Shown here one piece after another: positions 1 to 56,421 of a stretch of 56,421 nucleotides of DNA (positions are counted from its first letter, which is position 1; each line of letters begins with the position of its first letter). Below the pieces are notes generated by a model, which worked only from the letters and a program-made list of their open reading frames with translations, was not told the origin of the DNA and ran no database searches. Location: positions 1 to 56,421 of the forward strand of contig CADCGC010000008.1 of assembly GCA_902800905.1 (NCBI GenBank), in the 5' to 3' direction. Made by a program: the position numbers and the translations under genes. Source of the stretch: an uncultured Erysipelotrichaceae bacterium (lineage in GTDB: Bacteria > Bacillota_I > Bacilli_A > RFN20 > CAG-826).

Positions 1-30
1 GGTTATTATATTTGTATAAAATGTTGTAGT

Positions 31-58
31 AAATAAAAGAGGATCAAATTTGACCCTC
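31..58 (-). terminator. possible distal terminator
   Basis: On the minus strand GAGGGTCAAA pairs with TTTGATCCTC (10 bp with one G-U, the inner pairs probably open) and is followed by TTTTATTT. It lies beyond the terminator directly after the leftmost gene, so it could catch read-through. No gene is seen between 59 and 134. Confidence 0.35.
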
Positions 59-134
59 GATTATTAACCTTTGAATTTAATTTCGTGCGTTTGCCCTAAA
101 GTAATAAGTAAATAGAGATATACTAATAAAGATA

Positions 135-161
135 TGTGGATGAAGTTTTCCACATTTTTTT
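135..161 (+). terminator. plus-strand terminator of a gene outside the window
   Basis: TGTGGA (135-140) pairs with TCCACA (149-154) and is followed by seven T residues. It would end a plus-strand transcript entering from the left, convergent with the minus-strand gene at 192. Confidence 0.5.
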
Positions 162-167
162 GTCCAC

Positions 168-191
168 AAAAAAGATCTCCTTTCTGAGACC
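168..191 (-). terminator. terminator after the DUF1846 gene
   Basis: On the minus strand GGTCTC, loop AGAAAG, GAGATC (6 bp, one G-U) is followed by six T residues. It starts immediately after the stop codon at 192. Confidence 0.65.
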
Positions 192-1682
192 TTATTGATT
201 CTTTGTGTATAACTTCTTTTTATAAGAAATTGGTTCTTCAGTAACTCTAATACCAAGTCTAGTTAAAGTTCCTAAGTCAACTTCTGAAAGGATCGTAGAG
301 CTATGTGCTTCACTTCCTGCAAGTTTAGGGAGTTGCTTTAACGCCATTTCGGCAAGAGGATTAGTTCTTGATTGAATGGAGAGGATTAGAAGGACTTCTT
401 CTGCCCTTAATCTCGTATTACTACGATGCAAGAAATTTGTTTTAAGTTCTTTGGTTGGCTCTAACACAGCTGGCATAAGAAGGAACATATTCTTATCAAT
501 CTTCGCTAAATACTTAAGAGTGTTTAATAAAGCTGCCGCGCATGCTCCAAACAATGCGCTTCTATGGCCAGTGATGATTTTTCCATTTGGCAATTCAATC
601 GCCACACTTGGTTCATCTTTCTCTTCAGCGACTTTAAGACATGCTTTAACGCATTTTCTAGCGGTAATAGAAACTCCGGCTTTATTAAGAAGCATATCCA
701 TCTTATCGATGGTTTCATCCTTAAATCTACCGAGATAGACATTCTTTTGAGTTTGATAATAACGCCTAATGATTTCTCTATTACACGCTTTAATGACACC
801 TTGTTCATCATCAATAGCGAAGCCCACCATATTAACTCCCATATCAGTTGGAGAGAAATATGGGGATTCACCATAGATATGTTCAAAGATATTCTTTAAA
901 AGCGGGAAAACCTCAATATCACGATTGTAATTCACTGCAGGAACCCCATATTTTTCTAAATGGAATGGGTCAATCATATTGACATCATTTAAATCAACAG
1001 TCGCGGCTTCATACGCTAAATTGACCGGATGATTTAAAGGTAAATTCCATACAGGGAACGTCTCATATTTCGCATATCCTGCTCTGATTCCTTTTTTGTT
1101 TTCGTGATAAAGTTGAGACAAACATGTCGCCATCTTTCCACTTCCTGGTCCAGGAGCGGTCACCACTACTAAAGGTTTTGTAGTAACAACATATTCATTC
1201 TTTCCTAAGCCATCTTCACTAACGATAAGTGGGAGGTTATGAGGATAACCATTAATCTTATAGTGACGATAGACATTTAAATCGTTATGTTCGAGTTTTT
1301 TGATAAATGTATCAAGAGCGACACTACTTTCATAGAAAGAGATAACGACACTACTTACGTATAATCCAACTTCACGATATGTATCGATTAGTCTTTCAAC
1401 TTCTTCTTGATAAGTGATTAATGTATCGTTTCTAACTTTATTAGATGCGATATCGTTCGCATTAACAACAATAATGACTTCAACTTTGTTTTTAATGCCT
1501 AATAACATTTGAAGTTTGGAGTCACTCTTAAAGCCTGGTAACACTCTACTCGCATGATAGTCATCAAAAAGCTTTCCACCAAATTCAAGGTAGAGTTTGT
1601 CGCCAAATTTAGAGATTCTTTTTAAAATTGATTCTCTTTGAATTTTTAAATACTTACTATTGTTAAAAGGTTCTTTTTTCAT
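192..1682 (-). CDS. DUF1846 (UPF0371) family protein
   Basis: A 496-residue protein matching the usual length and sequence of the DUF1846/UPF0371 family, whose biochemical role I do not know. A region near residues 173-185 has a glycine-rich stretch (VTAPGPGSGKMATCL) that resembles a phosphate-binding loop. No signal peptide or membrane segment is seen, so it should be cytoplasmic. The ATG at 1682 opens with MKKEPF. The gene is the last of the minus-strand series, 54 bp after the DJ-1 family gene, and has its own terminator. The family assignment rests on remembered sequence resemblance over the full length; the function is unassigned. Confidence 0.85.
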   Translation of the reverse strand: MKKEPFNNSKYLKIQRESILKRISKFGDKLYLEFGGKLFDDYHASRVLPGFKSDSKLQMLLGIKNKVEVIIVVNANDIASNKVRNDTLITYQEEVERLIDTYREVGLYVSSVVISFYESSVALDTFIKKLEHNDLNVYRHYKINGYPHNLPLIVSEDGLGKNEYVVTTKPLVVVTAPGPGSGKMATCLSQLYHENKKGIRAGYAKYETFPVWNLPLNHPVNLAYEAATVDLNDVNMIDPFHLEKYGVPAVNYNRDIEVFPLLKNIFEHIYGESPYFSPTDMGVNMVGFAIDDEQGVIKACNREIIRRYYQTQKNVYLGRFKDETIDKMDMLLNKAGVSITARKCVKACLKVAEEKDEPSVAIELPNGKIITGHRSALFGACAAALLNTLKYLAKIDKNMFLLMPAVLEPTKELKTNFLHRSNTRLRAEEVLLILSIQSRTNPLAEMALKQLPKLAGSEAHSSTILSEVDLGTLTRLGIRVTEEPISYKKKLYTKNQ

Positions 1683-1736
1683 ATCTTATTCTTCAAGAAT
1701 ATAACTGCTTTATTTTCATTTCAAGAAATAGCGAAA

Positions 1737-2288
1737 TTATTTCTTTTTTAATCCTGCAATTCCTGAATACACTCTATTACTTACGTCTTTTCCTAATAGT
1801 TTTTCAATGATTGCTAAACCAAAAGGAATACTATATAACATGCTTCTTGCAGTAATTATTTGATCTAACACCACTACCTCGGTTCCTAAATACTTGCCAT
1901 TAATTCCTTCTTCACATCCTGGATAGCATGTAAATGGTTTGTTATCTAAAATACCAGCTTTACCTAACACCATTGGAGCAGCGCATATCGCACAAACAAG
2001 TCGTCCTGCTAAATACATTGCTCTTACTGCTTTAATAACTTCTTCGCTCTTTAAAAGGTTCTGTACGCCTAAAGATCCGCCCGGAAGTATAATTGCGTCA
2101 AATTCTCCTAAATTCAGCTCAGAGAGCCTTTTAAAGTTATTAAAATACATTTTGTGAGATGAGATAACTGTCTCTTCTTCTTTGATGCGGGCGTCGATCA
2201 CTTCTATACCCGCTCTAACAAGGACATCTCTAGTTGCTACTGCTTCAACATCTTCAAATCCATCAGCAAAAATCATTAAGGCTTTCAT
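1737..2288 (-). CDS. DJ-1/PfpI family protein (YajL/ThiJ-like)
   Basis: A 183-residue protein of the DJ-1 branch of the class I glutamine amidotransferase-like fold. It shows the nucleophile elbow VCAICAAP with Cys102, the FADGFEDVE segment supplying the conserved acidic residue (Glu15), and an ILPGG strand-turn. Family members act as glyoxalases/deglycases, chaperones or oxidative-stress proteins; which one applies here cannot be read from sequence. The start at 2288 is preferred over an upstream in-frame start because GGAGAA lies about 9 bp before it and the protein then begins MKALMIFADG, as in the family. It is probably cytoplasmic. Confidence 0.88.
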   Translation of the reverse strand: MKALMIFADGFEDVEAVATRDVLVRAGIEVIDARIKEEETVISSHKMYFNNFKRLSELNLGEFDAIILPGGSLGVQNLLKSEEVIKAVRAMYLAGRLVCAICAAPMVLGKAGILDNKPFTCYPGCEEGINGKYLGTEVVVLDQIITARSMLYSIPFGLAIIEKLLGKDVSNRVYSGIAGLKKK

Positions 2289-2318
2289 ACTAATTTTCTC
2301 CAATAAAAATATTGTATA

Positions 2319-2352
2319 CAAAAAGAAAAGACAGGTCATTAAGAACCTGTCT
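2319..2352 (-). terminator. terminator after the small lipoprotein gene
   Basis: On the minus strand AGACAGGT, an 8-base loop and ACCTGTCT form a perfect 8-bp stem (2329-2352), followed by TTTTCTTTTT. It follows the stop codon at 2367 by about 14 bp. Confidence 0.85.
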
Positions 2353-2366
2353 AAATTAATAACTAA

Positions 2367-2966
2367 TTATTTATAAAGTGTGAGACTGAATAAGAACCCT
2401 CTACCAGCAGTTGTGTATTCGGTAGGATTGTTATTAGCGGTTTCAATAGTTACTGTTTTACTATCGATTGTAAATTCAAGATCCTCGCCAGTAGCATTCG
2501 CGTTATATGGAAGAGCAACTGCATCAGCACCATTAACTTTAATTAAGTTTGTATCGTTAACTGGATATTCTTCACTACTAACGTAGAATGAATGGCAATT
2601 TAGCACCATTTTTTTGATGGTTTCATTAGCGGTAAATACAAGTTTAGCGTTCTCATCGCCCTTGCCAAATTTAAGCATTCCGCCTTGGTTTTCTAAAGCA
2701 CCACCTCTTCCATTTCCTTCATAGAAGAGATTAATTTCACTAATGGTGATCGACCCTTCTCCATCAACTTTGTAGGAAGCAAATTTATCATCTGCGACAT
2801 CCGCGTTGATTTTAGATCCTTTAGCAGTGACTGCTGAAAAGTCATATTTTACTAGAAGTACTGGTTCGCTTGGTTCTGGGTCTCCTCCGTCACCTCCACC
2901 AGAAGGTTGATTACATCCAGTAAGCATTAATAATGTCGCTAACGGTAATAAGATTAGTTTTTTCAT
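2367..2966 (-). CDS. small secreted lipoprotein, unknown function
   Basis: A 199-residue lipoprotein. Residues 1-18 are a lipoprotein signal with lipobox LTGC (Cys18), followed by a Gly/Ser/Pro/Glu-rich tether and a roughly 155-residue, probably all-beta domain with no motif I recognise. The beta-rich domain recalls the extra domains attached to secreted nucleases and nucleotidases, including the terminal region of the 901-residue nucleotidase in this window, but that similarity is impressionistic. The ATG at 2966 is chosen because GAGGAG sits about 9 bp upstream and the signal peptide then starts at MKKL. It is probably anchored on the outer face of the membrane. Confidence 0.8.
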   Translation of the reverse strand: MKKLILLPLATLLMLTGCNQPSGGGDGGDPEPSEPVLLVKYDFSAVTAKGSKINADVADDKFASYKVDGEGSITISEINLFYEGNGRGGALENQGGMLKFGKGDENAKLVFTANETIKKMVLNCHSFYVSSEEYPVNDTNLIKVNGADAVALPYNANATGEDLEFTIDSKTVTIETANNNPTEYTTAGRGFLFSLTLYK

Positions 2967-3028
2967 ATTTAAACTCCTCAATTGCTTAACATATTTATTA
3001 TGCATTAATAATCTAATAATTGAAACAA

Positions 3029-4180
3029 TTATCCAACTAGAATTGAGATGATGCTATTAAGAGTGGATTCACTAACACCAGTTCTATCCATTAAATAGCT
3101 CTTAGCTCTTTCTGACATCGTATCTCCAGTAGCGTTATCAATTCCATAGATGTAGTAACTACTTCCATCGATATTACTAGTTTTAAGAATTCCTCCATTG
3201 ATATTTGCAAAGTTAGAAAATAGATAATCTTTAATCAAATCTTCTTTACTAACTCCACAGAGAGCCCCTAAAACATAGGCTAACGCACCAGTTCTATCGG
3301 TTCCTCTAACACAGTGGAACGCGAGTGGATAATTCTCCTCACTAGCGCATAATTCTAAAAATGCTTTAACATTATCTTTATTCTCTTCTCTGATCGTGTT
3401 AGATCCACCATATCTCATTGGAAGGCTAACATAATTAACTGAACTACCTAAAGGTGAAGATGTAATGCCGTTTGTTTCATCATTTCCCTTTTTATCAACT
3501 TTTTCTCTAATGTCAACTTCAGTTTTTAAACCAAGTTGTTTAACAAGCACTTCTCTGCCTTTTGAAGTTGGTTCGCTTGGAATAGCCCCTTCTTCTCCGT
3601 GCTTATAATTAAACTGAGCGGTACGATAAACATATCCTTGTTTCATATATTTACCACTTTCAGTCATATATCCACCGATATCGCGAATATTTTCGACTCC
3701 TTCAGCGTTAATGTTTCTGAGTTTTGAATCGCTTGTTGTAAATTCTTTAACTTCGCTTTCAAAAGTTGTGCTCTTATAATACGCTTTAACCTTGTAATAA
3801 TATTTAGTGTGAAGTTTTAAATTATATAATTCGGTAGAATTACTTCCTGCAGGATGTTCGTAACTGCTAGCAAAATCACTTGTTTCACTTGTAACAATTT
3901 TATATGAACCGGTCGCTCCATTATCAGTATTAATTGTATAAGTGACTTTAATACCTAAAGGCGCTGATTGGGATTTTCTAGCAAAATTATTTTCATAATT
4001 ATCATTTTGCTTAATATATAAATCAGGATCTTCGCTTTCTAAAAATCCTTTTTGTAAATCTGTATGAATCTCAGTAGCGGTTATATTATCAATAGAAAAC
4101 TTAACTTCTCCAGGATCTTTTTGGCACGAAGTAAGCGAAATAGCGACTAACGCAGTAAAAACAAATAAATATTTTTTCAT
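3029..4180 (-). CDS. tyrosine-protein phosphatase-like lipoprotein (Y_phosphatase3 type)
   Basis: A 383-residue lipoprotein: signal with lipobox LTSC (Cys19), a fibronectin-III-like beta region (about residues 75-150, ending VKEFTTSD), then a tyrosine/inositol phosphatase domain. That domain shows the family entry motif NIRDIGGY and the active-site loop HCVRGTDRTG, in which Cys290 is the nucleophile and Arg296 the phosphate-binding residue of CX5R. The catalytic residues are intact. Secreted relatives act on phosphotyrosine, phosphoinositides or other phosphate esters. ATG 4180 is preferred over the upstream in-frame start because it gives a clean signal peptide. It lies just beyond a terminator, so it is probably transcribed separately from the OB-repeat lipoprotein. 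Confidence 0.88.
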   Translation of the reverse strand: MKKYLFVFTALVAISLTSCQKDPGEVKFSIDNITATEIHTDLQKGFLESEDPDLYIKQNDNYENNFARKSQSAPLGIKVTYTINTDNGATGSYKIVTSETSDFASSYEHPAGSNSTELYNLKLHTKYYYKVKAYYKSTTFESEVKEFTTSDSKLRNINAEGVENIRDIGGYMTESGKYMKQGYVYRTAQFNYKHGEEGAIPSEPTSKGREVLVKQLGLKTEVDIREKVDKKGNDETNGITSSPLGSSVNYVSLPMRYGGSNTIREENKDNVKAFLELCASEENYPLAFHCVRGTDRTGALAYVLGALCGVSKEDLIKDYLFSNFANINGGILKTSNIDGSSYYIYGIDNATGDTMSERAKSYLMDRTGVSESTLNSIISILVG

Positions 4181-4198
4181 AAATAAGCACCTGAAGTT

Positions 4199-4227
4199 AT
4201 TATACATAAAATGTCTCCACAAGAAAA
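4199..4227 (-). promoter_or_regulatory. weak candidate promoter of the phosphatase gene
   Basis: A perfect -10 TATAAT (4199-4204) lies 18 bp upstream of the ATG at 4180. At 17-bp spacing the -35 is a poor TTTTCT (4222-4227), which is also the T-tract of the upstream terminator. Confidence 0.3.
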
Positions 4228-4248
4228 GGAGCGTGCAAGCACGCCCCT
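4221..4248 (-). terminator. terminator after the OB-repeat lipoprotein gene
   Basis: On the minus strand GGGGCGTGC and GCACGCTCC form a GC-rich stem with one G-U pair around a short TT centre, followed by TTTTCTT. It sits about 20 bp after the stop codon at 4269. Confidence 0.85.
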
Positions 4249-4268
4249 AATTTAGATAAGTATTAAAC

Positions 4269-5942
4269 TTATGCGTTTTTTGGTGTAACGGAAACTAAAT
4301 TTGTTCCACTTGCCATTTCTGGAGTAACGTTTTCACCACTAACGAATTTTTGGAATAATCCTTCAACAACAACAAGGTCACCCTTTGCTGGTTGTTGATT
4401 TCCGTTTGGTTTTGCGTAGTAAACAAGAAGGACTTTTGCGCTTTCGCCGCCTTCGCCACCTTCGCCGCCTTCACCTTCGACTTTGACCCATGTACCACCA
4501 GTAATTTCTGGTTTAACATTTCCGGATTTATCGACATATTTTTGAAGTTTTCCGGTAACTTTAACTTCGTCGCCAACACTTAATTTGTCATAATCGGCTT
4601 TTAATAATGCTCTGTAGCATTGAATTGTGTCTGTAGCATCAGCTGTTGCGCCAATCCAGAAATCATAAGTAGCATAATCGTTTTCGTTGCTTTGTTTAGA
4701 AGTGACAATACCAGAAACTTCATATTTTTCATCTGTTGTTGCACCATCTTCTAAGGCATTAATAATAGCAAGAGCTTCAGCAACAGTAGCTGCTGTTGGA
4801 GGTACTTCGACCCATGCTTCGCCAGCTTCTAATAATTCGATTGATTCAATGTTACCATTGTCTTCGACTTGGCCATTGTAATTCTTAATCTTGGTTGTAA
4901 CTTTAACTTTTGCACCTTTTAATAAGTTGGTTTGCTTATTTGATGGTACTCCATAAAGTTCAAATAATGTCTTAACGTCAACATCATCTGCGACAGTTTT
5001 GGTATCTGCCATGAAGAAATTGTTGTCGTCTTTCTTAACAACATAACCAGTAATAATATATTTTGCTTGTGATGCTTCTTGGTGTTGTAATTTTGAACCA
5101 TCTTCAACTGCTTTCGCAACTGTTGCTTCGATATCATCAACTGGTTGTGGTTTATCACCAGTAGCACTAATGAAGACAGCACCTGCTGTTTCGTGTTGAC
5201 CATTGTATGGTTTTGCAAATTTTGCTCTGATGGTTGCTGTAGCACCTAGCCAAATATCATCAGCGGTCCATTCTCTTTGATTTTCACCTTCGTAAATATC
5301 AACGAGATAGGCTTCAAATCTTTCACCACCAGTTTGTGCTGGAGCATAGTACCAAGAACAAACCTTCTTGTTACCTTTATTTCCAATACCTGGTTCATGA
5401 TAGAATTGAGCGACTGTGCCTCTGAAGTAATATTCTTCAGTTGTTGGTAAGGCATTCTTTTCTTCTAATGCATGGCTAACTTTTAAAGCATCTTCATTAT
5501 CAAATGGATCTGCTTCATTACCTTCATGGGTTGTGCCATAAAGTTCTTTATTTGTTGGTTTATGGACAACATTAACTTTGAAGGATTTTTGTGTGCCGTA
5601 GTATTTGACTGCGACTGTTGTTTCGCCTTCACCCATTGCGGTAAAGATTAAACCGGTGTTTTGAACAACGCTTGTGTTTCCAATTGTGAAAGTGAGGTTA
5701 CCTTTACCTAATTCGGTAAGAGCAGCTTTCTTTTCACCATTGTCAGTAAGTTCAAGAACAATGGTACGTGTTGCATCACCAACCATCCAATCGGCTTCCA
5801 TTTCATCCTTATTGGTGATTGTGATTGTGTGTGTTCCGTCATCAGTATCTTGGCCTGATTGAGATCCTCCTCCACCAGCTGGTGTACAACCAGCTAACAT
5901 ACCGACAGCGAATAAGATTGGTAATAATTTTCTAAATTTCAT
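4269..5942 (-). CDS. lipoprotein with repeated OB-fold-like domains
   Basis: A 557-residue lipoprotein with lipobox LAGC (Cys19) and a Gly/Ser tether. A Big-like beta domain (about 40-130) is followed by three related domains (about 145-270, 275-385, 395-490). These carry strand patterns such as YYFRGTVAQF, YIITGYVVKK and YEVSGIVTSK, ending in VGDEVKVTGKLQKY. They resemble the OB folds appended to secreted nucleases such as Bacillus YhcR. After a GEGG repeat linker (about 492-503) comes half of another such domain. No catalytic motif is seen, so binding of nucleic acid or another polymer outside the cell is inferred. It lies 38 bp downstream of the zinc-ribbon gene and close to the nuclease lipoprotein, which carries similar domains. 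Confidence 0.82.
   Translation of the reverse strand: MKFRKLLPILFAVGMLAGCTPAGGGGSQSGQDTDDGTHTITITNKDEMEADWMVGDATRTIVLELTDNGEKKAALTELGKGNLTFTIGNTSVVQNTGLIFTAMGEGETTVAVKYYGTQKSFKVNVVHKPTNKELYGTTHEGNEADPFDNEDALKVSHALEEKNALPTTEEYYFRGTVAQFYHEPGIGNKGNKKVCSWYYAPAQTGGERFEAYLVDIYEGENQREWTADDIWLGATATIRAKFAKPYNGQHETAGAVFISATGDKPQPVDDIEATVAKAVEDGSKLQHQEASQAKYIITGYVVKKDDNNFFMADTKTVADDVDVKTLFELYGVPSNKQTNLLKGAKVKVTTKIKNYNGQVEDNGNIESIELLEAGEAWVEVPPTAATVAEALAIINALEDGATTDEKYEVSGIVTSKQSNENDYATYDFWIGATADATDTIQCYRALLKADYDKLSVGDEVKVTGKLQKYVDKSGNVKPEITGGTWVKVEGEGGEGGEGGESAKVLLVYYAKPNGNQQPAKGDLVVVEGLFQKFVSGENVTPEMASGTNLVSVTPKNA
4443..4475. repeat. 9-bp tandem repeat inside the OB-repeat lipoprotein gene
   Basis: The plus strand reads TTCGCCGCC, TTCGCCACC, TTCGCCGCC, TTCACC, encoding the GEGGEGGEGGE linker. 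The unit is in frame, so changes in copy number would lengthen or shorten the linker without breaking the gene. Confidence 0.75.
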
Positions 5943-5980
5943 AATCCCTCCTTATTAACAATCATTATTTTCCTTTGCAA

Positions 5981-6454
5981 TTACTGCACAAAGGTCTTGT
6001 TATTTAGATCCTTTAAGAGTTGAGAGTAATGGTGTCTAGTCTTGAGTCCGATAATCGTCAAGTAGACCCCAACTCCTAAAAGAATAACAGACACGATAGT
6101 TGCGACAATGAATACATAGAATTCCGCGCAATTGGTCTGGAGAACAAAGCCTTGTGAAGGCTTGTTCGCAAGAATGAAGAAGATAATCGCGATGATTAAT
6201 AAGATTACTCCAAGAGCGTTCATACACATTCCACGAGCGTAAGAGTTATTCGCTCTTTGGATTTGGGCATGGCTAGCACGAGAAAGTTCTTTTGAATCTT
6301 CTTCAGAAAGTCCTTCGTGGATTAAATGTCCACAGCGAGGGCAAATATATTGAACTTTTGTATATTCACTATATTCGACCTCTTTTTCAAAGGAAGTTTT
6401 TTGGCTTTCAATTTTATGTTCGTCAATCTTTTTTCCACAATGATAACAATACAT
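5981..6454 (-). CDS. zinc-ribbon membrane protein, unknown function
   Basis: A 157-residue protein with an N-terminal double-CxxC zinc ribbon (Cys3, Cys6, Cys38, Cys41) on the cytoplasmic side. Two hydrophobic segments follow (about residues 77-97 and 109-136), with a short charged tail. A good ribosome site (AAGGAG) lies about 9 bp before the ATG at 6454. It sits 14 bp after the nuclease gene and is probably in its operon. I do not recognise a specific family. Zinc ribbon plus two membrane helices occurs in many small regulatory or accessory membrane proteins. Confidence 0.75.
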   Translation of the reverse strand: MYCYHCGKKIDEHKIESQKTSFEKEVEYSEYTKVQYICPRCGHLIHEGLSEEDSKELSRASHAQIQRANNSYARGMCMNALGVILLIIAIIFFILANKPSQGFVLQTNCAEFYVFIVATIVSVILLGVGVYLTIIGLKTRHHYSQLLKDLNNKTFVQ

Positions 6455-6468
6455 AATTTTCTCCTTCC

Positions 6469-8943
6469 TTATTTAATGGATTGGACTTGGCATCCATTTT
6501 GTCTTGTTGTTATTGTTCCATCAGCAAGTTTAGCAAGAACAGATCTGACAAGAACTTCCTTTCCAACCGTTAAATCTTCATAGTTTAATCCTGAAGCAAA
6601 TTTTGCTCCAGTAATAAGGAAGTCACTACCGTCAGCAGTGATTATGAAACTGATACGTTTAGTACCTGCATCATACTCTACAGTAATTTCTTTGACAGAG
6701 CCTTCAATATAGTAAGTACTTGAAGTTTCTGTTCCGGCTTCTAATGCACCAGCGATTTCAGCTGCTTGTGCCGGACCGATTGGATCTTCAGGTGTTTGTC
6801 CTTTTGGGTATGCAGACATAACACTTGCGCCATTGAAATCAACTTCGTTGTTTTTAACAACCGGGACACCAAAGAGTGTAATGATGGAACCATTAATTAC
6901 TGAATCAGTATAAGTTTCAGTAGTGATAATGTTATTAGCGTAAACAGTGAGGTCGCCATCTTCAAATTCAATATCTCTGACAGTGGCGCCCTTGCCATCA
7001 TATTTAATAATTGTTGAACTGACGAATTCAGCTTTGCCATTGAAGTTTTTGATTCTTCCAACAATGGTAACGCTCTTATTAACAGCAATTGATGCACCAT
7101 CGAGTTGGCTTAATACCTTAGCGCGATAAGCAACAATGTCTTTTGAACCATCAGTAACAGTAATTGTAATATTGCTATATGCTTTATCCCAAGCAGTGTC
7201 AATTGACTTAATTGTTCCACTTGCGGCGTAGAATTCTTTGGTTTCTTTACCTTTTTCTAATTCATCAATAACTGTGGCAACTTGTGAAATAGTTTTAATG
7301 GTTGATTCTTTAACAGATGTTGCTCTATCTCTAAAGTAATAATAAACACTTGGTACATATGTAACGTCATAAGCATCAGCGATTGTTAATGGATTTGTTC
7401 TAACTGTTCCTTTTTTGTCTGTAACACACTTCAAATCGTTATCGCCACAAACGATAATTTGGAACTTATATTCTCCACTAGAGTTCTTGTGATATGAGAA
7501 GACACCAGATAATTCGAATGACTTACCAACGACTTTGTTTGGATTCATCCAACTATCAGCAGTGTCATCAGGGTTTCCGTGATATCCAAATGGAACGTAA
7601 GCTGTGAAATCATAGCCTTCAAAATTAAGGGTTAATTCATCGCCAGCGCCATTTAAGTATGCATCTGTGCAAATAAGTGGTTCATTAACTTTAGTACGGC
7701 AGAATAAATCAAAATCAATCTCTTGATCTTTAGTACTAATTTGATTCACTAAATTGTTAACTTCGTCGTTTAAATCTTCAGCAGAATATTCAAATGTCTT
7801 TAGAGCGTGGACACCATCGTTTTCAGTTGAAGAAAGAATAATCTTACAGTTGTCATCTCCTTCTTTCCAGTTTAAGGCAGCTGGCCAGTGACCTTGAGTA
7901 CCAGAAATTTGGAAGCCAAATGTTTCGCTATCAGAAGCGACACCACAAACTTCGAGATATGTTCCAACTTTAGTGTATTCTCCATTAATTGGAGTCATTC
8001 CACAGAAGACGTTAATTCCAGCCCATTCATCTATATAGTTTTCTGGATGTTCTGGATCGTATTCATCATCTGCGACTGGTTCTCCGGTTTCTTTATCAAA
8101 GATAAATCTTTCTTGGAGATATAACATTCTATCGACAAATCCAGAAACAACGCCAGTAATTCTAACTTTAGCGCCATCATATTGATTCTTCCAATCTGGA
8201 TCAGTGTTCACTAATGATGTCATTACTTCTTTTTTAATATCATATAAAGTAGTTGTTAAATATTCTCCATAGTTGAAATCTGGATCATATTCTGCCCATA
8301 AGCCACGAACTAATCTTTCAGCTTGGTTCATCGCATCAGAGAAGGTGTCTTTATAAGCAGGAACATCACTTGTGTTCTTTGCCCAAGATAATCCATCTTG
8401 AACAATCCATAAGTTAAGTAAGACTAAGGATTCAACAGGAGCGTTCTTCACTGTTTCATTAATCCAAACAAGGGATAAGTAACGAGATCCTGTGGAGTCT
8501 GTTTTTGGTTTATCATAAACACCAGCACTACCATCTTCGGCAGTTGAGAATGGAGATGAAACGACAATTGTGCCGTTTGCAGCAGCTTTCTCAAGCTTAG
8601 ATTGAGTGTACTTACTGGCTTTCTTACCAAATGGTTGAACTGCACCAGTTGATTCTGGCGTGTCGATTCCATAATAACGGGCTTTTAAAGTTGTTGAAGT
8701 ATCGCCATAAACATTTTTGAAGTGAGTGGTATCACCATCAATATATGTCAAGACTTCAACTTGACCAATTCCGTCTTCAAAGAAGTCGTGATTTTTATAA
8801 TCAAGTTTAAGTTTCACGCTTCCATTATGGACATAGTCGATTGAGCCATCGCCTTGAGGGCCACATGCTGAAAGAGCAGCGACTCCAGCAAACATTGCGG
8901 TAGCGACAATACATTTAATAAGTTTATTGAAGGTTTTTGTCAT
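6469..8943 (-). CDS. secreted staphylococcal-nuclease-like lipoprotein with OB-type repeats
   Basis: An 824-residue lipoprotein (lipobox LSAC, Cys27) with a thermonuclease (SNase) domain at about residues 60-220. The calcium/active-site elements are visible: YIDGDT (Asp69/Asp71), then Arg89 and Asp94-Thr-Pro-Glu97 in KARYYGIDTPE, and Arg154 in STGSRYLSLVW. They correspond to Arg35, Asp40, Glu43 and Arg87 of the S. aureus enzyme, so it should be active. The remaining 600 residues hold several OB-like beta domains similar to those of the 557-residue lipoprotein. It would cut DNA or RNA at the cell surface. ATG 8943 is chosen for its strong AAGGAGGT site; an upstream in-frame start lacks one. 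It is the last or near-last gene of the ABC transporter operon, 20 bp after a binding protein. Confidence 0.9.
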   Translation of the reverse strand: MTKTFNKLIKCIVATAMFAGVAALSACGPQGDGSIDYVHNGSVKLKLDYKNHDFFEDGIGQVEVLTYIDGDTTHFKNVYGDTSTTLKARYYGIDTPESTGAVQPFGKKASKYTQSKLEKAAANGTIVVSSPFSTAEDGSAGVYDKPKTDSTGSRYLSLVWINETVKNAPVESLVLLNLWIVQDGLSWAKNTSDVPAYKDTFSDAMNQAERLVRGLWAEYDPDFNYGEYLTTTLYDIKKEVMTSLVNTDPDWKNQYDGAKVRITGVVSGFVDRMLYLQERFIFDKETGEPVADDEYDPEHPENYIDEWAGINVFCGMTPINGEYTKVGTYLEVCGVASDSETFGFQISGTQGHWPAALNWKEGDDNCKIILSSTENDGVHALKTFEYSAEDLNDEVNNLVNQISTKDQEIDFDLFCRTKVNEPLICTDAYLNGAGDELTLNFEGYDFTAYVPFGYHGNPDDTADSWMNPNKVVGKSFELSGVFSYHKNSSGEYKFQIIVCGDNDLKCVTDKKGTVRTNPLTIADAYDVTYVPSVYYYFRDRATSVKESTIKTISQVATVIDELEKGKETKEFYAASGTIKSIDTAWDKAYSNITITVTDGSKDIVAYRAKVLSQLDGASIAVNKSVTIVGRIKNFNGKAEFVSSTIIKYDGKGATVRDIEFEDGDLTVYANNIITTETYTDSVINGSIITLFGVPVVKNNEVDFNGASVMSAYPKGQTPEDPIGPAQAAEIAGALEAGTETSSTYYIEGSVKEITVEYDAGTKRISFIITADGSDFLITGAKFASGLNYEDLTVGKEVLVRSVLAKLADGTITTRQNGCQVQSIK

Positions 8944-8962
8944 ATTAATGACCTCCTTTAAA

Positions 8963-10462
8963 TTACATTCCGATGATTGCTTGTCCAATACATCTATCTA
9001 GAACGGTTTTAATTTGATCTTCTGTTGCGTTTTTAGGAAGTTTCATAACATCAGCGAAACATCCTTCGCATTGTTTTCTAAGACCCGCGCTTCCTTGGAA
9101 GACTGGGGAGCTGAAATAACTACCAGCAATATCTTCAATAACGGTCTTTGTAACGATAACATAGTCAGTATCACTCTTAAGGAAGTTTGTGAACGCTTCA
9201 GTGTTATATGCACTTTGTCTAACTGGGATATATCCTTCGGAGTTAGAAGCACATTGAGTAGCGTTAACATCTTCATTTGTTAAGTATTTAAGGAACTTCC
9301 AAGCATAAAGAACGGCTTGATCATCTGTTCCAGCATTGATTAATTTCTTATTGTGAAGAAGAGCTAATGTTGGTCCTTGAGAGACGTATTCAGCTTTCTT
9401 GTTATATGGAACTTTACAAGCGCCAACTTTGAATTCGCTTGAAGATGGGAATGAATAACCAGATCCACCACAGGAACCAATAGCAAACATTGTTTTTGGT
9501 TTTGCAGCGGCAAAGTAGTTACTTGAATATTCGCCAGTAACACCTTTTGTGGTGAAGTAGCCTTTATCAAACCATTCTTTATATGTTTTTAAGAATTGAA
9601 CGGTTTTATTGTAGGCATCTTTTTGTTCTGGAGTTGCGTCTTTATTTGACGCTCTACCATCAAAATCAATGACACCACGATTAACTTTTGTTCCAAGTGA
9701 TGCATATGGAATACCTTGTTGATACATTTGTGTAACGAATAAGTTTCCATCACTATCGTAAACTGCTGGGACTTCAAGATCTGTAGAGATTTCGCTCATG
9801 TGTTCTTTAATCATTTCGCAGAAATCCATGAATTCGTCCCAAGTTAAATTTCTCATGTAGTCATTAACATCATCGACAGTTGGTTCACCGCCTTCAACGA
9901 TTTTTAAGGCTGCTTGAACTAAGTCAATGTTATATAACATGATTTCAGTTGATTTTAAGAATGGAAGTGAATACATTCCATCTTTTGCGTAGTTATATGA
10001 TTCATCGATGAATGATTCAACGAAATCATCGATACCATTTTTATCGCCTAACCATGATTCTTTACCAAATCCATATTCTGCATTTTCAGCATATGGTTGG
10101 AGGTTGACGACATAAGTTTCGCCTGCACTTTCTTCAGCGGCAAAGTAGTCAGCAACGTGATCTGGATAAGCAACAGTAATTGTTGGGTTTCCACCAGCGG
10201 AGAAGGATTTTCCAACTTCGCCTAAGACATCGTCGTATCCACCTTTATAGGTCATTTTGATACGGAGGTCGACGCCTTCGTTTTCTTTAACTAATTTGGC
10301 AAATGTCGCTGCGGAACTTTCAATACCACCAGCAACTGTTTGACCAAAAGTGTGCCAGAAGTTAATAGTTAAACCATTAAAGTCATCTTTACCACAAGCG
10401 GTAATGGCACTTAATCCACCAACGGTGAGGATTGTAGCAAGAAATAATTTTGAAGGTTTCAT
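8963..10462 (-). CDS. ABC transporter extracellular binding lipoprotein (family 1 type), copy B
   Basis: A 499-residue lipoprotein with lipobox ITAC (Cys23) and the fold pattern of family 1 (sugar-type) solute-binding proteins: INFWHTFGQ near the mature N-terminus, a GNPTITVAYPD segment, YSLPFLKSTEIMLYN, and a C-terminal SPVFQGSAGLRKQ motif. It is a paralogue of the next gene upstream, sharing AYPD, SLP..KSTE.MYN and the SPVF.GS ending. It should deliver substrate to the permease pair encoded just upstream. The substrate is unknown; the nuclease linkage makes a nucleic-acid product plausible, although the family classically binds oligosaccharides or glycerol phosphates. The ATG at 10462 has AAAGGA upstream. 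Confidence 0.9.
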   Translation of the reverse strand: MKPSKLFLATILTVGGLSAITACGKDDFNGLTINFWHTFGQTVAGGIESSAATFAKLVKENEGVDLRIKMTYKGGYDDVLGEVGKSFSAGGNPTITVAYPDHVADYFAAEESAGETYVVNLQPYAENAEYGFGKESWLGDKNGIDDFVESFIDESYNYAKDGMYSLPFLKSTEIMLYNIDLVQAALKIVEGGEPTVDDVNDYMRNLTWDEFMDFCEMIKEHMSEISTDLEVPAVYDSDGNLFVTQMYQQGIPYASLGTKVNRGVIDFDGRASNKDATPEQKDAYNKTVQFLKTYKEWFDKGYFTTKGVTGEYSSNYFAAAKPKTMFAIGSCGGSGYSFPSSSEFKVGACKVPYNKKAEYVSQGPTLALLHNKKLINAGTDDQAVLYAWKFLKYLTNEDVNATQCASNSEGYIPVRQSAYNTEAFTNFLKSDTDYVIVTKTVIEDIAGSYFSSPVFQGSAGLRKQCEGCFADVMKLPKNATEDQIKTVLDRCIGQAIIGM

Positions 10463-10485
10463 ATTATTAATCCTTTCTATTTAAA

Positions 10486-12000
10486 TTAAATAGCGTTATT
10501 AAATCCTTTTCTGAATGTCTCTGTAACAAGATTTTCAAATTCTTTGCTATTAACATCCATATTCTTACATCCCTTGAAAATATCAGCCATGATACCTGCA
10601 ACAGCTTGTCTAGCTTTTGAGGAGCCATAGAAAACTGGGGATCCAAATAAGTAATCTAATGTATTGGCAACATATGTCGCGTTACGAGCGTAAAGAATTT
10701 CAAGAGTCTTTGGATTCTTTCCTTCTTCTGAAGCATAGTTAAGATAAGATTGTTCTCTTGTAACAGAACTTCTAACTGGTGTGTAACCAGAAGCCTGTGA
10801 CCATTCAGAGTTAATATCGACAGATGTCCAAATGTTGTAGAAGAGCCATGCGCCTTTTGCACGTAGTTCAGCAACGTCACCTGTACCACGTCTTAAGAAG
10901 GCTAAGGATGGTCCTTGGTTAATTAATTTAATATCTGATTCTTTTGCGAATGAACGTTGTGGAATTGGAGCAACGCCAACATCAAATGGATTTGAGGAAG
11001 AATATTGATAGAAAACACCACCAGTTGAGCCGATTGAGAAGAGCATACCACCAGTTGTGGAAACATAGTTAACGTTCTTAGAGATAACACCTTTTGTGGT
11101 GAAATATCTATTTTTGAAAGCATTTCCAAATGTCTTCATTAATTCCATATAGCCATCACTAACACCAGCAAATTTGCCGCTTGCGTCAGTTTCAGCAAAG
11201 TCAACGGAGCCCATTAATGTTTCTTCATCAAGACTTGTATATGGTAAACCATATTGTTCGGCTAATGTAATGAATAAGTTATCATCTGAGTCATAACCGA
11301 CTAATGCCCATGTGTCTTTATAGTCAGCACCTGGAGTTAAGATTTTCTTATCTTCAGGAAGTTTTGCATCATATTCCATAATGGCTGGGCACAATTTATT
11401 AAATAATTCATCCCAAGTTAAATGTTGGAGATAATAATCATCAAGAGGATTACCATCATTGATTTCATCGTCGATACCAGAAAGATCTAAATCGATAAGA
11501 ATTGTACGGTTGTAATACATCGCTTCAGTTGATTTACAAAGTGGAAGTGAATATGTTCCTTCAATGAAATAATCACTACCTTCATCGAGATAAACCTGTG
11601 GAATATCTTCTTTGTCTTCTTGAGTCCAACCGATTTCTGGATCGTTCATGTATTCTGTCATATCAAGAGCTTTGCCAGCAAAAATGAAATCAGCAACTGA
11701 ATCAGGATAAGCAACAATGGCATCTGGATAGTCGCCAGCAGCAAATCCTTTAACTGCTAAATCGGCTAAACCATCGTAGCCCATACCTGTTTGTTTGGTA
11801 TATTTAACAGTGTATTCTGGGTGTTCTTTTTTCATTTTGGCAACTGCCTTATCAACAATCGCACCATAGGTGTCGTTGAATGTTCCCCAAACTTTGATTA
11901 AATAGCCATCATCTGGGACACCTTGTTGTCCACATCCTGCAAGAGCGGAAACGCTCATGAGAGATGCTGCTGCAATTAATAATTTTTTGAACTTTTTCAT
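10486..12000 (-). CDS. ABC transporter extracellular binding lipoprotein (family 1 type), copy A
   Basis: A 504-residue lipoprotein (lipobox LAGC, Cys23) of the family 1 solute-binding proteins. Key segments are LIKVWGTFNDTYG at the mature N-terminus, YPDAIVAYPDSVADF, YSLPLCKSTEAMYYN and SPVFYGSSKARQAV near the end. It is paralogous to the downstream copy, with which it is probably cotranscribed (23-bp gap). The AAAAGGAG site before the ATG at 12000 supports this start. Two binding proteins serving one permease pair suggests either different ligands or a bipartite receptor. The ligand cannot be deduced from sequence. Confidence 0.9.
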   Translation of the reverse strand: MKKFKKLLIAAASLMSVSALAGCGQQGVPDDGYLIKVWGTFNDTYGAIVDKAVAKMKKEHPEYTVKYTKQTGMGYDGLADLAVKGFAAGDYPDAIVAYPDSVADFIFAGKALDMTEYMNDPEIGWTQEDKEDIPQVYLDEGSDYFIEGTYSLPLCKSTEAMYYNRTILIDLDLSGIDDEINDGNPLDDYYLQHLTWDELFNKLCPAIMEYDAKLPEDKKILTPGADYKDTWALVGYDSDDNLFITLAEQYGLPYTSLDEETLMGSVDFAETDASGKFAGVSDGYMELMKTFGNAFKNRYFTTKGVISKNVNYVSTTGGMLFSIGSTGGVFYQYSSSNPFDVGVAPIPQRSFAKESDIKLINQGPSLAFLRRGTGDVAELRAKGAWLFYNIWTSVDINSEWSQASGYTPVRSSVTREQSYLNYASEEGKNPKTLEILYARNATYVANTLDYLFGSPVFYGSSKARQAVAGIMADIFKGCKNMDVNSKEFENLVTETFRKGFNNAI

Positions 12001-12044
12001 ATTAATTCTCCTTTTATTATAAATGCATTCGCATTATAAATTTT

Positions 12045-13022
12045 TTAACCCTTAATACCGGCTCTTCCAACACCACGCATGATGTATTTACGGAAGAAGA
12101 CGAATAATAAGAAGAGTGGGACTGTAACAAGAACAGTCGCTGCCATACGGTAACCATATTCGGTAATACCAGTATCGGCGTTAGTGAAGCTTGATCCACG
12201 TAAACCATTAGAAATTAATTGGTAAGCTTCATTTTTACAAACTAGTTGTGGCCACATATATGAATTCCATGTTCCCATGAATTTGAGAATTGAAATTGAA
12301 ATAAGTGTTGGAGCGGCGAGTGGAACCATGACTTTCCATAAGTAGTTCCAGTCACTCTTACCATCAACTTTAGCTGCCAAATAGAGTTCGTTAGGAATTT
12401 GTTTGAAGTTTTGTCTTAATAAGTAGATATAGAAGACACTAACCCAGAAAGGAACAATCATACAGGCATAAGCTTGTAATAATGTTTGACTGTCACTTTC
12501 AATCCATCCAAATGAGGCAACGGTAATGTAGTTAGATAAGACCATCATTTCACCAGGAATCATCATTGTCATAAGTAAGATTGCGAACACTGTTTCTCTA
12601 CCTTTGAATCTAAGTCTAGAGAAAGCAAATGCTGCAAAGACTGTGGTGAGAAGAGTACCGATGGTCGAGAAGATCGCGACGACGACTGTGTTCACCATAT
12701 AAGTTGAGAAGTCAAATTTTTGGAAAACATAGACGTAGTTACTCCACATAACGATTTCTGGGAAGTATGTTTGTCTACCACCAGTAGACATACCAGTGAT
12801 TTCATCTAATGATTTTAATGAGGTAATAATCATCCAATAGAATGGGAAGATGACGAGTAAGGCTAATGCAACGATAAATGCATAAGTGATAATTGTTGAA
12901 ATAACTTTAGTGACTTTTTCAGCCTTTTTAATTGTTTCAACAGTTTTGCCGGCTTCTTTAATAGAAAGTGTGATGTTTTGGTTTAATACTTGACCTTGAA
13001 AGTTATTGTATGTTTTTGCCAT
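12045..13022 (-). CDS. ABC transporter permease, MalG/UgpE type
   Basis: A 325-residue inner-membrane permease with six predicted helices. Its cytoplasmic EAA-like loop (LAAKVDGKSDWNYLWKVMVP) is where the ATPase docks, as in carbohydrate-type ABC importers. The N-terminal cytoplasmic tail (about 45 residues) is longer than in MalG. The first available start is a GTG lying inside the ribosome site, so the ATG at 13022, 8 bp after AGGAGG, is chosen. It sits 12 bp downstream of the partner permease and 44 bp upstream of the first binding-protein gene. Confidence 0.92.
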   Translation of the reverse strand: MAKTYNNFQGQVLNQNITLSIKEAGKTVETIKKAEKVTKVISTIITYAFIVALALLVIFPFYWMIITSLKSLDEITGMSTGGRQTYFPEIVMWSNYVYVFQKFDFSTYMVNTVVVAIFSTIGTLLTTVFAAFAFSRLRFKGRETVFAILLMTMMIPGEMMVLSNYITVASFGWIESDSQTLLQAYACMIVPFWVSVFYIYLLRQNFKQIPNELYLAAKVDGKSDWNYLWKVMVPLAAPTLISISILKFMGTWNSYMWPQLVCKNEAYQLISNGLRGSSFTNADTGITEYGYRMAATVLVTVPLFLLFVFFRKYIMRGVGRAGIKG

Positions 13023-13034
13023 AAATAACACCTC

Positions 13035-14168
13035 CTAGTAGTAGACTCTACTCTTCGACACTTTACTTTGAATAAGTGTGAAGATAAGAATCGCAGCAAA
13101 TAGTAACACTGCACCGGCAGCAGCGTATTGAATCATGGTCTGGCTATCATGTTCTAGAATATCGTAAACATAATAGACGACAGTTAAGAGGTTCTTTTCG
13201 GTTGAAGCACCACCACTGCCTGCTGTGCTTGGAGCACCGAAGATAGAAATGATGGAGTTATATTCCTTAAACGCTCCGATAAATCCAGTAATCATAAGAT
13301 AGAGGATTTGAGGAGAGAGTAATGGAACGGTGATTCTAAGGAGAACCTTACCTTTAGAAGCACTATCGATTTGAGCAGCTTGATAATATTGTTTATCAAC
13401 ACCTTGTAATCCTGATAATAAGATTAAGATTTTAAATGGAATAGAATTCCAAACAATATAGATACAAAGTGGCACCATCGCGGTCCAATGTTCAGCGTTT
13501 TGAATCCACGCTATATTCGTATGGAACAAGTTATTAATAATACCTTGCTTATCAAAGATAACAGCGAAGACCATACCAATCGCAATACCGTTTGTAACGT
13601 ATGGTAAGAAGAATACTGTTTGTAAGAATTTTTGGAACCATTTAATGGAGTTAAGAGCAACAGCGATAATTAACGCTAAGAAGATTGATAATGGAACAGT
13701 TACGAAAGCGATAACAACTGTGTTAGGAATCGCAAAGTTCACAAAGTTTGTTTCTGTAGCTCGCTGTCCGCTCGCGTTGACATATTCTTTTAAACCAAGA
13801 ACAACGCCAAAGTTATCAAGTGTTAATCCGGTACCATAACCTTTAATGTAGCTGTACTCTTTCGCAAATGCGATATAAATAGTATTAATTAAAGGATAAA
13901 GTAAGAAGATCGACACTAAGATGACAACTGGAGCAAGATATAACCATGCTTTCCAGTTATTCTTACTAGCAACGTCATCAATTCCACTGACACGGTAGCT
14001 CTTAGTTGGTTTCTTTCCAACTAAACGAACCACCACGTCTTTTTCTTGGTCATATCCTTGAGGGATGTCTGGGATTCCAGTATCAAATAAGGATACCGCA
14101 GCCTCAGATTGACCGTTCGGAGCTGATTTTTTGCTATTAAGAAGATTTTTAATTTTCTCTAATAACAT
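13035..14168 (-). CDS. ABC transporter permease, MalF/UgpA type
   Basis: A 377-residue permease with about six transmembrane helices. Its EAA-type loop reads YYQAAQIDSASKGKVLLRI, typical of the MalF/UgpA partner of a heterodimeric importer. The first 70 residues are a hydrophilic cytoplasmic extension rich in Lys/Asp, longer than in classical UgpA. AAGGAGG lies 5 bp before the ATG at 14168. The gene starts 9 bp after the end of the ATPase reading frame, so it is translationally close to it. Confidence 0.92.
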   Translation of the reverse strand: MLLEKIKNLLNSKKSAPNGQSEAAVSLFDTGIPDIPQGYDQEKDVVVRLVGKKPTKSYRVSGIDDVASKNNWKAWLYLAPVVILVSIFLLYPLINTIYIAFAKEYSYIKGYGTGLTLDNFGVVLGLKEYVNASGQRATETNFVNFAIPNTVVIAFVTVPLSIFLALIIAVALNSIKWFQKFLQTVFFLPYVTNGIAIGMVFAVIFDKQGIINNLFHTNIAWIQNAEHWTAMVPLCIYIVWNSIPFKILILLSGLQGVDKQYYQAAQIDSASKGKVLLRITVPLLSPQILYLMITGFIGAFKEYNSIISIFGAPSTAGSGGASTEKNLLTVVYYVYDILEHDSQTMIQYAAAGAVLLFAAILIFTLIQSKVSKSRVYY

Positions 14169-14177
14169 AGGGCCTCC

Positions 14178-14966
14178 TTATTTTGTGTAAATTCTTTCTT
14201 CCGTTTCACCATCAAAGATGAAGATTTTGTGAGGTTTAACTTTTAACGCAACTGGTCCTGGATTCACTGTATCATCCGCAGAGATGATGGCCTTAAATGT
14301 TGGCTTTGTGCAATGTTCGTTATTTGCAACAACACTAATATCACGGCCCATAACTTGAATCATTTCACAGTTGGCGTGTAAGACATCCTTGTCTTTTGCA
14401 CCAGCAAGAACAAATCCTTCTGGTCTAATTGCGACATAGACATCTTTGTTTCCAATTTCTTCGCCTGCTTCAAAGACACAATCATCACCAACAAAGACTT
14501 TCTTGCCTTCAACACGTCCATGGAAGACGTTAATTGGTGGGGTTCCCAAGAATTGAGCAACGAATAAGTTGGCTGGTGAATTGTAAACATCTTGTGGTTT
14601 ACCCATTTGTTGCATTTCACCAAGTTTCATAACGACGATTTGATCAGAAATGGACATTGCTTCTTCTTGGTCGTGGGTAACGAAGACAGAAGTAATACCT
14701 GTTTCTTGTTGAATACGTCTAATTTCTTCACGTGTTTGTAATCTTAAACGAGCGTCTAAGTTAGATAATGGTTCATCTAATAAGTTTAACAAGAGCACGA
14801 GCGATTGCAACACGTTGTTGTTGACCACCAGAGAGTTGAGATGGTTTACGTTGTAAATATTCATCGACTTGGACGAGTTTTGCGGTTTCGTAAACGATAT
14901 CGCGTCTTTCTTCTTTGGTGAGTTTACGGTGGCTAATTGCTTGGCTAACCGCTGTTTCAACGTCAA
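14178..14966 (-). CDS. C-terminal part of the ABC transporter ATPase (frameshifted)
   Basis: This frame carries the second half of a UgpC/MalK/MsmX-type ATPase. Recognisable sequence begins at about 14783 with [13 protein letters not shown] (Walker B and D-loop), then [12 protein letters not shown] (switch His) and a TOBE-type regulatory domain ending at 14178. The first 60 residues of the open frame (14966-14784) are only the alternative reading of the upstream half and look like nonsense. No ribosome site is seen near 14783. It should be read together with the 14773-16074 frame as one gene interrupted by a short deletion, or by a sequencing/assembly error. Confidence 0.8.
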
Positions 14967-16074
14967 CGAGGCGGAATTTTTCTGCTAATTCTTTTAAGAG
15001 TTCGGCAGATTGCGCTTCTGATGTCTTTAATAATTTGAAATAAATCTTTGTGTGTTCTTTATCAAAGTAAATCTTGAAATCAGCAACACTACATTTGCGT
15101 TCTGATAAGAATGATTTAACATTTGAGGTTAATTCCTTATTGTTGACAGATAAGACTGTGAAATAAGGATTTTCGTATGGATATGAGGCTTTAACTGCTT
15201 CAAACCATTCGTTAACGTGTAGGTGTTTGACGCCTAAGACTCTAGCCATAATTTCATAACCATGTTGAGTCTTTGTAATAACAACTTCGGCTGGTTTACC
15301 ATACGCAGAAGAAGTGCTATTGAAAAGTTTGATGGTGTCATCAATCGTATTTGTAGAGAAGTCTTTTCCTAAACGTCCACGGAAAGCAACATCCACTGTT
15401 TCGTTTTCAGTGATGATTTCAACTGTTGCACGGAAGGTTGTATCGAATAAGGCATCACTTGATTGATTTTCATCTTCACTTTCAAGTTTTGCGTCGATAA
15501 TCTTACCGACGTTTTCTGTAAACATCGCTTTTGATGTCTTAGAAACATTTATAAGGTTAACATTAATTTTTAATGAACGATTTTGTTCTTGAATTTCAAG
15601 TTTAAATTGTTTTCCTGTATAACCTGTTTTAGCGGCTAATGATTGGAAAGCTTTCTTAATGCCATTAACATCGTCGTCTTCTTTCATTTCATAGGAATAA
15701 ACGAGATGATAGGTGAAGAATGTTTCAAGAGGAACTTCGACTTGTAAACTTGTTAATGGGAATTCGATGTTCTTATAAATCGTCATGTGAGGATACAAAG
15801 CGTAGTTTTGGAAAACTAAACCAATACCTCTTTTTTCTGGAGAAAGGTTTGTAACTTCTTGATCGCCAAACCAAACTTCACCAGATGTAGGGACTTGTAA
15901 TCCTGAAATCATATAAAGTGTGGTTGATTTTCCACATCCTGAAGGGCCAAGTAAACCAACAAGTGTTCCATCATCAACGACAAAGTCTAAGTCTTTGACG
16001 GCGATGGTATCACGAATGTTCTTTTTGGCATCACCAGGGAAGATTTTTGTTAAACTTTTAATCTTAATTTCCAT
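14773..16074 (-). CDS. N-terminal part of the ABC transporter ATPase with large insertion (frameshifted)
   Basis: Residues 1-110 and 385-430 are a MalK/UgpC-type ATPase: Walker [10 protein letters not shown] (43-51), Q-loop [11 protein letters not shown] (Gln89), signature [17 protein letters not shown] (414-430). Between Q-loop and signature, where MalK has about 40 residues, there are about 270 residues of unrecognised sequence (roughly 111-380). I recall comparable long insertions in mycoplasma homologues (MG187/MPN134). After RALVK the frame runs into LIR and TGA; the expected link to LLDEP is missing about four to five codons and the frame changes by one base. As written, the ATPase would lack Walker B and be inactive. 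The gene follows the LRR surface protein by 20 bp. Confidence 0.85.
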
Positions 16075-16094
16075 ATATAAACTCCTCTATGAAA

Positions 16095-18854
16095 TTATTT
16101 AGTGCCATCATCAACGGCGTCTTCGTTAAGTTTTAATTTACTGGCTTGCTTACGTTGCTTGCTGGCTTTAACCTTTCCAACAATGAACTTAATAAAGTAG
16201 CCAATGATAACAATTGAGATAACACCAGGAATGACGATAAAGATGTCAATTGGGTTATGAGCCGCTACTGCATTATCAAATAGTCCACCTCTAAAGATGA
16301 TGAACAATATTGTGATTGAAATAATTAATAAACCAATATATCCAAGGATTGCAGTCTTGATATATGTTTTTGGTTTCATTCTTCTGAATTCATCATTCTT
16401 GTATTTTTCTCTTAAGTAGAAGAAGAGAACAACTGCGCCAACAGCGTAAACTGCTAAGGCGATTAATTCAAAAATGAGAACGAAGAGGAAGATGTCGTAA
16501 ACAGAATTCTTTGTATTTAATGGCATAACGTCAATAGCACCAAAGTGAATAGATAAATCAGTACGTCCAACCTTAGTTGATTGAGCGTTATTCCATAAGT
16601 GAATATTGATGGTAAATCCAACGATTTCAAATTGCTTGAGATTTTCAAGAGCGAAATCATTGTATTTCTTGCCACCTTCTTCGTATGTAATATCACTGTT
16701 CTTAATTAAATAAGAAAGTTTATTAGCACTATCCTTTTCAAGAACAACAACAGAGTTTGGTGTTTTGATGGCGGTAGTAACTGTAACATCCTTGCCTAAA
16801 GAAGGTGAGTAGTAAGTTAAACGATAGAATGAGTTGTTGATGTTATAAACAGCGTATCTAACTGAATATGAACCATCATCAAGTTTGTCTTGAACAGAGT
16901 TCTTAACGTCTTGGCTGATTCCTTGGAACCAATATGATGGAAGAACTTTATCAACACTCATTGTAATCATTGAATATCCAAAGAACTTTGTTAATCCTGA
17001 GAAACTATATTTAACAACAGAATTAATGTTGACTTCGGAATTGTAACGTTTGCTTGCTTTAGCGTTGAAGGAAACTGAAGTGTCTGGATAACGGTATGTA
17101 AGATATTTCTCCACTACTTCTCCATTTTCAACAGTCTTAGTTAAAATCTTTTCTGATTTAGCACGATAAACGTTATAGCAAACAACGGAATCAGCAACAA
17201 ATTCTTCATAATCTTCTAAAAGAATATCGAAAGAACGTGATAATGGTTGAGTTCTAACAGAATCGTAATAAGAAGTTGAAGTTGAAGTTGGTTCTTCGGA
17301 TTGTAATGGGAATTCGTACCAAACATCTCTTTCTTGATTATTAGAAGTATTTTTAATCTTATAGTTAACAACGAGTGGTTTTTGATATTCAGGTGTAACA
17401 TCAGGAAGTAATGTGACATTATGTCCTTCTGGACACTTGCCATCCACTAGTTGATCAGCGGTATATGTTTCTTGGCATTCAGCACAATAATATTTGTCTT
17501 GTCTTGTGTATTTATATCCAAGGATATATGTTGTGTCATCGTTTGGAAGTCTGAACATCTTATCGGTAGAAGCGACATCTGCTTGTCTATTTCCATCAGG
17601 GAATGCAGCGCCCCAAACAACGTTGGCGTTTTTGTCAACCCATGAATCAGACCATAAAGCAGGCTTTGCAGCGGCTTCACATTTAATTGTGACTGACGCT
17701 GGAACAGAAGCAAACGCTTTTGATTCCACTTCTTTAATTCCTGCTGGAATATAGATTTCAGTCAATGGTCCGGTGTAATTGCCTTCATCATCAAGTTCAA
17801 ACTCCATCGCATTTGCAGCAATTCTTTTGTTTGAAATGACAAGATCATCACCATACTTCATTGTTTCAGGAACATAGATGGAAGCAGCTTTACCATAAAG
17901 CTTAAACACATAACCATCTAATTCGTATGGAGGATTGAGTTCGTATGTTGATCTAACTGGATCGTCAAAATCACCTGTCCAGTTAACATCATCAACAACA
18001 CTATAAACAGATGCTGCAGCGTTTCCGGCAGAATTTGACAATTTACCAAATGACTTTTTAGCGGTACCGATTGATTGATCTAATTGATTGGTTTCATTAC
18101 CAGTTTTTCTACCAGTTGTTTCTTGACCAATTAATTCATATCCCCATTTAATTTGAGCTGCTTGTGCATCGCACCAATCATCAGCCCAACCTGTTGGTTT
18201 AGCAGCTTCACAAACCTTGATTTCAAGATTTGCAGGGACATTTTGGAAGGCTTTTGATTCAATCACTTCAATTCCGCTTGGAATGATTAATCTTTGGAAG
18301 TTAGCTTCATCATTTTTGTCAAAGACGAACGCATCAGTAAGGACTTTGTTGTTCTTAATTGAGAAAGTAGTTCCGTAGCTAACTGTTTGAGGGAGAACAA
18401 ATTCTGTGATTTTAACTCTTTCACCACCATCTGGAGTATAGTCCAAAGTAAATGTAGCGGTGTTAGCCATTTCAATAGTGTAACCATTGAATTGAGGATT
18501 TGTTTTGCCACTCAAGGAAGGTTGCGATTCGGAGCCAGAATAATCAGGATCGTCGATAACAATAAAGGCGTTCCTCTTTGGTGTTCCCCAACCAGAAACT
18601 CCAACACTCGTGAAAGTGATGGTTGCGGATTTACTTGTTGAAGTACTTGTCAAAGATTGAATATCTACTGTCATTTCATCTCTTCCAAGTTCGACAGAAT
18701 GAAAAGAGTCCGCAGAATATGCGGCACTTTCATTTCCGTCGCCAAGGGCGGATGCTTTTTTAACAGAGATAGAAGAGAAATTGGCTGCGGCAACGGCTAC
18801 AACAAAAGAAAAAATAGTCGTTAATGCAGCACCAAAGAATTTTTTATTATTCAT
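16095..18854 (-). CDS. large surface protein with BspA-type LRRs and three C-terminal membrane helices
   Basis: A 919-residue exported protein with an N-terminal signal (residues 1-37). The ectodomain has BspA/LRR_5-type units such as LTEIYIPAGIKEVESKAFASVP and a near copy, IIPSGIEVIESKAFQNVP. A short extracellular zinc-ribbon-like loop (Cys457, Cys460, Cys474, His478) and a beta-rich domain precede three membrane helices at about 790-895. A basic cytoplasmic tail follows. It is the first gene after a strong promoter and directly precedes the ABC ATPase, so it is likely a membrane-anchored accessory or receptor of the transporter; that role is inference. TGAGGA lies upstream of the ATG at 18854. 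Confidence 0.8.
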   Translation of the reverse strand: MNNKKFFGAALTTIFSFVVAVAAANFSSISVKKASALGDGNESAAYSADSFHSVELGRDEMTVDIQSLTSTSTSKSATITFTSVGVSGWGTPKRNAFIVIDDPDYSGSESQPSLSGKTNPQFNGYTIEMANTATFTLDYTPDGGERVKITEFVLPQTVSYGTTFSIKNNKVLTDAFVFDKNDEANFQRLIIPSGIEVIESKAFQNVPANLEIKVCEAAKPTGWADDWCDAQAAQIKWGYELIGQETTGRKTGNETNQLDQSIGTAKKSFGKLSNSAGNAAASVYSVVDDVNWTGDFDDPVRSTYELNPPYELDGYVFKLYGKAASIYVPETMKYGDDLVISNKRIAANAMEFELDDEGNYTGPLTEIYIPAGIKEVESKAFASVPASVTIKCEAAAKPALWSDSWVDKNANVVWGAAFPDGNRQADVASTDKMFRLPNDDTTYILGYKYTRQDKYYCAECQETYTADQLVDGKCPEGHNVTLLPDVTPEYQKPLVVNYKIKNTSNNQERDVWYEFPLQSEEPTSTSTSYYDSVRTQPLSRSFDILLEDYEEFVADSVVCYNVYRAKSEKILTKTVENGEVVEKYLTYRYPDTSVSFNAKASKRYNSEVNINSVVKYSFSGLTKFFGYSMITMSVDKVLPSYWFQGISQDVKNSVQDKLDDGSYSVRYAVYNINNSFYRLTYYSPSLGKDVTVTTAIKTPNSVVVLEKDSANKLSYLIKNSDITYEEGGKKYNDFALENLKQFEIVGFTINIHLWNNAQSTKVGRTDLSIHFGAIDVMPLNTKNSVYDIFLFVLIFELIALAVYAVGAVVLFFYLREKYKNDEFRRMKPKTYIKTAILGYIGLLIISITILFIIFRGGLFDNAVAAHNPIDIFIVIPGVISIVIIGYFIKFIVGKVKASKQRKQASKLKLNEDAVDDGTK

Positions 18855-18886
18855 ATGCAGTTCCTCAGGTAACTTTGTACACGTTA

Positions 18887-18916
18887 ATTATACGCGAGGG
18901 TATGCATATCAGTCAA
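18887..18916 (-). promoter_or_regulatory. promoter of the LRR-ABC transporter-nuclease operon
   Basis: -35 TTGACT (18911-18916), 18-bp spacer, -10 TATAAT (18887-18892), 33 bp upstream of the ATG at 18854. It fits the vegetative sigma-factor consensus and marks the start of a transcript that could run to 5981 with gaps of 9-44 bp. Confidence 0.75.
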
Positions 18917-18945
18917 TTAGATATTGGGCGTATGTGTATGAAATT

Positions 18946-20007
18946 TTACTCTCTATCAATTAATTTAAATGGTATGGCTTCTTTGTGGTCTATAGAATAC
19001 TCAACAGCAATCTCATATTTTGTAAAATATATCTTCTGTTTATTAGTGTCTACTTCAGTTAAACCGAGCATAAAATCTGGGAATCCCTGTCTTCTTTTTG
19101 AGAACACCATCATCGAGAAAGAAATGATGAACGGAAGTCCGAAAGAGAATAGGCTTAAAACTAATTCTCCAAAGAAGAAAATTGCCCATCTCGCCGTGTA
19201 TCTAGCAAATGTTGGACACAATACTCGAGAATCGACTAGTCCAATTTGCATTAATTTCTTTCCAAAGGTTGATCTTCCTCTTCTAAAAATTAAAACAGGT
19301 GGAACAAAATAAATCAAAACTCCAGAAACAAATATCGCAATTGGAATTTGAATGAAAAATAGAATGTTAGAAAGCGTTTTTAACGCTGTTTGATATTCAG
19401 GGAAGAACGCAATTAAGTAACCACCACAATTAGTGAGTGTATATTCGCGATAAAAATGCGTGTAATAATATTCGTCTCCAGCCTTCGCGTCAGGGTTACG
19501 AACAATTTTCTCCACCATTACTCCTTCTTCTTCGACAGTGGTTTTGATGAAGAGATTTCTTCCTTCTGAATCTAAAACTTTCGAGGACAATCTACTCTCG
19601 TCATAATTCTTTGTTAATTCTTCATATTGTGTAGGTGTCCCATTATTTTGGACATAAGTAATAAAATTATCGATTGCTAGTTGGCAGCGATAAACCCTAG
19701 TGTGATAGGCGGTGTCATTATTATTATCAAGGTATGTTGAAATGTTTTCCCATGTTTTTCTTTTTGAGGAATATTCAAATAGTCCGGAATCTCTACGATA
19801 GGTCGCTACCACATCATCAGCAGCGCGATATTGAGGAGTGACTTCTCCAGTTTTTTGAACCGCTATAAACATTCCTATGAAGGCAAGGAAAAGGAAAATG
19901 ATATCAAGGAAATTAGCGAAACATCGCTTTATGAAAGCGGGTTGTTCATAAACCAGGTTAATCGAGTTTTCAGGAGCGTCAATTACTTCTAGTGACTCTT
20001 TTTCCAT
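18946..20007 (-). CDS. RDD family membrane protein
   Basis: A 353-residue membrane protein of the RDD family. The first helix carries the diagnostic RCFANFLDIIFLF (Arg and Asp), and the later helices carry RRGRSTFGKKLMQIGLVD and GFPDFMLG. Between the first two helices lies an extracellular domain of about 150 residues, larger than in simple RDD proteins. The family is of uncertain function; some members have been linked to ion or sodium/proton transport. The ATG at 20007 immediately abuts the TAG stop of the preceding RDD-like gene, so the two are translationally coupled and probably work as a pair. Confidence 0.82.
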   Translation of the reverse strand: MEKESLEVIDAPENSINLVYEQPAFIKRCFANFLDIIFLFLAFIGMFIAVQKTGEVTPQYRAADDVVATYRRDSGLFEYSSKRKTWENISTYLDNNNDTAYHTRVYRCQLAIDNFITYVQNNGTPTQYEELTKNYDESRLSSKVLDSEGRNLFIKTTVEEEGVMVEKIVRNPDAKAGDEYYYTHFYREYTLTNCGGYLIAFFPEYQTALKTLSNILFFIQIPIAIFVSGVLIYFVPPVLIFRRGRSTFGKKLMQIGLVDSRVLCPTFARYTARWAIFFFGELVLSLFSFGLPFIISFSMMVFSKRRQGFPDFMLGLTEVDTNKQKIYFTKYEIAVEYSIDHKEAIPFKLIDRE

Positions 20008-21204
20008 CTATTTCGCCTCTCCTCTCTTTTTTGCTAATTCGAGTTCCTTCATTTCTTCTTTGGCTTTAATAATGCCATCAACTTCCTCGCTACTAATCAT
20101 AACTGTTTGGCTTAGTAAATCAATAGCGGTTCTATTGAACGAATGAAACAATAATATAACTAATCCTACAATAATTGCCACCATAGAGATGACACTTAAA
20201 ATAGGAAGTGCTGGTAGCTTCAAAGAATAAATAAATGTAGTATAACTTAATGGTATGAACATAATAAACGGCAAATCAAAAACCAAATAGTATAATGAAG
20301 TTAAGAAAGTCTCTGGTCTATTAATCTGTTGTAGATGTCGATAACCAAGTCTATCAATCTTCATAATCGATTGAGTTGGAGTGTGTAAAGAACGATTAAT
20401 CATTGGATATAAAACATAGACAAGAGCCCATCCAATGAAATATGAAATCGCACAACAAATAGATAAAGTTTTGTAATATCTATTAGCGATATATGTCATA
20501 ATTGCTTGATTTTCATTGAATGAATTACCATGACTATCCACTAAATCAACTTTATAAATATCCTGAATAACACATCCAAATAAAGCAGAGAATAAATCGT
20601 TAAGTTTTTCAAAATATTCTTTGCCCTTTGAGCCCATTCCTTCTCCAGGCATATAAAAGATTCTAACTTCGGATTTAACTTCTTCTTTTAAAGAAATATT
20701 GGTGCCTTCAATGGCAAAGAGATTGTTTTCCTTGTTATGATTAGTAAATAAGTCATAGTAGGTTACAGAATCGGACCTAATATTGTTATAATAAGTCCAA
20801 ATAACCTCATTTTCTAATTTATGACAATATTCTGGGTATTCTGGATTCAAAGAAGTTTCATCAGGAAACACATAATACGCAAGAAATCTATTAAAGGTAT
20901 ATGATAAATCATCATCAAAGTCATATTTCTTGAAGATTCCGCTTTCGTTCTCTTCGGTTTTATAAAAGAGGAGCTTATGTTCATATAAAACATCATCTCT
21001 TTTCTTTTCAGCCGCGTAAGATTTTTCGCTTTCAGGCTTCACAAAGATTGAACATATTGGCATTACCGCGATGTTCATCATAATAATGCTAATAATGAAA
21101 TGAATGAAAAAGTCCCCGAGGAAAACGAGGATTCTTCTCCATTTAGAGATTGGGTGAATATCTATTTCTATTACTTCTTTTTTCTTAACTTGATCAGAAT
21201 ACAT
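20008..21204 (-). CDS. divergent RDD-like membrane protein
   Basis: A 398-residue protein with one helix at about 26-55 (RRILVFLGDFFIHFI, with the Arg and Asp spacing of RDD proteins) and an external domain of about 180 residues. A cluster of helices follows, ending HSFNRTAIDLLSQT, the counterpart of the RDD C-terminal motif. It resembles its neighbour in architecture (helix, large outside loop, three to four helices), which suggests an ancient duplication and a heteromeric complex. The tail is charged. Family assignment is weaker than for the adjacent gene. It starts 11 bp after endonuclease I. Confidence 0.65.
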   Translation of the reverse strand: MYSDQVKKKEVIEIDIHPISKWRRILVFLGDFFIHFIISIIMMNIAVMPICSIFVKPESEKSYAAEKKRDDVLYEHKLLFYKTEENESGIFKKYDFDDDLSYTFNRFLAYYVFPDETSLNPEYPEYCHKLENEVIWTYYNNIRSDSVTYYDLFTNHNKENNLFAIEGTNISLKEEVKSEVRIFYMPGEGMGSKGKEYFEKLNDLFSALFGCVIQDIYKVDLVDSHGNSFNENQAIMTYIANRYYKTLSICCAISYFIGWALVYVLYPMINRSLHTPTQSIMKIDRLGYRHLQQINRPETFLTSLYYLVFDLPFIMFIPLSYTTFIYSLKLPALPILSVISMVAIIVGLVILLFHSFNRTAIDLLSQTVMISSEEVDGIIKAKEEMKELELAKKRGEAK

Positions 21205-21214
21205 TTAAATTCCT

Positions 21215-22450
21215 TTAATTCACATATCTCTTTCGTATTAATAGTAGGCCTGCTCCTATTAACGATAAAGCGGCTAAAATCGCACTTGTTGTAGCTATAT
21301 TTCCACCACATCCACTACTAGAAGAAGGGGTTTCTTGCCCATTTCCAACAGTAATTTCACATGTTGCAATCAAATTATCAGTTTCAGAAATAACACTAAT
21401 ACTTGCTTTACCATTTCTTAATCCAGTTACTAAACCATTATCACTAACAGAAGCGACTTTATCGTTGTTACTAACCCAAATTAAAGATGGGAGGGTAGCA
21501 TCAGAAGGTACTGGTGTTGCCACTAATTGAACTGTTTTATTAATTTCAAGAGAGAAGCTGCTATAGTTTAAAGTAATTCCTGTAGCCTTTGTTGGTGTTG
21601 GAGGAATAACAGAGCCTGAACAGGCTGCTTTTGTAGCGTCGTTATAGTTTCCCCAGATTCTACAAGCATATTCTGGATGGTCAATAAATGGGTTTCTATT
21701 TCCTTGCCCACCACTAGCTGTTTGAATCTTGTTGTTTCTATTCAATTCTGCTCTTCTAGCAATATCATTATTTCCAGTGAAAGAGGTATTGCTTGGTTGA
21801 TACTGTAAATTCCATGCGAGCATTTCACTTAATGAGCCCATAGATTCTTCAGGATATCCATGGTTTCCACCACCGACACCATCGTAATTAAATGGAAAAT
21901 CTACAAGCTGTAGACTTAAATCTGCCATAGCCGCATAGAAAATGATTCTTGAAGCAGACCCACGATAATATTCAACATATTTACCTGGGTCATATGAAGC
22001 AGCCCCATATCCTTTCGAACCACGATCACTGTTAGTAGATGTTGCAGCTGGTCTAACCATATGAGCATCATCTTCAACCACGTATCCTCCACGGATATTT
22101 GGCCAAACATGTTCTCTGTTCCATGACTTACCACTATCCCAATTTGGTCCAATTAGTTTATTATCATAGAAACTGAGGATTTTGCCAGAACCATCTGGAT
22201 CAGCGTCACTAATGGCGGCAAATTGTCTCATACCTGCATAACCAACTGTGCTTTTTCTTTTTTGGTTGTTTAGTGTATTGAGTGCTTTTAATAAATCTTC
22301 ACCAGTTAATGTATCGCTAATTGATGCATAGTAATCATCAGCAGCGTCAACAGGTTTAGCTTTAGATTCTCCTGCAACGACTCCAGTAATAACTAACCCC
22401 ATACTTAAAATAGCTAGACTCGATAATAAAATAGTTCTAAATTTCTTCAT
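21215..22450 (-). CDS. secreted endonuclease I with Big_2 domain and C-terminal membrane anchor
   Basis: A 411-residue exported nuclease. After a signal peptide (1-36) comes an endonuclease I/NucM-type domain (about 40-270). It has the beta-beta-alpha metal active site SWNREHVWPNIRGG (His114), then DDAHMVRPAATSTNSDRG, and closes with NRNPFIDHPEY. A Big_2-like bacterial immunoglobulin domain (about 285-375) follows, and the end is SSSSGCGG, one hydrophobic helix and RKR. That tail looks like a sorting/anchoring signal. The enzyme should cut extracellular DNA or RNA into oligonucleotides at the cell surface. ATG 22450 gives a proper signal peptide and has AAGGG upstream. It lies between the 5'-nucleotidase and the RDD pair. 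Confidence 0.92.
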   Translation of the reverse strand: MKKFRTILLSSLAILSMGLVITGVVAGESKAKPVDAADDYYASISDTLTGEDLLKALNTLNNQKRKSTVGYAGMRQFAAISDADPDGSGKILSFYDNKLIGPNWDSGKSWNREHVWPNIRGGYVVEDDAHMVRPAATSTNSDRGSKGYGAASYDPGKYVEYYRGSASRIIFYAAMADLSLQLVDFPFNYDGVGGGNHGYPEESMGSLSEMLAWNLQYQPSNTSFTGNNDIARRAELNRNNKIQTASGGQGNRNPFIDHPEYACRIWGNYNDATKAACSGSVIPPTPTKATGITLNYSSFSLEINKTVQLVATPVPSDATLPSLIWVSNNDKVASVSDNGLVTGLRNGKASISVISETDNLIATCEITVGNGQETPSSSSGCGGNIATTSAILAALSLIGAGLLLIRKRYVN

Positions 22451-22503
22451 AATTCTTTTTCCCTTGTTCCTATTATAATATTTTAATAATAAAATATCGA
22501 CCA

Positions 22504-24018
22504 CTAAATCATTGTTAATGATTTCCCATCATATTCATAAAGAGATGATGAATAATCTCTTGAATCAATTGATTTTCCATCATTATATCCATTGTTTTTA
22601 AGCCAGTTCTTTAGGATAATTCGATAATTATCTTGTAAAGAAGCGACAGTTGTTCCAGTAAACGACGAGAAGTAATCATAATACCTTCTATCGTTTGTGT
22701 GATATAAAAGATAATCTAAAACAGCGATTTTATACTTTTGATAGCGATTCACTTGTCTATTAAATGTTGGATTAAAGTAGACACAATTATAGTTATAAAT
22801 TTCTTTATAGATATCCGCTCCCGTAACTTCAACAATATACACCGTGTTATCAAACGGGAAAGATTCATATAAATCAGCGTAGGTCCAACTTCCATAAGGC
22901 AAATAATGCCTAGCATTATTACAATATGACAGGATAATATCATCATGTCCTTCATTTATTGCTTGGTCATACATCGCTTTACACATTAAATTAGCGGACT
23001 GCTCGTATTGGTCAAAATAATTGGTTACTTTGTTGGCTACTACTTCGTTAGCAGAGTCATTGCATTCATTTGAGTACTCTTCAATCAAAGATTGAATGTG
23101 CGTATCAATTTTAGTGTCAATGTTACTGTAATCGAGCACTTCTACAGTAGTTCTAGTGACTCTTTTATCTTTTTTATTATAAGCAAGCCTGATGTTACCA
23201 ACATATTCTCCGTACGCTCCAAATTGAGCGAAGACGACGCCATTCTCGCTAGATCTTTCTAATCTGTGAGTGTGACCGCAAAGGACTAAATCGACGTAAT
23301 CTGAGAGAGCGTTTCCCCTAACATCTCCTTCTCCTCCGTGGACTGTTGCTATTACAACATCGCATTTTTCATTATTTCTTAATCTAATTGCTTCGTTTTT
23401 AATAACTTCGATGTGATTGGTAAAGCAAATGTTTTCTGTATATGAAGATGTAATTGTGGTAATTTGGCTTTCACCAATAACACCCACTATTCCAACTTTT
23501 AAACCATTTTCAAGTGTGTAAGTGATTGATTGCCTTCCAACACTATCTTGTTGAATATCTCCTACTGTTTTGGTCGTAAAATCATAATCATATATATTTG
23601 CAGCTAGAACTGGTGTTACATATCCATCATATTCTCTAGCGGTGTTTTCAATAACTTTATCTATACCCCAATCAAAATCATGATTACCGACAGTTCTTGC
23701 GCTCATATGGACATACGCATAAACATCATTAATCAATTGTCCATGATTATAGTTAGAATAAATAGAACCTTGCCAGTCATCACCTTGAGATAAAATGAGG
23801 GTGTTTGGGTTTTGACTTTGTTCTTTCAAATAAGATCCAAGCCTCAATAAGCCCATCCTTGAGCCTTCAGGATAAATAGCACCATGAAAATCATTAAACG
23901 CAACAATGTTTATGATTTCTGTGTTCTTATCGATGATTATGCCTCCGTTTTGTCCACATGAAACAATTGGAAGAATCATAATAGCGACTAACAAAGTAAC
24001 ATTCTTTTTAAAATTCAT
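22504..24018 (-). CDS. 5'-nucleotidase/UshA-family metallophosphoesterase lipoprotein
   Basis: A 504-residue lipoprotein (lipobox IVSC, Cys21) with the dimetal phosphoesterase motifs in order: FNDFHG (Asp43, His45), SQGDDWQGS (Asp80), TVGNHDFDWG (Asn112, His113), ATVHGG and LCGHTH. The C-terminal substrate domain has the PFDNTVYIVEVTG segment typical of 5'-nucleotidases. It would hydrolyse nucleotides to nucleosides outside the cell. It starts 3 bp after the hydrolase stop codon and precedes endonuclease I, so nuclease and nucleotidase are probably made together. It is paralogous to the 901-residue protein at 31415-34120. Confidence 0.92.
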   Translation of the reverse strand: MNFKKNVTLLVAIMILPIVSCGQNGGIIIDKNTEIINIVAFNDFHGAIYPEGSRMGLLRLGSYLKEQSQNPNTLILSQGDDWQGSIYSNYNHGQLINDVYAYVHMSARTVGNHDFDWGIDKVIENTAREYDGYVTPVLAANIYDYDFTTKTVGDIQQDSVGRQSITYTLENGLKVGIVGVIGESQITTITSSYTENICFTNHIEVIKNEAIRLRNNEKCDVVIATVHGGEGDVRGNALSDYVDLVLCGHTHRLERSSENGVVFAQFGAYGEYVGNIRLAYNKKDKRVTRTTVEVLDYSNIDTKIDTHIQSLIEEYSNECNDSANEVVANKVTNYFDQYEQSANLMCKAMYDQAINEGHDDIILSYCNNARHYLPYGSWTYADLYESFPFDNTVYIVEVTGADIYKEIYNYNCVYFNPTFNRQVNRYQKYKIAVLDYLLYHTNDRRYYDYFSSFTGTTVASLQDNYRIILKNWLKNNGYNDGKSIDSRDYSSSLYEYDGKSLTMI

Positions 24019-24021
24019 ATA

Positions 24022-25086
24022 TTATTTATCCTTAATAAAATCAATCGCAACAGACATCAAGACACTTTTAAGAACATCTCTTGATTCTTTTGGCGTTTTT
24101 TTCCATTCTTTTGGAAGCTTAATAACCGCTTCTTTTAATAATTCTAAATTCTTTTCTTTTGTTGATAGTCCATTGAAATTTAATCTTTCTAATAAATCAA
24201 ATAAAGTGTCAGAAAACTCTTTCTTTGTTTCTAAATCATATTTCATAACAGTAGAATTCAATGCATCAACAATTCTTGTGGATGTTTTTGAAAAACTATC
24301 ACAATATTCAAAGTGATTATCTATAATAATCCAACTTGAAGTATCATGTTGCATAATCATACTGTTAGATGAGTTGACAATGTGATGATCAATCGGTTCG
24401 GTGATTAATCTACCAATAATTGAATCAACCGGAGCGTAGAATTTAATGATTGGAGATATCTTTTCATATTCTTCGTCATAGAATTCTTTTTTGTAATTAG
24501 GAGAATCGAAAGCGTATATCCACATTAATCTATCTTTTTTTGTTAAAAACTTCGATGCAGTAATCGCTAGCCTTCCGCCTTTAGAGTGGCCAACAACATA
24601 AATATCTTTTTTCTTATATTTAGTTGCGATATGAGTTAGATATTCAATCGCTTCAATTTCAGCTGGAGTTGTATCAAGAAAAGACATATTCATATCTTCT
24701 CTAATTCCTTCAATAGTGCCATCTGTTCCACAAAAAGACACGACAATCATCTTTTTAAACGCGAAAGAAACCGCCTGAAATTGTTTTATCATCTCTTTAT
24801 CATTATTTCTTTGATAATTGATTAAACTCATTCCTTCGTAGCGTTTAGAAGCTGCTACACGTTTAAGAAGATGAAGATACTCTTTTCTTCTTTTCATAAG
24901 TAGAGAATCATCATAATATCCAAGTGCTTCTAAAATATCTAACGATGAATTATCTTTTGAAATACAAAGAAAGTCACCATAATGAGGATAGGCGAGTGAA
25001 GCGAAAATCACCGCGTCAATTTCATTAAATGGCGACTCTAAAAAACTGATATCTTTATATTTATCTAGATAATCATCTAAATACAT
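24022..25086 (-). CDS. alpha/beta hydrolase, DUF2974 (lipase-like)
   Basis: A 354-residue cytoplasmic protein, without signal peptide, of the DUF2974 lipase-like family. It shows FCGTDGTIEGIREDMNMSF (oxyanion side) and the nucleophile elbow VVGHSKGGRLAI with a catalytic Ser; DSPN and FYAPVDSI are plausible positions for the acid. Substrate and role are unknown. It starts 5 bp after a RelB/DinJ-like antitoxin gene and ends 3 bp before the 5'-nucleotidase, so the three form a tight operon. No toxin gene is present in the place normally taken by one. Confidence 0.85.
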   Translation of the reverse strand: MYLDDYLDKYKDISFLESPFNEIDAVIFASLAYPHYGDFLCISKDNSSLDILEALGYYDDSLLMKRRKEYLHLLKRVAASKRYEGMSLINYQRNNDKEMIKQFQAVSFAFKKMIVVSFCGTDGTIEGIREDMNMSFLDTTPAEIEAIEYLTHIATKYKKKDIYVVGHSKGGRLAITASKFLTKKDRLMWIYAFDSPNYKKEFYDEEYEKISPIIKFYAPVDSIIGRLITEPIDHHIVNSSNSMIMQHDTSSWIIIDNHFEYCDSFSKTSTRIVDALNSTVMKYDLETKKEFSDTLFDLLERLNFNGLSTKEKNLELLKEAVIKLPKEWKKTPKESRDVLKSVLMSVAIDFIKDK

Positions 25087-25091
25087 ATTAG

Positions 25092-25328
25092 TTATTCACC
25101 AATATATTTCATGAATTCTTCTTGATGGACGTCATTAGAACTTTCTTCAACAACAACTTTCTTTTTGATGTTTCTAATTTCAAAAGGAATCTTTCCTTCT
25201 CTGACTGATTGAGAAAGGAAAAGTGAGATTGCAGTCGACAAATCTAATCCAAAAGATTGGAAGAGTTCCACTGCTTGTTTCTTTAATTCTGGATCTAAAG
25301 AAATATTTGTGTTAACTTTTTTTGCCAT
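25092..25328 (-). CDS. RelB/DinJ family antitoxin-like ribbon-helix-helix protein
   Basis: A 78-residue protein matching RelB/DinJ antitoxins: NTNISLDPELKKQAVELF (DNA-binding strand and first helix), GLDLSTAISLFLSQSVREG and IPFEI, the conserved core, then a charged toxin-binding tail. Such proteins repress their own promoter and neutralise RelE/YafQ-type mRNA endonucleases. No such toxin is encoded next to it; the partner position is held by the DUF2974 hydrolase. ATG 25328 is preferred because GAGG is about 9 bp upstream; the two earlier ATGs are too close to it. Two ATGTGTAT repeats just upstream of the promoter are a candidate operator. Confidence 0.85.
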   Translation of the reverse strand: MAKKVNTNISLDPELKKQAVELFQSFGLDLSTAISLFLSQSVREGKIPFEIRNIKKKVVVEESSNDVHQEEFMKYIGE

Positions 25329-25347
25329 ATTCATAAACCTCATATAT

Positions 25348-25377
25348 ATTGTATACGAAAATAATATGTTGTGTCAA
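25348..25377 (-). promoter_or_regulatory. promoter of the antitoxin-hydrolase-nucleotidase operon
   Basis: -35 TTGACA (25372-25377, perfect) and -10 TACAAT (25348-25353) at 18-bp spacing, with TATACA as an alternative -10 at 16 bp. The ATG at 25328 is about 20 bp downstream. Confidence 0.65.
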
Positions 25378-25381
25378 ATTC

Positions 25382-25400
25382 ATACACATACTATACACAT
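25382..25400. repeat. two ATGTGTAT direct repeats, candidate operator
   Basis: On the minus strand ATGTGTAT occurs at 25400-25393 and again at 25389-25382, an 11-bp period (one helical turn), ending 5 bp before the -35 box. Direct repeats on one helix face are typical of ribbon-helix-helix repressor sites. Confidence 0.55.
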
Positions 25401-25442
25401 AAGTCTAGATTACATCATATATAACAAAAATCTATCATAAAA

Positions 25443-25470
25443 ACAAAAAAGAAGACCCCGAAGGATCTTC
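25443..25470 (-). terminator. terminator after tuf
   Basis: On the minus strand GAAGATCC, loop TTCG, GGGTCTTC (8 bp, one G-U, stable UUCG loop) followed by TTTTTTG. It follows the tuf stop codon by about 25 bp. Confidence 0.9.
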
Positions 25471-25494
25471 TAATTAGTCTAGTTATTAACTAAA

Positions 25495-26679
25495 TTATTT
25501 AATAATTTCGTTAACTGTACCAGCACCGACGGTTCTACCACCTTCACGGATGGAGAATTTTGTACCCTTTTCAAGAGCGATTGGGTGAATTAATTCGACG
25601 GTGAGTTCGACGTTATCGCCTGGCATAACCATGTCTGTTCCTGCTGGAAGAGTAATGACACCAGTAACGTCAGTTGTACGGAAGTAGAATTGTGGTCTGT
25701 AGTTGCTTAAGAAAGCTGTGTGACGGCCACCTTCTTCTTTTGTTAAAACGTAGACAGAAGCTTTGAACTTGGTGTGTGGAGTAACACTACCTGGTTTTGC
25801 TAAGACTTGACCACGTTGAACTTGATCACGGTTGATACCTCTTAAAAGGACACCAACGTTATCACCAGCTTGGACATAGTCACAAGTCTTACGGAATGAT
25901 TCAAGACCTGTAATAACAGATTTTTGTGTTTCTCTAATACCAACGATTTCAACTTCGTCACCGAGTTTAGCTGTACCTCTTTCGACACGGCCAGTAACGA
26001 CTGTACCACGTCCGGAAATGGTCATAACATCTTCGATAGCGAGTAAGAATGGTTTGTCAGTTTCACGGGCTGGAGCTGGGATATAAGCATCACATGCATC
26101 CATTAAGTCCATGATGATTTTTTCTTGTTCTGGATCTCCATCAAGGGCAGCTCTTGCGGAACCACGAATGACTGGGACTTCATCTCCTGGGAATCCATAG
26201 GAATTTAAGAGTTCACGGACTTCCATTTCAACTAAGTCTAATAATTCTGGATCGTCGACTAAGTCTGTCTTGTTGATGAAGACAACGATGTAAGGAACAC
26301 CGACTTGACGAGCAAGTAAGATGTGTTCACGAGTTTGTGGCATAACGCCATCAGTACCGGCAACAACTAAGATTGCACCATCCATTTGAGCAGCACCAGT
26401 AATCATGTTTTTGACATAGTCAGCGTGGCCTGGGCAGTCGACGTGAGCATAGTGTCTTTTTTCTGTTTGATACTCAATGTGGGCAGTATTAATTGTAATA
26501 CCACGGGCTTTTTCTTCTGGAGCAGCATCGATTTGATCGTATGCTTTCTTTTCGGATAAGCCTTTCTTTGCTAAGACAGTTGTAATAGCGGCGGTTAATG
26601 TGGTCTTACCGTGGTCAACGTGACCAATGGTACCAATGTTAACGTGCTCTTTAGTTCTGTCAAATTTTTCCTTTGCCAT
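25495..26679 (-). CDS. tuf: translation elongation factor Tu
   Basis: A 394-residue GTPase that brings aminoacyl-tRNA to the ribosome. The G motifs are intact: [10 protein letters not shown] (P-loop), RGITINTAH (switch I), DCPGHADY (G3), NKTD (G4). Domains II and III follow, ending GTVNEIIK. The start at 26679 ([14 protein letters not shown]) has AAAGGAG upstream; the frame remains open further but without a start of this kind. It has its own promoter in the 103-bp gap after fusA and a strong terminator, so it can be expressed apart from the str operon. Confidence 0.98.
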
Positions 26680-26721
26680 TGTTTGAATTTCTCCTTTCAA
26701 ATAATTGAATCCAACATTTTT

Positions 26722-26750
26722 AATATATAGCAAGTTTAATTTATAATCAA
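26722..26750 (-). promoter_or_regulatory. promoter of tuf
   Basis: -35 TTGATT (26745-26750), 17-bp spacer, -10 TATATT (26722-26727), 43 bp before the tuf ATG. Confidence 0.65.
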
Positions 26751-26751
26751 T

Positions 26752-26767
26752 ACCAATTTAAATTGGT
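26752..26767. repeat. 16-bp perfect palindrome upstream of the tuf promoter
   Basis: ACCAATTTAAATTGGT lies between the fusA stop codon and the tuf -35 box, ending 1 bp from the -35. It has no T-tract after it, so it is more like a protein-binding site than a terminator. Confidence 0.6.
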
Positions 26768-26782
26768 TATTAATTATTAGTT

Positions 26783-28858
26783 TTAGCGGGCGTTCATTCC
26801 GCTCTTTTTAATGATCTCGTCTTGGACGTAACGTGGACATTCACCATAGTGGTCGAATTGCATCGCGTAGTTTCCACGACCTTGAGTCATTGAACGTAAG
26901 TCTGTAACGTAGCCGAACATTTCTGAGAGTGGTACTTCCGCTTCAATAGTTTTGGCGTTATTTCTTTGAGATTCACCAGTGACGAGTCCACGTCTACGAG
27001 CGATATCACCAAGAACATCACCATAATATTGTTCTGGGACAGTAACTTCAATCTTCATAATTGGTTCAAGAATGACTGGGTTACATTTCTTTGCTGCTTC
27101 TTTAAGAGCCATACTAGCGGCGATTTTGTAAGCAGCTTCACTGGAGTCGACATCATGGTAGCTACCATCGAATAATGTAGCTTTGATATCCATGACTTGG
27201 AAGCCAGCAATCATACCTCTACCTAAGGAATCAATGAGTCCATCTTGAGTTGGTTTAATGTATTCTCTTGGAACACTACCACCAACGATGGCGTCGACGA
27301 ATTCAAATCCTTTGCCTGGGTTTGGTTCAAATTTGATCCATACGTGACCGTATTGACCACGACCACCGGATTGTTTGATGTATTTACCTTCGCAATCAGC
27401 AGTACCTTTAATGGTTTCACGGTATTCAACTTGTGGAGCACCGACGTTGACTTGGACATTGAATTCTCTTCTCATACGGTCAACGATGATGTCTAAGTGT
27501 AATTCACCAACACCAGCGATAATGGTTTGACCAGTTTCGGTATTGGTTCTCACTCTGAAGGTTGGATCTTCCTCAGCGAGTTTTTGTAAAGCAATGGACA
27601 TCTTCTCTTGGTCAGCCTTTGTTTTTGGTTCAACGGCTTCTTCAATAACTGGATCTGGGAATTCCATTTTTTCAAGAACGACTTTGTGCTTTTCGTCACA
27701 TAAGGTATCACCAGTTGTGGTGTTCTTAAGTCCGACGACAGCACCAATATCACCAGCGTGGAGTTCTTCAACTTCTTGACGGTGATTACTGTGCATTAAG
27801 ACAACACGAGCAATTCTTTCTTTAACACCTTTAGTGGAGTTAATGACATAAGATCCGGATTTGAGTGTACCGCTATAAACACGGACATAAGCAAGACGAC
27901 CAATGAATGGGTCGGTAGCAATCTTGAAGGCTAACGCACCTAATGGTTCGTTGTCATCTGGTTTGCATTCGATTTCATTGCCATTTTCATCTGTTCCTTT
28001 GGCTGGTGGAATATCAAGTGGGCTTGGAAGATATTCAACAACACCATCAAGGAGTAATTGAATATTCTTGTTTTTGTAAGCACTACCACAGAATACTGGG
28101 TGGAATTCACCTGTTAAGACAGCCTTACGGATAACAGCTTTGATTTCTTCGACGGTTGGTTCTTCACCTTCTAAGACTTTCATCATGAAGTCATCGTTGA
28201 ATGAAGCGAGGGTTTCAATTAAGTCCGCTCTATGAGCTTCCATGTCGTCAACCATATCTTCTGGGACTGGGACTTCATGTGGTTCTTGAGCGTCTTTTTC
28301 ATAGACCCAAGCTTTTCTTTCAATGATATCAACAGCACCTCTTAATGTGCTTTCAATACCAATTGGAAGTTGGACAGCCTTAGCGTTAGCACCAAGTCTT
28401 TCCTTTAAGGAACGGACGCACATTTCGAAGTCCGCACCGATAGCGTCAAGTTTGTTAACAAAAACAATTCTTGGAACGCCATATTTGGATCCTTGTCTCC
28501 AGACGGTTTCTGTTTGTGGTTCAACACCATTTTTACCATCTAAGACAGTGACCGCACCATCGAGAACACGGAGGGATCTTTCAACTTCAACAGTGAAGTC
28601 GACGTGACCCGGAGTGTCGATGATGTTGATTCTATTACCCTTCCAGAATGCTGTTGTGGCAGCGGAAGTAATGGTAATACCTCTTTCTTGTTCTTGTTCC
28701 ATCCAGTCCATGGTGGCCGCACCTTCGTGGACTTCACCAATTTTGTGGATTTTACCTGTGAAGAAGAGAATACGTTCAGTTGTAGTTGTTTTACCGGCAT
28801 CGATATGAGCCATGATACCGATATTACGTGTATGGGCTAAATCATATTCACGTGCCAT
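26783..28858 (-). CDS. fusA: translation elongation factor G
   Basis: A 691-residue translocase GTPase of usual length. It opens with the P-loop [15 protein letters not shown], then switch [24 protein letters not shown] and NKLD. Domains II-V follow to the MSGMNAR-like end (KKSGMNAR). It moves tRNAs and mRNA through the ribosome after peptide transfer. GAGGAG precedes the ATG at 28858. It lies 18 bp after rpsG in the classical str operon order. Confidence 0.98.
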
Positions 28859-28876
28859 ATTCTATTCTCCTCGAGA

Positions 28877-29347
28877 TTACCAACGGTAATGTGCGTAAGC
28901 TTTGTTGGCTTCTGCCATCTTGTGGGTATCTTCTCTTTTCTTAACGGAAGCACCAGTACCGTTTGCAGCGTCAATGATTTCACCTGCAAGTCTGTCTTCC
29001 ATTGTTTTTTCATTTCTGAGTCTTGAATAGTTGACTAACCATCTTAAGCCTAATGTGACTTTTCTCTCAGGAGAAACTTCAGTTGGGACTTGATAGTTAG
29101 CAGCACCGATTCTACGAACCTTTAATTCGACTTCAGGCATGATGTTGTTAATCGCTGTTGCGAATACATCCATTGCTGGTTTTCCAGTTTTGGCTTCGAT
29201 TTTATTGAAGGCGGTATAGAGAATTGTTTGGGCAGTTCCCTTTTTGCCATCAATCATAATTTTGTTAATTAAACGTGTTACGAGTTTTGAATTGTAAATT
29301 GGATCTGGTAACACATCACGTTTTGCAACGTTTCCTTTACGTGGCAT
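28877..29347 (-). CDS. rpsG: 30S ribosomal protein S7
   Basis: A 156-residue primary binder of the 3' domain of 16S rRNA that nucleates assembly of the small-subunit head. Family hallmarks include [30 protein letters not shown] and [13 protein letters not shown], and the ending AHYRW is the full-length type. AGGAGG lies before the ATG at 29347, 18 bp after rpsL. Confidence 0.98.
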
Positions 29348-29365
29348 TATTCTATCCTCCTTCTA

Positions 29366-29785
29366 TTATTTGGCCGCTTTTGGTTTCTTTGAACCATATA
29401 AGCTACGTCCTTGACGACGAGCTTCGATTCCGGCGCAGTCAAGTGTTCCTCTAATAATGTGGTAACGAACACCTGGTAAGTCCTTAACACGTCCACCACG
29501 AATCATAACTGTGGAGTGTTCTTGTAAGTTATGGCCTTCACCACCGATATAAGCTGTAACTTCGTAACCATTGCTCAAGCGAACACGAGCGTATTTTCTT
29601 AAAGCAGAGTTTGGTTTTTTAGGAGTCATTGTACCGACACGGGTGCAAACGCCTCTTTTTTGGCTAGCAGCTTGGTTAGTTTCTTTTTTCTTTAAAGAGT
29701 TCCATCTTTTTCCAAGAGCAGGAGCTTTGGATTTAACAGTGGCTGTTCTACGGCCTTCACGGACTAATTGATTAATTGTTGGCAT
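29366..29785 (-). CDS. rpsL: 30S ribosomal protein S12
   Basis: A 139-residue decoding-centre protein. The loop [11 protein letters not shown] has the wild-type Lys found in streptomycin-sensitive strains, and [10 protein letters not shown] is also wild type. The protein has the usual [12 protein letters not shown] start and basic tail. The ATG at 29785 has GAAAGGAG 11 bp upstream. It is the first gene of the rpsL-rpsG-fusA operon, with a leader of about 120 nt. Confidence 0.98.
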
Positions 29786-29906
29786 TTATATATTGCTCCT
29801 TTCAATTATTTCCTAATTCACTGTAATTTGTCCACGCAACCGGTCGTGTCCGTTTTTCCCTTAAAAAATGGACCATTTCGGTCTGCGGCGAACTAAATCA
29901 CACGCC
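29786..29906 (-). promoter_or_regulatory. structured leader of the rpsL operon
   Basis: An untranslated leader of about 120 nt. On the minus strand GGTCC (29874-29870) can pair either with GACC just upstream (29883-29880), placing a short hairpin before ATTTTTT, or with GGAC/GACC downstream (29851-29842). Mutually exclusive pairing suggests attenuation or ribosomal-protein feedback. It matches no leader class I can name. Confidence 0.4.
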
Positions 29907-29911
29907 TATAT

Positions 29912-29940
29912 AATATATACATCTCGAAAAACGTGTGCAA
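29912..29940 (-). promoter_or_regulatory. promoter of the rpsL-rpsG-fusA operon
   Basis: -35 TTGCAC (29935-29940), 17-bp spacer, -10 TATATT (29912-29917), in the gap after the small membrane protein gene and its terminator. Confidence 0.75.
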
Positions 29941-29989
29941 GAAAAAAATAAAAAATATTTCAAAAAGAATAAAATAGGTACATTTATAT

Positions 29990-30014
29990 AAGAAAAAAGC
30001 AATCAACCGATTGC
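29990..30014 (-). terminator. terminator after the small membrane protein gene
   Basis: On the minus strand GCAATC, loop GGTT, GATTGC, then TTTTTT. The stem begins directly after the stop codon at 30015. Confidence 0.85.
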
Positions 30015-30371
30015 CTATATCCCAACTGCTAAGAGGATGATTTTCACTACTGACGCGACTAACATCGCTCCTAGTAATGAATCCATCACTATCGCTGTAA
30101 TCCTTATTGATTTAAGCGTGCTTTTTCTATTGTTAAGTGAGAATAAGAATAGAACAAGACTCACCGCCGCAATAGCAACATAGATGAAGAGAATCATCAC
30201 CACTCCTAGTCCAGCAAACAAAGCAACAAATGGAGCGGCAGCTGGATCTTCTTCAGCCACCTTAATAGAAGACCACCACACTGGATAAAGTGCGATAGCT
30301 AATATAGCGTTAATAACTAAAAATATCCCAATAATAACAGTTGAAGTAACTCTTGGTTTGTCGTAATTCAT
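30015..30371 (-). CDS. small three-helix membrane protein, unknown function
   Basis: A 118-residue protein with three clear hydrophobic segments (about 13-33, 45-75 and 90-116) and very few charged residues. There is no recognisable domain. The ATG at 30371 (MNYDKPRV) has no strong ribosome site, so the start is less certain. It lies alone in the island between rpoC and rpsL, with its own terminator, and is divergent from the small-peptide locus at 30.5-30.8 kb. Confidence 0.7.
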   Translation of the reverse strand: MNYDKPRVTSTVIIGIFLVINAILAIALYPVWWSSIKVAEEDPAAAPFVALFAGLGVVMILFIYVAIAAVSLVLFLFSLNNRKSTLKSIRITAIVMDSLLGAMLVASVVKIILLAVGI

Positions 30372-30418
30372 AACGTCTATTATTTTATACTTCTTTCATC
30401 TAGATAATAAGTTTTTTC

Positions 30419-30435
30419 TATCAACAAAGTTGATA
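30419..30435. repeat. inverted repeat TATCAAC-AAA-GTTGATA
   Basis: A perfect 7-bp inverted repeat in the divergent gap between the small membrane protein (minus) and the peptide locus (plus). There is no T-tract. It could be an operator; its half-site TTGATA recurs in the inverted repeat at 30859-30881. Confidence 0.45.
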
Positions 30436-30504
30436 ACAACTATTTTCTTTTTACTTTTTAAAAATTTTTTACAAAAAATCGAAAAAATCGACTCTTAGTA
30501 TAGT

Positions 30505-30634
30505 GAGGGGACTTGATTAATCCTCTCGCTTGGAGACATCTCGAAAGGGGTGTTATCTAATAAGGTCTTTGTGGTTTCTTTCCTTCTTTAGTGCATCCCG
30601 AGAACGGGGTGCTCCAAGAAAAGGAAAGGAGGGC
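30505..30634 (+). ncRNA. highly structured 5' leader of the small-peptide mRNA
   Basis: Four helices can be read directly. GAGGGGA (30505-30511) pairs with TCCTCTC (30521-30527). CTTGGAG (30529-30535) pairs with CTCCAAG (30612-30618). ACATCTC pairs with GGGGTGT around a GAAA loop (30536-30553). GCATCCC pairs with GGGGTGC (30593-30612). In addition CTTTCCTT (30578-30585) can pair with AAGGAAAG (30621-30628), crossing the long helix as a pseudoknot and covering the upstream part of the ribosome site AAAGGAGGG (30625-30633). The promoter is uncertain: a -10-like TATAGT lies at 30499-30504, but no good -35 is seen. Confidence 0.6.
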
Positions 30635-30640
30635 ACAGCA

Positions 30641-30715
30641 ATGGAAACATTGTTAATACTTCTTATTTTGTGTCTATTAGTGCACGTAATAAAAGCCCCA
30701 TCTGATAGAAGATAG
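30641..30715 (+). CDS. 24-residue hydrophobic peptide, candidate type I toxin
   Basis: A very short frame: ATG at 30641, TAG ending at 30715, preceded by AAAGGAGGG at 7-8 bp. The peptide starts METLLILLILCLLVHVI (a single membrane-spanning stretch) and ends KAPSDRR, a short charged tail. That is the shape of type I toxins (Fst, Ldr, Ibs, TxpA classes), though I see no direct sequence match. The in-frame upstream extension to 30530 would run through the structured leader and is unlikely. A minus-strand RNA overlapping its 3' end (30690-30746) is predicted. Alternatives are a leader peptide or a small membrane-protein subunit. Confidence 0.5.
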   Translation: METLLILLILCLLVHVIKAPSDRR

Positions 30716-30746
30716 GGCCACCACCTATTTAAAGTAAACCACAACT
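30690..30746 (-). ncRNA. predicted antisense RNA overlapping the 3' end of the small-peptide gene
   Basis: A promoter on the minus strand (30753-30781) would start transcription near 30746. The RNA would end at a good intrinsic terminator: GCCC.ATCT, loop, AGAT.GGGC (30718-30695, one mismatch) followed by TTTTATT (30694-30688). This gives an RNA of about 55-60 nt. It is complementary to the last 25 or so bases of the peptide frame and to the 3' untranslated region. The convergent 3' overlap is like TxpA/RatA or Fst/RNAII. Confidence 0.5.
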
Positions 30747-30752
30747 AATAAG

Positions 30753-30781
30753 ATTTTACAAGTCTAGAATATTGTTAACAA
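30753..30781 (-). promoter_or_regulatory. promoter of the predicted antisense RNA
   Basis: -35 TTGTTA (30776-30781), 17-bp spacer, -10 TAAAAT (30753-30758). The -35 lies inside the palindrome at 30768-30785. Confidence 0.5.
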
Positions 30782-30785
30782 TATT
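30768..30785. repeat. 18-bp perfect palindrome
   Basis: AATATTGTTAACAATATT. On the plus strand it is followed by TGTGTTTT, so it could form a weak terminator for the peptide mRNA. On the minus strand it overlaps the antisense -35 and could be an operator. Confidence 0.6.
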
Positions 30786-30858
30786 TGTGTTTTCAAAGAC
30801 TAATACAAAAAAACTCCAATAGTTATATTTTTATTTTTTTCTTTAATCATATTATATA

Positions 30859-30881
30859 TTGATATAAATTATTTTTATCAA
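30859..30881. repeat. near-perfect inverted repeat before the P-loop kinase gene
   Basis: A 23-bp inverted repeat with outer arms TTGATA and TATCAA and one central-flank mismatch, 37 bp before the kinase ATG. It is a candidate operator. Apart from the peptide locus, the rest of 30716-30917 is AT-rich with no other gene seen. Confidence 0.45.
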
Positions 30882-30917
30882 AATCCTTTTGAAGATTGGA
30901 CACTTAAGGAGAACAAC

Positions 30918-31382
30918 ATGAAAACATTAATTATGTTAAGCGCCATTCCCGCTTCCGGAAAATCAACCTGGGCAAAGGAATATCAAAGAACCCACCCAAA
31001 TACTTATATCGTAAGTAGTGATGACATTAGGGTGGAAATATGTGGCACATATCAAGACCACTCTAGACAAGCTGAAGTCTGGGCGTTATTTGAAAAGAGA
31101 ATTCATGAATATGGGGCGAGAGAAAATGCGACCGTAATTCTTGACGCTCTTAATGATGTTAATCCAGTAAGACTTAAATATCTTAAAGGTGCAACTGAAT
31201 TTGACAAAAAAATATTAGTTCTCTTTCCATCAACCTTGGAGAAAAGCCAAAAATATAATGGACAAAGAGAAGAAGAAGTCCGTGTACCACCAGATATCTT
31301 AATTGGATTGTTTAATAAATTTGAAGCACCTAATCAAGAGGTATTAGATCTTGTTGATGAGGTTATAGAAGTTAATTGGTAA
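30918..31382 (+). CDS. P-loop ATPase/polynucleotide-kinase-like protein (AAA_33 type)
   Basis: A 154-residue protein of the small P-loop kinase group (AAA_33, T4 polynucleotide-kinase-like). It has Walker A AIPASGKST (residues 9-17), VSSDDIR after strand 2, and ATVILDALNDVNPVRLKYL. The middle and end (FPSTLEKSQKYNGQREEEV) match the lid region, where arginines contact phosphate. The substrate could be a nucleic-acid 5' end or a small metabolite. AAGGAG precedes the ATG. It is one of few plus-strand genes and ends at a bidirectional terminator shared with the convergent nucleotidase. Confidence 0.85.
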   Translation: MKTLIMLSAIPASGKSTWAKEYQRTHPNTYIVSSDDIRVEICGTYQDHSRQAEVWALFEKRIHEYGARENATVILDALNDVNPVRLKYLKGATEFDKKILVLFPSTLEKSQKYNGQREEEVRVPPDILIGLFNKFEAPNQEVLDLVDEVIEVNW

Positions 31383-31384
31383 TG

Positions 31385-31411
31385 AAAAGACCGCAAGAAA
31401 CGCGGTCTTTT
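31385..31411. terminator. bidirectional terminator between kinase and nucleotidase genes
   Basis: AAAAGACCGC (31385-31394) pairs with GCGGTCTTTT (31402-31411) around a 7-base loop. T-runs follow on both strands (TTTTGCTTT on plus, TTTTC on minus). Confidence 0.9.
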
Positions 31412-31414
31412 GCT

Positions 31415-34120
31415 TTAAATCTGTTGAATAAATAATTTAATATAATACACTTGGGTGCTAGTATACGTGCACTTAATATATAAATTAGGACTATTAACGT
31501 TTACAGTGTAAATCTTGTATTTACCTCCATTAACATAATTAGAATCATCAAGCTTGTTACTAGGATTACTATCGCTTGTATCTTTATAAAAATCTAAGTT
31601 GTCATAGGTGTTATAAATTTTAGCTTCAACAGAAACGACTTTATACCCGCTTAAACTAAGAGAAATATATTTCCCTTCCGTCATTGTAAATTCATCATAA
31701 GGGGTTGTGTTGTAATAATACCGTGTCACTACTGAATGGTTAAGGGTGATATTAATACTTTCATCCAAATTATTTGTTGCTTGGACTGTTGAACTTGTTT
31801 TATTACCTTCGTTATTAACAAATGTGTCCCAGTGTAATTCTTGTGTGATATACGTTGATCCACTAATCCATTTAGCATAAACATCTAGGTTGCCTTTGAC
31901 TGTTGTTGGCGCTCCAATTGTGCATTCTGAATTTAAATACCACCCATCAAATGTATATCCATCTCTAGTTGGATTAGATGGACAAACACTAGAGAATGTT
32001 TGCTTGTAGCTTGCCATAACCGTGTCAAATGGAGTATCAGGGCATCCTTCATAATTCCAGTGGAATGTAACCATGCATTCATTATATGTAAAGTTTTTAT
32101 TATGCTGGGATAAACTAGAATCGAAATCAGACGATGAAAAATAATTGGCGTTTTGATCATAATGTTTATAATCCTTTAACCACCACTTCAAAACGTTTCG
32201 ATAATTATCACTTAAAGTAGTTGAATAAAGTCCACCAGACTCAGGGAAATAGTCATAATAGCGATTCTCATTAGTGTGGAATAATAAGAAGTCAATAACG
32301 GCAATTTTATATTTTTGGTCCATATTAATGACACCATTAAAGTTTGGATTTCGACAAATCCAATTGTATTGTCTTATTTCATCATAGATTTCTCTTCCGG
32401 TTATTTCTGTAACATAGACAATATTATCAAACGGAATCATTTGATAAATGTTTGCGTAAGTCCATGTTCCACTATACATTGCACTTCTTGTATTGTTTAC
32501 ATATGTAAATTGGATATCATTAATTCCATCAACTTCAACTGCATAATCATAAATTGCTTTAGCGACAATATTTGGTCCTTGATTATTCGTATAAAAAGTT
32601 CCACTAACTCCAGTTGCCAATACTTCTTTTCCAACTTCATCAACGCGCTCAATTTCATTTTGTACTAAATTATGAATAACTGGGTCAATCTCTGTAATTC
32701 CACTTTCAATATCATTTTTATCAAGAAAACCATAATAAGTTGGATATGTTTCATTAGTAAATGTGTTATGTGTGAGTTGAATATAACCGAAACGTTCTCC
32801 ATAACATCCGCTTTGGAAATATAATAATCCATTTTCAACAAGCGTTTCTCTTTGGTGAGTGTGACCACATAAAACTAAATCAACGTAATTCTCTAACCCT
32901 TGGTTTGTTACATCTTCTTGTCCACCATGGATAGAAAGAATAACGATATCGCAGTGTTCTTCATTCTTTAGTCTATTTGCTTCTTCTTTGATAATAGGAA
33001 TATGTGGCTTAAACCCAATATCATGAGTAAATAATGAATTAATTGTGGTTATTTGAGCTTCTCCGATAACTCCAATAATTCCTACTTTTAGACCATTTTC
33101 TAAAGTACGAGTAACGGTTTTTTCGCCGATATCAGACTGCTGATTATTACCAAATTTTTTAGTATTAAAATTGTAATCATAGATATTTGCCGCCAAAGTT
33201 GGAACTTGATAGTCTTTCCCTTGATAAGTAAAAACTCTTGAAGTGTTAGCCTTAAGAGCGTCAACACCCCAGTCAAAATCATGATTTCCAACCGTTCTAG
33301 CGTCAAATTCAGCGTATGACATAACGTCATTCACCAAATTTCCATAATTCATGTTTGAATAGGCTGTTCCTTGCCAACTATCTCCTTGATCAAGAAGGAG
33401 GGTATTATCTTCTTTTCCTCTTTCTTTAAAGAATGTCCCATATTTTTCTAGACCAATATTGTTATTTGTTTCTTTAACGTATCCATGGAAATCGTTTGAA
33501 GAATAAACATTAATTGTTTCTTTTGGAGCATCAAGTGGATCATTATAATTCTGTAAGCAAGAATAATTAAATGTTATTGATGTTACCTCTAATAAAGCAG
33601 AAGAATTGTTAAAGACATATGTTCTTATACCTTCAACCTCAATTGGAGTTATTAATTCTCCGTTGGTCACGGTTAATCTTTGAAATGAATAATGATGGTC
33701 ATCAGAAAATAATTTCGCATCAAATTCACCATTACTATCGTTAGTAAAAGTCATTGCGACACTTGTTAATTCCTGAAAATACATTGTTGTATTGTTGTCT
33801 TTATAAAAACTAATTGGAGAATTCTCGCCATCTAACAAAGCAATACCACTACTATTAGTTAAATCAACACTTGAAAAAGAATAACAAGTAACGCCCATTC
33901 CAGTATTTGTAAGGGCTCTTGTATGGTTTTCGTATCCTCCAGCGTATGGAACACAAGTGTGATTACTTTTGTTAAAAGAAACAATAGAGGTAATCTTTTC
34001 TGGCTCAGAAAACACTAATTTATTTTCAAGATTGTTCTTTCCAATAGAATAAATTAATGTTCCTAAAGTAAGAAGTGATACGCATAAAGAGGAAGCAAGC
34101 AGCAGTTTAATATTTTTCAT
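31415..34120 (-). CDS. large secreted 5'-nucleotidase with repeat and beta domains
   Basis: A 901-residue exported protein: a signal or N-terminal anchor (1-27, no lipobox), then an N-terminal beta domain (about 40-190). A UshA-type nucleotidase core (about 205-665) follows, with SSNDFHG, LDQGDSWQG, TVGNHDFDWG, LSIHGG and LCGHTHQRE. One Listeria-Bacteroides repeat comes next (TFDGWYLNSEC...VYAKW, about 700-760), then a final beta domain that resembles the N-terminal one. The metal ligands are all present. It is paralogous to the lipoprotein nucleotidase at 22504-24018 but with a different attachment. It follows the rpoC terminator; a -10 TAAAAT in an extended TGC context at 34133-34138 may drive it separately. 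Confidence 0.9.
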   Translation of the reverse strand: MKNIKLLLASSLCVSLLTLGTLIYSIGKNNLENKLVFSEPEKITSIVSFNKSNHTCVPYAGGYENHTRALTNTGMGVTCYSFSSVDLTNSSGIALLDGENSPISFYKDNNTTMYFQELTSVAMTFTNDSNGEFDAKLFSDDHHYSFQRLTVTNGELITPIEVEGIRTYVFNNSSALLEVTSITFNYSCLQNYNDPLDAPKETINVYSSNDFHGYVKETNNNIGLEKYGTFFKERGKEDNTLLLDQGDSWQGTAYSNMNYGNLVNDVMSYAEFDARTVGNHDFDWGVDALKANTSRVFTYQGKDYQVPTLAANIYDYNFNTKKFGNNQQSDIGEKTVTRTLENGLKVGIIGVIGEAQITTINSLFTHDIGFKPHIPIIKEEANRLKNEEHCDIVILSIHGGQEDVTNQGLENYVDLVLCGHTHQRETLVENGLLYFQSGCYGERFGYIQLTHNTFTNETYPTYYGFLDKNDIESGITEIDPVIHNLVQNEIERVDEVGKEVLATGVSGTFYTNNQGPNIVAKAIYDYAVEVDGINDIQFTYVNNTRSAMYSGTWTYANIYQMIPFDNIVYVTEITGREIYDEIRQYNWICRNPNFNGVINMDQKYKIAVIDFLLFHTNENRYYDYFPESGGLYSTTLSDNYRNVLKWWLKDYKHYDQNANYFSSSDFDSSLSQHNKNFTYNECMVTFHWNYEGCPDTPFDTVMASYKQTFSSVCPSNPTRDGYTFDGWYLNSECTIGAPTTVKGNLDVYAKWISGSTYITQELHWDTFVNNEGNKTSSTVQATNNLDESINITLNHSVVTRYYYNTTPYDEFTMTEGKYISLSLSGYKVVSVEAKIYNTYDNLDFYKDTSDSNPSNKLDDSNYVNGGKYKIYTVNVNSPNLYIKCTYTSTQVYYIKLFIQQI

Positions 34121-34153
34121 ATTAGCCTAGTTATTTTAGCACATCATAATAGC

Positions 34154-34185
34154 AAATTAAAACCTCTACCCGTTAGAGTAGAGGT
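34154..34185 (-). terminator. terminator after rpoC
   Basis: On the minus strand ACCTCTAC, 8-base loop, GTAGAGGT, followed by TTTAATTT. It marks the end of the rpoBC transcript. Confidence 0.85.
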
Positions 34186-34202
34186 CATAATATAAGTCTT
34201 AA

Positions 34203-37200
34203 TTAATGAGATTCTCCAGATTTTTGTTCAATCTTTTCGTGAATTTCATTAATGACACGGTCATGGTCTTCGACATATCTGTCTTTAACTTCATGCATGG
34301 TCTTTTCAACAGTGAAGTCCTTAAGGAGTTCATTGTTCTCAGCTTCGGAGAGCAATCCTCTACCAGCTGGAATTAAGTGACCTGTAATGACGTTTTCTTT
34401 TAAACCATGTAAGTAGTCGACCTTGCCTTTAATGGCAGCGTCAGTAAGGACTCTTGTGGTTTCTTGGAAGGAAGCAGCTGATAAGAAACTATCAGTTTCA
34501 AGAGCGGCCTTTGTGATACCTAAGATGAGAGGTGAGAAGACAGCAGGACGTTTGCCATTAATAATGGCTTCATTATTTTTAGCAGTGAAAGTATTTAAAC
34601 TGACACGTGTGCCTGCAATCATGTCTGTGTCACCACCATCGATGACGAAGACTTTTCTTAACATTTGTCTAACGATAACTTCGATGTGTTTGTCAGAAAT
34701 GCCGATGGATTGTGAAGAATAGACCTTTTGAACTTCTTTAACGATGTATCTTTCAACAGTCTTAACATCACTAACTTCAAGTAATTTCTTAGGATCGATA
34801 GCACCTTCAGTGATCTTTCCACCACTGACAACTTTATCACCCTTCTTAACACGAAGTCTGGCACCGAAGGCAGTTGTGTAAACTTTTGGTTCGGTTTCAA
34901 TATCGTTTTCAATTGTCACTAAGTAACAACCATTTCTTTCTTCAATCTTGGTAACTTCACCATTAATTTCAGAAATGAGAGCTTCTCCTTTAGGGGTTCT
35001 TGCTTCAAATAACTCTTGAACACGAGGTAAACCTTGAGTAATATCGCTACCCGCAACACCACCGGTGTGGAAGGTTCTCATTGTTAATTGAGTACCTGGT
35101 TCACCAATTGATTGAGCGGCCATAATACCAACAGCTTCACCAACTTGAACAGTTCTACCTGTAGCAAGGTTACGTCCGTAACAATGGACACAGACGCCAT
35201 CTTTAGTTTCACAACCGAATAAGCTTCTGATTTCAACTTCAGTAATACCAGCATCAACGATTTCCTTAGCGGATTCTTCGTTAATCATGGTGTTGCCTTT
35301 AACAATCACTTCACCAGTATTTGGATTGATGATGTCGTTAAGAGCAAATCTACCAACTAAACGGTCAAAGAGTTTAACGATGACAGCGTTTTTCGATGTA
35401 TCTCTAATTTCTCTAACCACAAAGCCATGGTCTGTTCCACAATCGACTTCTCTAACGATAACGTCTTGAGAAACGTCAACAAGTCTTCTTGTTAAGTAAC
35501 CAGAGTCAGCGGTCTTCAAAGCGGTATCAGTACCACCTTTACGAGCACCGTGAGTGGCAATAAAGAATTCAGAAACGGTCATACCTTCGCGGAAACAACG
35601 TTTAACTGGTAATTCAATTTCACCACCAGAGGTGTTACCCATAAGACCTCTCATACCTGCTAATTGGGTAATGTTAGAAATGTTACCACGAGCACCACTA
35701 TCACTCATCATGAAGATTGGGTTACGTGTATCTTTTTGAACTTGTTCAGAGAGTCGATCTCTAACGAGTTTAGTAACATTGTTCCAAACAGCAACGATAC
35801 TGGTGTGTCTTTCTTTTTCAGTTAACATGCCAAGTTCGAACATTTCTTCGATTTCAGCGACTTTCTTGTCACCTTCTTCTAAGATTTGCTCTTTACCTTC
35901 AACCATGTGGATATCATCTAAGGAGATGGTAAATCCAGCAACAGTCGCATAGGTGAAGCCTTGGTCTTTCATCTTATCAAGAACCGCACTGGTCTTTGGA
36001 TTACCTTTACGGTCATAACGTTGGAAGATTTCGTTAATAATCTTGCCTAAGTCACTCTTCTTAATAGGAGCGCGAACTGGTTGGTTAGCAATATAGGTTC
36101 TAACATCAGTTCCAGCTGGGACAAAGTATTCTGCTAAGTCGCCAGCAATATTTTCTGAATTGACAGCGTTTAAATATGGGAAATCACTTGGGAAGATTTG
36201 GTTGAAGATAATCTTACCAACAGAGGTGATAAGGTAGCTTCTATTCATTTCTTCAGTGAATCCTTTTTTCATAAGCGCACGGCCTAAGATGGCAATACGG
36301 TTATGTAAATGAATTTGTTTTGTTTGATAGGCGAGTAAAACATCATCAACACTTCTGAAGACTTTACCTTCACTAGCTGCATAGAGTTCTAATTCTTCGG
36401 CGTATTCAGGATTTTCTTTTCTGATAGCATCAGCTTTCTTTAAGAAATCTTCTTTGGTGTTTTCTAAGGTTAAGTAGTAGTTACCAATAACCATGTCTTG
36501 AGATGGAGTAACGATTGGTTTTCCATCTTTTGGACCTAAGATGTTGTTACTAGCAAGCATTAAGTGCAAAGCTTCTTCTTGAGCAGCTTTGCTAAGTGGG
36601 ACGTGGACCGCCATTTGGTCACCATCGAAGTCAGCGTTAAATCCGGTACAAACGAGTGGGTGTAAACGGATTGCACGGCCATCGACTAAGCATGGTTGGA
36701 AAGCTTGAATACCAAGTCTATGTAATGTTGGAGCACGGTTTAAGAGAACTGGGTGCTTACCGATGATTTCTTCAACGATATCAAGAACTTCTGGTTCATA
36801 TCTATCGATAATCTTGTCGGCTTGCTTGTGCGCGTTCGCAATACCTCTTTTTAATAATTCGCAAGCGATAAATGGTCTGAGGAGTTGGACCGCCATTTCT
36901 CTTGGTAAACCACATTGATACATCTTTAAGAATGGACCAACTGCGATAACGGAACGACCAGAATAGTCGACACGTTTACCAAGAAGGTTTTGTCTAAATC
37001 TACCTTGTTTACCTTTTAATCCACTTGATAAGGATTTAAGAGGCCTTCCACCTGGGCCAGTAACTGGCTTATTTCTTCTACCATTATCAATTAAAGCGTC
37101 AACTGCTTCTTGAAGCATACGTTTTTCATTGAAAAGAAGAACAGCAGGAGAATTCATATCGATCAATTTCTTTAAACGGTTGTTACGAGAAATAACACGA

Positions 37201-38108
37201 CGATATAAATCATTTAAATCACTAGTAGCGAATCTACCACCATCGAGTTGAAGCATTGGTCTTAAATCTGGTGGAATGACTGGAATAACATCCAAGACCA
37301 TCCATTCAGGTTTGTTGTCACTATGACGGAAGGCTTCAATAACTTCAAGTCTCTTAGTGAGTTTGGTTCTATTAAGAGCAGAAGTGCCTTTCATCTTCTT
37401 ATTGATTTCTTCGGCTTCTTTGTCTAAATCGATGTCAGCGAGCAATTTCTTAATCGCTGCCGCACCTTCGGAGAATTCTGCTCCAGTGTGCTTTCTAATG
37501 AAATTGTAGTTGGTTTCAAAGTCAAAGACTTCACTACGATTTTCAAGTTTAGCAATGAGTTCATCCGCTCTTAAATAGTCATCGCTACCTTCATCTAATC
37601 TACCCTTAATTTCATTAAGGACTGGGATGAATGCTTCACGACCATTCTTTTCGTTGATGAATTCAGATTTGTAAAGAATTTCACTGTCACCTGGGTTTAA
37701 GCAGATGTGAGCAGCGTAGTAAGCAACTTCTTCAAGGTGTTTTGGAGAAACATCAAGGAGTAAGCCAATTCTTGAAGGAATACCTTTTAAATACCAAATG
37801 TGAGTACATGGAGAAGCGAGTTCAATATGACCCATTCTTTCTCTACGGACTTCTTTGGAGATAACTTCAACACCACACTTTTCACAGACGACACCAGAAT
37901 ATCTAATTTTCTTGTATCTTCCACAGTGACATTCGTAGTCCTTTGAAGGACCAAAGATTTTTTCGCAGTATAAACCTTGCATTTCAGGTTTTTGGCTACG
38001 ATAGTTAATGGTTTCTGGTTTTAAAACTTCACCATGGGACCATTTTCTAATTGTTTCTGGGGAGGCTAAGCCAACTTTAATCGCAGATAACTTTTTTACG
38101 TCAAACAT
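34203..38108 (-). CDS. rpoC: RNA polymerase subunit beta'
   Basis: A 1301-residue subunit holding the catalytic Mg site NADFDGDQM. The N-terminal zinc site is present ([21 protein letters not shown]), and a second zinc site near the C-terminal third reads CGTD...[13 protein letters not shown]. The bridge and trigger helices ([23 protein letters not shown]) and the [17 protein letters not shown] segment are intact. The length is typical for Firmicutes without the large enterobacterial insertion. AAGGAGG precedes the ATG at 38108, 17 bp after rpoB. Confidence 0.98.
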
Positions 38109-38125
38109 TGTTTAATCCTCCTTCA

Positions 38126-41100
38126 TTATTCTTTGCTATCGACAACAGGTGTCATAGAGACATCTTCGTCAATACCAGTTTGGACTGTTCCACTTTCTTC
38201 ACCGACAAGGTTACGTAAAGAAGTATTAATTCTTCTTTCTTCTTTGTCAGCTTCTTTTGCAAGAGCGTCCATATCAATGCTATTACCTTCATCATCAAGG
38301 AGTTGAACATCCATTGATAAGGATTGTAATTCTTTAACTAAAACTTTAAAGGCTTCTGGAATACCAGCTTTTGGAAGTGGTTGATTCTTAATGATTGCCT
38401 CATAGGTCTTTCTTCTACCGACACGGTCATCAGATTTAACAGTGATAATTTCTTGTAAGATGTGGGCAGCGCCATAAGCTTCAAGAGCCCAGACTTCCAT
38501 TTCACCAAATCTTTGACCACCGTTTTGGGCCTTACCACCGAGAGGTTGTTGTGTAACGAGTGAATATGGTCCTGTCGCACGGGCGTGTAATTTGTCATCG
38601 ACCATGTGGACAAGTTTAATCATATACATGACACCAACAGTGATTCTTTCATCGAATGGTTCACCAGTACGGCCATCGTATAAGATGGTTTTACCATCTT
38701 TTGCCATTCCAGCTTTGTCCATCATCTCGAAGATTTCTTCGTTAGTGATACCGTCAAAGACAGGGGTAGCAATCTTGTAGCCAAGTTTCTTTAAAGCCAT
38801 ACCTAAGTGGACTTCAAGAATTTGACCGATGTTCATACGAGATGGAACGCCGAGTGGGTTGAGCATGATGTCAACAGGTGTGCCATCTGGTAAGAATGGC
38901 ATATCGGCTTCTGGTAAGATACGGGAAATAACACCCTTATTACCGTGACGGCCAGACATCTTGTCACCTTCAGAGATCTTTCTCTTTTGAACGATATAAA
39001 CTGTAACGATTTCATTAACTCCTGGTGGGAGAATGTTATCTTTAGCTTTTTCTTCTCTCTTACGAATCTTAACATCGAGAACAATACCTGCTCCACCATG
39101 TGGGACACGTAAGGAAGCGTCTTTACCTTCGTTGGTCTTTTCTCCAAAGATTGCCATTAAGAGTTTTTCTTCTGGAGTTGGCTCTGTTTGTCCTCTTGGA
39201 GTGACTTTACCAACTAAGATATCGCCTTCTTTAACTTCAGTACCAACAACAACGATACCACGGCTATCTAAGTGAGCTTTGGCTTCGGTTGAAACATTTG
39301 GTACATCAGCGGTGATTTCTTCATCACCTAATTTTGGAATGCTTCTACATTCACAATCATATTTTTCAATATGAATAGTTGTATAGACGTCATCTTTCAC
39401 AAGTCTTTCACTCATGATGACCGCGTCTTCATAGTTATAACCATTCCATGACATGAAGGCGATGGTCACGTTTTGACCTAAAGCAAGGTCACCGTTTTCC
39501 ATAGCAGGACCATCAGCGATGATTTGTCCTTTCTTGATCTTGTCACCAACTTTGACGATGGAAACTTGGTTAATACATGTTCCTTGGTTGGAACGTTCAA
39601 ATTTTTGTAAATGATATGTAACTGGTTCAGTCTTACCTTTTTCTAAGACTTCGATTGTTTTGCAGTCAGTGTAAGTGACAACACCGTCATTAGCAGCAAC
39701 AACCGCTAAACCTGAGTCACGAGCAATTTGGTGTTCAAGTCCTGTACCCACTAAAGGAGCGTGTGGTCTAAGTAAAGGAAGGGCTTGACGTTGCATGTTT
39801 GAACCCATAAGAGCACGCATAGTGTCATCGTTTTCAAGGAATGGAATGCTACCAGCGGCAATCGAAACAATTTGTTTTGGGCTCACGTCGACAAAGTCGA
39901 CATCTTCTTTCTTAGCAAGAATGTTTTCACCATGATGTCTAGCAACAACGACTTCGTCAAGGATTTCTCCGTTTGGACCTAAGTTGATGTTTGCTTCAGC
40001 AATAATGTAGTCCCATTCTTCATCCGCGGTAAGGTAAACACTATCTTCAGCCTTAGAGAGAACTGTACATGTTTTCTTATCGACTGGACGATATGGAGTC
40101 TCTATAAATCCATATTTATTTACTTTCGCGTATGAGGCTAAGTTGTTAATAAGACCGATGTTTTGACCTTCAGGTGTTTCAATTGGACAAATACGTCCAT
40201 AGTGAGAAACGTGAACGTCACGAACTTCAGTACTCGCGCGGTCTCTAGTTAAACCACCAGGACCTAACGCAGATAATCTTCTCTTATTGGTAAGTTCAGA
40301 AAGTGGATTGGTTTGATCCATGAATTGAGATAATTGTGAACTTGCGAAGAATTCTCTAATAGAGGCAACAAGAGGACGTGGGTTGATTAAGGCTTTTGGT
40401 TTGACATTGCCTAAATCAGAAATAGACATCTTTTGTTGAACAGTTTTAAGCATCTTGGCTAAACCAACACGGAATTGGTTTTGAATGAGTTCACCAACAC
40501 ATCTCACTCTTCTATTACCTAAGTGGTCGATATCATCGGTATCGCCAAAACCATCCATGACATTGAGGAAGTATGAAAATACTGCGAAAATATCACAAAT
40601 GTTTACATAAGTAGAAGCATTGTGTAAGTCAGTACCAATGATGACTGATACTTTCTTATCTTTGTCGTTGTTATAGACTTTAACGATATTGACTCTGCCA
40701 TTATCATTAAGTCTTTCATTGATTTTGACCTTCTTGAGGTGAGCACCTTTTTCGAAGAATTCTTCGTCTCTTAAGGCTTCAACATCTTCAACAGATAATT
40801 GATGTCCTTTAGGGAATCTCACTTCACCTTCAGCGGAGATTAAGTTTTCAGCAAGGGTTCTACCCGCTAAACGATTGTAGATACCGAGTTTCTTGATGAA
40901 TTTATATCTACCAGCTCTACCAAGGTCATATCTCTTCTCGTCGAAGAATCTTTGAACTAAGAAGTTGACAGTGCCTTCTTCTGTAACTGGTTCGCCTGGT
41001 TTCATCTTCTTGAAGATATCAACTAAAGCGGCCTTACAGGATTTGACTTTGGCTTCTTCTTTTTCAAGAGTGTTATGTAAAGCGAAGTTATTACCGAAGA

Positions 41101-41728
41101 GTTTTTCAATGTCTTCACTTGTTTCTAAGCCTAAGGCTCTTAAGAGAGTAGTCGCGTGGATTTTTCTTTGTCTATCAATACGAACAGAGAGTAAATCTTT
41201 CGCATCACTTTCAAATTGTAACCATGTACCTCTTCCTGGAATTAAATCAGCTTCATAAATATATTTACCAGCTTTAAATTCTTTAGAAAGGTAGGCACCT
41301 GGAGATCTAACAAGTTGAGAGACGATAACTCTTTCTGCTCCGTTAACGATGAATGTTCCACTACTTGTCATAAGTGGGAGGTCACCCATGAAAACTTCGC
41401 TTTCTTGAATTTCTCCTGTTTCTTTATGAATCAAACGTACGGTGATGTACATTGGTACGTTATATGTTAAGTCTTTTTCTTTGCATTCAAGATAGGAATG
41501 CTTTGGTTCACCTAATCTAATTGAAATGTATTCGATAGTTAATGTACCGATATAGTTTTCAATTGGGAATGATTCTCTAAAGACTTCATCTAATCCCTTC
41601 TCTAAGAATTCAGCGTAACTCTTGGTTTGAATTTCAACTAAATTTGGAAGAGGGAGATCACCAGAAATCTTGGAGTAATCATAACGGTGATTGTTGATTT
41701 GTCTAAGATCAGTAATATTTCTTGACAT
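38126..41728 (-). CDS. rpoB: RNA polymerase subunit beta
   Basis: A 1200-residue subunit of the transcription core enzyme. The rifampicin pocket reads [18 protein letters not shown], then [18 protein letters not shown]. At the E. coli His526 position there is Asn (residue 481, codon AAT at 40286-40288); the Asp516 and Ser531 counterparts are unchanged. Asn here is reported as the cause of natural rifampicin resistance in mollicutes. ATG 41728 ([10 protein letters not shown]) is chosen for the GGAGCC site. The C-terminus is short and acidic ([14 protein letters not shown]). Confidence 0.98.
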
Positions 41729-41760
41729 TCTAATGGCTCCTTTTTCTATAAAAATGTTTT

Positions 41761-42363
41761 CTAGTTCACTTTTGTGGCTTTGATTATCCAATAGCCTTTT
41801 TCTTTATGAAGCACGGAAACGTTTTCAAATACTGTTTCGAGATATTTGAAAGCGCTTTCTGCTCCTTGCTTTTTTCTAATAACCACATAGAGCGAACCGC
41901 CATCAATTAAGTATTGCTTGCTCCCAGAATACATTGAGTAGGTAACGACTTTACCAGCTCGAATCGGGGGGTTAACAACAATTGAATCATATGGTCCTTC
42001 AATCTTTTCGAAGATGTCACTATGAAGGAAGGTGACTCGATTATTTAAATTCAGACGTTCCCCGCTCTTTGACGCTAGAGCGAGTGCGCGCGAATTAATA
42101 TCAGCGAGATCAACTCTCGCTTCTTTTGATTCTTGGGCAATAGTGAGACCAATCGGTCCATAACCACACCCTAAATCAAGGATTCTACCGGACAAATGCA
42201 GGGGTAGTAATACCTTTAAAAAGATATACGACCCCTCATCAATCCTAGATTTTGAAAATACTCCGTTATCGGTGTAATAAGTGTATTTCTTATCGAAAAG
42301 CGTGAAACTAATTTCGCGAATATGGGAACTAATTTCCGGATTCTCGTCAAAATAGTGACTCAT
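41761..42363 (-). CDS. RsmC-like 16S rRNA guanine-N2 methyltransferase (YbxB type)
   Basis: A 200-residue SAM-dependent methyltransferase. It has the SAM loop [13 protein letters not shown], the acidic residue [10 protein letters not shown] and the catalytic motif [10 protein letters not shown] of the RsmC/MTS family, which methylates 16S rRNA G1207. It is the single-domain form found in Firmicutes; its place between rplL and rpoB is the same as ybxB in B. subtilis. ATG 42363 is preferred over the GTG at 42369, which overlaps the GAGGTG ribosome site. Confidence 0.9.
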
Positions 42364-42398
42364 TGACACCTCAGAGTTAAATAGATAAGAACGCTAGC

Positions 42399-42773
42399 TT
42401 ACTTAATTTCGCATTCAGCACCAGCGGCTTCGAGAGCTTTCTTGTGTTCTTCGGCTTCGACTGGTGAAATGTGTTCTTTAACAGCAACTGGAGCAGCGTC
42501 GACTAATTTCTTGGCATCCATTAAGCCTAAGCCAGTGATAGCTTGGACAGCTTTGATGACTTGGACTTTGGAAGCGCCACAAGACTTAATGAATAAGCTG
42601 ACTTCGCTTGGTCCTTTTGCTTCTTCTTCTTCAGCTGGGGCAGCAGCGACTGCGACTGGTGCAGCAGCGGTGACACCAAATTCTTCTTCAACAGCTTTGA
42701 CTAATTCGTTTAATTCGAGAACAGTCATTTCTTTTAAGCTGGCAACGATTTCTTCTTTTGTTAATTTAGCCAT
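42399..42773 (-). CDS. rplL: 50S ribosomal protein L7/L12
   Basis: A 124-residue stalk protein. The N-terminal dimerisation helices ([17 protein letters not shown]) are followed by an Ala-rich acidic hinge and the factor-binding domain [27 protein letters not shown]. It recruits EF-Tu and EF-G. The usual TEFDV start of the globular domain is replaced by [14 protein letters not shown] with two cysteines in the protein, a mild oddity. AAGGAGG lies before the ATG, 24 bp after rplJ. Confidence 0.97.
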
Positions 42774-42797
42774 TTTTAATTTCCTCCTTAATTGGCA

Positions 42798-43283
42798 TTA
42801 TTTATCCGCAACAGCCTTAACTGTACAGGCAAATTGACGGACTGGTGCTTGTAAGCACGATAGTAACATGGCAAGCATGCCCTCTTTGTTTGGAAGTTTG
42901 GAAACTTCTAAGACACCGGCTTTGTCGGTGTATTTTCCTTCGAAGATGCCACCCTTAATATTCAAAGAGTCACCATATCTTTTTGCGTATTTGGCAAGAA
43001 CTTTTGCTCCACCACTAACATCCTCAGAGAAGAAGATAGCGTTTGGACCTTCAAGGATTTGCTTTAAGTCAGCATAACCGAGTTCATCAGCGGCTCTTTC
43101 AACTAAAGAATTCTTGTAAACGTTCATAGAAGCATGTTCTGCTGCTAAAGCACGTCTTAATTCTTGAGTCTTAGCAACGGTCAATCCGCGATATTCTGCA
43201 ACGATAATTCCAGAACTTGCTTGAGCTTTGCTAACGATTTCTTTAACGACTTCTTGTTTTGCGCTTAAGACATCTTTGTTCAT
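42798..43283 (-). CDS. rplJ: 50S ribosomal protein L10
   Basis: A 161-residue protein that anchors L7/L12 dimers to 23S rRNA. Family segments include IIVAEYRGLTVAKTQELRR, YKNSLVERAADE and GPNAIFF. ATG 43283 (MNKDVLSAK) is preferred because AAAAGGAGGT precedes it; the longer frame would start inside the leader. An L10-type autoregulatory leader lies upstream. Confidence 0.97.
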   Translation of the reverse strand: MNKDVLSAKQEVVKEIVSKAQASSGIIVAEYRGLTVAKTQELRRALAAEHASMNVYKNSLVERAADELGYADLKQILEGPNAIFFSEDVSGGAKVLAKYAKRYGDSLNIKGGIFEGKYTDKAGVLEVSKLPNKEGMLAMLLSCLQAPVRQFACTVKAVADK

Positions 43284-43326
43284 GTTTTTTGACCTCCTTT
43301 TCAATTTGTTTGGTTTTTTGAGGCTC

Positions 43327-43413
43327 CAATATACAGTGAGAATAAAATGTATTTTTCTTCACCTAGGTAACATTATTAAGACTCAAACGTCCGTTACTGT
43401 CTTTGGTATATTG
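43327..43413 (-). promoter_or_regulatory. ribosomal protein L10 leader (rplJL autoregulation)
   Basis: In the 143-bp gap between rplA and rplJ, CAATATAC (43413-43406) pairs perfectly with GTATATTG (43334-43327). This closes a domain that contains AAAGACAGTAAC, a CTTAATAAT stretch and GTTACC (GTAAC/GTTAC hairpin) followed by AGGTGAAG. Position, length and the AGACAG...CTTAAT...GTGAAG pattern match the L10 leader class, which binds the L10-L12 complex and represses rplJL. Confidence 0.75.
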
Positions 43414-43426
43414 AAATCTGATTTAA

Positions 43427-44107
43427 TTAACGACCATTAAATGTGAAGTGGATGGCTGGACCCATGGTCGTATGGATGACAGCGTTTTTAATGTAAGTAC
43501 CTTTGACTGCAGCTGGTCTTGCCTTGATAATAGCGTCAACTAAGGCATGTAAGTTTTCTGCAATCTTGGTTTCATCAAAGCTCACTCTGGCGATAGAAAC
43601 GTGCATATTTGCTTCTTTGTCAGTACGGTATTCCACTTTACCGGCTTTGATATCTTTAATCGCACGAGCGATATCAGGATTGACTGTACCTGTCTTTGGG
43701 TTTGGCATTAAGCCTTTTGGACCGAGAAGACGAGCAACTTTACCTAATAAAGGCATCATGTTTGGAGTAGCAACAACAGCTTCGAAGTCAAACCACCCAC
43801 CGGCGATTTTATCGATCATTTCTGCTCCACCAACAAGATCTGCTCCTGCGTTGGTAGCTTCTTCAACTCTATCAGTAATGGCTAAGACTTTCTTTGTTTT
43901 ACCATTTCCGTGTGGAAGGACGAGAGTTCCTCTGACTTGTTGATTGGCTTGTTTTGGGTCGACATTGAGTTTGAATGAGACATCGACTGTCGCATCAAAT
44001 TTAACTGTTGAAGTTTCTTTGACGAGTTTGACAGCTTCTTCGATGCTATAGAGTTTGGTTGGGTCTACTTTTTGTAAAGCAGCAACGTATTTCTTACCTT
44101 TTTTCAT
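43427..44107 (-). CDS. rplA: 50S ribosomal protein L1
   Basis: A 226-residue protein of the L1 stalk: [15 protein letters not shown] start, [35 protein letters not shown] and [15 protein letters not shown]. It aids release of deacylated tRNA and usually represses its own operon by binding the mRNA leader. ATG 44107 is chosen because the upstream GTG lies in the GAGGTG ribosome site. It starts 11 bp after rplK. Confidence 0.97.
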
Positions 44108-44118
44108 AAGCACCTCGA

Positions 44119-44532
44119 TTAGTCATCAACGACGATTCCCATATTACGAGCACTACCTTCAACGATTTTCATAGCCGCTTCAATGTCATTAGCGTTTAAA
44201 TCAGGTAATTTGTACTCTGCGATTTCTTTGAGTTGCGCTCTGGTGATGTGTCCGACGACAGTTTTGCATCCGGTAGCGGAACCCTTTTGAATTCCAGCAG
44301 CTTTGAGAAGTAATGGAGCAACTGGAGAAGTTTTGATGACAAAGTCGCAGGACTTGTCTTCATAAGCCGTAATGATGACTGGGACGATTTCCCCACGTCT
44401 ATCTGCAGTCTTAGCATTGAAGTCTGTGCAGAACTTCGCCATGTTAATGCCAGCAGATGCGAGTTTTGGTCCTGGTTTTGCTTCACCGCCAGGAAGTTCC
44501 ATCTTTAAGACTTTAGCGATTTTTTTACTCAC
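44119..44532 (-). CDS. rplK: 50S ribosomal protein L11, with altered N-terminal proline motif
   Basis: A 137-residue protein of the GTPase centre. It starts at GTG 44532, with GGAGG about 11 bp upstream. The C-terminal rRNA-binding domain is normal (LLLKAAGIQKGSATGCKTVVGHITRAQ, DIEAAMKIVEGSARNMGIVV). The N-terminal domain normally has PAPPVGPALGQ.GVN; here it reads PGPKLASAGIN, about four residues shorter and lacking the second and third conserved prolines. Those prolines form the thiostrepton/micrococcin contact. Confidence 0.97.
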   Translation of the reverse strand: MSKKIAKVLKMELPGGEAKPGPKLASAGINMAKFCTDFNAKTADRRGEIVPVIITAYEDKSCDFVIKTSPVAPLLLKAAGIQKGSATGCKTVVGHITRAQLKEIAEYKLPDLNANDIEAAMKIVEGSARNMGIVVDD

Positions 44533-44647
44533 GTGACTTTCCTCCTATTTTTAGATTTGTCCGTGCTGTGGTACGGGTGAATCACCACTCTTCCACAGGA
44601 CTTGTATGTGTGCGATACACTCTCTCGTATGCGTAAAGCCACATGCT
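44533..44647 (-). promoter_or_regulatory. structured leader of the rplK-rplA operon, candidate L1-binding site
   Basis: A leader of about 115 nt. Just upstream of the ribosome site CTGTGG (44598-44593) pairs with CCACAG (44571-44566), with an inner GGTG-ATT-CACC hairpin and an internal loop between the two. A stem with an asymmetric internal loop near the start codon is the form of known L1 target sites. Placement supports L1 feedback; I have not matched it to a covariance model. Confidence 0.5.
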
Positions 44648-44652
44648 CGAAT

Positions 44653-44682
44653 AGCATATCAAATACGTATATGAGAATGCAA
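44653..44682 (-). promoter_or_regulatory. promoter of the rplK-rplA operon
   Basis: -35 TTGCAT (44677-44682), 18-bp spacer, -10 TATGCT (44653-44658), placing the transcript start near 44646. Confidence 0.65.
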
Positions 44683-44699
44683 GATAATTTTTTAGAAAA

Positions 44700-44959
44700 T
44701 TTATAAGCTATAGAACACAAAAACAAAAATAATGATTGCTTGTTGACCTACTTTTATGATGGTAATTTAAAACACTTATAGCGTTAAAAACACTGAAACA
44801 AAAAAAACACAACACTATATGATTTTAAGATAATCAAAATCTTTGTATTAACAAATGTATTATCAGCAAAGATAAAGTTGAAGACAGACAAAGCAAAAAA
44901 GTGAATATAATAAAAATCAAATTAATCAATTATTGTTATACCACATTACAAAAATAATT
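44700..44959. other. AT-rich intergenic stretch, no gene seen
   Basis: Between the rplK promoter and the end of the large LRR gene. It holds short AGTGTT-type repeats and a weak GATTTT/AAAATC hairpin (about 44820-44844) but no convincing terminator, RNA gene or open frame with a ribosome site. Confidence 0.5.
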
Positions 44960-47900
44960 TTATGGTAATTGGCTGGCAACATTACTAGCGTTTGAGAACC
45001 ATGTATTTGCCGCACTATAAGTTTCAAAAAGAATAATCTTGTAGTCGTCTGCTTCAGATGGATCACTTCCGTTTTGTATAGCGGTCCAATAGAATCTACC
45101 AGTCGGATAACTAGAGTTTAAATCAGCAATCGAATGAGCGCGGAAATATAAATTACCATATCCACCTAAAGAACCATTATTATAGTGAGTTGTTGCTTTG
45201 TTGCTGGACACTCTACTTGATTGGTCAGCTTGGTCAATTGTTTCTCCACAAAGAACTTTGGTTGATGAATTGAACGCTGCGCCACTTGTAACAGACATTG
45301 CCGATTCACCTGAGTTAGATGGCGTTGTATTTGGTGTTATTGCATAAATAGCGGATGTACAGCCATTAAACGGACTCTTATACATACTTCTAAGTGTTGG
45401 GCAAAGAGATAAGTCTAATACACCACCATCTGAATCATTATATGTAGCAATTGGAGATCCAATATTTGTTCCATCAGTGCATTTATAAATCTTGTACACT
45501 TTAGATAATTGGAACTTAACAATATTTGTGCAATCTTTAAAAGCAGACTCACCAATTTTAACTAGAGAAGTGAATTCTGAAAAATCAACTCTTAAGTTAG
45601 AACATCCTTGGAACGCTCCAACACTTAAATAATCTAACGTTCCGCCTTTTGTGGTGTTTTCTAAAGTTGAATAACTAGCGTTTGAAGAAGTTACCCATTC
45701 TGTATCTGGAGAAATAACACCAGAGTTGATATATTTGATTTGCGAAACATTTGTTAACGATTGAAGATTCTTACTGTCTCTAAATGACTGACCATAAACC
45801 TTTTTAACAACGTTATTGAAATCAACAGTCGTATATTTTGAGTTTGCGGCTGCACGAATGCTAATGGCTTGAGTATTAGCGGCAACTGTCATCGTTCCAG
45901 TTAAACCACTAGCTTGATAGACTAATACTTTCTTGCTATTTCCACCAGCAGTATAATAAATCCCGTCGTTTTCAATAGTAAATGCGGAATTTGTATCAGG
46001 TGAAGTTCCACTATCATAATCAGTAAACAAGAATGACTCAATTCTTCCGTCCTTTGATTTGTTGCGGTAAAACGCGGATACGCCAATGAACTCTAAACTT
46101 GTAGGAAGTTCAATCTTTTTAAATTTATTGTTATAAAACGCGTCAAGTTCAACTCTTGTTAAACTAGTAGAAAGACAACAATATGCTTTGTTTTCGCCGG
46201 CGCTAACACAAGTGGTAAACGTATCGCTACTTCCAGTTGGAACTTGAATTGTGCCACCATTTTTAAATGTGACAATTACGACACCATTTCCATCATCGCG
46301 TTGGAAAGCACGTTCTTTAATGGTTGTAACGGTAGTTGGGAATACAAAATATAGTCCTACATTCTTACCGCCCGCAAAAGCTTCTTCACCGATAATATCA
46401 ATGGTCATTCCATTAAGCGTATTTGATGTTAAATCAACGGTGTTAGATACATTTGCAACTGCGCCATCAGTAAAATATCTAACTACGTCATAATTTCCGT
46501 TACTCTTCTTAGCAAAAGAGATATATCCGTTATTATATTTGTTGTGAGTTAAAGGCCCATAAACGCCATTATTAATGTCCATACTAATTAGTGAATCATC
46601 ACTACTATTTAAGTGCCAATATTTGACATTCCCAGCAACTGTCCAATCAACATAATGAATCGGAACACCTTTACGGCTTCCGCCTAAACCATTTCCATAT
46701 ACTCCAGTCAATTCATAGGACCAATAATATTGGTTTTTAGGAGGTTGATTGTTTGTAGATTTAATATAGACAACAACTTCTTTGGAGTTGTTAGCACCAG
46801 AGAACAAAGTTGAACCTGTGTCTTGAACATTGCTTCCATCAAATATGTTCCATGGAGTATTGATACCATAAGAATTGTTATTTGCTGTGTCAGCTTCTAA
46901 AAATACTTCTCTTAGTCTTGATTCGCCGTTTTTATCATTTTTAAATATGTCTTTGCCAATCAAGCAAATGTTCGCGTTTGATTCAAACCTTACAATACCA
47001 GTACAACGCGCAAAAGAGTTAGAAGCAAAGGATGTTTCGTGTGGAGTTCCACCTCTTTCCATCTTGACCGATCTTAAAGCATTCTGGTATTCAAAACAGT
47101 TTCTATTAATAGAGTATCTATTAATAAATGCTTCATGAACTGTTGAACGATATTGACTTGCATTATATTTTCTATCAAACGCATATGCGTGGAAAATATT
47201 TGCTTGTGCCGCATCAGCATCACTTAAAGAATAAGGCAATACAAGATCGATTGTTCCTTCAGCACCAATAGTAGAACCATTATATTTAGCGATAGATTCA
47301 CTATAGTTAGCGAAAGCATAGTCGCCAATAAGTCTTAAATCAGATGGTTTACTTGGGTCTGTTTTAAATGAAATGCCTGGATTAATGATATTACCAGATC
47401 CATCTTCGGTTTGTCTTAAAGCGCCAAAGTTAAAGAAAGCAAAGTTACCAATATATCTCAAGCAATTAGGGAATGTAATTGTGGTCATTGCTCTATTGAT
47501 GTTTGATTCGGCTTTGCTGGCGGCATCATCTTTATCGCTATTAATAGCGTTATTAACGTCAACACCTGACTTAAGAACGACTTCGTTAAAGATTGAGTAA
47601 CTAATTTCTAATAAATTAGTGCAAGCACTAAAGTCTAACAAAGAAATATTGTTAGAGTGATAAAAAGCGTGATGCTGAATTTGCACTAGATTGCTGTTTA
47701 AATAAACGGTAGTTAATTCACTATGATGTTGGAAGGCATTATTAGCAATAATTTTAACTGGACGGCCTTCAATTTCATTAGGAATTGTTAAAACTCCATT
47801 ATCATAATAATCTGCTCTCCAGTCAGTGCTATCAGGTGTTTCAAAATTAGCGATAACTGCGTATTCTGCAGAATTTTGAATAACATAGACAGATGTTGTA

Positions 47901-48964
47901 TTTGAAGTACCAGTTGTCCTTGCGTTATCAAGAGGTACATCATTGCTTGAGAAATAATAGAATAATCCAGGATATTCTGTAGATGGAGAAATTCTTTCTT
48001 GGTCAACAATAACGTTATAAACTTGAGAACTATAACTTGAGTTAGTGGTAATTTTTTTGTTTCTCCATAATGGATTTCCTGCAAACGTTGGGATTGAGTG
48101 ACCACAATAATAGAAAGTTAAGTCAGTTTTAGAATCGGCGAAAGCATAATCTTCAATCATTGTGGTGTTAACATCAAAATAAATATTTTGTAAAACAGGG
48201 CAATCGGCGAAAGCATATTTTTCAATCGTTATTTCATTTCTTCCGTGTTCAACATCAGCGTAGCCATTATCATAAGGTAGTCTAAATGTGTTGAAATTAG
48301 TCTTTTGGAAACAACTCTCTCCAAAAAAGATAGCGGTAGATGGACATTGAATGCTATCTAACTTGACACACGAATCGAAAGCATGGTCTTCAAATCTTCT
48401 AATTGTTGCATTAGTGGTCGATCTCGTGCCGTCAGAACGAGAATAATAAACAGTTGTTAATTCACGGCAATCGAGGAAAGCACTTCGTGGAATAACGGTA
48501 ATATATTTAGGAATTTGGACGCTGGTAATATATTCACAATATGCGAATGCTTCTTCACCAAACTCTCTAATTGTTTGAGGAATGACAACGCTAGTAAAAT
48601 CACATCTAGAGAAACCAGCTTTACGAATTGCAATAACATTATAAGTAACACTAGAACCAGTCGGTTTACTACTAGTAATGGTTGATGGAATAGTAATGGT
48701 ACCTGTAGCGTTTGATGGTGCTTCGCCCCAAGCAACGGCGACAGGGTTAGAAATAATCGCATCTTCCTCATCTCTTACTTCGTCGGTAATATGATAGAAC
48801 TTGTATGTATGACCACCAGATGTTTCAGTGAACATGCCATCTTCTTGAACGTTATAAGCAGCGTTAACAAAGATAAAGACAGCGCCATTAAGTGTTAATG
48901 CAAATAGCAAAAGACCAATAGCAAAGGATAAGAATATTGAAAGTTTGTTCTTTTTGTTTTTCAT
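44960..48964 (-). CDS. giant BspA-type leucine-rich-repeat surface protein
   Basis: A 1334-residue exported protein with one N-terminal hydrophobic segment (about 9-36, ending FVNAA), then LRR_5/BspA units throughout. Typical units are FTSVVIPQTIREFGEEAFAYC and ITSVQIPKYITVIPRSAFLDC, with later ones interrupted by non-repeat insertions. BspA-type proteins bind host matrix proteins or mediate adhesion. No LPxTG motif or C-terminal helix is seen, so it is held by the N-terminal segment or released. ATG 48964 follows AGGAGG by 5 bp; the frame upstream would start at a TTG inside the previous gene. It is the last gene of the c-di-GMP-riboswitch operon. Confidence 0.82.
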   Translation of the reverse strand: MKNKKNKLSIFLSFAIGLLLFALTLNGAVFIFVNAAYNVQEDGMFTETSGGHTYKFYHITDEVRDEEDAIISNPVAVAWGEAPSNATGTITIPSTITSSKPTGSSVTYNVIAIRKAGFSRCDFTSVVIPQTIREFGEEAFAYCEYITSVQIPKYITVIPRSAFLDCRELTTVYYSRSDGTRSTTNATIRRFEDHAFDSCVKLDSIQCPSTAIFFGESCFQKTNFNTFRLPYDNGYADVEHGRNEITIEKYAFADCPVLQNIYFDVNTTMIEDYAFADSKTDLTFYYCGHSIPTFAGNPLWRNKKITTNSSYSSQVYNVIVDQERISPSTEYPGLFYYFSSNDVPLDNARTTGTSNTTSVYVIQNSAEYAVIANFETPDSTDWRADYYDNGVLTIPNEIEGRPVKIIANNAFQHHSELTTVYLNSNLVQIQHHAFYHSNNISLLDFSACTNLLEISYSIFNEVVLKSGVDVNNAINSDKDDAASKAESNINRAMTTITFPNCLRYIGNFAFFNFGALRQTEDGSGNIINPGISFKTDPSKPSDLRLIGDYAFANYSESIAKYNGSTIGAEGTIDLVLPYSLSDADAAQANIFHAYAFDRKYNASQYRSTVHEAFINRYSINRNCFEYQNALRSVKMERGGTPHETSFASNSFARCTGIVRFESNANICLIGKDIFKNDKNGESRLREVFLEADTANNNSYGINTPWNIFDGSNVQDTGSTLFSGANNSKEVVVYIKSTNNQPPKNQYYWSYELTGVYGNGLGGSRKGVPIHYVDWTVAGNVKYWHLNSSDDSLISMDINNGVYGPLTHNKYNNGYISFAKKSNGNYDVVRYFTDGAVANVSNTVDLTSNTLNGMTIDIIGEEAFAGGKNVGLYFVFPTTVTTIKERAFQRDDGNGVVIVTFKNGGTIQVPTGSSDTFTTCVSAGENKAYCCLSTSLTRVELDAFYNNKFKKIELPTSLEFIGVSAFYRNKSKDGRIESFLFTDYDSGTSPDTNSAFTIENDGIYYTAGGNSKKVLVYQASGLTGTMTVAANTQAISIRAAANSKYTTVDFNNVVKKVYGQSFRDSKNLQSLTNVSQIKYINSGVISPDTEWVTSSNASYSTLENTTKGGTLDYLSVGAFQGCSNLRVDFSEFTSLVKIGESAFKDCTNIVKFQLSKVYKIYKCTDGTNIGSPIATYNDSDGGVLDLSLCPTLRSMYKSPFNGCTSAIYAITPNTTPSNSGESAMSVTSGAAFNSSTKVLCGETIDQADQSSRVSSNKATTHYNNGSLGGYGNLYFRAHSIADLNSSYPTGRFYWTAIQNGSDPSEADDYKIILFETYSAANTWFSNASNVASQLP

Positions 48965-48974
48965 TTTTGCCTCC

Positions 48975-51900
48975 TTAAACAATTGGTTCGGTTGACGAGT
49001 CTCTCTTTATTGCTTCTAAGTTAACATAGAAGCCATGTATCGTTTTAAAATCGTACGCCGTCATAGCCATAATAAACTGCGGATCATTATCAAATTCAAA
49101 TAACAGATAATCTGTCGCTGCGACTGTCTTTGTTGCTACATCAAGTTCTCCATCAGTTGTATTGAAATTAGCGGAGAAATTGACAAACGCTCTTTTTGGT
49201 GTATATCCATCTACACTAGTGTAGTCAGATTTTGAAGGTTCTGTGGTTAAAAAATCAACATTGTCTAGGTGATTACCAACATCAGCAATTTTATTGGTGT
49301 CGATAGTGCCAGCAGTTTGACCTTGAACCGCTAAATAATAAAGTCTTGCTTTGCCATCATTAAAAGCAAAGCCACCACCAGCACGACCAATCGCATACAT
49401 ATAGCCGTCTTCGCTCTTAGGCAAATGGAAGATGTGACCATATAATGCTTTATCACCATCGCCCATATTGTAATCAGAATATGGAACACAAACATCACTT
49501 GTTGCCCCATTAGCAGATGGACGATAGTCATATGTGAAATAACGATGTGAGTCAACATATCTTGGGTCTTCACTAAGAATGTTTTCACTATACATCGTAT
49601 AAAGTTCAACTGGGTCAGCACTAGCGTTTGTTCTAAATTTGTAAATCGAAATGTTTCTTTCGCTTCCAACAACTGAGACATTTGCTCCTTTCTCATTTTC
49701 AATCTTGAAAATAATGGAATTAGATGGGTAGTATTTTCCACCACCATAGTCAACAGTTCTTCCGGGTTTATCAATTTCCATATAGGAAGACAAGGAATTA
49801 AGGACAACGTTTTCAGATGAACGGAACATAAAACCAAAACGGTAGTTACCATGCGTAATGGCTTCACCGTTCTTATCTTTTAAGATACTTGTTAAATAGT
49901 TGGTTAAGAAAGGACTATCAGTGTTATACATGTAATTGTGTTTAGTTGATGCACTATTTTGAGTTAAATCTAATTGGAAAACATAGTTATAATCTCTAGA
50001 AAACGGATAATCGAAAGTAAACACATCAGAATATGATGGAAGAGTAGTCGCTCTTAATGGGTCAACTTGGTTAGATGAAATACCCCATGATGGATTATAT
50101 CCAGAATATGTATGGTCGTATTCTGCGGTTGAGAAATAAACTTTATTTTTTGGAGTCCCACTGAAAATGCGGCAATTCCCCCAGTTATAATTCCAAACTA
50201 ACCCATACGCTTTTCCGTCAGCGCCTGTATTTCTAGGAGTAGCAATTTTGAATACACCTAAGCCACGATCGACAGTAATATTGCCTTCGCCATCACGTTC
50301 ATCTTCGATGAGATTATTAAATAAGAAATCAACAGTGTTAAATTTTTCTGGGACATTATTTGGCACAGTAGATGTTCCCCATGTGCTACCCGAAACATTA
50401 CCATCTACTGGGGTAATATAGTGACCACTGTCAGTGTGTCTTAAATAAGGTTCATATAAGCTAAATAAGCTTGTTGGACCAGTATTAATAATGTCGTTAC
50501 CACCAGTGTCTTTACCATCATAAGCAACAAATTTATAGTCAGATTCTGTTCCGCCATAAGTTGTTTCCCCACCAGCAAAGTCTTTACGAATTCCTTCATA
50601 AATACGAGTAAAGTTCATAACACCGATTTCACCGCGAACTGTTGAGTTATAATCTGGGTCTAAAGAGTTAATCACGTTAGTGCCTACTTCACCAACTAAT
50701 CCTTGTTTTGTTTCAGTAATAATTGGGTGACAGTCATCATCATCATTAAAAACGAATTTTCCATTATAAACATAAGAGTTTTCTAACGAGCCATCTAAGT
50801 GTCCAATTAAGAATCCAATATTGTTGCCATGATGATAATTAGTATCAGGGTGACTTGGGTCTTCTGGGGTTAAATAGTTACAGTAAATGTTTGTGGATAT
50901 ATATCCATCACCATATTCGTGGTTATTAGAATAAAATTCTAATCCATAGGATTGAATGACTCTAGAATAGACTACACCATCAACAGTAACGGAGGCAGTT
51001 AATGACAAACGAGCACTAACTTCCATATTAGCCTCTGTATTATTAAATTGCCCTTCACCATCTCCAGCGTAACGTAAAAGATTCAAATCAAAAGCAATAA
51101 CCTTATCATTAACACCATCGCCATCTAGGTCAACTAGTGCATCAGTTTCTTGAATTAATGATGAAGACGAAATCCATGAATATGTAAATGGGTCGTTATT
51201 AACGTTTGGGAATGTCGGTATGAAATAGCCAATTTCAGAAACAAATTTATCATCTTGATTGCCATCATCAACGTCGCTTCCAACAGGAACTTGAATGACA
51301 TCGGTATCGATGCCTATTAATTCGGTTCCACCAACGCCATTAACGGATTTTAGTTGACGCTCAACATAGTTTGCTCCAACTTTTTCGTAGAATGATAAGC
51401 TGGTTTGAGACGCTAAATAATGGGCAGCACCATCAAAAATGTTGTCGATATTTGGACTATATAGATTGTAAATATCAGGTTGAGTAGCGTATTTGGTGTA
51501 ACCAAGCGAGTGAACTTCTAAGTCACTACATACTAAGCCTTCAACATAGCCATCATAGGAAACATAACCAAATACACCGATATCTTCTGGATAACCGGAA
51601 ATAACTAAGTTCTTAATAGGAATGCCGTTTCCTCTAAAAATGCCTCTAAAAGGAGTGCTTTCACTACCGATTGGACGAATAGTTAAAGATGGATTGCTTG
51701 CAAAGAATGGGCCCATATCAAGTTCATCAACTTGGTTTCCGCTTCCATCTAAGCATTTGTAGTCAATAATCCCATCGTCAGGTTCAAAATCGTGTCCAAT
51801 TCTAAAGTGAGCGGTGGTTGGGAAAACACCGAGATTTTGTAAACGACTTAAGTTATAAAAGTGGACAGGGTTAACAATTTCATATGGATTTTCTTCACTA

Positions 51901-52070
51901 CCATTTCCGGAGAAGAAATAGCCACGAAGAGCAATTTGACCATCAACGATTTCTTCATCGATTTCACTTCCAAGCCCTTTAAACCAAGCAAGAGAAAAGG
52001 ACATGATAGAAATTGCTATGGAACTCATAGCGATTAGTCCGATAAGTAATGAAGTAATTCCTTTTTTCAT
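48975..52070 (-). CDS. giant exported surface protein, GLUG/adhesin-like, with SLAWF signal
   Basis: A 1031-residue exported protein. The N-terminal segment (5-30) ends IMSFSLAWFKG, similar to the TYAWFN of the next gene upstream. The mature start GNGSEENPYEIVNPVHFYNLSRLQNLG resembles the entry segment of adhesin/GLUG-type beta-helix proteins, followed by VISGYPEDIGVFGYVSYDGYVEGLV. The rest is beta-rich and Asp/Asn/Tyr-rich with no catalytic motif recognised and no obvious C-terminal anchor. Its ATG lies 1 bp after the TAG of the upstream gene, so translation is coupled. It is likely a structural or adhesive component of the cell surface. Confidence 0.75.
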   Translation of the reverse strand: MKKGITSLLIGLIAMSSIAISIMSFSLAWFKGLGSEIDEEIVDGQIALRGYFFSGNGSEENPYEIVNPVHFYNLSRLQNLGVFPTTAHFRIGHDFEPDDGIIDYKCLDGSGNQVDELDMGPFFASNPSLTIRPIGSESTPFRGIFRGNGIPIKNLVISGYPEDIGVFGYVSYDGYVEGLVCSDLEVHSLGYTKYATQPDIYNLYSPNIDNIFDGAAHYLASQTSLSFYEKVGANYVERQLKSVNGVGGTELIGIDTDVIQVPVGSDVDDGNQDDKFVSEIGYFIPTFPNVNNDPFTYSWISSSSLIQETDALVDLDGDGVNDKVIAFDLNLLRYAGDGEGQFNNTEANMEVSARLSLTASVTVDGVVYSRVIQSYGLEFYSNNHEYGDGYISTNIYCNYLTPEDPSHPDTNYHHGNNIGFLIGHLDGSLENSYVYNGKFVFNDDDDCHPIITETKQGLVGEVGTNVINSLDPDYNSTVRGEIGVMNFTRIYEGIRKDFAGGETTYGGTESDYKFVAYDGKDTGGNDIINTGPTSLFSLYEPYLRHTDSGHYITPVDGNVSGSTWGTSTVPNNVPEKFNTVDFLFNNLIEDERDGEGNITVDRGLGVFKIATPRNTGADGKAYGLVWNYNWGNCRIFSGTPKNKVYFSTAEYDHTYSGYNPSWGISSNQVDPLRATTLPSYSDVFTFDYPFSRDYNYVFQLDLTQNSASTKHNYMYNTDSPFLTNYLTSILKDKNGEAITHGNYRFGFMFRSSENVVLNSLSSYMEIDKPGRTVDYGGGKYYPSNSIIFKIENEKGANVSVVGSERNISIYKFRTNASADPVELYTMYSENILSEDPRYVDSHRYFTYDYRPSANGATSDVCVPYSDYNMGDGDKALYGHIFHLPKSEDGYMYAIGRAGGGFAFNDGKARLYYLAVQGQTAGTIDTNKIADVGNHLDNVDFLTTEPSKSDYTSVDGYTPKRAFVNFSANFNTTDGELDVATKTVAATDYLLFEFDNDPQFIMAMTAYDFKTIHGFYVNLEAIKRDSSTEPIV

Positions 52071-52071
52071 G

Positions 52072-53163
52072 CTATGACCTTGGCGACTTTAAAAACTCGA
52101 ATTTGAAAGAGTAATCATATTTAGCGGTAATATCGTTAAGATAAATATCTCTCATAAATGTATCAGCAATACTAGGAGCGTAGTTGACATTGATATAAAA
52201 CTTGACAGGGACTCCTTCGGTAAAAGTGATTGCTTCATCTTCAACAATATCAATTGAATTTGATTTTGGATTTCCATAAAAATGGCTATGAGCATTAGCG
52301 GCTTTTAAAGAAGATAAGTACGATATTTTGTAATAGAGTTTAGCGTCTGCAATTTCAGAAGCATCATCTCCTAACACTAAAGGTGTTTTTAAAACATGGT
52401 AATAATCACCGGTCGATGGTGTTTCTGGCAAATATTCTGGATAATTAATTGTTCCTCTATCGGTGTATCCTCCACCAGTTGGTGCTTCATCAGTTTGATT
52501 CCATGATGAACCATTCCATGTGTAGTATTTGTTATTAGTGCTGAGTTTATAAGATGGGTAATAAACTAAGTCATTATATTCATTAACTGAAGTTGTTCCA
52601 TCATCGTCTTCAACGATAAATAATGGGTTGTTATCAAGTAAGTCGTCTTCATAGAAAATATCGATATCAACACAATCAGAAAGAAGGATGTCTTGGACAT
52701 TATCTTTGATAACGCTAAAGATTGTTGATGATAATTCAAAATATGTGGTCCCACTATCATTGCTAGTGAAAGTAACTTCATAAACAGCGTTACAGTTTAA
52801 ATCCTTTAAACTTGTTCCTCTAACAACTCTATCAACAGGGTCATAAGGATTCATCGCATCAACACCAAAAGAATGCAAATCGTAATCATAATCATATGAA
52901 TTAACATGTCCTGTTTCTGGGGTTAACCAATCAATAGTCTCAAAAGATCCATATGTTGTAGTTCCGTAATCAAATTTTATTAATCTAACATTGTCTAATT
53001 CGCATGAACCAGCAACATAAACTTCAAAATTTCCGCCGGTAACAGTTACAGATGACGAAGAATTAAACCAGGCATAAGTTCCGATAGCAGCAGAGAATAA
53101 TGAAAAAACAGCCACCATTGTAGCAGCAACAATTTTGAAACGTGCAAATGTTTTCTTTTTCAT
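52072..53163 (-). CDS. exported TasA/camelysin-like surface protein, first gene of the riboswitch operon
   Basis: A 363-residue exported protein. The signal segment (about 10-30) ends AAIGTYAWFNSSSSVTVTGGNFEVYVAG, a pattern like the SipW-dependent TasA/camelysin group of biofilm matrix proteins, followed by a beta-rich domain. No SipW-type signal peptidase is encoded nearby. The assignment to that group rests on the signal region only. GAGGG lies 5 bp before the ATG at 53163. The gene is directly preceded by a c-di-GMP-I riboswitch and begins a three-gene operon. Confidence 0.7.
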   Translation of the reverse strand: MKKKTFARFKIVAATMVAVFSLFSAAIGTYAWFNSSSSVTVTGGNFEVYVAGSCELDNVRLIKFDYGTTTYGSFETIDWLTPETGHVNSYDYDYDLHSFGVDAMNPYDPVDRVVRGTSLKDLNCNAVYEVTFTSNDSGTTYFELSSTIFSVIKDNVQDILLSDCVDIDIFYEDDLLDNNPLFIVEDDDGTTSVNEYNDLVYYPSYKLSTNNKYYTWNGSSWNQTDEAPTGGGYTDRGTINYPEYLPETPSTGDYYHVLKTPLVLGDDASEIADAKLYYKISYLSSLKAANAHSHFYGNPKSNSIDIVEDEAITFTEGVPVKFYINVNYAPSIADTFMRDIYLNDITAKYDYSFKFEFLKSPRS

Positions 53164-53177
53164 TGTGCCCTCTACTA

Positions 53178-53220
53178 TTTAAAAAGCCCTCCGCCTGTCG
53201 TAGTAGTTAGGCAGCTGGCT
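53178..53220 (-). terminator. riboswitch-controlled terminator
   Basis: On the minus strand AGCC (53220-53217) and GCCT (53212-53209), both part of the aptamer 3' strand, pair with GGCT (53188-53185) and AGGC (53196-53193), followed by TTTTT. Terminator and aptamer cannot form at once, so ligand binding should allow read-through. Confidence 0.75.
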
Positions 53221-53297
53221 ATCTTAACAATATAAGACCCTATAGTTTTGCGTCACTAGATTGCTCTAGTTTTGCTTTTATCATAACAATTTTGCGT
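53191..53297 (-). promoter_or_regulatory. c-di-GMP-I (GEMM-I) riboswitch
   Basis: The minus strand shows the class hallmarks in order: GCAAAA, then stem CTAGA/TCTAG with a GCAA (GNRA) tetraloop, TGACGCAAAACTATAGGG, stem TCTTA/TAAGA, and GATAGCCAGCTGCC. The ligand-contacting base before CAAA (position 20 in the Vc2 aptamer) is G, as expected for c-di-GMP and not the A of cGAMP-sensing variants. The outer P1 helix (about 53291-53282 with 53191-53204) is weak, with G-U pairs and mismatches. The riboswitch lies between a good promoter and a three-gene surface-protein operon. Confidence 0.9.
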
Positions 53298-53301
53298 GAT
53301 T

Positions 53302-53331
53302 ATTATATAATACATATTTTTTTGCTGTAAA
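53302..53331 (-). promoter_or_regulatory. promoter of the riboswitch-surface protein operon
   Basis: -35 TTTACA (53326-53331), 18-bp spacer, -10 TATAAT (53302-53307). The transcript would start at about 53296, directly at the aptamer. Confidence 0.8.
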
Positions 53332-53403
53332 TATTTTTTTTGCGAGTGCGTATTATGTGCATAGGGAGCAACAAGAAAAAATATAGAACCAATCAATAAA
53401 AGT

Positions 53404-53419
53404 GCAACATCTATGTTGC
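53404..53419. repeat. inverted repeat GCAACAT-CT-ATGTTGC upstream of ktrB
   Basis: A perfect 7-bp inverted repeat 15 bp upstream of the ktrB -35 box, in the divergent gap. No T-tract follows. It is a candidate repressor or activator site. Nothing else is seen in 53332-53403. Confidence 0.5.
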
Positions 53420-53434
53420 CGGTTTTCCTATAAG

Positions 53435-53462
53435 TTGATTTTTTTAGTGTGGAGTGTATAAT
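53435..53462 (+). promoter_or_regulatory. promoter of ktrB-ktrA
   Basis: -35 TTGATT (53435-53440), 16-bp spacer, -10 TATAAT (53457-53462). The transcript start near 53469 leaves a very short leader before the ATG at 53477, with only AGAAG as ribosome site. Confidence 0.6.
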
Positions 53463-53476
53463 ACAAGAAGTTTCTT

Positions 53477-54859
53477 ATGAAAAACAAAAAGAAAGCCAAA
53501 AGAGGCGTATCTCCATATCTACTAGTTATCCTATCCTTTGTTGGGGTGATTTTTTTAGGTGCAACACTTTTATCGCTCCCATTTTCTCACATAGATGGTC
53601 AATGGGGTAACTTCCTAGATTCGTTATTTATCTCCACATCCGCTACATGTGTGACAGGTTTATCGACCTACGCGAAAGGAATTGGAGGAGAGTTAACTCT
53701 ATTTGGTCAAATAGTCGTTTTAGTCATGATTCAAATTGGCGGTCTTGGCTTTATTACCATTTTCACCTTCGTTATTTCTCTTTTCATGAAGAAGCTTCAG
53801 TTCAAGGATCGACTATTCTTATCTCAGGCAGTTAACAGCAACACAATCGCTGGTGTTTCTCGCTTTGTTAGAAGAGTTATCACCATTGTTGTGACCGCTG
53901 AAATAATCGGATTCGTTTTAGGCTTACCAGTCTTCTTAAATGTCAAGGAATATTCAGTTCCAGAGGCTCTATGGGCGTCTTTATTTACATCAATTTCAGC
54001 ATTTAATAATGCTGGATTTGATATTTTTGGTTCATATTCCCTTTTAAGAATTGCTGAAAATCCTATCATATATAATTTACCTACATGGGCGTATTATTAT
54101 CTTTGTTCTTATATAATGATTTTAATTATTATAGGTGGCATTTCTTTCATCACCATTATTGAAGTTGTAATTGCTAGAAAAAGACCAAGACAATGGAGCG
54201 CTTTCGTTAAAATTGTTTTAATCGCTACTGGAATTTTACTTGTTGGTGGATTCGCTATCTTTTGCTTAACTGATGTCCTTAATGGCGGTATGAATCCGTT
54301 TGACGCTTTATTCCAAAGTGTGACATTAAGAACAGCAGGCTTCGCTAATTATGATCAAAATAGCCTATCTGTTGCGGGTAAAACCATTAGTTGCTTATTT
54401 ATGTTTATTGGTGGTTCACCAATCTCCACAGCAGGTGGAATTAAGACCACTACTATCTTTGTTATCGTCTTATGTTTAGTTAGGTTCTTACAAGGTAAGA
54501 GCATCGTTGCCTTTAAAAGAGAGTTCACAAGAACAAGTATTCTTAAAGCAATGACCTTGGTGTTCCTTTCTATTCTTAATGTTATAATCGCATATATTGT
54601 TGTTTCCGCATTGGAAAGCGGAAAACCACTCGCATCATCAGAAAACATCTTCTTTGAAGTGTTCTCTGCGTTCGGTACTGTTGGATTATCAACAGGTATC
54701 ACACCATCGCTTGAAATTGGTAGTAAAATTGTATTAATCATCCTTATGTTCTTTGGTCGTCTTGGTCCAATCACCTTGTTCCAACTCTTCCAAGCAAATA
54801 TGGATGCTGAAGAAAATATTCATTATAAACGCGTAAGCGCAGATGTTATTATTGGATAA
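53477..54859 (+). CDS. ktrB: potassium uptake membrane protein, KtrB/TrkH family
   Basis: A 460-residue channel-like transporter made of four M1-P-M2 units. The selectivity-filter segments of the four units are visible: SATCVTGLS, AFNNAGFD, RTAGFAN and GTVGLSTG. It imports K+ through the membrane, usually as a dimer on a ring of KtrA. Length and lack of the extra TrkH N-terminal helices fit KtrB. The ATG at 53477 (MKNKKKAKRG) has only a weak ribosome site. The gene is divergent from the riboswitch operon and 17 bp before ktrA. Confidence 0.92.
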   Translation: MKNKKKAKRGVSPYLLVILSFVGVIFLGATLLSLPFSHIDGQWGNFLDSLFISTSATCVTGLSTYAKGIGGELTLFGQIVVLVMIQIGGLGFITIFTFVISLFMKKLQFKDRLFLSQAVNSNTIAGVSRFVRRVITIVVTAEIIGFVLGLPVFLNVKEYSVPEALWASLFTSISAFNNAGFDIFGSYSLLRIAENPIIYNLPTWAYYYLCSYIMILIIIGGISFITIIEVVIARKRPRQWSAFVKIVLIATGILLVGGFAIFCLTDVLNGGMNPFDALFQSVTLRTAGFANYDQNSLSVAGKTISCLFMFIGGSPISTAGGIKTTTIFVIVLCLVRFLQGKSIVAFKREFTRTSILKAMTLVFLSILNVIIAYIVVSALESGKPLASSENIFFEVFSAFGTVGLSTGITPSLEIGSKIVLIILMFFGRLGPITLFQLFQANMDAEENIHYKRVSADVIIG

Positions 54860-54876
54860 TAATAGGAGGATTCAAT

Positions 54877-55548
54877 ATGGCTCATAAATCATTCGCAGTA
54901 ATCGGATTAGGTCAATTTGGCCGTTCAATCGTCAAAGAATTAGTGGATAACGGAATGGACGTTATCGCGATTGATAACAATGAAGAAACAGCAAGAGAAG
55001 TCGCTAACGACTTACCAACTACATTCATCGCTGACTCCACTGATGAAAAAGCATTAAAAGAATTAGGCATTGGTGACGTTGACGCCGCGATTGTCGCTTT
55101 TGGTGATAATCAAGAAGCAAGTGTTTTAACCACTGTTATCTTAAGAGAATTAGGCGTTAAAAATATTATCGTCCGTGTTGATGACGACTACTATGTCCCA
55201 ATCATGAAGAAATTAGGCGCTACTGAAGTTATCACTCCTCAAAAAGCTGCTGGTACTGCATTAGCGAACCGTATTGGCAATGAAGACTTCCAAGACTACT
55301 ACAAGTTAGACGCTAAATATTCAGTCGTTTCCATTATCATTAATCCAGGATTCTTCCCACAAACATTAAAAGACATGAATCCTAAAAATGTCTATGGTGT
55401 TAATGTTGTCTTAATTAAGAGAGGAAGCAAATCCTTTGTTCCTGGTGGTAATGACTCTTTGCTTCCAGATGATACAGTCTACGTTGTTGGTACATCTAAA
55501 GAAATTTCAGCCTTTAGAGAGGCAATCAACGGAAAGAAAAAGAAATAG
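54877..55548 (+). CDS. ktrA: potassium uptake regulatory subunit, KtrA/TrkA family
   Basis: A 223-residue cytoplasmic RCK protein. The N-terminal Rossmann domain has the nucleotide loop VIGLGQFGRSI and the acidic residue ending strand 2 (VIAIDNNEE), so it should bind NAD(H)/ATP/ADP. The C-terminal RCK_C (TrkA-C) domain (about 140-215) is the usual c-di-AMP site in Firmicutes. It gates KtrB. TAGGAGG precedes the ATG. No terminator is obvious before the toxin-antitoxin pair. Confidence 0.93.
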   Translation: MAHKSFAVIGLGQFGRSIVKELVDNGMDVIAIDNNEETAREVANDLPTTFIADSTDEKALKELGIGDVDAAIVAFGDNQEASVLTTVILRELGVKNIIVRVDDDYYVPIMKKLGATEVITPQKAAGTALANRIGNEDFQDYYKLDAKYSVVSIIINPGFFPQTLKDMNPKNVYGVNVVLIKRGSKSFVPGGNDSLLPDDTVYVVGTSKEISAFREAINGKKKK

Positions 55549-55575
55549 TAATTTATTTTATAAATTAATCAAAAT

Positions 55576-55618
55576 AATGTACATTTTTATTGTTAGAGAA
55601 TGTACATTTTTTTATAAT
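55576..55618 (+). promoter_or_regulatory. promoter with duplicated palindromic operator of the toxin-antitoxin pair
   Basis: -35 TTGTTA (55590-55595), 17-bp spacer, -10 TATAAT (55613-55618). The palindrome AATGTACATT occurs twice: at 55576-55585, upstream of the -35, and at 55599-55608, inside the spacer. The copies are 23 bp apart. This is the usual architecture for autorepression by an antitoxin or toxin-antitoxin complex. Confidence 0.7.
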
Positions 55619-55645
55619 AAAAGTGTGAAACGAGGTGAAATAATT

Positions 55646-55888
55646 ATGTGCATTGTTACCGCTACAGAATTAAAAAAGAACTTAAGCTATTATATTGAAC
55701 TATCAATGACCGAAGATGTTTATATTAAGAAGAACAAAGAAATTGTTTCTAAGTTATCAAACCCAAAAAGCGGAGCGTTTGAAGAGTTTTTAAAATTAAA
55801 AGGTTGCTTGGCAGCATATGACACCGGTGAGGATTATGATGAAATGATTGGTCAAGAAATATTAAGGAGAAACGGGATTAAAAAATGA
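55646..55888 (+). CDS. Phd/YefM- or VapB-like antitoxin
   Basis: An 80-residue protein starting MCIVTATELKKNLSYYIELS, the pattern of Phd/YefM-type antitoxins (short strand, then a helix that sets back from the DNA). KNKEIVSKLSNPKS and a Gly/Asp-rich toxin-binding tail follow. ATG 55646 is chosen because GAGGTG lies 8 bp upstream; the longer open frame overlaps ktrA and has no such site. It overlaps the toxin start by 4 bp (ATGA), so the two are translationally coupled. Confidence 0.82.
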   Translation: MCIVTATELKKNLSYYIELSMTEDVYIKKNKEIVSKLSNPKSGAFEEFLKLKGCLAAYDTGEDYDEMIGQEILRRNGIKK

Positions 55889-56301
55889 GGATGCTTATTG
55901 ATACAAATGTTTTCTTAGATTTTTTTCTTAATCGAGATTTTGACGAAGCAGATAAAATGTTTCAATATTGTTTTGAAAAGAATAATCAACTTTATATAAC
56001 ATCGTTATCATTAAGAGACATCGAATATGCAGCACATCACGCTGTTCACGACAAAACAATATCGAAAGCAATTCAAAGAAAGGCATATAATCTTGCCCAT
56101 AAAGTGATTGGAATAAGTGCTGACGCTGCAATTAACTCGTTGTTTTCGGATATAGATGATTATGAAGATTCGCTTCAGATAGAAGCTGCTAAAGAGGCAC
56201 TTCTTGATTGTATTGTAACAAACAATAAAAAAGACTTTAAAAATTGCGGTATAGCGGTTTTCACCCCAAAAGAATTAAACGAAATCTGGTCAAAACAATA
56301 A
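55885..56301 (+). CDS. PIN-domain toxin (VapC-like ribonuclease)
   Basis: A 138-residue PIN_3-type protein. Acidic residues typical of the Mg-dependent RNase site are present: MLIDTNVFLDFF (Asp6 and Asp12), SLRDIEYA, then DYEDSLQIEAA and LDCIVTNNKKDF. VapC toxins cut specific tRNA or rRNA sites to stop growth; the target here is unknown. The start overlaps the antitoxin stop by 4 bp; an ATG two codons on is a possible alternative. It ends just before a strong terminator. Confidence 0.85.
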   Translation: MRMLIDTNVFLDFFLNRDFDEADKMFQYCFEKNNQLYITSLSLRDIEYAAHHAVHDKTISKAIQRKAYNLAHKVIGISADAAINSLFSDIDDYEDSLQIEAAKEALLDCIVTNNKKDFKNCGIAVFTPKELNEIWSKQ

Positions 56302-56337
56302 TCAAAAAAAGCAACGCTTCAAGGTCCTTTCAAATTA

Positions 56338-56373
56338 AACGGGGAGTAACGGGAAGCACACCCCGTTCTTTTT
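56338..56373 (+). terminator. terminator after the toxin gene
   Basis: AACGGGG (56338-56344) pairs with CCCCGTT (56361-56367), followed by CTTTTT. Beyond it, to 56421, there is no gene. Confidence 0.85.
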
Positions 56374-56421
56374 GATAGGTTTATAACTTTGTTAAATAAA
56401 AAGGGCCTCTATAATTTTAGG

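What the first reader, a model, noticed from the sequence alone, without database searches (positions are those of the whole stretch)
30505..30795. Unlabelled type I toxin-antitoxin-like locus: 24-residue membrane peptide, pseudoknotted leader and convergent antisense RNA
The stretch between the small membrane protein and the kinase holds a tiny hydrophobic frame (30641-30715) with a strong ribosome site. Its leader has at least four helices plus a pseudoknot that covers part of that site. On the other strand there is a promoter with 17-bp spacing (TTGTTA/TAAAAT) and a GC-rich intrinsic terminator, giving a roughly 57-nt RNA complementary to the 3' end of the peptide mRNA. Short hydrophobic toxin, occluded ribosome site and cis-antisense RNA are the three marks of type I systems such as TxpA/RatA and Fst/RNAII. 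Peptide and leader match no family I recognise, so this could be a new one.
Basis: partly seen in the sequence, partly recalled or inferred. Interest (0 to 1): 0.82.

Follow-up and report, generated by a model that had tools for sequence, protein, structure and literature searches.

The report
Competence-linked toxin peptide with antisense RNA

Summary
The 24-residue frame, its ribosome site, the structured leader and the convergent terminator are real and conserved. The family occurs in 16 of 19 genomes of the genus, up to 7 matches per genome, and in four other genera of the family, with no Pfam, NCBIfam or Rfam match. The frame is under coding selection (pN/pS 0.34; 0 of 100 column shuffles as low). 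Nearly every genus copy has a convergent minus-strand promoter (TTGACA-17-TACTTT in relatives) running straight into a terminator hairpin whose U-run is the reverse of the peptide's Ile-Ile-Lys codons. Fourteen degenerate loci have lost the toxin start, 12 of them keeping the antisense promoter, and none shows the reverse: a toxin-antitoxin signature. New here: the toxin's own promoter carries a palindromic box found at only 11-16 sites per well-assembled genome, before comEA, dprA, recA, radC and several classes of such modules. In another genus the box has changed, yet toxins and com genes still share it. Most likely a new type I toxin-antitoxin family under late-competence control. Toxicity and transcription are untested.

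The parts
30491..30510 (+). promoter box ACTCTTAGTATAGTGAGGGG (imperfect palindrome, AT-rich centre) shared with recA, comEA, dprA and other toxin modules
   Evidence: 14 sites in the genome, 0 with the reversed control pattern; downstream genes
30511..30640 (+). structured leader of the peptide mRNA (5' end inferred)
   Evidence: leader fold z -3.3 in the window copy; covarying hairpin in relatives' leaders
30625..30632 (+). ribosome-binding site AAAGGAGG
   Evidence: conserved in alignment A1
30641..30715 (+). 24-residue hydrophobic peptide, predicted toxin
   Evidence: pN/pS 0.34 across 18 distinct copies
30694..30719 (-). terminator hairpin of the antisense RNA, overlapping the last peptide codons
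   Evidence: hairpin present in 23 of 23 copies
30688..30724 (-). predicted antisense RNA (antitoxin), about 37 nt, ends inferred
   Evidence: conserved promoter plus terminator
30731..30761 (-). antisense promoter: TTGTAA (30761-30756) and TTTACTTT (30738-30731)
   Evidence: block AAAGTAAACCA nearly invariant in A1; TTGACA-17-TACTTT in relatives

Best explanation
The locus is a type I toxin-antitoxin module of a new family. A 24-residue membrane peptide is translated from an mRNA with a long structured leader, made from a promoter box used by the late-competence genes. A roughly 40-nt antisense RNA, made from a constitutive-type convergent promoter and consisting of little more than its own terminator hairpin, is complementary to the last codons and stop region of the peptide mRNA. 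In growing cells the antisense RNA would keep the peptide off, most likely by duplex formation at the 3' end and degradation as in TxpA/RatA, possibly helped by convergent transcription. When competence switches on, toxin mRNA rises with comEA, dprA and recA and may outrun the antisense RNA, giving membrane depolarisation or growth arrest in competent cells. Shown by sequence: coding selection, antisense promoter and terminator conservation, shared promoter box, antitoxin-only remnants. Inferred: transcription, toxicity, mode of repression, and the consequence in competent cells.
For: Homologs in 16 of 19 genus genomes and in 4 other genera. pN/pS 0.34 in frame against 0.81 for shuffled columns, 0 of 100 as low. 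Hairpin in all 23 aligned copies and antisense promoter block in nearly all, while sequence and peptide C-terminus vary; native hairpins average -13.0 against -10.1 kcal/mol for arm-swapped chimeras. Fourteen loci without ribosome site and start; 12 keep the antisense -10 element at its place, 10 of them with a -35 of at least 5/6 at 17 nt; no toxin-only remnant away from contig ends. The promoter box lies before comEA, dprA, radC and recA and, in changed form, before comEA, dprA, recA and the toxins in genus g26, with zero control matches.
Against: No expression or toxicity data. In the window copy the antisense -35 is weak (TTGTAA, 19 nt from TACTTT or 17 nt from TTTACT). Specific ribosome-site occlusion is not above chance in most copies. 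A ~40-nt antisense RNA is unusually short. Two of the 14 remnants have lost the antisense promoter as well. Competence genes were recognised by HMM or by similarity of translations; competence has not been demonstrated in this lineage.
Confidence: 0.72

Rival explanations
1. The peptide is a secreted killing or signalling peptide of the competence programme (bacteriocin-like), and the antisense RNA only tunes its expression.
For: The same regulon holds a peptidase C39 protein and a 60-61-residue possible GG-leader peptide, so peptide export may be part of the programme.
Against: The 24-mers have no GG leader and no evident signal cleavage site; charged C-terminal tails and antitoxin-only remnants fit an internal toxin better.
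Confidence: 0.12
2. The peptide is a non-toxic small membrane protein that modulates the competence machinery, with an antisense RNA that sets its level.
For: Shared promoter box with comEA and dprA; purifying selection.
Against: Several unrelated peptide classes share the same design, copies are multiplied and scattered, and remnants keep the antisense unit after losing the coding start, which is hard to explain without toxicity.
Confidence: 0.12
3. The stretch is a leader or attenuator of the downstream AAA kinase gene (30918-31382).
For: It lies directly upstream on the same strand.
Against: Eleven kinase orthologs inspected in other genomes have no module upstream, and other copies sit beside other genes.
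Confidence: 0.02

Closest known systems
TxpA/RatA (Bacillus subtilis)
   Same: convergent genes overlapping at their 3' ends; hydrophobic toxin; antitoxin does not cover the start site (PMC4147584)
   Different: TxpA has 59 residues with a ~75-nt RNA overlap (PMC4147584); here 24 residues, an antisense RNA of about 40 nt reaching into the coding end, no sequence match, competence-type promoter
Fst/RNAII (par of pAD1) and Fst-Sm/srSm of Streptococcus mutans
   Same: small hydrophobic peptide, convergent antisense RNA, hairpin terminator between them (PMC3543317)
   Different: Fst systems pair through direct repeats at the start region and share a bidirectional terminator outside the coding region (PMC3543317, PMC4147584); here the hairpin lies in the last codons and has a T-run on one strand only; no Pfam match
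TisB/IstR-1 (Escherichia coli), from own knowledge
   Same: short membrane toxin with a structured leader, induced as part of a DNA-related regulon
   Different: SOS (LexA) rather than a competence-gene box; IstR-1 is divergently encoded and acts on the leader
toxTA of Haemophilus influenzae (PMC6957337)
   Same: toxin-antitoxin pair in the competence regulon; toxin-part deletions common among strains
   Different: type II (protein antitoxin), CRP/Sxy control

Membership tests
type I toxin-antitoxin system | short hydrophobic peptide that is translated | tested here: met
   conserved frame under coding selection with ribosome site; translation itself not observed
type I toxin-antitoxin system | antisense RNA gene overlapping the toxin mRNA | tested here: met
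   conserved convergent promoter and terminator; RNA not observed
type I toxin-antitoxin system | toxicity of the peptide, relieved by the RNA | not testable with these tools
   only indirect: 14 toxin-broken loci, most with an intact antisense unit
Fst/par family | sequence match to known toxin profiles | tested here: not met
   no Pfam or NCBIfam match to any Fst-type or other type I toxin model for the window peptide or relatives at E up to 1
TxpA/RatA family | sequence relation to TxpA or RatA | tested here: not met
   no Pfam, NCBIfam or Rfam family above cut-off
late-competence regulon of this lineage | promoter box shared with com genes in the same genome | tested here: met
type I system with occluded ribosome site | ribosome site paired more than by chance | tested here: inconclusive
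   paired in all 17 copies tested, but in most no more than with shuffled leaders

The most novel reading that the evidence does not exclude
This lineage runs a dedicated competence programme in which several unrelated type I toxin classes, often in tandem, are fired from the same promoter box as the DNA-uptake genes, so that competent cells pause or sacrifice themselves; antitoxin-only loci protect against toxin modules acquired by transformation.
Probability: 0.35. Interest if true: 0.85.

Novelty: new variant of a known kind. Interest (0 to 1): 0.72.

Why it matters
Type I toxins are usually found on plasmids, prophages or under SOS control. My searches of the held paper library found a competence-regulated type II system (PMC6957337) but none of type I. 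If true, it ties membrane toxins to natural transformation, offers a testable reason why they persist on chromosomes, and may give one of the shortest antisense antitoxins. Antitoxin-only remnants scattered through the genomes would be natural evidence for anti-addiction.

Tried and rejected
Rfam at gathering and relaxed thresholds: no credible family. Collection scans with the antisense promoter pattern gave two genome hits in unrelated phyla, taken as chance and not inspected further, and no viral hit. No plasmid or phage match. The peptide alignment was too short for a protein-pattern scan. Specific ribosome-site occlusion: not above shuffled leaders. The idea that the promoter box is an RNA hairpin with compensating arms: no support in permutation. 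Kinase leader: rejected by kinase orthologs without the module. A first promoter scan of the remnants that was not anchored on the -10 gave spurious sites and was replaced. Order-wide search: only three borderline matches outside the family.

Full report
What is there. The window holds a 24-codon frame at 30641-30715 behind AAAGGAGG, in the space between a small membrane protein gene (30015-30371, minus) and an AAA kinase gene (30918-31382, plus; AAA_33). The stretch 30500-30720 folds better than dinucleotide shuffles (z -5.3). On the minus strand a hairpin at 30719-30694 is followed by a U-run.

It is a family. A DNA search finds two paralogs in the same genome and relatives in the genus. A second search from a relative's copy gives 11 of 19 genomes, and a 141-position sequence profile gives 16 of 19 genus genomes and six genomes of four other genera in the family, with up to 7 matches per genome. 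Order-wide, only three more matches near E = 0.001 appear. Some of the weaker family matches belong to other peptide classes or are remnants. Nothing was found in plasmids, phages or IMG/VR with the searches used. The peptides (consensus METxLILxLLCLLVSIIKGPxRKG) match no Pfam or NCBIfam model.

The frame is coding. Over 17 codons in 18 distinct copies pN/pS is 0.34, against 0.81 on average when columns are shuffled (minimum 0.48 in 100 shuffles); the third codon position varies most. The shuffle does not model the tree, but the effect is large.

The antisense unit. Downstream of the stop codon the block TTAAAGTAAACCA is nearly invariant: on the minus strand it reads TGGTTTACTTTAA. In most relatives TTGACA stands exactly 17 nt upstream of TACTTT. 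In the window genome and in G005 the TTG-like hexamer stands 19 nt from TACTTT/A (17 nt from TTTACT; read from the sequences), and in the window it is TTGTAA. The start point would be near 30724. The RNA then runs into a hairpin found in all 23 copies, followed by UUUUAUUA or a close variant. That U-run is the reverse complement of ATAATAAAA, the codons of the conserved Ile-Ile-Lys. The hairpin arms change between copies (PTRKD, PSPRG, PNPKG at the peptide end), and native hairpins are more stable than arm-swapped chimeras on average (-13.0 against -10.1 kcal/mol; 80 of 326 chimeras at least as stable).

Antitoxin-only remnants. Of the profile matches away from contig ends, 14 start behind the start codon. 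Reading them shows leader and toxin start replaced by other sequence. Twelve keep a -10 element at the conserved place, ten of these with a -35 of at least 5/6 at 17 nt, and a terminator hairpin; L144 and L151 have lost the promoter. The reverse case, toxin start without antisense unit, was not seen; the single 3'-truncated match is cut by a contig end. The profile is somewhat richer in its 3' half, so the asymmetry may be overstated, but toxin-broken loci with an intact antisense unit are what an anti-addiction role predicts. Haemophilus influenzae toxTA shows frequent toxin-part deletions too (PMC6957337).

The promoter. The stretch 30491-30510 (ACTCTTAGTATAGTGAGGGG) is one of 14 sites in the genome that match the box with up to 3 mismatches, while the reversed control has 0. 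Downstream lie recA, dprA, comEA, a peptidase C39 protein and an ABC transporter (the comEA call rests on the Pfam match of its ortholog L098). In three relatives of the same genus that are at least 94% complete (G001, G009, G018) the variant CTCTTTATATAATGTAGGG has 12 sites each with 0 controls, before comEA, dprA, radC, a possible GG-leader peptide, the C39 protein, a YhcG-type nuclease, and toxin modules. In genus g26 the box reads CCTTCGTAATATATGAAAGG (16 and 11 sites, 0 controls) and again lies before comEA, dprA, recA, the C39 protein, an ABC transporter, the GG-type peptide and three toxin peptides; in G043 two toxin units stand in a row directly before dprA (g26 genes named by similarity of their translations, not by a new HMM scan). 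Toxin and com promoters have thus changed together between genera, which I take as strong evidence for one regulator. No lexA or uvr gene was seen among the sites inspected, so SOS control is less likely. The box is an imperfect palindrome with an AT-rich centre, and its right arm is the ribosome site in com genes; whether it is a sigma-factor site, an operator or an RNA hairpin is open.

Several peptide classes. Besides the window class (A), the same box drives class B (METGNALVCLILFVIALVALAIIFKR; antisense TTGATT-16-TATAAT), class C (MKEIIVALFEIIIILLIIKKDPPSDKR; TTGACA-17-TATCTT) and class D (MSSNKMTVIILILEIVISILTIIIKALR; TTGACA-17-TACATT), often as tandem pairs B+A or C+D (promoters of B-D read by eye). 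Independent peptide classes with the same architecture argue that the architecture is selected.

Not a kinase leader. Eleven kinase orthologs inspected in other genomes carry no module upstream; in G011, the closest (86% identity), the same small membrane gene and kinase stand side by side without it.

Leader. Relatives' leaders contain a hairpin with changes on both sides of three pairs (columns 49-55 with 61-67), so structure is selected to some degree, but the ribosome site is generally no better hidden than with shuffled leaders. I therefore do not claim occlusion, and the pseudoknot was not tested.

Verdict. Most likely a new family of type I toxin-antitoxin modules wired to late-competence genes. 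Toxicity, transcription and natural competence itself in this unnamed lineage are untested. Paper searches found no type I system under competence control in the held library, which lacks most subscription papers.

Noticed in passing
L009/L023 (G000 contig 43), L008, L010: Second small-peptide class (METGNALVCLILFVIALVALAIIFKR) with its own convergent promoter and terminator, in tandem before the window-type module on contigs 43 and 28.
   Followed up: partly
L062, L066, L067, L069, L091: Two further peptide classes (C and D) in tandem behind the same promoter box, each with a convergent TTGACA-type promoter.
   Followed up: partly
window 30491-30510; sites: A palindromic promoter box that differs by genus yet is shared by late-competence genes in each; its right arm is the ribosome site in com genes. 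Nature (sigma site, operator or RNA hairpin) unknown.
   Followed up: partly
L094, L101, L173, L178; L071, L026, L168: A 60-61-residue possible double-glycine-type peptide and a peptidase C39 membrane protein in the competence regulon, suggesting peptide export during competence.
   Followed up: no
L092, L100, L111; L065, L076: YhcG/DUF1016-type nucleases and ORF6N-domain proteins carry the competence box, an unusual company for com genes.
   Followed up: no
L144 and L161: The same antitoxin-only remnant, with the same foreign sequence before it, is present in two species (G012 and G003), so it has been kept or moved as a unit.
   Followed up: no
window 53207-53286 (-) and 43333-43424 (-): c-di-GMP-I riboswitch and ribosomal L10 leader, both above Rfam gathering score.
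   Followed up: no
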